Of a stretch of DNA of 37,821 bases, positions 1-37,821 are shown piece after piece. Source of the stretch: Sulfuricaulis sp. (lineage in GTDB: Bacteria; Pseudomonadota; Gammaproteobacteria; Acidiferrobacterales; Sulfurifustaceae); assembly GCA_024654125.1 (NCBI GenBank), contig JANLIC010000060.1, positions 1-37,821 on the forward strand. The letters run 5' to 3'. Position 1 is the first letter of the stretch, and the number at the start of each line of letters is the position of its first letter. The position numbers and the translations under genes are program-made. The notes under the pieces were generated by a model. That model searched no databases. It had not been told where the DNA came from and worked only from the letters and a program-made list of their open reading frames with translations.

Positions 1-145
1 GCGGGCGCATCCCGTTGCGCGGGTCCCTCGGGCGAAGCTCCGGGGCGCCCCCCGTGTAGCGGGGATGCGAACGGCTACGAATGCCGCCGGCCGCCGACAA
101 GACGACGTGTCGGATTTTCACAGTATTCCGGAGGCGGAGGCGTGA
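1..145 (+). other. Leader upstream of murF with diverged copy of the dcw intergenic repeat
   Basis: The frame starting at base 2 is open from the window edge to a TGA at 143-145 that overlaps the murF ATG at 145. The translation (ending DFHSIPEAEA) does not look like a MurE C-terminus, so I do not call it murE. Bases about 35-90 resemble the element found before ftsW and murG: a CCCCG/CGGGG hairpin followed by GGGGATGCGA, then GCCGCC..CGCCGACAA shared with the ftsW-murG copy, then a GGAGGCGGAGG ribosome-binding region. CGCATCCC near base 7 is the inverted complement of GGGATGCG near base 63. It may be only a spacer, or the end of an ORF whose start lies outside the window. Confidence 0.45.
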
Positions 146-1515
146 TGTCCCTCTCGATACTCTCCGATGTCGTGAAGTGCCCTGTCAAGGGGGTTGACGC
201 CGTTTTTACCGGCGTCAGCCACGACACGCGCACCCTGCTATCCGGGGATCTCTATGTCGCCATCAAGGGCGAGCGCTACGACGGGCACAACTTCCTAGCC
301 GAAGCCATCAATGCCGGCGCGGTGGGAGCGATGCTGTCGCGCGACATGGATACGACGCTCCCTTACGTGCGCGTACCCAACACGCGATTGGGACTCGGCA
401 ATCTAGGCGCGTTTTGGCGCAACCAGTTCGGGTATCCCGTCGTTGCCATCACCGGCAGTAACGGCAAGACCACGGCGAAGGAAATGGTCGGGGCCATATT
501 GGGTGAGGACGGGCCGGGATGTGTGACGCGTGGAAATTTCAACAACGAAATCGGCGTGCCGCTCACGCTGGTGCGCATGCGTGCCAGCGATCATTTCGCC
601 GTGATTGAAATGGGCATGAATCATTTTGGCGAGATCGAGTATCTCTCGCAAATGACACGGCCGACCGTAGCGCTCATTCTCAATGCGGGCGAGGCGCATC
701 TGGCCGGTGTCGGCGGAACGGTCGAGGGTGTGGCGCGTGCCAAGGGCGAGATTTTCACTGGCCTGAGAACCGCCGGAACGGCGGTGCTCAATGCTGATGA
801 CGAATATTTTTCTTTCTGGAAGACACTGGTTGGCAAACGTAAGTGCCTGACCTTCGGGCTGGATCACCGGGCGGATGTGACCGGCGAATACCAACTCACC
901 GATTTCGGCAGTCTGATTCATCTTAAAACCACCACCCAAGGAGACATCGATATGCGCGTACCGCTGTTGGGAAGACACAATGTCTTGAATACCCTCGCCA
1001 GCGCGGGTGCCGCCATCGCCGCCGGTGCTTCGCTCGATCAGGTGAAAACCGGGCTTGAAAAACTCAAGACGGTGTCGGGCCGTCTCGAGGTGAAACCGGG
1101 CATCAGTAACTCCCGCATCATTGATGACACCTATAACGCCAATCCCACTTCGGTCGCGGCGGGTCTGCAGGTTCTCAGGGAATTCTCTGGCGAGCGCGTA
1201 CTGGTGCTGGGTGACATGGGTGAACTTGGGCCTTCTTCCGCCGACATTCATTTCCGTGTCGGCGAGCTGGCCGCACGCATCGGCATTCAGCGGTTGTTTG
1301 CCTTCGGCGAGTTTTCGCGTATTGCCGTGGGCGCCTTCGGCAAGGGCGCGCGCCATTTCGAGAGCCACGAAGCACTGGTCGAAGCCCTCGTGGACTGCCT
1401 GCACGCCGATATGACGGTGCTGATCAAGGGCTCACGTGTGATGCGCATGGAACGGATCGTCGCCGGCATCACGAAAAAAACGCCGGCCTCGGCGCCCACC
1501 GGGGGAGGACGCTAG
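145..1515 (+). CDS. murF: UDP-N-acetylmuramoyl-tripeptide--D-alanyl-D-alanine ligase
   Basis: MurF adds D-Ala-D-Ala to the UDP-MurNAc-tripeptide in the cytoplasm, the last soluble step of peptidoglycan precursor synthesis. The protein (456 aa from ATG 145) shows the Mur ligase ATP loop ITGSNGKTT near residue 103, the central-domain NFNNEIGVPLTL and EMGMN motifs, and the C-terminal DDTYNANP and LGDMGELG motifs. Length is normal for the family. The ORF track starts one codon earlier at GTG 142. I prefer ATG 145 because GGAGGCGGAGG at 130-140 would be only one base from the GTG, and ATG 145 overlaps the upstream TGA. The gene ends one base before mraY, consistent with coupled translation in the dcw operon. 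Confidence 0.97.
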   Translation: MSLSILSDVVKCPVKGVDAVFTGVSHDTRTLLSGDLYVAIKGERYDGHNFLAEAINAGAVGAMLSRDMDTTLPYVRVPNTRLGLGNLGAFWRNQFGYPVVAITGSNGKTTAKEMVGAILGEDGPGCVTRGNFNNEIGVPLTLVRMRASDHFAVIEMGMNHFGEIEYLSQMTRPTVALILNAGEAHLAGVGGTVEGVARAKGEIFTGLRTAGTAVLNADDEYFSFWKTLVGKRKCLTFGLDHRADVTGEYQLTDFGSLIHLKTTTQGDIDMRVPLLGRHNVLNTLASAGAAIAAGASLDQVKTGLEKLKTVSGRLEVKPGISNSRIIDDTYNANPTSVAAGLQVLREFSGERVLVLGDMGELGPSSADIHFRVGELAARIGIQRLFAFGEFSRIAVGAFGKGARHFESHEALVEALVDCLHADMTVLIKGSRVMRMERIVAGITKKTPASAPTGGGR

Positions 1516-2598
1516 GTGCTCTTTTATCTCTTCGATATGCTGACGCCGGAATTTTCGTTCCTGAACGTATTCCGCTATATCACGCTGCGGGGAATCCTGG
1601 GCGTTCTGACAGCGCTCCTGATCAGCTTCTGGATCGGACCGGCCATGATCCGTCGCCTAGGCGTGCGTCAGATTGGGCAGACCGTGCGCCAGGACGGTCC
1701 CCAAAGTCATCTCGCCAAGGCCGGTACCCCGACCATGGGCGGGGCGCTGATTCTCGTTTCCATTGCCATCTCTACCTTGCTGTGGGCAGACCTTACTAAC
1801 CGTTTTGTGCTGGCGCTGCTGTTCGCCATCGCGTCCTTTGGAGCGATCGGCTGGGTCGATGACTACAAGAAGATCGTCAACAAGGATCCGCGCGGAATCG
1901 GCGCCAAATCCAAATTTTTCTGGCAGACGGTATCCGGACTCGTGCTCGCGTTGTTTCTGTATTACACCGCCAAGAGTCCGGCGGACACTGCACTCATCGT
2001 CCCGTTATTTAAGAACATCGTCGTCGACTTGGGCCCATTTTATATCCTGCTTGCCTATCTGGTCATCGTTGGCAGCAGCAACGCGGTAAACCTCACGGAC
2101 GGATTGGATGGTCTGGCGATCATGCCGACCGTCATGGTGGCGGCGGCGTTGGGCATCTTTGCCTATGTCATGGGGCATCTAAAATTTTCCGCTTACCTCG
2201 GGTTTCCCTACATCGCCGGCGCCGGTGAGGTGTTGATTTTTTGCGGCGCCATTGTCGGCGCCGGACTCGGTTTTCTATGGTTCAACACCTATCCCGCCAT
2301 GGTGTTTATGGGTGACATCGGCGCGCTGGCGCTTGGCGCGGCGATCGGAACGGTCGCGGTTGTGGTGCGACAGGAAATCGTGCTTTTCATCATGGGCGGG
2401 ATTTTCGTGATGGAGACGGTGTCGGTGATGTTGCAGGTGGTGTCGTTCAAGCTCACGGGCAAGCGCATCTTCCGCATGGCGCCGCTGCACCATCATTTTG
2501 AATTGAAGGGCTGGCCCGAGCCGCGCGTGATCGTGCGCTTCTGGATTATCTCCCTGATTCTCGTGTTGATCGGTTTGGCGACATTGAAGATTCGGTAG
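1516..2598 (+). CDS. mraY: Phospho-N-acetylmuramoyl-pentapeptide-transferase
   Basis: MraY transfers phospho-MurNAc-pentapeptide from UDP to undecaprenyl phosphate at the inner membrane, giving lipid I. The 360-aa protein equals the E. coli length and is highly hydrophobic with about ten membrane segments. Signature motifs are present: GWVDDYKK with the paired catalytic aspartates, [13 protein letters not shown], and the cytoplasmic APLHHHFE histidine loop. The start is GTG, immediately after the murF stop, with GGGGGAGGA in the end of murF as ribosome-binding site. It sits between murF and murD as in the canonical dcw order. Confidence 0.97.
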
Positions 2599-2605
2599 AA
2601 ATGAA

Positions 2606-2675
2606 AGCGCGCGCAGCGCGCCTCGGCTCGCCCCCTTCTCCCCTTGTGGGAGAAGGGATGGGGACGAGGGGAAAG
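2606..2675 (+). repeat. Inverted-repeat element in mraY-murD gap
   Basis: The gap contains CCCTTCTCCC (2633-2642) and GGGAGAAGGG (2648-2657), a perfect 10-bp inverted repeat with a 5-base loop. It is preceded by a smaller GCGCGC/GCGCGC hairpin near 2606-2620. This layout is typical of dispersed palindromic intergenic repeats in proteobacteria. A related C/T-rich hairpin lies between ftsA and ftsZ. It stays in frame with murD, so the long ORF of the track reads through it. Confidence 0.7.
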
Positions 2676-2684
2676 GCAAACGAG

Positions 2685-4046
2685 ATGACATTGGCAATGA
2701 CGAAGACGATGATGGAGACAAAACGTGCGCTGGTGGTGGGCCTCGGCATCACGGGATTTTCCTGTGTGCGCCATCTCATCGCGCGCGGCCATGACGTCAC
2801 CGTGGTCGATACGCGTGAACAACCGCCGAAGCTTGAGGAACTCCGACGCGAGTTTCCGCAAGTGGCGGTGCATACCGGCGGTTTGTCGCCCGCGCTCTTC
2901 GACGATCCCGGCCTACTCGTGATGAGCCCCGGAGTCTCGGTCAAAGAACCGGAAATTGCACGCGTGCTGGAGCACGGCGCGGAAGTGATCGGTGACATCG
3001 AGCTGTTTGCGCGTGAGGCAACCGCGCCGGTCATCGCCGTGACCGGCACCAACGGCAAGAGCACCGTCACCGCGCTGTCCGGAGCGATGTGCCGGCAAGC
3101 GGGCCTCAAGACCGCCGTCGGCGGCAACATCGGCGTTCCGGCGCTGTCATTGCTCACGGGTAGCGAGCCAGATGTCTACGTCCTCGAACTCTCAAGTTTC
3201 CAGCTGGAGACGACGACCAGCCTCAATGCCCGCGCTGCCGCGGTGCTCAACATCACCATGGACCACATGGACCGTTACCGCGATCTGGACGAGTATGCCA
3301 GTGCCAAGGAAAGAATCTTCCGCGGCAACGGCACCATGGTCATTAACGCCGACGATCCCCGCGTTATGCGCCTGCGACAGTCGGGCCGCCGCGTGGTCTG
3401 TTTCGGGCTCGGCCGCCCGCTGGAAGCGCAAGATTACGGTCTCGAAGAAAACCACGGCGAGACCTGGCTCGTGCACGGAAAGCAGCCGCTCATGCCGGCA
3501 CGCGAAGTACCCCTCGCCGGACGGTATAACCTGGCCAACGTGCTTGCCGCCATGGCGCTGGCCGAAACTGCTGGTGTGGCGCCCGCCACAGCTGTCACGG
3601 CCGTGCAGAAATTCAAGGGACTCAAACACCGCACCGAATTTGTCACGGAGCGCGACCGCGTGCGTTGGTACGACGACTCGAAAGGAACGAATGTCGGCGC
3701 CACCGTGGCGGCCCTCGACGGCATGTCCTCGCCGGTGATTCTCATCGCCGGGGGTGACGGGAAAGGTCAGGATTTCAGCGATTTGAAACCGGTTTGTTCC
3801 CGCCGCGCGCGCGCGGTGGTGCTCCTCGGGCGCGACGCGCCGCGCATCGAAGCGGCGCTCGGTAAGACCGTGCCGGTACATCACGTGAAAACCATGCGTG
3901 ACGCCGTGCGCACTGCCAGAGAACTGGCGCAGCCAGGCGACACGGTGCTGCTTTCGCCCGCCTGCGCCAGCTTCGACATGTTCCGCAATTACGAACACCG
4001 CGCGGAAGTTTTCCGTGACGCCGTGAAAGAGGAATTAGCGACATGA
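2685..4046 (+). CDS. murD: UDP-N-acetylmuramoyl-L-alanine--D-glutamate ligase
   Basis: MurD adds D-glutamate to UDP-MurNAc-L-Ala in the cytoplasm. It shows the N-terminal Rossmann stretch VVGLGITGFSC, the ATP loop ITGTNGKSTVTAL, GGNIGVPAL, and ELSSFQLETT, and ends in the family-typical LLSPACASFDMF region. The ORF track begins at 2601, but its first 28 residues are encoded by the palindromic repeat and have no counterpart in MurD. I chose ATG 2685 (453 aa), preceded by GAGGGGAAAGG. ATG 2709 or 2712 is also possible and closer to the usual length of about 440-450. The stop overlaps the ATG of the next small ORF. Confidence 0.95.
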   Translation: MTLAMTKTMMETKRALVVGLGITGFSCVRHLIARGHDVTVVDTREQPPKLEELRREFPQVAVHTGGLSPALFDDPGLLVMSPGVSVKEPEIARVLEHGAEVIGDIELFAREATAPVIAVTGTNGKSTVTALSGAMCRQAGLKTAVGGNIGVPALSLLTGSEPDVYVLELSSFQLETTTSLNARAAAVLNITMDHMDRYRDLDEYASAKERIFRGNGTMVINADDPRVMRLRQSGRRVVCFGLGRPLEAQDYGLEENHGETWLVHGKQPLMPAREVPLAGRYNLANVLAAMALAETAGVAPATAVTAVQKFKGLKHRTEFVTERDRVRWYDDSKGTNVGATVAALDGMSSPVILIAGGDGKGQDFSDLKPVCSRRARAVVLLGRDAPRIEAALGKTVPVHHVKTMRDAVRTARELAQPGDTVLLSPACASFDMFRNYEHRAEVFRDAVKEELAT

Positions 4047-4300
4047 GCCGCGGAGCAGTAGCCCTTTTCCCGAGTGGGGGTGCGAGCGCGAGCAGGGAGC
4101 CGGGGCCCCGCGCGGCGCGCGGGGATGCGACCGTCGCGAGTCGCTCGCGGCCACCGGGAAGAACTTCATTCGGTGCGGCGAGATTGATGTGGCTTGAGGC
4201 GGGTATGCATGAGGGCACGCCGGTGGCGACCGGCGAATTGGCGCAGGTCGCCGACGGCATGGGGCGTAAGTTTGGTTCAATCTCACGGAGGCGACCATGA
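4043..4300 (+). CDS. Small bridging ORF between murD and ftsW (doubtful protein)
   Basis: This is an 85-codon open frame whose ATG overlaps the murD stop and whose TGA overlaps the ftsW ATG (4297). I recognise no family. The composition is dominated by Arg, Gly, Ala and Pro, as expected from translating a GC-rich repeat. It shares the peptide RGDATVAS with the small ORF between ftsW and murG because both contain the same 51-bp DNA element in the same frame. It may be a non-functional peptide that keeps ribosomes moving from murD to ftsW, or chance in GC-rich DNA. I would not call it a functional protein without expression data. Confidence 0.25.
   Translation: MSRGAVALFPSGGASASREPGPRAARGDATVASRSRPPGRTSFGAARLMWLEAGMHEGTPVATGELAQVADGMGRKFGSISRRRP
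4090..4140 (+). repeat. 51-bp dcw intergenic repeat, copy before ftsW
   Basis: This 51-bp stretch differs from 5462-5512 at only five positions. Its centre can fold as CCCCGCGC-GGC-GCGCGGGG, and the right part GGGGATGCGACCGT is fully conserved between the copies. A third, more diverged relative lies before murF. No flanking target duplication or transposase is visible. Confidence 0.8.
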
Positions 4301-5463
4301 GCGCCATCATCATGCCGGGTGTCTTGCGTTCGGCCGGTAAAACGCGTCCGGTGTGGGATCAGTGGCTGCTGGGCAGCACCTTTGTTCTATTGGCTGTTGG
4401 CATGATCATGGTTTATTCCTCGTCCATTGCTTATGCCGACCGCGAGATGGGCCACGATGCCTATTTTCTCGCCCGCCATGCCGGCTACACGGTGCTCGGC
4501 CTGGTGTTGATGGCCTTCACCATGCGCACACGCGTGCGCTGGTGGCAAAAACTTGGGCCGTATCTGTTGCTGATCGGTGTCGTCTCGTTGTTCTTGGTTT
4601 TGATTCCGGGCATCGGCGCCACCGTCAATGGCAGTTCGCGCTGGATCCGGCTCGGTATCGTTAACCTGCAGCCCTCGGAGTTCATGAAACTCTTCACGGT
4701 GGTGTATGTCGCCGGTTACCTGGTGCGCAAGCAGGAGACGCTCAGGAATTTCACCCAGGGCATTGTCATGGTCAGTCTGGTGGTGGCGATTATCGGAGCC
4801 CTGCTGTTGATGGAACCCGACATGGGTTCGATGGTGGTGATTGCTGTCACCGTGTTCGCCATGCTGTTTCTCGGCGGGGTGCGCTTCTGGCACTTCTTAA
4901 CGGTACTCAGCGTCGGGATCGGCGGCATGGTGTTGCTCACGATCGTCTCGCCGTATCGCATGGCGCGAGCGACCAGTTTTATGAATCCCTTCGCCGACCC
5001 CTACAACACCGGTTTTCAGCTGGTTCAGGCGCTGATCGCCTTCGGTCGCGGCGAATGGTTGGGGGCCGGCCTCGGGGCGAGCGTGCAAAAGCTATTTTAT
5101 CTCCCGGCGGCTCACACCGATTTCGTATTCGCGGTGCTCGCCGAGGAACTGGGACTTGTCGCCGTGCTCGGGATCATGGCGTTGTTCGGCATCATTATCG
5201 TGCGCGCCTTCGTCATCGCGCGTCAGGCCGAGGCTGTTGGCCAGATTTACAGCGCGCGCCTGGCGCAGGGCATCGGCCTGCTGCTCGGCAGCCAGGCAAT
5301 GATCAACATGGGTGTGAACATGGGTCTGTTACCCACCAAGGGACTGACATTGCCATTCGTGAGTTACGGCGGGTCCAGCCTGCTGGCGAGCTGCATTGCC
5401 ATGGGTCTGCTGCTCTTGATCGGGCGCGAAGTGCGTAACGGTGAATGGAGGGGGGCGGCATGA
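4297..5463 (+). CDS. ftsW: Septal peptidoglycan glycosyltransferase FtsW (SEDS family)
   Basis: FtsW is the SEDS-family integral membrane polymerase that works with FtsI (PBP3) at the division septum. The 388-aa protein has about ten hydrophobic segments and SEDS signatures: MVYSSS near the N-terminus, NGSSRWI followed by QPSEFMKL, the loop PAAHTDFVFAVLAEELG, and LPFVSYGGSS near the C-terminus. The SPY-type segment VSPYRMAR is also present. The start at ATG 4297 has ACGGAGG as ribosome-binding site and is 4 bp inside the preceding small ORF. Position between murD and murG identifies it as FtsW and not RodA. Confidence 0.96.
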   Translation: MSAIIMPGVLRSAGKTRPVWDQWLLGSTFVLLAVGMIMVYSSSIAYADREMGHDAYFLARHAGYTVLGLVLMAFTMRTRVRWWQKLGPYLLLIGVVSLFLVLIPGIGATVNGSSRWIRLGIVNLQPSEFMKLFTVVYVAGYLVRKQETLRNFTQGIVMVSLVVAIIGALLLMEPDMGSMVVIAVTVFAMLFLGGVRFWHFLTVLSVGIGGMVLLTIVSPYRMARATSFMNPFADPYNTGFQLVQALIAFGRGEWLGAGLGASVQKLFYLPAAHTDFVFAVLAEELGLVAVLGIMALFGIIIVRAFVIARQAEAVGQIYSARLAQGIGLLLGSQAMINMGVNMGLLPTKGLTLPFVSYGGSSLLASCIAMGLLLLIGREVRNGEWRGAA

Positions 5464-5576
5464 GCAGGGTGCAGGGGCCACGCGCGCCGCGCGGGGATGC
5501 GACCGTGGCGAGCGCCGCCAGACGCCGACAACGCGGTGTACAGAGCAGTTCCGAAACTATCGGAGGCGGAGGATGA
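5460..5576 (+). CDS. Small bridging ORF between ftsW and murG (doubtful protein)
   Basis: This is a 38-codon frame not in the ORF track. ATG 5460 overlaps the ftsW TGA, and its TGA (5574-5576) overlaps the murG ATG at 5573. The peptide begins MSRVQGPRAPRGDATVAS and shares RGDATVAS with the murD-ftsW bridging ORF. No family is recognised. GGAGGCGGAGG, the murG ribosome-binding site, lies inside its last codons. The most economical reading is a translated spacer that preserves translational coupling. A functional peptide is not excluded. Confidence 0.25.
   Translation: MSRVQGPRAPRGDATVASAARRRQRGVQSSSETIGGGG
5462..5512 (+). repeat. 51-bp dcw intergenic repeat, copy before murG
   Basis: This is the second clear copy of the element at 4090-4140 (46 of 51 bases identical). 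It begins inside the ftsW stop codon. The sequence following it (GCCGCC..CGCCGACAA, then GGAGGCGGAGG) also resembles the leader before murF, so the murF and murG leaders share more than the 51-bp core. Confidence 0.8.
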
Positions 5577-6658
5577 GCTGCGTGCTGATCATGGCGGGCG
5601 GAACCGGCGGTCACGTTTTTCCGGGACTGGCCGTGGCGCGCCGGTTGCTGGAGAAGCGCGTACAGGTCGTGTGGCTGGGCACACGCCGGGGGCTGGAGGC
5701 GCATGCGGTGCCGGCCTCGGGACTCGCCATCGACATGGAATGGTTGACGATCCAGGGAGTGCGCCGCCAGGGTTTGCTGCGCTGGTGGTTGTTTCCGTTC
5801 ACGCTTCTGTATTCCATGGCGCAGGCCTTGCGCGTACTGCGCCGGCGCAAACCCGACGCCGTGCTGTCGCTCGGCGGCTTTGTCGCAGGACCCGGTGGAT
5901 TGATGGCGTCCTTGCTGGGAATGCCACTGGTAATCCACGAGGCGAATGCGATACCCGGAATGACCAACAAATGGCTGGCGCCGCTCGCCGACCGGGTGTT
6001 GAGCGGGTTCCCCAACGTCTTCGGCCGGCATGTCGTGGCGCGCCCCGTGGGTAACCCGGTGCGTGACGAGATCGCCGCCATTGCACCGCCGGAAGAGCGG
6101 CTGGTATCTCGCCGCGGAACCCTCCGTTTACTCATCGTCGGCGGCAGTCAGGGTGCCAAAATCTTCAATGAAATTGTCCCCGAGTCGGTGCAGGAATTGC
6201 CCGCTTACGTCCAGCTGGAAATCTGGCATCAATGCGGACGTCATCAAACGGAATCGGTGCAACGTGCTTACGGTGACGTGCCAGCCAAAGTGACAGAGTT
6301 CATCGACGACATGGCGCAGGCCTACGCTTGGGCGGACGTGGTGCTGTGCCGCGCCGGGGCCATGACGATAGCTGAAATTGCCGCCTCCGGTTCCGCGGCC
6401 ATACTGGTTCCCTACCTCTACGCCGTGGACGATCACCAGACTCTGAACGCACAGTTTCTGACCGAGCGCGACGCGGCGGTGCTGGTGCCGCCCGCGGAAT
6501 TCAACCGCGCGCGCGTCCGGGAGTTGCTCAGCGGTTTTGCCGGCAACCGCGAGCTGCTGCTCAAGCTGGCGCGCGCTGCACGCCATCTGGCGGTGACGGA
6601 CGCTGCCGAGACCGTAGCGAATATTTGCTTAGAGTTGGCAGAGGCGCACCATGCGTGA
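5573..6658 (+). CDS. murG: UDP-GlcNAc:lipid I N-acetylglucosaminyltransferase
   Basis: MurG (GT28 family, GT-B fold) adds GlcNAc to lipid I on the cytoplasmic face of the inner membrane, giving lipid II. From ATG 5573 the protein is 361 aa, close to E. coli MurG (355). It shows the N-terminal glycine loop [32 protein letters not shown], the second-domain [11 protein letters not shown], and the UDP-GlcNAc-binding [11 protein letters not shown]. The ORF track starts at 5441, but the first 44 residues come from ftsW and repeat sequence read out of frame. The chosen start follows GGAGGCGGAGG. It overlaps murC by 8 bp. Confidence 0.96.
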
Positions 6659-8054
6659 CCGTGTGAAACGCGTGCATTTTGTCGGCATCGGCGGCGTCGG
6701 CATGTGCGGCATCGCCGAGGTGCTGCACAATCTCCAGTTCGAGGTGTCCGGATCGGACGTGCGCGAGTCTCCCAACACCCGTCATCTGGCTTCCCTCGGC
6801 GTCAAGGTCGCCATCGGTCACGATCCGCAACTGGTCAAGGCGGTGGATGTGGTGGTGATGTCATCCGCCGTGGACGAAGCAAATTCGGAAGTGCGCGCGG
6901 CGCGCCAGTCCAAGATACCGGTGATTCCGCGTGCCGAGATGCTGGGTGAGCTGATGCGCCTGCAACGCGGGATCGCCATTGCCGGCACCCACGGCAAAAC
7001 CACGACCACCAGCCTGGTGGCCAGTTGCCTGGCCGAGGGCGGGCTCGACCCGACCTTCGTGATCGGCGGGCGGCTCAACAGCGCCGGTACGCACGCACGA
7101 CTCGGCCGCGGGCAGTACCTGGTCGCGGAAGCCGATGAAAGCGACGCCTCGTTTCTGCATCTGTCTCCCTTCATGGCGGTGGTGACCAATATCGATGCCG
7201 ATCACATGGCCACCTACGGCGGTGATTTTGGGCGGCTCAAGCAGGCCTTCGTCGATTTTTTGCAGCAGCTGCCGTTCTACGGCCTGGCCGTTCTGTGTCT
7301 CGAAGATCCGGTGGTGCGCGAGATTATCCCGCAAGTGCATCGTCCGGTACTGACTTATGGCATCGCATCCCCGGCCGATCTGCGCGCCGTGAATATCCGC
7401 CAGCAAGAAACCCGGATGCATTTCACCGTCGAACTGCGCGGACAGAAAAACTGGCTTACCGTCGAGCTCAACCTGCCGGGACAGCACAACGTGCTGAATG
7501 CGCTTGCGGCCATCGCCATCGCCCACGAGCTGGGCGTAAAAGAATCGTCCATCTCTAGTGCACTTGCCGGCTTTGGCGGCATCGCACGGCGCTTCCAGAT
7601 CAATGGGCGCCTCTCACGCAACGGCGGAGACGTGATCCTGGTAGACGATTACGCGCATCATCCGCGCGAAATTGCCGCGACCATTGCGGCGGTGCGTGCC
7701 AGTTGGCCGCCGCGCCGGCTGGTTGTCGTGTTCCAGCCGCATCGCTATACGCGCACGCATGACTTGCTGGACGACTTCAGCTTGGTGCTGGCCGAGATCG
7801 ATGCGCTCATCGTTACCGAGGTCTATGCCGCGGGCGAGCCGCCCATCAGCGGGGCGGACGGCCGCGCGCTATGCCGCGCGATCCACGCGCGCGGCAAGAC
7901 CGAACCGATTTTTTTGGAAGAGGTGAGCGCACTCCCGCAGGCCCTGGACGACGTGCTGCAGGGCAACGATGTGCTGCTGACCTTGGGGGCGGGCTCGATC
8001 GGCAATGTCGCTGCCGCGCTTCCACGGTCGCTGGCACAGAGGAGAACCGGATGA
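6651..8054 (+). CDS. murC: UDP-N-acetylmuramate--L-alanine ligase
   Basis: MurC adds the first residue, L-alanine, to UDP-MurNAc. The 467-aa protein has the N-terminal nucleotide-binding motif [16 protein letters not shown], the ATP loop [36 protein letters not shown], and [11 protein letters not shown] in the C-terminal domain. Length is normal. ATG 6651 lies 8 bp inside murG with AGAGGCG upstream, and the stop overlaps the murB ATG. The tight overlaps imply translational coupling of murG, murC and murB. Confidence 0.97.
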
Positions 8055-8950
8055 TGTCGGCCAAATCCAACACAAACCTGCGCGGCCAGCTGCTCGTTAA
8101 CGAGCCGATGTCGCGCCATACCAGCTGGCGCGTTGGCGGACCGGCGGACCGGCTTTACATTCCGGCGGATCTCGACGATCTCGCAATTTTTCTTGCCACG
8201 CTGCCGTCTCAGGAACCGGTGCACTGGGTCGGACTGGGAAGCAACCTGCTGGTGCGCGAAGGAGGCGTGCGCGGAGCGGTCATTGTCACCAGCGGCGCCT
8301 TGAGCGGACTGAGTATCCTGGATACCGGTATGGTGCGTGCCGAGGCCGGCGTGCCCAGCGCCAAGGTGGCGCGATTCTGTGCCGAGCGAGAATTGGTGGG
8401 CGCGGAATTTCTCGCCGGCATTCCCGGCACGGTCGGCGGGGCGCTGGCCATGAACGCCGGCGCCTTCGGAGGCGAAACCTGGAAGATCGTAGAGGCGGTA
8501 GAAACCATCGATCATCATGGCGAACGTCGGACGCGTCGTCCCGGGGATTACAAAGTCGATTACCGCCACGTCGCCGGGCCCGTGGGTGAATGGTTCGTGG
8601 CCGCGCATTTCCGACTCGCGCCGGGGGATACCGCGAATGGCAAAACACTTATCAAGACCTTGCTCGCGAAGCGCAGTGCCACGCAGCCGACACAGCTGCC
8701 GAATGCCGGATCGGTTTTCAAAAATCCACCCGGAGATCACGCGGCACGCCTGATCGAAGCCAGCGGACTGAAGGGAATCTGCGAGGGCAAGGCCTGCGTT
8801 TCCAATCTACACGCGAATTTCATCGTCAACCAGGGCGGCGCGACGGCGGCCGATATCGAACGATTGATTTCCAGGATTCAGGCCACGGTGGAAAACCTGC
8901 ATGGCATCACGTTGGAACCCGAGGTGCGGGTGATCGGTGAAAGGGCTTAG
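8051..8950 (+). CDS. murB: UDP-N-acetylenolpyruvoylglucosamine reductase
   Basis: MurB is the FAD-dependent, NADPH-using reductase that makes UDP-MurNAc. From ATG 8051 the protein is 299 aa, shorter than E. coli MurB (342) and of the length of the type II enzymes. FAD-binding signatures are [10 protein letters not shown] and [21 protein letters not shown]. The catalytic serine lies in NAGSVFKNP, and the C-terminus ends in [10 protein letters not shown]. The track ORF begins 60 codons upstream inside murC. ATG 8051 overlaps the murC stop and has GAGGAGA as ribosome-binding site. A second ATG follows directly and could be used. Confidence 0.96.
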
Positions 8951-8968
8951 TAATAATTTGGAACGCAA

Positions 8969-9073
8969 ATGAACGCAGATAAACAGCATGCGCAGATAAA
9001 TGCAGATTTTTCAGAGAAAAATCTTGGCGTGATTCTAGGAAAGATTTTTATTTTTCCATCTATCTGCGTTCAT
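8969..9073 (+). repeat. Dispersed inverted-repeat element in murB-ddl gap
   Basis: ATGAACGCAGATA (8969-8981) and TATCTGCGTTCAT (9061-9073) are perfect 13-bp inverted arms. Degenerate copies (GCAGATAAATGCAGAT on the left, ATCTGCATTCACC on the right) lie nearby. The wording resembles a dispersed intergenic repeat that I recall from many proteobacterial genomes. Inside are two mutually exclusive hairpins: GATTTTTC-AGA-GAAAAATC (9005-9023) and AAAAATCTT/AAGATTTTT (9017-9049), the latter followed by ATTTTT. The 169-bp gap is AT-rich and unusual in an otherwise abutting gene cluster. Confidence 0.75.
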
Positions 9074-9119
9074 CCATTTTTTCATCTGCATTCACCCGCG
9101 GTTAAAGGTTTTTATTTTT

Positions 9120-10037
9120 ATGGCTAGGAACTTTGGCAAGGTGGCGGTGCTGATGGGCGGTCCTTCCGCGGAGCGCGAGGTTTCGCTCAAGAGCGGTAGC
9201 GCGGTGCTCGCCGCGCTGAAGCGCCAGGGCGTGGACGCGCACGGCGTAGATGCCGACAAGTCAACTTTGCGATGGCTGGAGGACGGAAAATTCGAGCGGG
9301 CATTAATCATGTTGCACGGACGCTGGGGGGAGGACGGCGTAATCCAGGGCGCGCTGGAGGTTCTGGATATTCCGTATACCGGCAGCGATGTGCTCGGTTC
9401 GGCGCTCGGCATGGACAAGCTGAAAAGCAAAGATCTCTGGTCGGCCGTCGGTATACCGACGCCGGCGCACGCCGTCCTCGAATCTGGTACCGATTTCGAC
9501 AAGGTCGCGGAAAAACTTGGCCTACCCGTATTCGTGAAGCCGGTTCGCGAGGGTTCGAGTCTTGGCGTGAGCAAGGCTAAAACAGTGGCCGAACTCAAGG
9601 CGGCCTGGAAGAGTGCGGCCAAATATGACGATCAGGTGATTGCCGAACGCTTGATCGATGGCGCGGAGATCACCTGCGGGATTCTTGGCGATCAGGCGCT
9701 GCCCCTGATCAGGATCGAAACCGATCGTGAATTCTATGACTACGAGGCGAAATATCTTCTCGACACGACACGCTATCTCTGTCCCTCTGGTCTGTCCGCG
9801 GAGCGGGAAACTGAAATCCAGGCGCTGGCGCTGCGGGCGTTCGACGTGCTCGGGTGCCGCGGATGGGGTCGGGTGGATTTCATGTGTGACCAGCGTGAAC
9901 AGGCCTACGTGCTCGAGGTGAACACCGTCCCGGGTATGACGGATCACAGTCTCGTGCCCAAGGCCGCGAAGCAGGCGGGGATAAATTTCGACGAACTGGT
10001 GTTGCGCATTCTGGAGACGGCGGATGTCACTCGCTAA
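9120..10037 (+). CDS. ddl: D-alanine--D-alanine ligase
   Basis: Ddl (DdlB type) makes the D-Ala-D-Ala substrate used by MurF. The 305-aa protein has the ATP-grasp family layout: [16 protein letters not shown] at the N-terminus, [28 protein letters not shown], and RVDFMCD followed by [14 protein letters not shown] at the C-terminus. Length matches DdlB (306). It starts at ATG 9120 after the repeat-containing gap, with only a weak AAAGG ribosome-binding site about 11 bases upstream. It overlaps ftsQ by 14 bp, as in the classical ddlB-ftsQ-ftsA-ftsZ order. Confidence 0.96.
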
Positions 10038-10824
10038 GGCTGACGAAGGCATGGGCCTGCACAAGGCGGCAGTGATCTTGCTCTCGCTGCTGTCGGTTCT
10101 GCTGGTGTTGGCCTTCGGCGCCGATTGGTTGCTGCGTACCGATCATTTTCCGGTGCGGCATGTGCGTTTCGAGGGCGTATTCAAGCAAGTGACGCAAAAG
10201 GAACTGGAAATTGCCGTGGTCGATGTCGTGCGAGGAAATTTTTTCCTGCTCAATCTCGAGGCGGTGAAGGCGCGCGTGGAATCGCTTCCCTGGGTTTATC
10301 AGGCCGCGGTACGCCGCCAGTGGCCGCAGGACGTGCATGTACGTTTCACGGAGCAGCAACTGGCGGCGCGCTGGGGTGACGGTGCCTTTCTCAACCAGGC
10401 CGGCGACGTCGTGCGCGTGACACTGAAGGAACCGACAGCCGCGTATTCTCAATTGCAGGGTCCCGAGGGCACCGGGCCGCAGGTGCTCGAGTATTACAGG
10501 AAGCTCGGCCAGATCCTGGCCGTGGTGGGATTGAAACTGGAAAACATCACATTAACGCCACGCCGCGTCTGGCGGCTCGAACTCGCCGATGGAATGGTCA
10601 TCGTGCTGGACCGGGACCAGCCCGAATACAAACTGGAGCGTTTTGCGCGTGTCTATGCGCAAACGCTCAGGCATCAGGCAGGTGGAATTGCCCAGGCGGA
10701 TCTGCGGTATGCCAATGGTTTTGCCGTACAGCCAACCGCTGCCCGATCAGCCGGTCATCAGGACGCGCCGGGGCGTGCGGACACCATCGAAACAGGACGG
10801 ACAGGAGCGGCCAACAAGGGGTAA
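10024..10824 (+). CDS. ftsQ: Cell division protein FtsQ
   Basis: FtsQ is a bitopic inner-membrane protein that links FtsB/FtsL to the divisome. The 266-aa protein has a short cytoplasmic N-terminus, one membrane segment (about residues 14-36), a POTRA domain beginning at [13 protein letters not shown], and the FtsQ beta domain containing [18 protein letters not shown] and the [15 protein letters not shown] stretch. The last 30 or so residues are low-complexity. ATG 10024 overlaps the ddl end and follows a GGAGA. ATG 10051 is an alternative. It ends two bases before ftsA. Confidence 0.94.
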
Positions 10825-10826
10825 TT

Positions 10827-12068
10827 ATGGCAAAGAGAGACGACGAAAAACTAATTGTGGGGCTCGACATCGGTACCTCCAAGGTACTCGCGATCGTCGG
10901 TGAAATCGCGCCCACCGGTGAGGTCGAGATCATCGGTGTAGGGCATCACCCCTCACGCGGAATGAAAAAGGGAGTAGTGGTGAACATCGAATCCACCGTG
11001 CAGTCCATTCAGCGCGCGGTCGAGGAAGCCGAGCTCATGGCCGGCTGCCAGATTCACTCGGTGTATGCCGGCATCGCCGGTTCGCACATTTCCAGTTTCA
11101 ACTCGCACGGGATCGTCGCCATCAAGGACAAGGAAGTCGGGCAAGGCGATGTGGAACGCGTGATCGAGGCGGCGCGCGCACTCGCCATCCCCGCGGATCA
11201 GAAAATCCTGCACATTCTTCCGCAGGAATTCATCATCGACAAACAGGAAGGTATCCGCGAACCGATCGGCATGAGCGGGGTGCGACTCGAGGCCAAGGTC
11301 CATATTGTGACCGGCGCGGTGAGCGCGGCGCAGAACATCGTCAAGTGCGTGCGCCGCTGCGGGCTGGAAGTCGATGACATCATTCTGGAGCAACTGGCTT
11401 CCAGCATATCCACGTTGACCGAAGACGAAAAGGAACTGGGCGTGTGCCTGGTGGACATCGGCGGAGGTACGACCGACATCTCGGTGTTCACCGACGGGGC
11501 GATCCGTCATACCGCCGTTATTCCCATCGCCGGCGACCAGGTAACGAACGATATTGCGGTCGCGCTGCGCACACCGACGCAGTACGCCGAGGACATCAAG
11601 AAAAAATACGGTTGCGCGCTGACGCAACTGGCACACCGCGACGAGACCATCGAGGTACCGAGCGTGGGCGACCGGCCCCCGCGCAAGCTGTCGCGCCAGA
11701 CGCTGGCGGAAGTCATCGAGCCGCGCATCGAGGAACTGTACAGCCTGATTCAGGCGGAACTTCGCCGCAGCGGTTTCGAGGACGTGGTCGGCAGCGGCCT
11801 CGTGCTCACCGGGGGCAGCGCCAAGATGGAAGGCGTCGTCGATCTCGCGGAAGAGGTATTTCATATGCCGGTGCGCCTGGGCGTGCCGCAGTACGTCGGC
11901 GGCCTGAAGGGCGTGGTGCAGAACCCGATCTTCTCCACTGGCGTGGGGCTGGTCTTGTACGGGGCGAGATGCCGGGAGGGCAAGCAGTACGTGCAGAACC
12001 CGGGGGCGAGGGTGGGAGTAAAAGGTGTTTGGAACAAGATGAAGAGCTGGTTTCAGGGAAATTTTTAA
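10827..12068 (+). CDS. ftsA: Cell division protein FtsA
   Basis: FtsA is the actin-like protein that tethers FtsZ filaments to the inner membrane. The 413-aa protein has the actin-family phosphate motifs GLDIGTSKVLAIVGE near the N-terminus and VDIGGGTTDISVF around residue 210, plus the adenosine motif VLTGGSAKMEG. Its C-terminal VWNKMKSWFQGNF fits the amphipathic membrane-targeting helix of the family. The start at ATG 10827 follows AAGGGG. Unlike its upstream neighbours it is separated from the next gene (ftsZ) by a 122-bp structured gap. Confidence 0.97.
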   Translation: MAKRDDEKLIVGLDIGTSKVLAIVGEIAPTGEVEIIGVGHHPSRGMKKGVVVNIESTVQSIQRAVEEAELMAGCQIHSVYAGIAGSHISSFNSHGIVAIKDKEVGQGDVERVIEAARALAIPADQKILHILPQEFIIDKQEGIREPIGMSGVRLEAKVHIVTGAVSAAQNIVKCVRRCGLEVDDIILEQLASSISTLTEDEKELGVCLVDIGGGTTDISVFTDGAIRHTAVIPIAGDQVTNDIAVALRTPTQYAEDIKKKYGCALTQLAHRDETIEVPSVGDRPPRKLSRQTLAEVIEPRIEELYSLIQAELRRSGFEDVVGSGLVLTGGSAKMEGVVDLAEEVFHMPVRLGVPQYVGGLKGVVQNPIFSTGVGLVLYGARCREGKQYVQNPGARVGVKGVWNKMKSWFQGNF

Positions 12069-12069
12069 G

Positions 12070-12173
12070 AGGAGATGTTTCTCCTTCTCACCCACCCCCC
12101 TTGCGGGGAGAGGGTGGGTGAGGGGGAAGCGGGGAAACGGGCAGATGTTTCGATAAATGGTTTCAAGGAAACC
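12070..12173 (+). promoter_or_regulatory. ftsZ leader with three inverted repeats
   Basis: The ftsA-ftsZ gap holds three inverted repeats. AGGAGA-TGTT-TCTCCT is at 12070-12085. CTCACCCACCC (12087-12097) pairs with GGGTGGGTGAG (12112-12122), 11 perfect base pairs with a further C/G-rich inner part, resembling the mraY-murD repeat family. GGTTTC-AAG-GAAACC (12159-12173) ends 6 bases before the GGAGG of ftsZ. The word AGATGTTTC occurs twice (12073, 12143). Such a leader could set ftsZ translation or mRNA stability separately from ftsA. That role is inferred. Confidence 0.6.
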
Positions 12174-12190
12174 TACACTGGAGGCAACAC

Positions 12191-13327
12191 ATGTTTGAAT
12201 TAATGGATACCTATGGGCAGCAAGCCGTAATTAAAGTTATAGGAGTAGGCGGTGGTGGCGGGAATGTCGTCGACCACATGGTCGCCGCCAACATCGAGGG
12301 CGTGGAGTTCATCAATGCTAATACCGATTCGCAAGCGCTCAAGCGCTCGCAGGCCAAGACTATTCTCCAGCTGGGCGCCAATCTCACCAAGGGACTCGGG
12401 TGCGGCGCGAATCCCGAGCTCGGCCGTCAGGCGGCGGTTGAGGATCGTGAGCGCATCGCCGAAGCGCTCTCTGGCGCGGACATGGTGTTCATCACCGCCG
12501 GCATGGGCGGTGGGACCGGCACGGGTGCGGGGCCGGTGGTGGCACAGGTGGCGAAGGATATGAATATTCTCACTGTCGCCGTTGTGACCAAACCGTTTTC
12601 GTTCGAGGGTCGCAAGCGCATGGGCATCGCCGAACAGGGCATCTCGGAACTGGCCCAATTCGTCGACTCCATCATCACCATACCGAACGAGAAATTGCTG
12701 ACGGTATTGGGCAAGGATGCCACGCTACTTGACGCCTTCGGCAAGGCCAATCAGGTGCTACAAAACGCGGTACAAGGCATCGCCGAGCTGATTACGCGTC
12801 CGGGACTTATTAATGTGGACTTCGCCGACGTGCGCACGGTGATGTCGGAGATGGGCATGGCCATGATGGGGGCGGCCTCCGCCAGTGGGCCGTCGCGTGC
12901 GCGCGAGGCGGCCATCGCCGCGGTTTCGAGCCCCTTGCTGGAGGACATCAATATCTCCGGCGCCCGCGGGATTCTGGTTAACATCACCGGCGGTCTCGAT
13001 ATGTCCATCGGCGAATTCGAGGAAGTCGGCAATGCCATCAAAGAGTTCGCCTCCGAAGACGCGACCGTGGTCATCGGCACCGTCATCGAACCCGAAATGC
13101 GTGAAGCACTGCGGGTGACGGTCGTGGCAACGGGTTTGGGCCAGGAAAAGCAGCGCAAGCAGCCATATAAGGTGGTCAAAACTGGCACCGGCACGACCGA
13201 CTTCGAGGACTACGAGACCCCGACGGTGATTCGGAACCGGCGTACGGAACGGCCCTTGGCCGCGACGGCCGAGGCGGCCATTGAGTATCTGGATATCCCG
13301 GCATTCCTGAGAAAACAGGCTGACTAA
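12191..13327 (+). CDS. ftsZ: Cell division protein FtsZ
   Basis: FtsZ is the tubulin-like GTPase that forms the cytokinetic ring. The 378-aa protein has the N-terminal [17 protein letters not shown], the tubulin signature GGGTGTGA, the NFADVRTVM-type segment [12 protein letters not shown], and [12 protein letters not shown]. The extreme C-terminus, [12 protein letters not shown], is the conserved peptide that binds FtsA and ZipA and matches the enterobacterial form. The ribosome-binding site GGAGG is 6 bases before the ATG. The gene is followed by a 258-bp gap before lpxC, so it probably ends or nearly ends the division operon. Confidence 0.98.
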
Positions 13328-13585
13328 GTCTTTTCCCGCAAAACGGCCCGTTTATCGGGCCCGGGTCGTGGATTTCGGCCTCCCAGCACAGGTTTGGCTG
13401 GACAGTTGTAGGGTTTTATCCTTAAATTACGGGTAGGGACCGATTTTTCCGTAAACTTGCCCAGTTTGAAATCGTAATCGGCATGCAGAGTTGCATGCAC
13501 AATTTGATTCAGCGCATGGTTTTTCCGATCGAGCGGAGACATTCGACCCTTCCCTAATAATTCAAACGCTCGAGATAAAGATTTA
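13328..13585 (+). other. ftsZ-lpxC intergenic region with two hairpins
   Basis: This gap has no convincing gene; the 100-aa minus ORF in the track overlaps lpxC and resembles nothing known to me. It contains GGCCCG-TTTAT-CGGGCC (13345-13361), which lacks a T-run on the plus strand and so is a poor terminator for ftsZ, and GCATGCA-GAGT-TGCATGC (13481-13498), a perfect 7-bp stem. lpxC probably has its own promoter here, as is usual, but I cannot point to a convincing -35/-10 pair. Confidence 0.5.
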
Positions 13586-14497
13586 ATGATTAAGCAAAGA
13601 ACTTTGAAGAATGTAATCCGCGCCACGGGCGTGGGTTTGCATACCGGTGAAAAGGTTTATCTGACGCTCCGACCCGCCTCTTCTGATACTGGAATCGTTT
13701 TTCGTCGTATCGATCTACCGGAGCCGGTGGATATCCGCGCGTGCCCGGAGAATGTTTCCGACACCCGCCTGTCAACGACGCTGGAATTCAACGGCGCGCG
13801 AGTCTCTACGGTGGAGCATCTCATGTCGGCGTTCGCCGGATTGGGAATTGATAACGCCTACGTCGATTTGACGGCGGCGGAAGTCCCGATCATGGATGGC
13901 AGCGCCGGTCCATTTGTATTTCTGGTGCAGTCAGCGGGCATCGCCGAGCAATCGTCGCCAAAGCGTTTCATGCGCATCAAGCAGGAAGTGTGGGTGGAGG
14001 ACGGTGACAAGTGGGCCTGTTTTCAGCCATTCGAGGGATTCAAGGTTTCCTTCGCCATCGAATTCGACCATCCGACATTCCGCAATTCGACGCAAAATGC
14101 CAGCGTCGATTTCTCCACCACCTCCTTTGTGAAGGAAGTCAGCCGCGCCCGCACTTTCGGTTTCATGGGCGATCTCGAGGCACTGCGCGCCGTCGGTTTG
14201 GCGCGTGGAGGCGGCTTGGACAATGCCATTGTCATGGACGATTTCCGTATCTTGAATGACGATGGGCTGCGGTACGAGGATGAATTCGTCAAGCACAAGG
14301 TGCTGGACGCCATCGGCGATCTGTATCTATTGGGACATCCGCTGATTGGTGAGTTCAGTGCCCACAAATCAGGCCACTCTCTCAACAATCGCCTTCTGCG
14401 CCAGCTGGTGTCCAACCGGGAAGCGTGGGAACTCATTACTTACAACGAAAACGACGAGGCGCCCATCGCTTTTGTGCGCACCGTACCGGCGACTTGA
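13586..14497 (+). CDS. lpxC: UDP-3-O-acyl-N-acetylglucosamine deacetylase
   Basis: LpxC is the zinc-dependent enzyme catalysing the committed step of lipid A synthesis. The 303-aa protein has the zinc ligands in the expected places: His78 (VEHLMS), His237 and Asp241 (HKVLDAIGD), with the catalytic His264 (KSGHS). Glu77 precedes His78 as the general base. Length matches E. coli LpxC (305). The start at ATG 13586 has only a weak GATAAAGA ribosome-binding site. Placement after ftsZ is standard in Gammaproteobacteria. Confidence 0.97.
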
Positions 14498-14539
14498 TTG
14501 AAACGGTGGTGAGCGGGGAGTTGCAAGGGGAAGCACGGC

Positions 14540-15466
14540 ATGAACATTATTCTGGTACCGAACAGTCGCCGCGGCAAAGGCCGTAACACCACTCTTTCCC
14601 ATCGTCATTTGATCTTGATTTCACTGGTGGTCCTGGTGGCCCTGCCGGTTCTGCTCGGTGTTGTCGCCTACCGCGCCCAGGACATGCTCTCCGTGTATAA
14701 CGCGGATTCACTCATGGCGGCACAACGCCGCGAGCTGGCGGCACAACGCACTGCCGTTGTCGAAACCAGGAGAAATACCGAGGCGCATCTCAATGCGTTG
14801 GCCCAGCGCATGGGTCAGATGCAGGCACATCTGATGCGGCTCAACGCGTTGGGTTCGCGACTGACGCGCATGGCGGGACTGGATGCCCGTGAGTTCAATT
14901 TTTCTGTTGAGGCGGCCATGGGTGGCCCGGAAACGTCCGCTGCTTCCGCCAACCCGCCTGAACTGATGAATTCACTCGATCGTCTCACCCGGGAGATCGA
15001 GCGACAACAGGAGCGACTGAGCGCACTGGAGAACCTGCTGCTCGATCGTAAACTCAACGCCGCCGTGACACCTTCGGGCTGGCCGGTGGAAGGAGGGTGG
15101 ATATCCTCCGGTTTCGGCTTGCGTGCCGACCCTTTCAACGGCCATCAATCCCAGCATGATGGCGTGGACATCGCTTCGAACATGGGTTCGCCCATTCTTT
15201 CCGTGGGTGATGGTGTTGTCAGCCATAGCGGGGAGAAGGCCGGTTTTGGTTTGCTGGTCGAGATCACGCACGAATCAGGATTGACCACCCGCTATGCCCA
15301 TACCCGCACGGTGCTTGTCAGAGTGGGGGATCGGGTACAGAAGGGCCAAGCCATTGCCCAAATCGGTACTTCCGGCCGCTCGACGGGACCGCATCTGCAT
15401 TTCGAGGTGGTGCGCAACGGCACCCCGGTGAATCCGATGCGGTATTTGCAGCAGGCGAGCAAGTAG
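14540..15466 (+). CDS. Membrane-anchored M23 family metallopeptidase
   Basis: This looks like a periplasmic peptidoglycan endopeptidase of the LytM/M23 family, anchored by one N-terminal membrane segment (about residues 25-47). A charged helical, probably coiled-coil region rich in Arg, Glu, Gln and Ala spans about residues 55-170. The M23 domain starts at WISSGFGLRADPF and carries the zinc motifs HDGVD and HLHFE, plus GTSGRSTGPH, so it should be catalytically competent. Between lpxC and secA it occupies the position of the M23 gene found there in Pseudomonas. The ribosome-binding site is AAGGGGAAG. Its regulator or exact cell wall substrate cannot be read from sequence. Confidence 0.93.
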   Translation: MNIILVPNSRRGKGRNTTLSHRHLILISLVVLVALPVLLGVVAYRAQDMLSVYNADSLMAAQRRELAAQRTAVVETRRNTEAHLNALAQRMGQMQAHLMRLNALGSRLTRMAGLDAREFNFSVEAAMGGPETSAASANPPELMNSLDRLTREIERQQERLSALENLLLDRKLNAAVTPSGWPVEGGWISSGFGLRADPFNGHQSQHDGVDIASNMGSPILSVGDGVVSHSGEKAGFGLLVEITHESGLTTRYAHTRTVLVRVGDRVQKGQAIAQIGTSGRSTGPHLHFEVVRNGTPVNPMRYLQQASK

Positions 15467-15528
15467 GCGTCTACCACCCAGCTTCAAGTCTTTCCGCTTT
15501 TCCTCCATAATTGCCGCTCTTTTTGATT

Positions 15529-15545
15529 CGTCTCCAGGCGAGACG
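15529..15545 (+). promoter_or_regulatory. Hairpin just upstream of secA
   Basis: CGTCTC-CAGGC-GAGACG is a perfect 6-bp stem ending 11 bases before the secA ATG. The only purine-rich ribosome-binding candidate (AGGCGAGA) lies in its loop and right arm, so folding could limit initiation. No secM-like ORF is seen upstream. Confidence 0.4.
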
Positions 15546-15556
15546 CGCGGATTTTC

Positions 15557-18265
15557 ATGATCACAAAAGCGCTCACCAAGTTATTCGGCAGTCGTAATAC
15601 TCGACTGATCAAGCGCATGCATCAGGATGTGGCGCACATCAACGCGCTTGAATCCGGGCTGTCCCTACTCACCGATGAGCAATTGCGCGCGAAGACCGCC
15701 GAATTCAAAACTCGCCTTTCAAACGGCGAAACGCTGGAAGAGATCCTGTATGAGGCCTTCGCGGTAGTGCGCGAAGTCTCCCAGCGCACACTGGGCATGC
15801 GCCATTTCGACGTCCAGCTGATCGGTGGCATGGTGCTGCACCAAGGTAAGATTTCGGAAATGCGGACCGGCGAGGGCAAGACGCTGGTGGCCACTTTGGC
15901 CGTTTACCTGAATGCGCTCGCCGGCAAGGGCGTGTACGTGGTGACGGTCAACGATTACCTGGCCCGGCGCGACGCCGAGTGGATGGGACAGATCTACAAA
16001 TTTCTGGGTATGAGCGTGGGCGTCGTCGTTCCCGGACTCGACCGCGAGACCAAGCGCGCGGCCTACGCCGCCGACATCACTTACGGAACCAATAACGAAT
16101 ACGGTTTTGATTATTTGCGCGACAACATGGCTTTTCGCGCCGAGGAACGCGTGCAACGGGGGCTCCACTACGCCATCGTGGACGAGGTGGATTCGATCCT
16201 GATCGACGAGGCACGCACGCCACTCATCATCTCCGGTCCCTCCGAGGAAAGCACCGATCTGTACGTCAAGATTAACTCGATTATTCCGCAACTTACCAAA
16301 CAGGAAACGGAAAACGGACCCGGCGATTACAGCGTGGATGAGAAGACGCGTCAGGCCTTTCTGACGGAGATGGGGCATGAAACGGTTGAAAAACTCCTCG
16401 CGAAGGCCGGGCTGCTGCAACCCGGTTCCAGTCTCTACGAAGTATCTAATCTGATCCTGATGCATCACCTCATAGCCGGTCTGCGTGCCCACTCCCTGTT
16501 CAAGCGCGAGGTGGATTACATCGTGCGGGACAACGAAGTGATCATCATCGACGAATTCACCGGCCGCATGATGCAGGGACGGCGCTGGTCGGACGGATTG
16601 CACCAGGCCGTGGAAGCCAAGGAAGGTGTTCCGATACAGAACGAGAACCAGACGCTGGCTACGATCACGTTCCAGAATTATTTCAGGCTTTTCGGAAAAC
16701 TCGCCGGCATGACCGGCACGGCGGATACCGAGGCCTTCGAATTTCAGCAGATATACGGCCTCGAGGTCGTGGTGGTCCCGACCCATCGTCCGATGATCCG
16801 CCAGGACATGGCCGACCAGATATATCGCACGGCCACGGAAAAACATGCCGCGATTCTCCTGGATATCCGGGACTGTCACCAGCGCGGGCAGCCGGTGCTG
16901 GTCGGTACCGTTTCCATCGAGGCCTCTGAGCAGCTGTCGCATCTCCTGCAGAAGGAGAAAATTGAACATCAGGTGCTGAACGCCAAACACCATGAGCGCG
17001 AGGCGATGATCGTGGCGCAGGCCGGAAGCGCCGGCGCCGTGACGATTGCCACCAACATGGCCGGTCGCGGCACCGATATTGTGCTCGGTGGCAATCTCGA
17101 GATGGAGCTCAAGGAGCTCGGCGACGATAAGGAGAAACGTGATCGGGTGCGCGCCGAGTGGGCGAAACGCCACGAACGGGTTCTGGCCGCGGGTGGTTTG
17201 CACATGATCGGCACCGAACGGCACGAATCACGCCGCATCGACAACCAGTTGCGTGGACGTTCGGGGCGTCAAGGCGATCCCGGCTCTTCGCGTTTTTATC
17301 TTTCACTCGAGGACAATCTGCTGCGTATTTTCGGCAGTGACCGGTTGTCAGGTCTGATGCAAAAGCTCGGGATGCAGGAGGGCGAGGCGATCGAGCACCC
17401 CTGGGTAACGCGCGCCATCGAAAACGCGCAGCGCAAGGTCGAAGGGCGCAATTTCGACATCCGCAAGCAACTGCTGGAATACGATGACGTCGCCAATGAC
17501 CAGCGCAAGGTGATTTACGAACAGCGTAACCGGCTCATGGACGTGGAGGATATCTCCGAGAGCGTTACCACGATACGCCACGATGTCGTGAATGAATTGA
17601 TCAGCCTGCACATTCCTCCGGAGAGCGTGGAGGAGCAATGGGATGTCCCGGCGCTGGAGGAGGCACTGAACCGCGAATTGGGTCTGGATCTCCCGGTCTC
17701 CCGTTGGCTCAAGGAAGAATCATCCCTGGACGAGGAAAAATTGCGTGCGCGGATTATTGACCAAGCCGACCGCAAGCACACCGAAAAGACCGTATCCATC
17801 GGACCCGATGTCATGCGGCATCTGGAAAAGGCGATCATGCTGCAGGTGCTGGATACGCAGTGGAAGGATCATTTGGCCGCCATGGATTACTTGCGCCAAG
17901 GCATTCATCTGCGCGGGTATGCCCAGAAAAATCCCAAGGAAGAATACAAGCGGGAATCCTTCGTTCTCTTCTCCGACATGTTGAACCGCGTGCGCCACGA
18001 CGTAGTCAACCTTCTGGCGCATGTTCAGGTGCAGGCGCAACAGGATGTCGAGGCACTCGCGGCCCAAAACCGCCAGCCCCAGGACATGCAATTCGTGCAT
18101 CCGTCCCTCGAAGCCGGCGGTCCCACTGAGGAAAACGGAGAGGGTGAGAGCGTGGCGGTGGCGCAAAAGCCCATGGTCCGCCGTCAGCCCAAGGTTGGCC
18201 GCAACCAACCGTGCCCCTGCGGTTCAGGCAAGAAATACAAACACTGTCACGGCAAACTGACGTAA
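15557..18265 (+). CDS. secA: Preprotein translocase ATPase SecA
   Basis: SecA is the motor that drives preproteins through SecYEG. The 902-aa protein matches E. coli SecA (901). It shows the N-terminal region [14 protein letters not shown], Walker [13 protein letters not shown], the [19 protein letters not shown]-box segment, [15 protein letters not shown], the [19 protein letters not shown] motif, and a C-terminal zinc-binding tail [14 protein letters not shown] that binds SecB and phospholipid. It follows the M23 gene with a 90-bp gap. A large antisense ORF (15719-17224) in the track is a shadow. Confidence 0.98.
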
Positions 18266-18343
18266 GTCGTGATTCGTAATTCGTGAGTCGCGGGATGAAA
18301 TCAGTTACGATTCACGATTCACGGATCACAATTTACTTCTGAC
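18266..18343 (+). repeat. Dispersed inverted repeat between secA and argJ
   Basis: GTGATTCGTAATTCGTGAGTCG on the left and CGATTCACGATTCACGGATCAC on the right are imperfect inverted arms of about 22 bp around a short centre. Each arm is itself an iteration of ATTCGTG or ATTCACG. It fills nearly the whole gap. No U-tract follows, so it is more likely a dispersed palindromic repeat than a classical terminator. Confidence 0.7.
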
Positions 18344-19564
18344 ATGGCCGTGGGCCAGAAAGCATTGCCCGTCCTTCATCCCGTTGCCGGCATCCGCCTT
18401 GGCGCCACTGCCGCCGGCATTCGAAAAAAAGACCGACGTGATCTGGTGATAATCGAATGTGCGCCCGGCACCCTTGCCGCCGCCACGTTCACGAAAAACC
18501 GTTTTTGTGCCGCCCCGGTCACGGTGGCGCGCCAACACCTTGCCAAATTGACGCCGCGCGCACTGCTGGTGAATACCGGTTTTGCCAATGCTGGCACCGG
18601 AACACCGGGCCTAGAAGATGCGCTGGCCAGTTGCGAAGCGCTGGCGAAACATCTGCATTGCAATTCCGAAGAGATTCTTCCGTTTTCCACCGGTGTTATT
18701 GGCGAACGACTGCCGCTTGAACGGTTGCTCGCGGGGTTGCCTGCCTGTGTCGCGAATCTCAGTGAAAATGGCTGGGGCGAAGCGGCGCACGGCATCATGA
18801 CGACCGACACCTTACCCAAGGGATGTTCTCGTAAAATCAAAATCGGCTCACACGCTGTCACCATCACCGGGATCGCCAAAGGCGCGGGCATGATCCGTCC
18901 GGACATGGCTACCATGCTGGCGTTCGTGGCCACGGATGCTGTGGTGTCAGCGACGGCCCTCCAGGATTGCGTTTACTTGGCAGTAAATCAATCCTTCAAT
19001 CGCATCACCGTGGATGGGGATACCTCCACCAATGACGCTTGTGTATTGTTGGCCACCGGGGCCGCTGGCAATCCTGTAATCGACCGGACGGTTGGCGAGG
19101 CCTACACGAAGTTCCGGGATGGCCTGACAGAAGTGTTCACAGAGCTCTCCCAGGCTATCGTGCGTGACGCCGAGGGCGCGACCAAGTTCATTACCATCGA
19201 AGTAATGGGAGGTCGTAGCGAATCCGATTGTCTTGTCGTGGCTTACACCATCGCGCATTCTCCATTGGTGAAGACGGCCTTTTTTGCGAGCGACCCCAAC
19301 TGGGGGCGCATCCTGGCTGCCATCGGACGGGCGCCCATTGAACATCTGGAAGTCGACAAAGTGGCAATTTATTTGAACGATCTGTGCGTGGTGCGTCATG
19401 GCGCACCGGACAACGGCTATAACGAGGCCAAGGGACTGGCCGAGATGCGGTTGGCGGAAATCCGTATCGGGGTGGAACTGGGAGTTGGGGGCTGCTCCGC
19501 CCAGATATGGACCTCGGATCTATCGCACGATTATGTACGGATCAACGCCGAGTATCGCACTTAA
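18344..19564 (+). CDS. argJ: Bifunctional glutamate N-acetyltransferase / ornithine acetyltransferase
   Basis: ArgJ recycles the acetyl group from N-acetylornithine to glutamate in arginine synthesis. The precursor cleaves itself before a conserved threonine. Here the site is MATML with Thr190 as the expected new N-terminus, preceded by KGAGMIRPD. The oxyanion-hole TTD motif is at residues 153-155. TVDGDTSTND and FASDPNWGRILAAIG are also conserved. Length (406) is normal. The start at ATG 18344 lacks a good ribosome-binding site. The secA-argJ order is that of Pseudomonas. It converges with coaE, leaving 46 bp between the stops. Confidence 0.96.
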   Translation: MAVGQKALPVLHPVAGIRLGATAAGIRKKDRRDLVIIECAPGTLAAATFTKNRFCAAPVTVARQHLAKLTPRALLVNTGFANAGTGTPGLEDALASCEALAKHLHCNSEEILPFSTGVIGERLPLERLLAGLPACVANLSENGWGEAAHGIMTTDTLPKGCSRKIKIGSHAVTITGIAKGAGMIRPDMATMLAFVATDAVVSATALQDCVYLAVNQSFNRITVDGDTSTNDACVLLATGAAGNPVIDRTVGEAYTKFRDGLTEVFTELSQAIVRDAEGATKFITIEVMGGRSESDCLVVAYTIAHSPLVKTAFFASDPNWGRILAAIGRAPIEHLEVDKVAIYLNDLCVVRHGAPDNGYNEAKGLAEMRLAEIRIGVELGVGGCSAQIWTSDLSHDYVRINAEYRT

Positions 19565-19610
19565 TTCTCGGCGTTAGAAGGAATTCGCCGGATTACCCGA
19601 TCTCGACGGT

Positions 19611-20213
19611 CTACCTGGCTGTGGTGGCCAGGGACTGATACCACTGATGCATGCGTTCCACTTCGCTCTCGAGATGCTTTCTGTCAGCATTATTCTCGAT
19701 CACATCATTCGCCTGTTGCAGCCGTTGTGCACGTGTGGCCTGTGCTGACATGATTTTGCGTATTTCCGGTTCGCTGAGTCCGGTGCGCGCGGTGGTGCGC
19801 TGGATCTGGACATTCTCAAAGGTGTCCACCACCAGCACACGATCCACCAGATCGGTAAAACCGGATTCGACCAGAAGCGGCACCACGACGATGACATAAG
19901 CCGCCTCCAGCGCAGCGAGCTTCTCCCGCACGATAGCGCGAATGCGTGGATGCAGAATATTTTCGAGGCGCCGGCGATCATCGGCGTTGTCGAAGACCCG
20001 CTCACGGAGTTTGTCGCGGTTGATTCGGAGGCCTTCGTCAAGGATTTTATCGCCGAAAATCCGGACGATTTCAATGAATGCTTCCTGACCGGGTTCTGTC
20101 AGATTGTGTGCAATCTCGTCGGTATCGATGATCGGTACGCCACGCATGGCGAAGAGGGGCGCGATGGTGGACTTGCCACTGCCAATTCCACCGGTCAAGC
20201 CTACGCGCAACAT
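19611..20213 (-). CDS. coaE: Dephospho-CoA kinase
   Basis: CoaE phosphorylates dephospho-CoA, the last step of coenzyme A synthesis. The 200-aa protein begins MLRVGLTGGIGSGKST with the P-loop, followed by DTDEIAH, LENILHPRIR, and VPLLVESGF, all typical of the family. It is the last gene of the minus-strand pilB-pilC-pilD-coaE group, 10 bp after pilD, the same grouping as in Pseudomonas and other Gammaproteobacteria. The yacG gene often found after coaE is absent here; argJ converges instead. Confidence 0.96.
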   Translation of the reverse strand: MLRVGLTGGIGSGKSTIAPLFAMRGVPIIDTDEIAHNLTEPGQEAFIEIVRIFGDKILDEGLRINRDKLRERVFDNADDRRRLENILHPRIRAIVREKLAALEAAYVIVVVPLLVESGFTDLVDRVLVVDTFENVQIQRTTARTGLSEPEIRKIMSAQATRAQRLQQANDVIENNADRKHLESEVERMHQWYQSLATTAR

Positions 20214-20223
20214 GGGGATCGGG

Positions 20224-21108
20224 TCAGTAGCCGATACGCGCGAACTGGAGGTAGTGACTGGTCAGGGTATCCCCCCACATGAGCGCGATCCATCCGGCCA
20301 CACACAGAAACGGCCCGAAAGGAATGGGCAGGCGCCGGTCATGGCCGAAGTACAGAATGAAGCTTATTCCCACGATGGCGCCAACCAAGGAAGATAGCAA
20401 TATGATCAAGGGCAGGCTCTGCCAACCGAGCCATGCCCCCAAAGCGGCAAACAGCTTGAAATCCCCATAGCCCATACCCTCTTTCCCCGTCGTCAGCTTG
20501 AACAGCTGATAGACCATCCAGAGAAAGAGGTAACCACTGACGGCTCCGATTACTGCGTCGAACAGCGGCGTAAAAACGGCGAACGCATTCAGGATCAATC
20601 CCCCCCACAGCAGCGGGAGGGTGATATCGTCCGGCAAAAGCTGACGGTCAAAATCAATAAAGCTGAGTGCGATCAAGCACCAGGTCAGCGCCATGGCGAA
20701 CAGCGCGGCGACCCCGTATCCGAAATGCCAGGCGACGGCCACTGTCAATCCGCCGGTCAAGAGTTCAACGAGGGGATAACGCCGGGAAATGGGTTTGCCA
20801 CAGGCCGAGCATCTACCCCGGAGCCAGATGAAACTCAGAACGGGAATGTTTTCGAGCGCCGTGATGGCATGGCCACAATGTGGACAGCTTGAGCCCGGCA
20901 CCACCAGATTAAACCGTTTCTTGGCTTTCAGCGGTTTTTTATTTGACTTGAGAATTTCCCGGCACTGGCTCTGCCACTTCCGCTCCAGCAGAATCGGAAG
21001 ACGGAAAATGGCGACGTTCAGAAAACTGCCAATCGCCAGTCCGAAGACACCGGCGATCCAGGGAAATGCGGCGGGGTAGCTGGTGAAGAAAGCGGAGATG
21101 TCACTCAT
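20224..21108 (-). CDS. pilD: Prepilin peptidase / N-methyltransferase
   Basis: PilD is the bifunctional inner-membrane aspartic protease that cleaves and N-methylates type IV prepilins and type II secretion pseudopilins. The 294-aa protein has the N-terminal IGSFLNVAIFRLP, the four-cysteine cytoplasmic zinc site (Cys75, 78, 100, 103 in SCPHCGH and CSACGKP), and the two aspartate motifs SFIDFDRQLLPDD and GMGYGDFKLFAALGAWLG (GxGD). About seven to eight membrane segments follow. The complete zinc site argues for a full bifunctional enzyme. Confidence 0.96.
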   Translation of the reverse strand: MSDISAFFTSYPAAFPWIAGVFGLAIGSFLNVAIFRLPILLERKWQSQCREILKSNKKPLKAKKRFNLVVPGSSCPHCGHAITALENIPVLSFIWLRGRCSACGKPISRRYPLVELLTGGLTVAVAWHFGYGVAALFAMALTWCLIALSFIDFDRQLLPDDITLPLLWGGLILNAFAVFTPLFDAVIGAVSGYLFLWMVYQLFKLTTGKEGMGYGDFKLFAALGAWLGWQSLPLIILLSSLVGAIVGISFILYFGHDRRLPIPFGPFLCVAGWIALMWGDTLTSHYLQFARIGY

Positions 21109-21159
21109 CGGGCGGGATTATGCCCGATGGGCTGCAACAAACACTACCCGCGGGAGAAA

Positions 21160-22386
21160 TCAGACAGTGGCCGCAAGCTTGAAGATTGGCAGGTACATGG
21201 CGACCACCAGACCGCCGATGACGATGCCGAGAAAGGCCATGATGATCGGTTCGAGGAGACTGGAAAGGCCTGCCACGGCGTCGTCAACTTCCTGTTCGTA
21301 GAAATCGGCGACCTTGCTGAGCATTTTATCGAGTTCGCCCGATTCCTCGCCGATGGCGACCATCTGCACCACCATGTTGGGGAAGAGGCCTGTCGAGTTC
21401 ATGGAAGCCTGCAACTGCATGCCGGTGCTGACGTCGGCTTTGATGGCCATGGTTCCTTCGTAGTAGACGCGATTACCTGAGGCTCCTGCCACAGAATCGA
21501 GGGCTTCCACCAGCGGAACGCCAGCGGCAAACATGGTGGCCAGAGTACGCGCAAACCGGGCAATAGTGGCTTTTTTGACAATTTCTCCAATGACCGGTGC
21601 TTTTAACAGAGCCCGATCCATCCCGTGCTGCATTTTTAAAGAACGTTTGTAAGAGTAACTGATGAAGATCACCGAACCGACAATCGCGCCGATGATAACG
21701 TACCACCAATCCTGGAACGATCTGGAAAGATTGATGACCATTCTAGTCAAGGCCGGGAGGTCAGCGCCGAAACCCGAAAAAAGGCTTTCAAACTGCGGAA
21801 TGACGAACACCAGCAAAACGGCGGTGATAATGAATGCCACCACGATAACCGCCGTTGGATAGAACAGCGCGGATTTAATCTTGCCTTTAATGGCCTCGAT
21901 TTTTTCCTTGTAGGTGGCGACCTTGTCCAGTATGCCGTCCAGGATGCCGGCCTGTTCGCCAGCCTGCACCAAGTTGCAATACAGGGCATCGAAATAGAGC
22001 GGATGCTTGCCGAGGGCCTGGGTCAGGTTAGTGCCTGACTCTACATCTTGCTTGATGGACATAATTACTTCTTGCATCGACGGGTTTTCATGCCCTTTGC
22101 CGACGATGTCGAAAGATTGTGCCATGGGAATGCCCGAAGCCAGCATGGTGGCTAATTGACGCGTGAATATAGAGATATCCTTGGTGGTGATTTTTTTCTT
22201 GAATTTGAAGGCCGCTTTACGTTGTTTGGCCACCTTGACGGGGTTGATTCCCTGACGGCGCAGGGTGGCATTCACGTAAGCGACGCTCGCCGCTTCCATG
22301 AGGCCCTTGACCTTCTTTCCCTGTTTATCGACACCTTCCCAGCTGAAGGCGTCGAATTTGGGTTTCTTGACCGCTGCTTGTGCCAT
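21160..22386 (-). CDS. pilC: Type IV pilus inner-membrane platform protein PilC
   Basis: PilC is the inner-membrane platform that couples the assembly ATPase to pilin polymerisation. The 408-aa protein has two GspF domains, each with a cytoplasmic helical bundle and membrane segments. Motifs include FTRQLATMLASGIPMAQSFD near residue 78 and its repeat FARTLATMFAAGVPLVEALD, then GEESGELDKML and a hydrophobic tail with LEPIIMAFLGIVIGGLVVAMYLPIF. Length is family-typical. It starts 3 bp after the pilB stop, consistent with one operon. Confidence 0.95.
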   Translation of the reverse strand: MAQAAVKKPKFDAFSWEGVDKQGKKVKGLMEAASVAYVNATLRRQGINPVKVAKQRKAAFKFKKKITTKDISIFTRQLATMLASGIPMAQSFDIVGKGHENPSMQEVIMSIKQDVESGTNLTQALGKHPLYFDALYCNLVQAGEQAGILDGILDKVATYKEKIEAIKGKIKSALFYPTAVIVVAFIITAVLLVFVIPQFESLFSGFGADLPALTRMVINLSRSFQDWWYVIIGAIVGSVIFISYSYKRSLKMQHGMDRALLKAPVIGEIVKKATIARFARTLATMFAAGVPLVEALDSVAGASGNRVYYEGTMAIKADVSTGMQLQASMNSTGLFPNMVVQMVAIGEESGELDKMLSKVADFYEQEVDDAVAGLSSLLEPIIMAFLGIVIGGLVVAMYLPIFKLAATV

Positions 22387-22389
22387 GGT

Positions 22390-24114
22390 TTACTCGTTGG
22401 TTGCCGTCTCAACTTCTTCCAGGCTAGTAATGCCTTGTTTGACCTTCATCAAGCCTGCCTGCCGCAAATCAGGAACGCCATCTTTCCTGGCCTGCAGCTC
22501 GATATCCAGTTGGTTGCCGCCACGCATGATAATGGCGCCGATTTCTTCCGATACCGGCATGACCTGATAAATACCCACACGTCCTTTATAGCCGCTATTG
22601 CAGGCATCGCAACCAACCGGTCCAAAAACAGCAAGGCCTTTTATATCCTCTTCCCTGAACCCGGCCTTGAGCAGGGCCGGCTTGGGGATGTCGACAGGTT
22701 TCATGCAGTGCTGACACAGGCGTCGCGCCAGGCGCTGGGCGATGATCAGGTTGACCGCCGAGGCGATATTGAAAGGAGGCACGCCCATATTCGCGAGACG
22801 CGTCAACGTGGAAGGGGCGTCATTGGTGTGCAGGGTGGAAAGCACCATGTGGCCCGTCTGCGCCGCCTTGATGGAGATCTCGGCGGTTTCGAGGTCGCGG
22901 ATTTCACCGACCAGAATAATATCTGGGTCCTGGCGCAGGAAGGCGCGCAATGCTGAGGCAAAGTTGAGCCCTGTTTTTTCATTGATATTGACCTGATTGA
23001 CGCCGGTCAGATTGATTTCCACCGGATCTTCCGCCGTGGAAATATTATTGTCCGGTGTATTGAGGATATTCACACCCGTATAGAGAGTGACGGTTTTGCC
23101 ACTACCGGTCGGGCCGGTGACGAGCACCATGCCGTAGGGACGGTGAATGGCCTCGAGGAAAAGTTCTTTTTGAAAATCCTCGAACCCCAGTTTTTCCACA
23201 CCGAGCGTGGCCGAGGTGGGGTCGAGAATACGCATAACGATTTTCTCGCCCCATAGCGTCGGCAATGTACTGACGCGGAGGTCGATCGCACGGTTTTTCG
23301 AGATGCGCATCTTGATGCGGCCGTCCTGCGGGACGCGCCGCTCCGCGATATCGAGTCTGGAAAGAATTTTGATACGTGCCGCGATGCGCATTGACAGTGT
23401 TATCGGTGGATTGGCAACTTCGTACAGTATGCCATCCTGCCTATAGCGCACACGGTAGATTTTTTCATACGGTTCAATGTGAATATCCGAGGCGCCGCGG
23501 TTGATAGCGTCCATCAGGATCTTATTGACGAATTTGACGACGGGAGCGTCGTTAATGCCTTCTTCACCGGCGACACTACCCCCATCCTTCTTGTCTTCAT
23601 CGCCGGCGATAATTTCGAGGTTTTCAAGGCTGTCATCGCCCGCAAGATCGGAAAGGCTGGTGTCCTGGGCATCGAGAGATTTTTCTATGATGGCTGCAAG
23701 TTTGGATTCTTCGACCAGAATCGGTTCCGTGCCCAGTCCCGTATGAAATTTTATTTCGTCCAGCGCTTGCAGGTTGGTGGGATCGGCGACCGCAACAAAG
23801 AGTCTCGTGCCACGCTTGAACAGGGGTAGAACATGATGCCGCCGAATGATTTTTTCGTCGACCAGTTTGACCGGGGCCATTTCCAAATCGAGCGAATTAA
23901 TTTCATAAAGTGGGATGCCGAAATCGTCGGACGCCACTTTGGCAATGGTCGCGCTGTCGAGTTTCTTGCTCTCGACCAGTTGCGTGACAAAGGAGGTTTT
24001 CTTGGATAGCGCTTCTGCTTGAATGCGTTCCGCATCGGTCGGACTGAGCAAATTGTCGCGCACCAGCCTCAGTGCGAGGCCGCTCAGGTTGCTTGCCGTG
24101 GTTGCGGTTGCCAT
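22390..24114 (-). CDS. pilB: Type IV pilus assembly ATPase PilB
   Basis: PilB is the hexameric cytoplasmic ATPase powering pilus extension. The 574-aa protein has a GspE N-terminal domain, the conserved ASDIHIEPYE start of the ATPase core near residue 208, Walker A GPTGSGKT near 334-341, the Asp box, Walker B ILVGEIRDLETAEI, the His box TGHMVLSTLHTNDA, and a C-terminal tetracysteine zinc site (CQHCMKP and CDACNSG). No pilA lies beside it. The ATG lacks a strong ribosome-binding site. The promoter at 24162-24190 lies about 48 bp upstream. Confidence 0.96.
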   Translation of the reverse strand: MATATTASNLSGLALRLVRDNLLSPTDAERIQAEALSKKTSFVTQLVESKKLDSATIAKVASDDFGIPLYEINSLDLEMAPVKLVDEKIIRRHHVLPLFKRGTRLFVAVADPTNLQALDEIKFHTGLGTEPILVEESKLAAIIEKSLDAQDTSLSDLAGDDSLENLEIIAGDEDKKDGGSVAGEEGINDAPVVKFVNKILMDAINRGASDIHIEPYEKIYRVRYRQDGILYEVANPPITLSMRIAARIKILSRLDIAERRVPQDGRIKMRISKNRAIDLRVSTLPTLWGEKIVMRILDPTSATLGVEKLGFEDFQKELFLEAIHRPYGMVLVTGPTGSGKTVTLYTGVNILNTPDNNISTAEDPVEINLTGVNQVNINEKTGLNFASALRAFLRQDPDIILVGEIRDLETAEISIKAAQTGHMVLSTLHTNDAPSTLTRLANMGVPPFNIASAVNLIIAQRLARRLCQHCMKPVDIPKPALLKAGFREEDIKGLAVFGPVGCDACNSGYKGRVGIYQVMPVSEEIGAIIMRGGNQLDIELQARKDGVPDLRQAGLMKVKQGITSLEEVETATNE

Positions 24115-24161
24115 CGTGGTGAATTCAGGTAAGCGTCACTGCTTTTGTACTGAATCTAACA

Positions 24162-24190
24162 AATATAGTTTAGATATCTGTGCACGCCAA
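24162..24190 (-). promoter_or_regulatory. Probable sigma-70 promoter of pilB operon
   Basis: On the minus strand TTGGCG (24190-24185) is followed after exactly 17 bases by TATATT (24167-24162). This gives a transcript starting about 40 bases before the pilB ATG and reading pilB-pilC-pilD-coaE. Confidence 0.55.
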
Positions 24191-24417
24191 TTCATTTTTT
24201 ATCCTGTATTCCAGCAGTTACGCACGTATATCGAAAATCCAGAGGTCATTATCGTTCATTGGCTTTACCTGAATCCCACCGGTCATTGTTGGGGGGCGAG
24301 CAGGCCACCCAGCGGCCTGACAGTTAAGGGAAACAACCCAAGGAAGACTCGCAAACATGAGAATAGTCAGATTCTCTTCAATCTCAATTTAGTGTTGCCG
24401 TAGAGTAAGCATGGCTA
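24191..24417. other. pilB-rubrerythrin intergenic region
   Basis: This middle part of the 447-bp gap between divergent pilB and rubrerythrin holds no supported gene. It has two perfect 6-bp inverted repeats: CAGGCC-ACCCAGC-GGCCTG (24301-24319) and GAGAAT-AGTCAG-ATTCTC (24359-24376). The second could be a protein-binding site because AGATTCTC recurs between the rubrerythrin -35 and -10. The track ORF 24023-24403 overlaps pilB and is not credible. Confidence 0.5.
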
Positions 24418-24447
24418 TTGACAGGAGATTCTCGCATGATTTAGAAT
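24418..24447 (+). promoter_or_regulatory. Strong sigma-70 promoter of rubrerythrin gene (P1)
   Basis: A consensus -35 TTGACA (24418-24423) and -10 TAGAAT (24442-24447) are separated by 18 bases. Transcription would start near 24454, giving a leader of about 108 bases. The -10 lies inside a palindromic operator, so the promoter is probably strong but repressed under normal conditions. Confidence 0.7.
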
Positions 24448-24457
24448 AGTTCTAAAT
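24439..24457 (+). promoter_or_regulatory. PerR/Fur-type palindromic operator over the rubrerythrin -10
   Basis: ATTTAGAATAGTTCTAAAT is a perfect 8-3-8 palindrome covering the -10 and start region. Its TTAGAAT-A-GTTCTAA core follows the 7-1-7 pattern of PerR boxes (TTATAATNATTATAA) with few changes. A peroxide-responsive Fur-family repressor is the natural candidate for a rubrerythrin operon. Another regulator is possible, and no regulator gene is in this window. Confidence 0.6.
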
Positions 24458-24477
24458 ATAAATTCGTGTTTGATGCA

Positions 24478-24526
24478 TTGTTTCAAATCAATGAATTTAA
24501 GTGGAATTATTTTTAAATTCATGTCT
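24478..24526 (+). promoter_or_regulatory. FNR-like box and possible second rubrerythrin promoter (P2)
   Basis: TTGTTTCAAATCAA (24478-24491) matches TTGAT-N4-ATCAA at 9 of 10 defined bases. TAAATT at 24514-24519 would serve as -10 with a start near 24526, placing the box centre at -41.5, the class II activator spacing. The same DNA forms ATGAATTTAA/TTAAATTCAT (24491-24500 and 24513-24522), a perfect 10-bp inverted repeat, in P1 transcripts. Confidence 0.4.
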
Positions 24527-24561
24527 TTATCGATAACCGACTGAAAACGAGGAGTTTCATC

Positions 24562-24984
24562 ATGACCAAGCTCAAAGGAAGCAAGACCGAAGGTAATCTC
24601 AAGGCTGCCTTCTCCGGTGAATCCCAGGCCAATCGCCGATACCTGTATTTTGCCGCCAAGGCCGACGTCGAAGGCTACAACGATGTGTCAGCGGTATTTC
24701 GCTCCACGGCGGAAGGCGAAACGGGGCATGCGCACGGTCATTTGGAATATCTGGAGCAATGCGGCGACCCGGCCACGGGCCTCCCGATCGGCGCGACAAC
24801 CGAGAATCTAAAAGCCGCCATCGCTGGCGAAACCCATGAATACACCGACATGTATCCGGGCATGGCCAAAGCGGCGCGCGATGAGGGCTTTGCTGAAATC
24901 GCGGATTGGTTCGAGACCCTGGCCAAGGCCGAGCGTTCGCATGCCAATCGGTTCCAGAAGGCACTCGACACCTTAGGGAAGTAA
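24562..24984 (+). CDS. Rubrerythrin-family diiron protein lacking rubredoxin domain
   Basis: Rubrerythrins reduce hydrogen peroxide at a diiron centre in the cytoplasm. The 140-aa protein is only the four-helix ferritin-like domain. It carries the carboxylate and histidine ligands Glu20 (SGESQAN), Glu53/His56 (EGETGH), Glu90/Glu93 (AGETHEY) and Glu124/His127 (AERSH). The C-terminal rubredoxin iron site of classical rubrerythrin is missing, so electrons must come from another protein. The Fe-S protein encoded next is a candidate (inference). The ribosome-binding site is GAGGAG. It is controlled by P1, a PerR-like operator and a possible FNR-type site. Confidence 0.93.
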
Positions 24985-24998
24985 TCTGTCATGCCATA

Positions 24999-25033
24999 CG
25001 GGGCCGGATGTTCGGCCCCGATATCTTCCTTTC
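24999..25033 (+). terminator. Hairpin terminator or attenuator after rubrerythrin
   Basis: CGGGGCCG (24999-25006), a 6-base loop and CGGCCCCG (25013-25020) form a perfect 8-bp GC stem followed by the moderately T-rich ATATCTTCCTTTC. Because the next gene follows in the same direction without a clear promoter, partial termination giving more rubrerythrin than downstream product is likely. Confidence 0.6.
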
Positions 25034-25062
25034 AATGTATTTAGCTCATTGACACAATAAGC

Positions 25063-26409
25063 ATGACTCCAGACTCAGACGAGCGACGCGAAGGCAGTCT
25101 CCAGGCACCAACGCGGCATCCATTGGGTTGGCTCGGGTCGGGGTTTTACGACGAAAGTTCGCTCATGAAGGAACTCGAGCGCGTTTTCGAAATTTGTCAT
25201 GGTTGTCGACGCTGCGTGAGCCTGTGTCATTCCTTTCCCACCTTGTTCGATCTTGTCGACAATTCACCTACCCTGGAAGTTGACGGGGTCAAAAAGGACG
25301 ACTACTGGCAGGTCGTTGAACACTGTTATCTCTGCGACTTGTGTTTCATGACTAAATGTCCGTATGTGCCGCCGCACGAATGGAACGTGGATTTCCCGCA
25401 CCTGATGCTGCGCGCCAAGGCCGTGAAGTTCAAAAAGGGCGATGTTAAGAAGCGTGACAGGTTGCTCACCAATACCGACAGGGTGGGAAAACTGGCCGGT
25501 GTCCCGGTGGTGGCGCAGGTTGTGAATGCCGCGAACCGATCCGGTATCATGCGAAAATTGCTGGATAAGGTTCTGGGCGTGCACCCGCAGGCGCTATTGC
25601 CTGAGTACCACAGCAATACTTTACGCAAACGCTTAAAGAACCTTAAAAGTGATGGCCTGAATGCCGTACCGGCAGGACGCACGCGCGGCAAAGTCGCCCT
25701 GTTTGCCACTTGTTACGGTAACTTCAACGAGCCGCCTATCGGTGAAGATCTGATATCCATATTTGAACACAATGGCATTCCGGTGACGTTGGTCGAAAAG
25801 GAACAATGCTGTGGCATGCCCAAACTCGAACTGGGCGATTTGGAGGCCGTCGTGCGTGCCAAGGAGGCTAACATTCCGGAACTGGCGAAACTCGTGGACG
25901 CGGGTTGGGATATTGTCGCACCGGTACCGTCCTGCGTGCTCATGTTCAAGCAGGAACTGCCGCTCATGTTCCCCGACGATCCCGATGTGGCCAAGGTCAA
26001 GCACGCCATTTTCGATCCGTTCGAATATCTGATGTTGCGGCACAAAGAGGGGAAATTGAAAACCGATTTCAAGAACGGGCTGGGATCCGTGTCTTACCAT
26101 GCACCGTGCCACCAGCGCGTCCAGAATATCGGACCCAAGACCCGCGAAATGTTAAGCCTTGTTCCCGATACCGAAGTCGAAACCATCGAGCGCTGTTCCG
26201 GGCACGACGGAACCTACGCGGTCAAAAGCGAGTGTCACGAGATTTCCATGAAGATCTGCCGTCCGGTGGTGAACCGCGTGCAGCAGGCGAAACCGAATCA
26301 TTATTCCAGTGATTGCCCCATGGCCGGACACCAGATTGAGAATGGGCTGAAAAACGGGCAAAAACCGGAGCACCCACTGACGCTGTTGCGAATTGCCTAC
26401 GGACTTTAA
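25063..26409 (+). CDS. Heterodisulfide reductase/GlpC-like iron-sulfur oxidoreductase
   Basis: This 448-aa protein has two N-terminal cubane-cluster motifs (Cys45/48/51/55 in CHGCRRCVSLC, and Cys88/91/94/99 in CYLCDLCFMTKC), then two CCG-type domains. The first contains CYGNF and CCGMP, the second HAPCHQ, CSGHDGTYAVK and DCPMAGHQ. This is the HdrD/GlpC-like layout, a soluble or peripheral electron carrier without its own flavin. The second CCG site reads CSG, not CCG. It lies 78 bp after rubrerythrin, beyond the hairpin, and 17 bp before the ferritin-like gene. I infer that it passes electrons to one of these diiron proteins. The start codon has no strong ribosome-binding site. Confidence 0.88.
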   Translation: MTPDSDERREGSLQAPTRHPLGWLGSGFYDESSLMKELERVFEICHGCRRCVSLCHSFPTLFDLVDNSPTLEVDGVKKDDYWQVVEHCYLCDLCFMTKCPYVPPHEWNVDFPHLMLRAKAVKFKKGDVKKRDRLLTNTDRVGKLAGVPVVAQVVNAANRSGIMRKLLDKVLGVHPQALLPEYHSNTLRKRLKNLKSDGLNAVPAGRTRGKVALFATCYGNFNEPPIGEDLISIFEHNGIPVTLVEKEQCCGMPKLELGDLEAVVRAKEANIPELAKLVDAGWDIVAPVPSCVLMFKQELPLMFPDDPDVAKVKHAIFDPFEYLMLRHKEGKLKTDFKNGLGSVSYHAPCHQRVQNIGPKTREMLSLVPDTEVETIERCSGHDGTYAVKSECHEISMKICRPVVNRVQQAKPNHYSSDCPMAGHQIENGLKNGQKPEHPLTLLRIAYGL

Positions 26410-26426
26410 TTCTGAGGACGATTGTC

Positions 26427-26732
26427 ATGGCCAACGAAGGTTATCACGAAGCACTCAAAGACCTGTCTGAGGAAACCCGGGACATGCACCGCGCCATCGT
26501 ATCGCTGATGGAGGAATTGGAGGCCGTGGACTGGTACAACCAGCGTGTCGACGCCTGCCAGGACAAGGAGCTGCGCGCCATCCTTGCCCACAACCGGGAC
26601 GAGGAAAAAGAACATGCGGCGATGGTGCTCGAATGGATCCGTCGCCATGACAGGCGATTCGATGAAGAGCTGAAGGATTACCTGTTTACCCGGAAACCCA
26701 TTGCCGGTCTGGAGCACAAAAGCAAGAAGTGA
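26427..26732 (+). CDS. EncFtn-like (encapsulated ferritin family) protein without cargo peptide
   Basis: The 101-aa protein closely resembles the encapsulated ferritin of Rhodospirillum rubrum as I recall it: HRAIVS, MEELEAVDWY, RVDA and ILAHNRDEEKEHAAM. The ferroxidase and entry-site residues correspond: Glu29, Glu30, Glu32, Trp36, Glu60 and His63 here for Glu31, Glu32, Glu34, Trp38, Glu62 and His65 there. EncFtn works as a decameric ring of dimers oxidising Fe(II) inside an encapsulin shell. This protein ends KPIAGLEHKSKK soon after the helical pair, without the SLSIGSLKG-type targeting tail, and no shell gene is nearby. The ribosome-binding site GAGGA precedes ATG 26427. Confidence 0.88.
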   Translation: MANEGYHEALKDLSEETRDMHRAIVSLMEELEAVDWYNQRVDACQDKELRAILAHNRDEEKEHAAMVLEWIRRHDRRFDEELKDYLFTRKPIAGLEHKSKK

Positions 26733-26736
26733 GTCG

Positions 26737-27366
26737 ATGATGAATCAAAATTCCGGTCAAACAATCGAGAACCCTGTGATGAAAAAGTTGACGCGTGACG
26801 ATCTCTTTCCGCTGGAGAAATATTCCGAGCTGCGTGCCGGATTCCGTAACAAGGTGATGGCGCACAAGCATGACCGCCAGGTGGCCATCGGCCCGAATGC
26901 CACGTTGTATTTCGAAGACCGTCTGACGATGCAGTATCAGGTGCAGGAGATGCTCCGCATCGAGCGGATTTTTGAGGCCGAGGGTATCAGCGACGAGCTC
27001 GCCGTCTACAACCCCATGATTCCGGACGGCAGCAACTGGAAGGCGACATTCATGGTTGAGTTCCCAGACGAGGACGAGCGCCGTGAGGCCCTGAAACGCT
27101 TGAAGGGTGTGGAAAACCGGGTGTGGGTGCGCGTGGCCGGTTTCGAGTCGGTGCGATCGCACGCGGACGAAGACATGGAGCGCGAAGACGAGGAAAAAAC
27201 CTCCGCCGTCCATTTTCTGCGCTTCGAGTTGACGCTTGACATGGTCAAGGCGATCAAGCAGGGCTCCGCCGTGGCCATGGGTGTCGATCATCCGGCCTAT
27301 ATGCATCAAGTCGATCCCATCCCGACGAGCGCGCGGGACTCACTGGCAGCCGACTTGTCGGATTAA
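26737..27366 (+). CDS. DUF3501 family protein
   Basis: This 209-aa cytoplasmic protein belongs to a conserved family of unknown function (DUF3501) recognisable by KLTRDDLFPLEKY, NATLYFEDRLTMQYQVQEMLRIERIFE and the C-terminal acidic region. It has no membrane segment and no cysteine or evident metal motif. The ORF track begins at TTG 26701 inside the ferritin-like gene. I take ATG 26737, just after that stop; ATG 26779 (MKKLTRDDL) is also possible and matches where the conserved part begins. As I recall, the family tends to occur beside rubrerythrin and HdrD-like Fe-S genes, which is the case here. Confidence 0.85.
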   Translation: MMNQNSGQTIENPVMKKLTRDDLFPLEKYSELRAGFRNKVMAHKHDRQVAIGPNATLYFEDRLTMQYQVQEMLRIERIFEAEGISDELAVYNPMIPDGSNWKATFMVEFPDEDERREALKRLKGVENRVWVRVAGFESVRSHADEDMEREDEEKTSAVHFLRFELTLDMVKAIKQGSAVAMGVDHPAYMHQVDPIPTSARDSLAADLSD

Positions 27367-27444
27367 CCACCACCCATCGGACTTGCTGTCAACCGCGTCG
27401 GGCAAACGGCGGTGCCCCGCCTCGTGCAAGGTGTGCATCTGCTG

Positions 27445-27460
27445 TATACTCCGCGCCCGA
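27445..27460 (+). promoter_or_regulatory. -10 element with GC-rich discriminator before CNP1-like gene
   Basis: TATACT (27445-27450) is followed by CCGCGCCCG and then the ATG at 27460. Transcription would start about 3 bases before the ATG. No good -35 is visible. The spacing is identical to that before truA. Confidence 0.4.
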
Positions 27461-28029
27461 TGCAAGGAGCCACGCGTTCTGCCGTTCGGTGTATCAGGAA
27501 AAATATATTTTTCTTCGGACGCCTGCTGTTGTCCATGATGCTGATCGCCGCCGCTATTCCGCTTCAGGCAAAACGCGACCAGCACGGAACCGAACCGGAA
27601 TACTTCGAATTCGACGAGAGCCAGGTCGAAAAGTGGCAGGAGAGCAAAGCCAACTTTCCACCTTTTCCGAAGGAGCAGGAGTTTCTCCCAGTGGCCCTGC
27701 CTGTCACGGACACCCTCAAAGTATTTATTGACCGCGCGTCCCTCTCGCGTGGAACTGATCGAGTCGCCCGGTTTACGCTTGTGGTGCAAAGCCCTTCCGG
27801 CGCACGCAGCGTTTTCTACGACGGCATTCGTTGTGAAACCCGGGAATACAAGACATATGCCATTGGTACCCCGGAACACGTCTTTACGCCGACCACAAAC
27901 GCCCAATGGCGCCGGATCCCCCAGCCTGCGCTGAATGCTTTTCGCTACGAACTCTATCGTTACTACATCTGCGATGAGCAATCCTCCGCCCGGTCCCCTG
28001 AGGAGCTCGTGCGGTTATTGACGCAATAA
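27460..28029 (+). CDS. CNP1-like family exported protein
   Basis: The 189-aa product (from ATG 27460) has a positively charged N-terminus and a hydrophobic segment FFFGRLLLSMMLIAAAIPLQA that looks like a signal peptide cleaved after QA, so it is probably periplasmic. The mature part (FPKEQEFLPVALPV, VFIDRASLSRGTDRVARFTLVV, SPSGARSVFYDGIRCE) fits the CNP1-like family, whose function is unknown. Two cysteines (CETRE and YYICDE) could form a disulfide. The track start at 27412 would place the promoter inside the gene. ATG 27460 has no ribosome-binding site and may be read from a near-leaderless mRNA. Confidence 0.75.
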   Translation: MQGATRSAVRCIRKNIFFFGRLLLSMMLIAAAIPLQAKRDQHGTEPEYFEFDESQVEKWQESKANFPPFPKEQEFLPVALPVTDTLKVFIDRASLSRGTDRVARFTLVVQSPSGARSVFYDGIRCETREYKTYAIGTPEHVFTPTTNAQWRRIPQPALNAFRYELYRYYICDEQSSARSPEELVRLLTQ

Positions 28030-28071
28030 CACCGATGAATTTTATTTAGTTTTAAATTTCGTCAATCGCCC

Positions 28072-29964
28072 ATGAGTGCCGCCTACGATTCCTCCGCGAT
28101 AGAAGTCCTGACCGGGCTCGAGCCGGTACGACGCCGTCCGGGCATGTACACCCAGACCGAACGCCCCAATCATCTCGCCCAGGAAGTCGTCGACAACAGC
28201 GTGGACGAGGCCATCGCCGGACACTGCAGCGCCATCGATGTCACGTTGCATGCGGACGGCTCCCTGTCGGTGGCGGACAACGGACGCGGCATGCCGGTGG
28301 ACAAGCACAAGGAGGAGGGCGTGTCGGGCGTCGAGGTTATCCTCACGCGCCTGCACGCCGGCGGAAAATTTTCGAATAAGAATTACACTTATTCCGGCGG
28401 TCTGCACGGCGTCGGCGTGTCGGTGGTCAACGCGCTCTCACATAAGCTGGAAGTGACGGTGCGGCGCAACGGCAAGGAATATCACATGTCCTATGCCGAT
28501 GGGCAGAAGACCTCCGAGCTCAAATCGGTCGGCAAAGCGGAAAAAAAGGTCACCGGCAGCATCATCCGATTCTGGCCCGATCAGCAGTTTTTCGACACGG
28601 TGAAATTTCATGTCCCGCGCCTGAAGCATGTGCTGCGCGCCAAGGCGGTGCTGTGCCCGGGCCTGTACATCAGCTTCACCCATGAAGCCGATGCCAAGGA
28701 CAACGAAGAGTGGCATTACGAAAACGGCCTCAAGGACTATCTGGAAACGCAGATCGAGGGCTGGGAGTACCTGCCGGCCGAACCCTTTGTCGGGCACCAC
28801 CAAGGCGATGATAGCGAGGTCGACTGGGCCATCGTGTGGCTGCCGGCGGGCGGTGAGCCAATCATGGAGAGTTATGTCAATCTCATCCCGACCACGCAGG
28901 ACGGCACGCATATCAACGGATTCCGCGCCGGCCTGACCGATGCCATGCGCGAGTTTTGTGAATTCCGCGATCTTCTGCCACGCGGAGTGAAGCTCGCGCC
29001 CGAAGACATCTGGGGCAAGTCGAGTTATGTTTTCTCGCTCAAGTTGCGCGATCCCCAGTTTTCCGGACAGACGAAGGAGCGCCTGACCTCGCGCGAGGCC
29101 GCGGGTTTAGTGCAAGGCGTGACCAAGGATGCCTTCAGTCTGTGGCTTAACCACCACGTGGGCGATGCCGAAAAGATTGCGGCGCTGGCGATCGAATCCG
29201 CGCAGGAACGCCAACGCGCCGATAAAAAGGTGGCGCGCAAGAAAATCGGCACCGGCCCGGCCTTGCCCGGCAAGCTCGCGGATTGCGTGGCGCAGGACTT
29301 GTCACGCACCGAGCTGTTCCTGGTGGAGGGTGATTCCGCCGGCGGTTCGGCCAAACAGGCGCGCGACCGTGAATTCCAGGCCATCATGCCGCTGCGCGGC
29401 AAGATTCTGAATACCTGGGAAGTGGAATCGGCCGAAGTATTGGGATCACAGGAGGTGCACGACATCGCCGTGGCTTTGGGGGTTGACCCGGGCTCCAGCC
29501 ACCTGGAAGGACTGAGATACGGCAAGGTCTGCATCCTTGCTGACGCCGATTCCGACGGCGCCCACATCGCGACACTCCTTTGTGCCCTGTTCGTGCGCCA
29601 TTTCCGGCCGCTGGTGGCGGACGGCCGCGTGTGCGTCGCCATGCCGCCGCTGTACCGCATCGACGTGGGCAAGGAAATCCATTACGCGCTCGACGACGAG
29701 GAGAAAGCGGTAATCCTCAAACGCATTGAATCGAACGGTTCGCGCGCCAAACCGGTGGTCACGCGCTTCAAGGGCCTGGGCGAGATGAACCCCGACCAGC
29801 TGCGCGTAACCACCATGGACCCGAAAACGCGCCGTCTGGTGCAACTGGAAATCCAGTCCGGCGACAACACCAACAAGTTGCTCGACATGCTGCTCGGCAA
29901 GAAACGCGCCTCCGACCGCAAGAACTGGCTCGAGAAGAATGGTAACAAGGCAGAGGTCATCTAG
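28072..29964 (+). CDS. parE: DNA topoisomerase IV subunit B
   Basis: ParE supplies the ATPase and TOPRIM parts of topoisomerase IV, which unlinks daughter chromosomes. The 630-aa protein has the same length as E. coli ParE. It shows the GHKL ATPase motifs (EVVDNSVDEAIAG, DNGRGMPVD, YSGGLHGVGVSVVNAL), the topo IV-type NRTELFLVEGDSAGGSAKQA variant (SRTELFLVEGDSAGGSAKQ), the DADSDGAHI aspartate cluster and GLGEMNPDQL. The ATG at 28072 lacks a ribosome-binding site. TAAATT at 28053-28058 may be a -10. Its TAG overlaps the GTG start of the next gene. Confidence 0.97.
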   Translation: MSAAYDSSAIEVLTGLEPVRRRPGMYTQTERPNHLAQEVVDNSVDEAIAGHCSAIDVTLHADGSLSVADNGRGMPVDKHKEEGVSGVEVILTRLHAGGKFSNKNYTYSGGLHGVGVSVVNALSHKLEVTVRRNGKEYHMSYADGQKTSELKSVGKAEKKVTGSIIRFWPDQQFFDTVKFHVPRLKHVLRAKAVLCPGLYISFTHEADAKDNEEWHYENGLKDYLETQIEGWEYLPAEPFVGHHQGDDSEVDWAIVWLPAGGEPIMESYVNLIPTTQDGTHINGFRAGLTDAMREFCEFRDLLPRGVKLAPEDIWGKSSYVFSLKLRDPQFSGQTKERLTSREAAGLVQGVTKDAFSLWLNHHVGDAEKIAALAIESAQERQRADKKVARKKIGTGPALPGKLADCVAQDLSRTELFLVEGDSAGGSAKQARDREFQAIMPLRGKILNTWEVESAEVLGSQEVHDIAVALGVDPGSSHLEGLRYGKVCILADADSDGAHIATLLCALFVRHFRPLVADGRVCVAMPPLYRIDVGKEIHYALDDEEKAVILKRIESNGSRAKPVVTRFKGLGEMNPDQLRVTTMDPKTRRLVQLEIQSGDNTNKLLDMLLGKKRASDRKNWLEKNGNKAEVI

Positions 29965-30401
29965 TGCCAACCATCAAGACGGCCATCAACGTTGCCACGT
30001 CGGCGGAAATTGTTTGGCGTGTGCTGACTGATTTTAACGCCTATCCGCACTGGAACCCTTTCCTGGTTGCCGTCTACGGACCCCCGGTGCCGGACCAGCG
30101 ACTGAAAATCCAGGCGCGTTATTCGCGCGGAGAAACATCGCAGTTTTCGGTGCGTGTGGTAAAGGCAATCCCCGCTACTGAACTGCGCTGGCGCCGACGA
30201 CGCGTGCTCGAAGGGATCTTCGACCGCGAACAGGCATTTTTCATCATCCCGAACGGCATCAAAGGCGTGCGCTTCATCCAGCGCGAGCACTTCTCCGGCG
30301 TGCTGGCATCGCTGATAATGCCTTTTATTTCTAAAAAAACACTTAAGGCATTCAGCCTGATGAATTTGGCGTTGAAACGAACTGCCGAAGCGAAACGCTG
30401 A
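29964..30401 (+). CDS. SRPBCC (START-like) domain protein between parE and parC
   Basis: This 145-aa protein fits the SRPBCC / polyketide cyclase-like fold family: an N-terminal strand [28 protein letters not shown], a central beta sheet, and a long C-terminal helix. These proteins bind hydrophobic ligands in a cavity; its ligand is unknown. The GTG start shares a base with the parE TAG, and its TGA overlaps the parC ATG, so all three genes should be translated together. No link between this fold and topoisomerase IV is known to me. The gene may be a passenger or a modulator. Confidence 0.85.
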
Positions 30402-32734
30402 TGGCCAAGAAAACCTCCACCAAGGCAAACACCGTCGGTAAAAAGCATGCTGGCAAGCGCGGCAAGGCGCAACCCATCGCGCGTCCACGCGCCGTCTCGA
30501 TCGAGCGCCTGCCACTCGCGGCCTTCACCGAAAAGGCGTACCTGGATTATTCCATGTACGTCATTCTCGACCGCGCGCTGCCGCACATCGGCGACGGCCT
30601 CAAGCCGGTGCAGCGGCGAATCATCTACGCCATGTCGGAGTTGGGCCTCAACGCCGCCTCCAAGCACAAGAAATCGGCGCGCACCGTGGGCGACGTGCTC
30701 GGTAAGTTCCATCCGCACGGCGACACCGCCTGTTACGAGGCCATGGTGCTCATGGCCCAGCCGTTCAGTTACCGTTATCCGCTGATCGACGGCCAGGGCA
30801 ACTGGGGCTCACCCGACGATCCCAAGTCGTTTGCCGCCATGCGTTATACCGAGTCGCGACTCACGCGCTTCGCGCAGATCCTGCTGTCCGAGCTCGAACA
30901 TGGAACGGTCGAATGGACGCCCAATTTCGATGGCACGCTGCAGGAACCGAAGATCATGCCGGCACGCCTGCCGCACGTACTGCTGAACGGCACCACCGGC
31001 ATCGCCGTTGGCATGGCGACAGATATTCCGCCGCACAACGTACGCGAGGTAGCCGCCGCCTGTGTGCACCTGCTCGAGGAGCCGGACGCCAGCTTCAAGG
31101 ATTTGTTCAAGCACATCAAGGGTCCGGACTATCCGACCGAGGCTGAGATCATCACGCCGAAGAGTGAAATCCGCGCACTCTACGAAACTGGCAACGGATC
31201 GATCCGGGCGCGGGCCAAGTGGGAGCGCGAGGACGGCGATATCGTCATTACGGCACTGCCGTATCAGGTGTCGGGCTCCAAGGTGATCGAGCAGATCGCG
31301 CAGCAGATGCAACTGAAGAAGCTGCCCATGGTCGAGGACTTGCGCGACGAATCCGACCACGAAAATCCGACGCGACTGGTGATCGTGCCACGCTCCAACC
31401 GCATCGACCCGGTAGAACTGATGTCACATCTGTTCGCCACCACCGATCTCGAGCGCAGCTACCGCGTGAACCTGAACATGATCGGCCTCGACGGCCGTCC
31501 GCGGGTGTACAACCTCAAGGACCTTCTCAAGGAGTGGATCAAGTTCCGTATTGAGACGGTGCGCCGGCGGCTCACGCACCGTCTTGAGCGTGTTTCGGCT
31601 CGCCTGCACATTCTCGACGGTCTGCTGGTCGTATTTCTGAATCTTGACGAGGTCATACGCATCATTCGCAACGAGGAGGAGCCGAAGCCCAGGCTCATGA
31701 AGCGTTTCAAACTGACCGAGACGCAGGCGGAGGCGATTCTCGACACCCGGTTGCGGCATCTGGCCAAGCTCGAGGAGATGAAAATCCGCGGCGAACAGGA
31801 TGAGCTGACCCGGGAGCGCCATCACCTGGAAAAAATCCTCAAGTCGGCGCGCTTGCTGAAGCAACGGGTGTGCGATGAGATCATCGAAGATGCCAAGGAA
31901 TTCGGTGATGTGCGCCGCTCGCCGCTGGTCGAACGCGAGGCCGCGCAGCAAATCGATCAGACGGCGCTGCTGCCGACCGAACCGATTAGCGTGATCCTTT
32001 CCGAAAAAGGCTGGGTGCGCGCCGCCAAGGGACACGACATGGATCCGCGTACGCTCGATTACAAGGCCGGCGATAAATTTCATCAGGCGGCGCGCGGCAA
32101 GAGCAATCAGCCGGCGGTATTCATCGATTCCACCGGCCGGACTTATTCTCTGCCGGCGCACAAGCTGCCCTCGGCGCGCGGCCATGGCGAACCCTTGAGT
32201 TCCAGTCTCAATCCGCCGGCCGGTGCCACCTGGGCCGGAGTAATCATGGGTAACCCGGAGGATCTGATTTTGCTGGCCACCGATGCGGGCTATGGCTTTG
32301 TCGCGAAACTCGAGGAACTGGTATCCAACAAGAAGGCCGGCAAGGCGGTGCTCAAGACGACGAAAGGCGCGAAAGTGTTGTTGCCGCAGCCGGTCACTGA
32401 CATTAAAAAGGATTCTCTCGCGGCCGTCACGACCACCGGCCAGATGCTGGTGTTCAAGGTCAAGGATCTACCGCAGATGTCGAAAGGAAAGGGGAACAAG
32501 ATTCTGAATGTTCCCAAGGCAAAATTTACCAAAGGCGAGGAAGCCTTGGCCGGCGTGGTTGTTCTGGAAGCAGGCCAGCAACCGATAATCCACGCAACCA
32601 AAGGAGAACTCACCGTTTCGCTGGAGAAAATTGAACAATACGAGGGAGAACGCGCCCAAAGGGGATCGAAGCTGCCGAAAGGGTATCAGGAAGTAAAGGC
32701 CATCGAAGTCAGAAAAAAGCCTGCCGCGGCGTAA
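30401..32734 (+). CDS. parC: DNA topoisomerase IV subunit A
   Basis: ParC is the DNA-cleaving subunit that pairs with ParE. The 777-aa protein has about 33 extra Lys/Ala-rich N-terminal residues before the winged-helix domain ([19 protein letters not shown]). The catalytic tyrosine is Tyr149 in [10 protein letters not shown]. The quinolone-determining helix reads [12 protein letters not shown], with Thr109 where E. coli has Ser80, and Glu113 conserved. The C-terminal beta-pinwheel carries degenerate GyrA-box-like repeats. The basic N-terminal tail could add DNA contact. The start overlaps the SRPBCC stop (TGATG). Confidence 0.97.
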
Positions 32735-32788
32735 TCGATTTTGCATCCTGATCGATAATGTATGCAGGCTCGCTGGAGTCGCCCGGTC

Positions 32789-33151
32789 ATGAATAAAACT
32801 AGCCTCATCTTCGTCTACAATGCCGACAGCGGGTTCGTGAACAGCCTGCTCGACATCGGCCACAAGATCGTCTCGCCGCAGACCTATTCGTGCAATCTCT
32901 GCGCCATTACCCATTCGGCCTTCAGCATGCGTGATGAATGGAAAAAATTCGTCGCCGGGTTGGGCGTCTCGGTGGAATTCCTACACCGGGATGAATTGGC
33001 GCAGCATTATGGCCTGAGTGGCCTGAAGCTTCCGGTGATATTGCGGAAATCAGAAGGCAAGGTGAGCGAGTGGATCAGCCGGGACGAGATAAACCATTGC
33101 CAGTCCCTTGCGGAGCTGTCACATCTCGTGGAAAAGAAACTCAAGACGTGA
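32789..33151 (+). CDS. Conserved small protein with CxxC motif, function unknown
   Basis: I know no named function for this protein. From ATG 32789 it is 120 aa: an N-terminal strand LIFVYNADSGFVNSLLDIGHK, then SPQTYSCNLCAITHSAF with a CNLC motif, a helix EWKKFVAGL, then VEFLHRDEL and a C-terminal helix. Similar small proteins, as I recall, occur in other proteobacteria and cyanobacteria. It is soluble with no signal peptide. The track start (32762) adds nine residues without support, and a GGAG lies about 14 bases before the chosen ATG. The CxxC may be a redox or metal site. Any thioredoxin-like fold is speculation. Confidence 0.7.
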   Translation: MNKTSLIFVYNADSGFVNSLLDIGHKIVSPQTYSCNLCAITHSAFSMRDEWKKFVAGLGVSVEFLHRDELAQHYGLSGLKLPVILRKSEGKVSEWISRDEINHCQSLAELSHLVEKKLKT

Positions 33152-33186
33152 CACAGTGCGTTTCGAACGGCATTCAAGAGGGGCGC

Positions 33187-33861
33187 ATGTTCGATATACC
33201 TACCGCTGATATCCTTAGTCTGGCTTGGTTTATTTCCATCTGGGTGGGCTACACCTGGTATGCCGACCGCGGTGCCAGGCGCCAGCGCTCGCTGCGCGCC
33301 GTCATGCATGCGCACCGCGAAGCGTGGATGCGTCAGATGGTGTTACGCGACAACCGCGTCGCGGACGTTAATATTTTGCGTAATCTGTTACAGGGAGTGT
33401 CTTTCTTTGCCTCGACGACGCTGCTGATTCTGGCTGGATTGCTGGCAATACTCGGCGCCAGTGACCGCGGCATTGAAATCGTGCGCGCGCTGCCGTTCGC
33501 CGCCGGAACCACGCTGGGGCAATGGGAGCTTAAACTACTCGTGTTGGGCATCATCTTCGTATACGCGTTTTTCAAGTTCACCTGGGCATTGCGCCAATTT
33601 AATTATTGTTCGGTATTGATCGGAGCGACACCAAAATCCGCCGATGACGATTATGCACGGCGTGCCGCGGAGGTGAGCACCCATGCCTCGAAGGATTTCA
33701 ATCAGGGGTTGCGCGCCTATTATTTCAGTCTCGCCGCGCTTGGTTGGTTCGTGAACCCGGGGGTGTTTGTGGCTGCCACCACGCTGGTGACCTTGGTGTT
33801 GTACCTGCGCGAACATCATTCGGCTACCATGAAAATGCTACTGCCCGGCGGCATTGAATGA
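33187..33861 (+). CDS. DUF599 family inner-membrane protein
   Basis: The 224-aa protein has four hydrophobic segments (about residues 8-23, 70-92, 112-132 and 183-207) and the family-like features AWFISIWVGYTWYAD at the start, WMRQMVLRDNRVADVNILRNLLQGVSFFAST, and LRQFNYCSVLIGA. The function of DUF599 is unknown. The track ORF begins at 33070 inside the previous gene. ATG 33187 has GAGGGG 5 bases upstream and gives the usual family N-terminus. It lies 35 bp after the CxxC protein and may be co-transcribed with it. Confidence 0.85.
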   Translation: MFDIPTADILSLAWFISIWVGYTWYADRGARRQRSLRAVMHAHREAWMRQMVLRDNRVADVNILRNLLQGVSFFASTTLLILAGLLAILGASDRGIEIVRALPFAAGTTLGQWELKLLVLGIIFVYAFFKFTWALRQFNYCSVLIGATPKSADDDYARRAAEVSTHASKDFNQGLRAYYFSLAALGWFVNPGVFVAATTLVTLVLYLREHHSATMKMLLPGGIE

Positions 33862-33917
33862 ATGAGGAGCGGGTCCTAGGTGTACGGAAATGCTCCGCCC
33901 GGGAAGGAGTGAGCGGG

Positions 33918-33933
33918 TAGAATACGTGCCCTA
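33918..33933 (+). promoter_or_regulatory. -10 element with GC-rich discriminator before truA
   Basis: TAGAAT (33918-33923) is followed by ACGTGCCCT and the truA ATG at 33933. Transcription would begin about 3 bases before the ATG. No -35 matching TTGACA is seen. Confidence 0.4.
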
Positions 33934-34721
33934 TGCGTATTGCCGCGATCCTTGAATACGACGGCTCGAATTTTTCCGGCTGGCAGCGGCAGGATAAGGC
34001 ACGTTCGATCCAAGCCGTCGTGGAGGAGGCCTTGTCCCGGGTGGCCGACGAACCGATTCAGGTGACAGTCGCCGGACGCACGGACGCCGGCGTGCACGCG
34101 GCCGCTCAGGTAATTCACTTCGATACTGGCGCTGCGCGCAGCGCCTATTCCTGGGTGCGCGGCGCCAACAGCCATCTTCCTGCCGATGTGGTTTTCCTGT
34201 GGGCCGGTCCGGTGGAAGACGGTTTTCATGCGCGTTATTCCGCCACCGGCCGGCATTATCATTACGTCATTCTCAACCGCCCGGCGCGTCCGACCTACCT
34301 CGCGCGACGCGTCACGCATGACTACCGACCACTGGATACGGACAGAATGCAGCAAGGTGCGCGCTTTCTGGTTGGCGAACATGATTTCACTTCGTTTCGC
34401 GCCGCCGAGTGCCAGGCAAAAAATCCGGTGCGGGAATTGCGGTCATTGGAAGTTGCGCGTCAAGGCGAGTTCATTCATGTCCGTGTTCACGCCAATGCCT
34501 TCCTGCAGCATATGGTGCGCAATATCGCCGGCGTCCTGATGGCCATCGGCGCGGGCGAGCAGGAACCGGAATGGGCCAAGCAAGTGCTCGCGGCGCGCGA
34601 CCGCAAGGCCGGCGGAATCACCGCCGATGCTGACGGTCTTTACCTGGTATCAGTCACGTATCCGGCATCGGCGGGCCTGCCTGATCTGGCTCATGCCGTT
34701 TCATTTCCGGATATGAACTAA
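33933..34721 (+). CDS. truA: tRNA pseudouridine(38-40) synthase
   Basis: TruA converts uridines 38-40 of the anticodon stem-loop of many tRNAs to pseudouridine. The 262-aa protein has the N-terminal LEYDGSNFSGWQRQ, the catalytic Asp51 in VAGRTDAGVHA, the RHYHYVILNR strand, and the C-terminal NAFLQHMVRNIAGVL. Length is typical. The start is fixed by the conserved N-terminus. It has no ribosome-binding site within 15 bases, consistent with the near-leaderless arrangement. truA is often followed by trpF; here three genes separate them. Confidence 0.96.
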   Translation: MRIAAILEYDGSNFSGWQRQDKARSIQAVVEEALSRVADEPIQVTVAGRTDAGVHAAAQVIHFDTGAARSAYSWVRGANSHLPADVVFLWAGPVEDGFHARYSATGRHYHYVILNRPARPTYLARRVTHDYRPLDTDRMQQGARFLVGEHDFTSFRAAECQAKNPVRELRSLEVARQGEFIHVRVHANAFLQHMVRNIAGVLMAIGAGEQEPEWAKQVLAARDRKAGGITADADGLYLVSVTYPASAGLPDLAHAVSFPDMN

Positions 34722-34770
34722 TGGATCAATGATGAATGCGCCCGTTGGGGCGTTGCAGGAGAACGGAAAA

Positions 34771-35874
34771 ATGGAAAAGATATCCTGGCACGATCTGGGT
34801 TCAGTCGAAAAATTCCGGAATGCACCGGTCACGGAAGTCAGCGTGGGTAATACCAAACTCGCGGTTACCTGGCAGAACGGGAAATTCGGCGCGGTGTCGG
34901 GTATCTGTAATCACGCCGGTGGTCCGCTGGGGCAGGGGCAACTGGACGGTGAATATATTGTTTGTCCGTGGCATCACTGGAAATTCCACGGCCGCACCGG
35001 CCTGGGCGAACCCGGATACGAGGATGACGCGGTGCCGAGTCATGCCGTGAAGGAGGAGGGCGGTCATCTCTATGTGCAGCTGGAACCGCAGACACCGCGC
35101 CGCAAGAAACCGCATCCGCCCCATCCGCTTGAGCGACCGATCAAGCGCCGGCCGGGACCGATACGCGTGGTTGGCATTTCCGCGACCGCCATGGACCGCG
35201 ACCACCCGCGCTATTCAACTTCCGAGGCGCTGCTGCAAGTGGCACTCGATCATGCGACCACGGAACTCAAGTGCGAGACGCGCCTGATTCGGCTGGATCA
35301 ACTGCGTTTCCGCACATGTGAAGGTTACTATTCCAAAAGCGCACGCGCCTGCACCTGGCCGTGTTCCATCACGCAGATGGACCCGGAGGACCAGATGGAG
35401 CAGGTGTACGAGGCGCTGGTGCACTGGGCCGACGTGGCGCTGCTGGCCACGCCGATCCGCTGGGGTGCCTCGGGTTCGCTCTATTACAAGATGGCCGAGC
35501 GGCTCAATTGCGTGCAAAACCAGATCACCATCAACGACCGCGTGCTGATCCGCAACAAGGTCGCCGGTTTCATCATCATGGGCGGACAGGACAACGTGCA
35601 GGACGTTGCCGGGCACCTGCTCGGATTCTTTTCCGAACTCGGATTCCAGTTTCCACCCTTCCCCTACATCGCGCATTCGCGCGGCTGGTCGGCCGAGGAC
35701 ATGGAGCGCAATGTCCAGCACGTGCAGCACAGCGAGGAACTGCGTCGCGGCGCGCGCGAGTTGGTTCACCGCGAAGTGGAGTTCGCGCGTCTGATGCTTG
35801 ATCATTGCGCCGCGGTGGAAAAAACCGAGCGCGGCGGTCGCAAGGCCCATCGGCTGGATATCGAGAAGGTTTGA
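34771..35874 (+). CDS. Rieske ferredoxin - flavodoxin-like NAD(P)H/FMN reductase fusion
   Basis: The 367-aa protein (from ATG 34771) joins two domains. Residues about 1-110 form a Rieske [2Fe-2S] domain of the small-subunit nitrite reductase/ferredoxin type, with CNHAGGPL (Cys46, His48) and CPWHHW (Cys65, His68). After a Pro/Lys/Arg-rich linker, residues about 130-350 form an NAD(P)H-dependent FMN reductase/flavodoxin-like fold (VVGISAT, ATPIRWGASGSLYYKMAER). The layout suggests electron transfer between flavin and the Rieske cluster; the substrate is unknown. The track start at 34729 lacks a ribosome-binding site, whereas AGGAGA lies 8 bases before ATG 34771. Confidence 0.85.
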   Translation: MEKISWHDLGSVEKFRNAPVTEVSVGNTKLAVTWQNGKFGAVSGICNHAGGPLGQGQLDGEYIVCPWHHWKFHGRTGLGEPGYEDDAVPSHAVKEEGGHLYVQLEPQTPRRKKPHPPHPLERPIKRRPGPIRVVGISATAMDRDHPRYSTSEALLQVALDHATTELKCETRLIRLDQLRFRTCEGYYSKSARACTWPCSITQMDPEDQMEQVYEALVHWADVALLATPIRWGASGSLYYKMAERLNCVQNQITINDRVLIRNKVAGFIIMGGQDNVQDVAGHLLGFFSELGFQFPPFPYIAHSRGWSAEDMERNVQHVQHSEELRRGARELVHREVEFARLMLDHCAAVEKTERGGRKAHRLDIEKV

Positions 35875-35893
35875 CCCGGAGACGGTCGGTTGG

Positions 35894-37108
35894 CTATTCC
35901 CGTAACAGCGTCCCGAGCGCGTAGCGGAGGCGGGTAGGGCCGTTGAGTTCAGCACGCTCGATCCACACCAGATGCAGGTTGCCTCCCGCCTCCAGCGTCA
36001 CGCTGGGATCCGTCTGCCATCCCGGCCCGGATGCCCCCGGAACGTTCATGTTCGAACTCCACCCGCCGCCTTCCGGCCAGGAAATCCAGATATCGGCATC
36101 GTCATCACGCGCGTCATCCCAGACAACGGCAACCCGGGATGACCGATCGCTGGCAATCGACGCGTGCCATTGCGCCGCACCGGTGGCGAAATCGTCCTGC
36201 ACCTTTTGATTCTTGCCAAAATGTCGGCCGTCGGTACTGAAACCGGCATAGACATCGTAGGCCTCCGTAAACGTTCTTTTGTCCAGCCAGGCGGCCGCCA
36301 CCCCGTGATCGCCGTAGGGGGCGAGGACGACCCGCATCACGCCCAACCCCTTGCCATACTTGGTGGTTAGCCGCGCCACTTGATCGTTGAGTATGGCGGG
36401 CGCCGCGAACCGTTTTGCATCCGGGCTGTGGCTGTGCATCAGCACGGTATGTCCGCCCCGGCGATCCTCCCAGGCGATGGTCACTCCCTTCGCATTGGCC
36501 ACGATGCTCGGATAGAGCTGATCCGCCGGCGGTGGGGCGAGATCTACGATCACGGGGGGCGAGGAATTAATGGTCCTTGTTTCGCTGTCCAGATGTAGTT
36601 GTGCCAGCCTGATTTGAGCAAAACGCGGATGGGGAGCCGCCCATATCGCATAAATGTTCCCGTTCTCCGAGACCGCGAGACTCGCATGGCGTGCCCCGCC
36701 CGGTGCGAGACGATGGGCGGGATCGAGGCCGGCAGGACCACCTGCTCGAACCCAGACTTCATCGTCCTGCTCCCAGGCCATGATGAAGCGCCCGGAACCG
36801 ATAGCGGCGATGACCGGCTCGTAGGCAACTTTGCCGCCACTGACCATGACGGGCTCGCTGAATTTCACGGACCCGGCCGGTTTGAAACCCACTTGGATTT
36901 GCGGCGAACCGGTGTGATTATCTTCCCAGATCACGGCAACCGTGCCGGCGGAGACGGCAATATTCTTGCGTCCGGCCGATTCGAGGTGATGGAACACGCC
37001 GGCCGCGGGCGCCGGCGAGACGTCGAGCGGCAGAGTAAACCTCCAGCCTTCCGCCGAAGCCACGGAGGAGAGAGAGCAAAATAATATAAGCCAGGTAATC
37101 CGGTTCAT
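35894..37108 (-). CDS. Exported beta-propeller (sialidase-like repeat) protein, function unknown
   Basis: The 404-aa protein begins with a clear signal peptide (MNRITWLILFCSLSSVASA). The mature part repeats a blade-like pattern with a W-[ED]-[DR] core: VAVIWEDNHTG, FIMAWEQDDEVW, IYAIWAAPHP, VTIAWEDRRGG, AAAWLDKRT, VAVVWDDARDD and LHLVWIERAE. That is about seven units, as expected of a six- to seven-bladed propeller similar to sialidase/BNR repeat proteins. No sialidase catalytic set is evident, so I assign no activity. It overlaps the upstream thioredoxin-like gene by 4 bp (ATGA), so the two are probably made together. Confidence 0.75.
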   Translation of the reverse strand: MNRITWLILFCSLSSVASAEGWRFTLPLDVSPAPAAGVFHHLESAGRKNIAVSAGTVAVIWEDNHTGSPQIQVGFKPAGSVKFSEPVMVSGGKVAYEPVIAAIGSGRFIMAWEQDDEVWVRAGGPAGLDPAHRLAPGGARHASLAVSENGNIYAIWAAPHPRFAQIRLAQLHLDSETRTINSSPPVIVDLAPPPADQLYPSIVANAKGVTIAWEDRRGGHTVLMHSHSPDAKRFAAPAILNDQVARLTTKYGKGLGVMRVVLAPYGDHGVAAAWLDKRTFTEAYDVYAGFSTDGRHFGKNQKVQDDFATGAAQWHASIASDRSSRVAVVWDDARDDDADIWISWPEGGGWSSNMNVPGASGPGWQTDPSVTLEAGGNLHLVWIERAELNGPTRLRYALGTLLRE

Positions 37109-37626
37109 TGGATTTCCGAGAGATACTGGCGGATGTCCTTCTTTTTGTAGATGCCGTCGTGCACGAAACGGTCAAAGGCCACGAGATCCTTCGCGGTCTG
37201 TCTGCCCGCAATCTTGAAAATCAACGCACCATCCTTCTCCAGGAACGCGAACAGGGGAGTGGCGAAGGCGTTGAAGCGTGCGCCCAGTTCCATTTCGGTA
37301 ATGCGCTCGCCGCTCGGCAGCGACAGCCGGCTTCCACTCTCGGCGTCGGCGTACACCAGTACGTAGTGCGCCGTGTAGCGCTTGCGGACCTCGGGGTCGG
37401 AGAAGGCTAGCTGGTTCGTGATGTCACACCAGGCGCAGCCGAACCGACCGAAGTACAGGAATAGCGGTTTGGATTCGGTCCGGGCGCGCTTCAACCCCTC
37501 ATCGAACGCCACAAAAGGATAATGTTCGGGCGGATCCGCCTGCAGGGGTGAGGCAAGACCTGCCGCCAGGCAGAGAATAAGCCCACAGGCAAGAGATCGG
37601 AGGTTACTATTCACGGGAAATCTCAC
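37105..37626 (-). CDS. Exported thioredoxin-fold protein with CAWC active site
   Basis: The 173-aa protein has a signal peptide (hydrophobic LACGLILCLAAGLASPLQA, cleavage after QA) and a thioredoxin-like domain with the redox motif FGCAWC (Cys64, Cys67) and a candidate cis-proline in FATPLFAFLEKDG. It should act as a periplasmic thiol-disulfide protein, of the SoxW or thioredoxin-7 kind, but its partner is unknown. Translational overlap with the propeller gene suggests that protein or its pathway. The start is GTG at 37626 without a clear ribosome-binding site and could lie slightly downstream. Confidence 0.8.
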   Translation of the reverse strand: MRFPVNSNLRSLACGLILCLAAGLASPLQADPPEHYPFVAFDEGLKRARTESKPLFLYFGRFGCAWCDITNQLAFSDPEVRKRYTAHYVLVYADAESGSRLSLPSGERITEMELGARFNAFATPLFAFLEKDGALIFKIAGRQTAKDLVAFDRFVHDGIYKKKDIRQYLSEIQ

Positions 37627-37649
37627 GTCGGTTTATTGCCATAACGGGT

Positions 37650-37678
37650 ATTTTCGGGAAAATCAACGCTAGTATACT
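37650..37678 (+). promoter_or_regulatory. Probable trpF promoter with inverted repeat
   Basis: TATACT (37673-37678) is a good -10, with ATTTTC 17 bases upstream as a poor -35. That -35 is one arm of ATTTTC-GG-GAAAAT (37650-37663), a perfect 6-2-6 inverted repeat that may bind a regulator. A start near 37685 gives a leader of about 96 bases. Confidence 0.4.
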
Positions 37679-37691
37679 GAAGGGTCCAAAT

Positions 37692-37733
37692 TCCGGATAG
37701 CGCCATATCGGTGTCTGCCCGGATTTTTCTTTT
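37692..37733 (+). terminator. Terminator-like hairpin in trpF leader
   Basis: TCCGG (37692-37696) pairs with CCGGA (37719-37723), and inside it GCGCC pairs with GGTGT (two G-U pairs). TTTTTCTTTT follows at 37724-37733. It lies between the predicted start and the trpF ATG, so it may act as an attenuator. No leader peptide with tryptophan codons is seen. Confidence 0.4.
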
Positions 37734-37780
37734 CGAAGGATAATTCCCTCTGATAAGCTTCGCGACCTTCCGGAGAAACC

Positions 37781-37821
37781 ATGCGCACACGAGTCAAAAT
37801 CTGCGGCATCACCCGCATCGA
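37781..37821 (+). CDS. trpF: Phosphoribosylanthranilate isomerase, N-terminal fragment
   Basis: Only the first 13 codons are in the window: MRTRVKICGITRI, the highly conserved start of TrpF, which isomerises phosphoribosylanthranilate in tryptophan synthesis. CGGAGAA precedes the ATG as ribosome-binding site. The rest of the gene, and probably trpB/trpA, lie beyond the window end. Confidence 0.88.
   Translation, partial: MRTRVKICGITRI

What the first reader, a model, noticed from the sequence alone, without database searches (positions are those of the whole stretch)
26427..26732. EncFtn-type ferritin without an encapsulin shell or cargo tail
Seen: a 101-aa protein with the EncFtn core (MEELEAVDWY, HNRDEEKEHAAM) and ferroxidase residues Glu30, Glu60 and His63, but ending KPIAGLEHKSKK, with no encapsulin-targeting peptide and no shell gene in 37.8 kb. 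Known: characterised EncFtn proteins work as encapsulin cargo, because the open ring oxidises but does not store iron. Inference: a free-standing ferroxidase that may pass Fe(III) or electrons to partners encoded beside it.
Basis: partly seen in the sequence, partly recalled or inferred. Interest (0 to 1): 0.65.

Follow-up and report, generated by a model that had tools for sequence, protein, structure and literature searches.

The report
Shell-free encapsulin-type ferritin in rubrerythrin operon
The gene makes a small iron-oxidising protein of the kind usually packed inside encapsulin shells, but it belongs to a large, already recognised tail-less branch of that family found mostly in bacteria with no matching shell; here it sits in a peroxide-defence operon that looks iron-regulated.

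Summary
ORF 26427-26732 (+, 101 aa) is a genuine EncFtn-family protein (TIGR04535 136.8 bits, cut-off 125; PF22277). All ferroxidase, entry and exit residues are present, and there is no cargo-loading peptide. No encapsulin was found in its genome; the one PF04454 hit is a phage capsid. The genome is 88% complete, but a 99%-complete congener with the same operon also lacks one.

The 'shell-less EncFtn' is not new. It is the published short class (s-FLP), with a 2009 crystal structure (3K6C, N. europaea NE0167), first filed as non-encapsulated in 2017. New here is the quantification: tail-less EncFtn outnumber tailed ones 19:2 in a phylum sample of 349 genomes, and every tailed copy examined sits beside an encapsulin.

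A palindrome TTTAGANNNNNTCTAAA overlaps the promoter, and a one-mismatch copy overlaps the start of an Irr-like FUR gene in the same genome.

Best reading: a cytosolic ferroxidase ring acting with rubrerythrin against Fenton chemistry. Expression control is predicted; activity and partners are untested.

The parts
24418..24447 (+). sigma-70-like promoter TTGACA-18-TAGAAT upstream of the operon
   Evidence: 11 of 12 consensus positions; consensus match only
24440..24456 (.). 17-bp palindrome TTTAGAATAGTTCTAAA (Irr-box/ICE-like operator) overlapping the -10 hexamer
   Evidence: the only site in the window with up to 2 mismatches; within 1 mismatch in 11 of 12 RBR-RFO-EncFtn-DUF3501 operons (0 expected from shuffles) and in none of 95 stand-alone EncFtn upstream regions
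24562..24984 (+). aerobic-type rubrerythrin (RBR), 140 aa, without the C-terminal rubredoxin domain
   Evidence: PF02915 5.5e-30; NF045767 matched only over positions 1-144 of 194
25063..26409 (+). RFO: GlpC-like Fe-S oxidoreductase with CCG domain, 448 aa
   Evidence: PF02754; NF008369 244 bits, below cut-off
26427..26732 (+). tail-less EncFtn-family ferritin-like protein (s-FLP), 101 aa
   Evidence: TIGR04535 over cut-off, PF22277, 3K6C by sequence and by fold
26740..27366 (+). DUF3501 protein, about 208 aa, unknown function
   Evidence: PF12007 3.5e-73; model matches only 3FJV, a structure of unknown function

Best explanation
The gene encodes a cytosolic, shell-free EncFtn (s-FLP class) expressed with a rubredoxin-less rubrerythrin and its associated Fe-S oxidoreductase and DUF3501. 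Inferred steps: ten subunits form the open D5 ring seen in 3K6C, and each antiparallel dimer builds a di-iron ferroxidase centre (E30, Y37, E60, H63) that oxidises Fe(II). Because the ring cannot store mineral, Fe(III) is released locally or passed to the cell's bacterioferritin. In parallel, rubrerythrin reduces H2O2 with electrons relayed by RFO, so the operon lowers both Fenton reactants, Fe(II) and H2O2. An Irr-like FUR-family repressor probably binds the TTTAGA-N5-TCTAAA palindrome over the -10 hexamer and releases the operon when iron or haem is plentiful. Shown by computation: family, residues, absence of tail, rarity of any shell, operon, conserved palindrome, Irr-like gene with the same palindrome. 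Inferred: oligomer, activity, iron destination, regulator binding, joint function.
For: Family and fold: (3K6C TM 0.82-0.90, rmsd 1.4). All nine functional residues are conserved in all 36 operon copies. No shell. Tailed copies beside shells: (G184, G278), (G409, G417, G465), (G034). G465 is the within-genome control: a tailed copy beside its encapsulin, and a 95-aa tail-less copy in the rubrerythrin operon elsewhere. Operon conserved in 28 of 46 EncFtn-bearing relatives. Purifying selection against G404: dN 0.056, dS 0.95. Promoter and palindrome. Irr-like gene with a one-mismatch copy of the palindrome over its -10-like hexamer and first ATG in three congeners. A bacterioferritin is present in the genome.
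Against: No activity, expression or binding data exist for this protein. R. rubrum EncFtn aggregated on iron loading when outside its shell (PMC5012862), so an unshelled ring is biochemically awkward. In its own genus only 2 of 9 genomes keep the gene in this operon: one (G399) carries a 39-codon relic with the ferroxidase core deleted, one (G405) has a copy elsewhere. Most tail-less EncFtn genes have no conserved neighbour. The regulator scores below both Irr equivalog cut-offs (133 vs 150, 121 vs 170) and could sense peroxide instead.
Confidence: 0.6

Rival explanations
1. It is encapsulin cargo after all, loaded by an unrecognised short C-terminal signal into a shell encoded in the unassembled 12% of the genome.
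For: [quoted passage not shown] the genome is 87.7% complete.
Against: The 99%-complete congener G404, with the same operon and an 89%-identical protein, has no PF04454 hit. Shells are absent from 49 of 50 genomes with close relatives. Where a shell exists next to an EncFtn, that EncFtn has the standard peptide.
Confidence: 0.05
2. It is a structural or electron-transfer partner of the rubrerythrin/RFO complex, its di-iron site acting as redox relay or as a second peroxidase rather than for iron handling.
For: Third gene of a four-gene operon in 28 relatives; RFO is a GlpC-like electron carrier; Cys44 is present in 94% of tail-less proteins and mostly replaced in the six tailed ones.
Against: The operon exists without it in most congeners and in most DUF3501-bearing genomes of the phylum sample; iron entry and exit residues are fully conserved in operon copies, as expected for iron flux; Cys44 is equally conserved in non-operon copies.
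Confidence: 0.17
3. It is an iron-loading or buffering factor for rubrerythrin, or an H2O2-dependent ferroxidase, rather than an O2 ferroxidase feeding storage.
For: Rubrerythrin needs a di-iron centre; the preferred oxidant of EncFtn is unknown (PMC7762939); shared operon and putative Irr-like control.
Against: No direct evidence; rubrerythrin operons without EncFtn are the majority.
Confidence: 0.12
4. It is a dispensable passenger inserted in the operon and on the way out in this genus.
For: Intact in the operon in only two of nine congeners, with a core-deleted relic in G399.
Against: dN/dS about 0.06 against G404, all functional residues intact, arrangement conserved across several families of the order.
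Confidence: 0.06

Closest known systems
s-FLP class of EncFtn: NE0167 of Nitrosomonas europaea (PDB 3K6C)
   Same: About 80% identical over the solved core, same fold, same length class, no targeting peptide (PMC11202242).
   Different: Six extra residues at the C-terminus (101 against 95 aa). NE0167's own gene neighbourhood and encapsulin status were not examined here.
EncFtn with targeting peptide (FLP-TP): R. rubrum Rru_A0973 (5DA5), H. ochraceum (5N5F)
   Same: Family, fold, ferroxidase, entry and exit residues.
   Different: No SLGIGSLR-like tail, no encapsulin gene next door or found in the genome.
Aerobic-type rubrerythrin cluster RBR-RFO-DUF3501 (Cardenas 2016, PMC5114695)
   Same: The three flanking genes are this cluster.
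   Different: A fourth gene, EncFtn, lies between RFO and DUF3501. The paper's figure legend lists a 'hypothetical protein', but its gene-context text names no ferritin in the cluster.
Irr/ICE-box iron regulation of alpha-proteobacteria
   Same: Irr-like FUR protein with an HHH run (HXH) and a TTTAGA-N5-TCTAAA palindrome over -10 hexamers.
   Different: Relatives here are mostly gamma-proteobacteria, where Irr is not the usual regulator; scores below Irr cut-offs; only two sites with up to one mismatch found in this genome.

Membership tests
EncFtn family (TIGR04535 / PF22277) | Family-model score over curated cut-off | tested here: met
   136.8 vs 125 bits; 146.6 vs 27 bits
EncFtn family (TIGR04535 / PF22277) | Ferroxidase residues E32, Y39, E62, H65 (R. 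rubrum numbering) | tested here: met
   E30, Y37, E60, H63 by alignment
EncFtn family (TIGR04535 / PF22277) | Two long antiparallel helices plus short C-terminal helix | tested here: met
   Predicted H15-43, H47-74, H76-86; 3K6C and 5DA5 are the top structural matches
EncFtn family (TIGR04535 / PF22277) | Decameric ring, ferroxidase activity | not testable with these tools
   inferred from 3K6C and R. rubrum EncFtn
Encapsulin cargo (FLP-TP) | C-terminal targeting peptide | tested here: not met
   ends KPIAGLEHKSKK; no strict or minimal motif in it or in the other 133 tail-less sequences
Encapsulin cargo (FLP-TP) | Encapsulin shell gene in the genome | tested here: not met
   only a phage capsid in the 88%-complete own genome; none in G404. 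Only PF04454 (family 1) searched; family 2 shells not searched
s-FLP class | EncFtn core, about 95-100 aa, no targeting peptide | tested here: met
   101 aa; closest solved relative 3K6C
Aerobic-type rubrerythrin cluster | Rubredoxin-less RBR with co-localised DUF3501 and RFO | tested here: met
   PMC5114695
Irr regulon | Irr-type FUR protein and its box at target promoters | tested here: inconclusive
   Best family hits are IrrA/Irr but below cut-offs; palindrome conserved; published box consensus could not be read here; binding untested

The most novel reading that the evidence does not exclude
A shell-free EncFtn ring is a working part of the aerobic rubrerythrin system: under Irr-like iron/haem control it removes Fe(II), possibly using H2O2 as oxidant, and hands iron to bacterioferritin or rubrerythrin. 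Shell-free ferroxidase function would then be the common state of EncFtn in Pseudomonadota, with encapsulation a minority specialisation there.
Probability: 0.3. Interest if true: 0.6.

Novelty: new member of a known kind. Interest (0 to 1): 0.38.

Why it matters
EncFtn proteins are described and annotated as encapsulin cargo, yet in this sample of Pseudomonadota most copies have no tail and no linked shell. If they work unshelled, the accepted split 'EncFtn oxidises, shell stores' covers only part of the family, and automatic names such as 'encapsulin-associated ferritin-like protein' mislead. The rubrerythrin operon and its conserved palindrome offer a concrete physiological setting in which to test what an unshelled EncFtn does.

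Tried and rejected
Encapsulin in the own genome: the only hit is a phage capsid. Classical Fur box upstream: no enrichment over shuffles. Conserved neighbours of non-operon EncFtn: none found beyond antisense shadow ORFs. DUF3501 fold as a functional clue: only 3FJV, itself of unknown function. Family tree: 140 sequences of about 100 aa; most forks unresolved; tail-less operon copies are not one clade (supported branches force at least two changes), and tailed copies also need two changes. Literature searches turned up no functional study of a tail-less EncFtn in the held open-access library.

Full report
OBSERVATION. The ORF is present as described. It passes the curated cut-off of TIGR04535 and matches PF22277. 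Its best solved relative is 3K6C, NE0167 of Nitrosomonas europaea (phmmer 1e-45), then R. rubrum EncFtn (2.3e-36). An AlphaFold2 model from 18 relatives (pLDDT 87.8) matches 3K6C and 5DA5 first.

KNOWN ALREADY. A 2024 review (PMC11202242) sets up four classes of encapsulin-type ferritins. One is 's-FLP': short, no apparent targeting peptide, structure 3K6C forming a decamer, 'initially classified as non-encapsulated' by Giessen and Silver 2017. The protein is a member of that class, so the title of the finding describes a known kind.

IS THERE A SHELL? In the own genome (2.43 Mb, 346 contigs, 87.7% complete) PF04454 gives one hit of 23.8 bits. It lies among a head decoration protein, a head-tail adaptor and other phage-like genes, and matches phage capsid PHROGs: a prophage or phage capsid. 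G404, same genus, 99% complete, with an 89%-identical EncFtn in the same operon, has none. Of 50 genomes carrying close tail-less relatives, 49 have no PF04454 match; the exception (G034) carries a separate EncFtn ending SLGIGSLRGENS beside its shell gene.

SURVEY. In 349 Pseudomonadota genomes strong EncFtn hits (E below 1e-20) occur in 21. Two are tailed, both directly beside an encapsulin (G184, G278). Nineteen are tail-less (own included); two of these (G101, G121; a divergent 39%-identical group with changed exit-site residues) hold an encapsulin elsewhere in the genome, unlinked. In 78 relatives 46 have EncFtn: the three encapsulins (G409, G417, G465) each follow a tailed EncFtn by about 15 bp, and no other genome has one apart from the phage hit. 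G465 has both kinds: tailed with shell on contig 5, and a 95-aa tail-less copy in the rubrerythrin operon on contig 18. The 80 best matches in genome contigs were all tail-less, 94-101 aa. Among 134 distinct tail-less sequences none has the strict or minimal targeting motif. A caveat: the 80 and the relatives were ranked by similarity to a tail-less query or by kinship; the phylum sample is the less biased one.

OPERON. The gene is third in RBR (24562) - RFO (25063) - EncFtn (26427) - DUF3501 (26740), with short gaps around EncFtn. RBR, RFO and DUF3501 form the published aerobic-type rubrerythrin cluster (PMC5114695). EncFtn lies directly upstream of DUF3501 in 28 of 46 EncFtn-bearing relatives, about 10 of the 80 best matches, and 2 of 26 DUF3501 genomes in the phylum sample. 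So the four-gene form is common in this order but a minority arrangement across the phylum. In the own genus it is intact in two of nine genomes; five lack EncFtn, with RFO and DUF3501 about 55 bp apart; G405 has it elsewhere; G399 has a 39-codon relic that keeps start and tail but lacks the ferroxidase core. Between the window and G404, EncFtn evolves with dN 0.056 and dS 0.95.

REGULATION. Upstream of RBR lies a TTGACA-18-TAGAAT promoter-like site (11 of 12) whose -10 is overlapped by the palindrome TTTAGAATAGTTCTAAA (24440-24456). The pattern TTTAGANNNNNTCTAAA occurs within one mismatch in 11 of 12 operons with EncFtn (0 expected from shuffles), in none of 95 stand-alone EncFtn upstream regions, and in front of RBR in operons without EncFtn too (G402, G409), so it belongs to the rubrerythrin operon. 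The own genome has one further site within one mismatch; in the own genome and in G402 and G404 that site overlaps a TATAAT and the first ATG of an Irr-like FUR gene, best families IrrA and Irr though below their cut-offs. An earlier count gave about 55 bp for this distance; the sequence corrects it: the site abuts the start codon. From memory the palindrome resembles the published Irr box; the source paper was not held. Irr is known to bind ICE boxes without haem and to repress iron-storage genes at low iron in alpha-proteobacteria (PMC7762939).

MECHANISM. Best reading: a soluble ferroxidase ring made together with a peroxide-reducing system, removing Fe(II) while rubrerythrin removes H2O2, with Fe(III) going to the bacterioferritin found in the genome or released. 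The R. rubrum protein aggregates with iron outside its shell, so a partner or low flux may be needed. Activity, oligomer, partner and destination are inference.

TREE. A 140-sequence tree has few columns and many open forks. Tail-less operon copies do not form one clade, and tailed copies need at least two changes, so neither a single entry into the operon nor a single origin of the tail is shown.

VERDICT. Observation confirmed; 'free-standing' supported; novelty low for the protein itself, moderate for the operon and its putative Irr-like control.

Noticed in passing
window 24440-24456; L232 1501-1519: Irr-box-like palindrome over the rubrerythrin operon promoter and (one mismatch) over the -10-like hexamer and start codon of an Irr-like FUR gene, conserved in the genus; suggests a very small Irr-like regulon outside the alpha-proteobacteria.
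   Followed up: partly
L192 (G399), between RFO and DUF3501: A 39-codon EncFtn relic with start and C-terminal tail kept and the whole ferroxidase core deleted: loss in progress in the same genus.
   Followed up: yes
G465 contigs 5 and 18 (L145, L203): One genome with both a tailed EncFtn beside its encapsulin and a tail-less EncFtn in the rubrerythrin operon: a natural paired comparison.
   Followed up: yes
window 26556-26558 (residue 44 of the protein): A cysteine at the helix-helix turn is present in 94% of tail-less EncFtn and mostly replaced in the six tailed ones; role unknown.
   Followed up: no
L102-L105 (G101, G121, G172, G273): A divergent tail-less group (about 39% identity, 104 aa, ending GEKKVD) keeps the ferroxidase residues but has N and K at two exit-site positions.
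   Followed up: no
L001 (G000 contig 94, 17738-21325): Phage head gene module (capsid, decoration, head-tail adaptor) in the own assembly; its capsid mimics an encapsulin hit of PF04454.
   Followed up: partly
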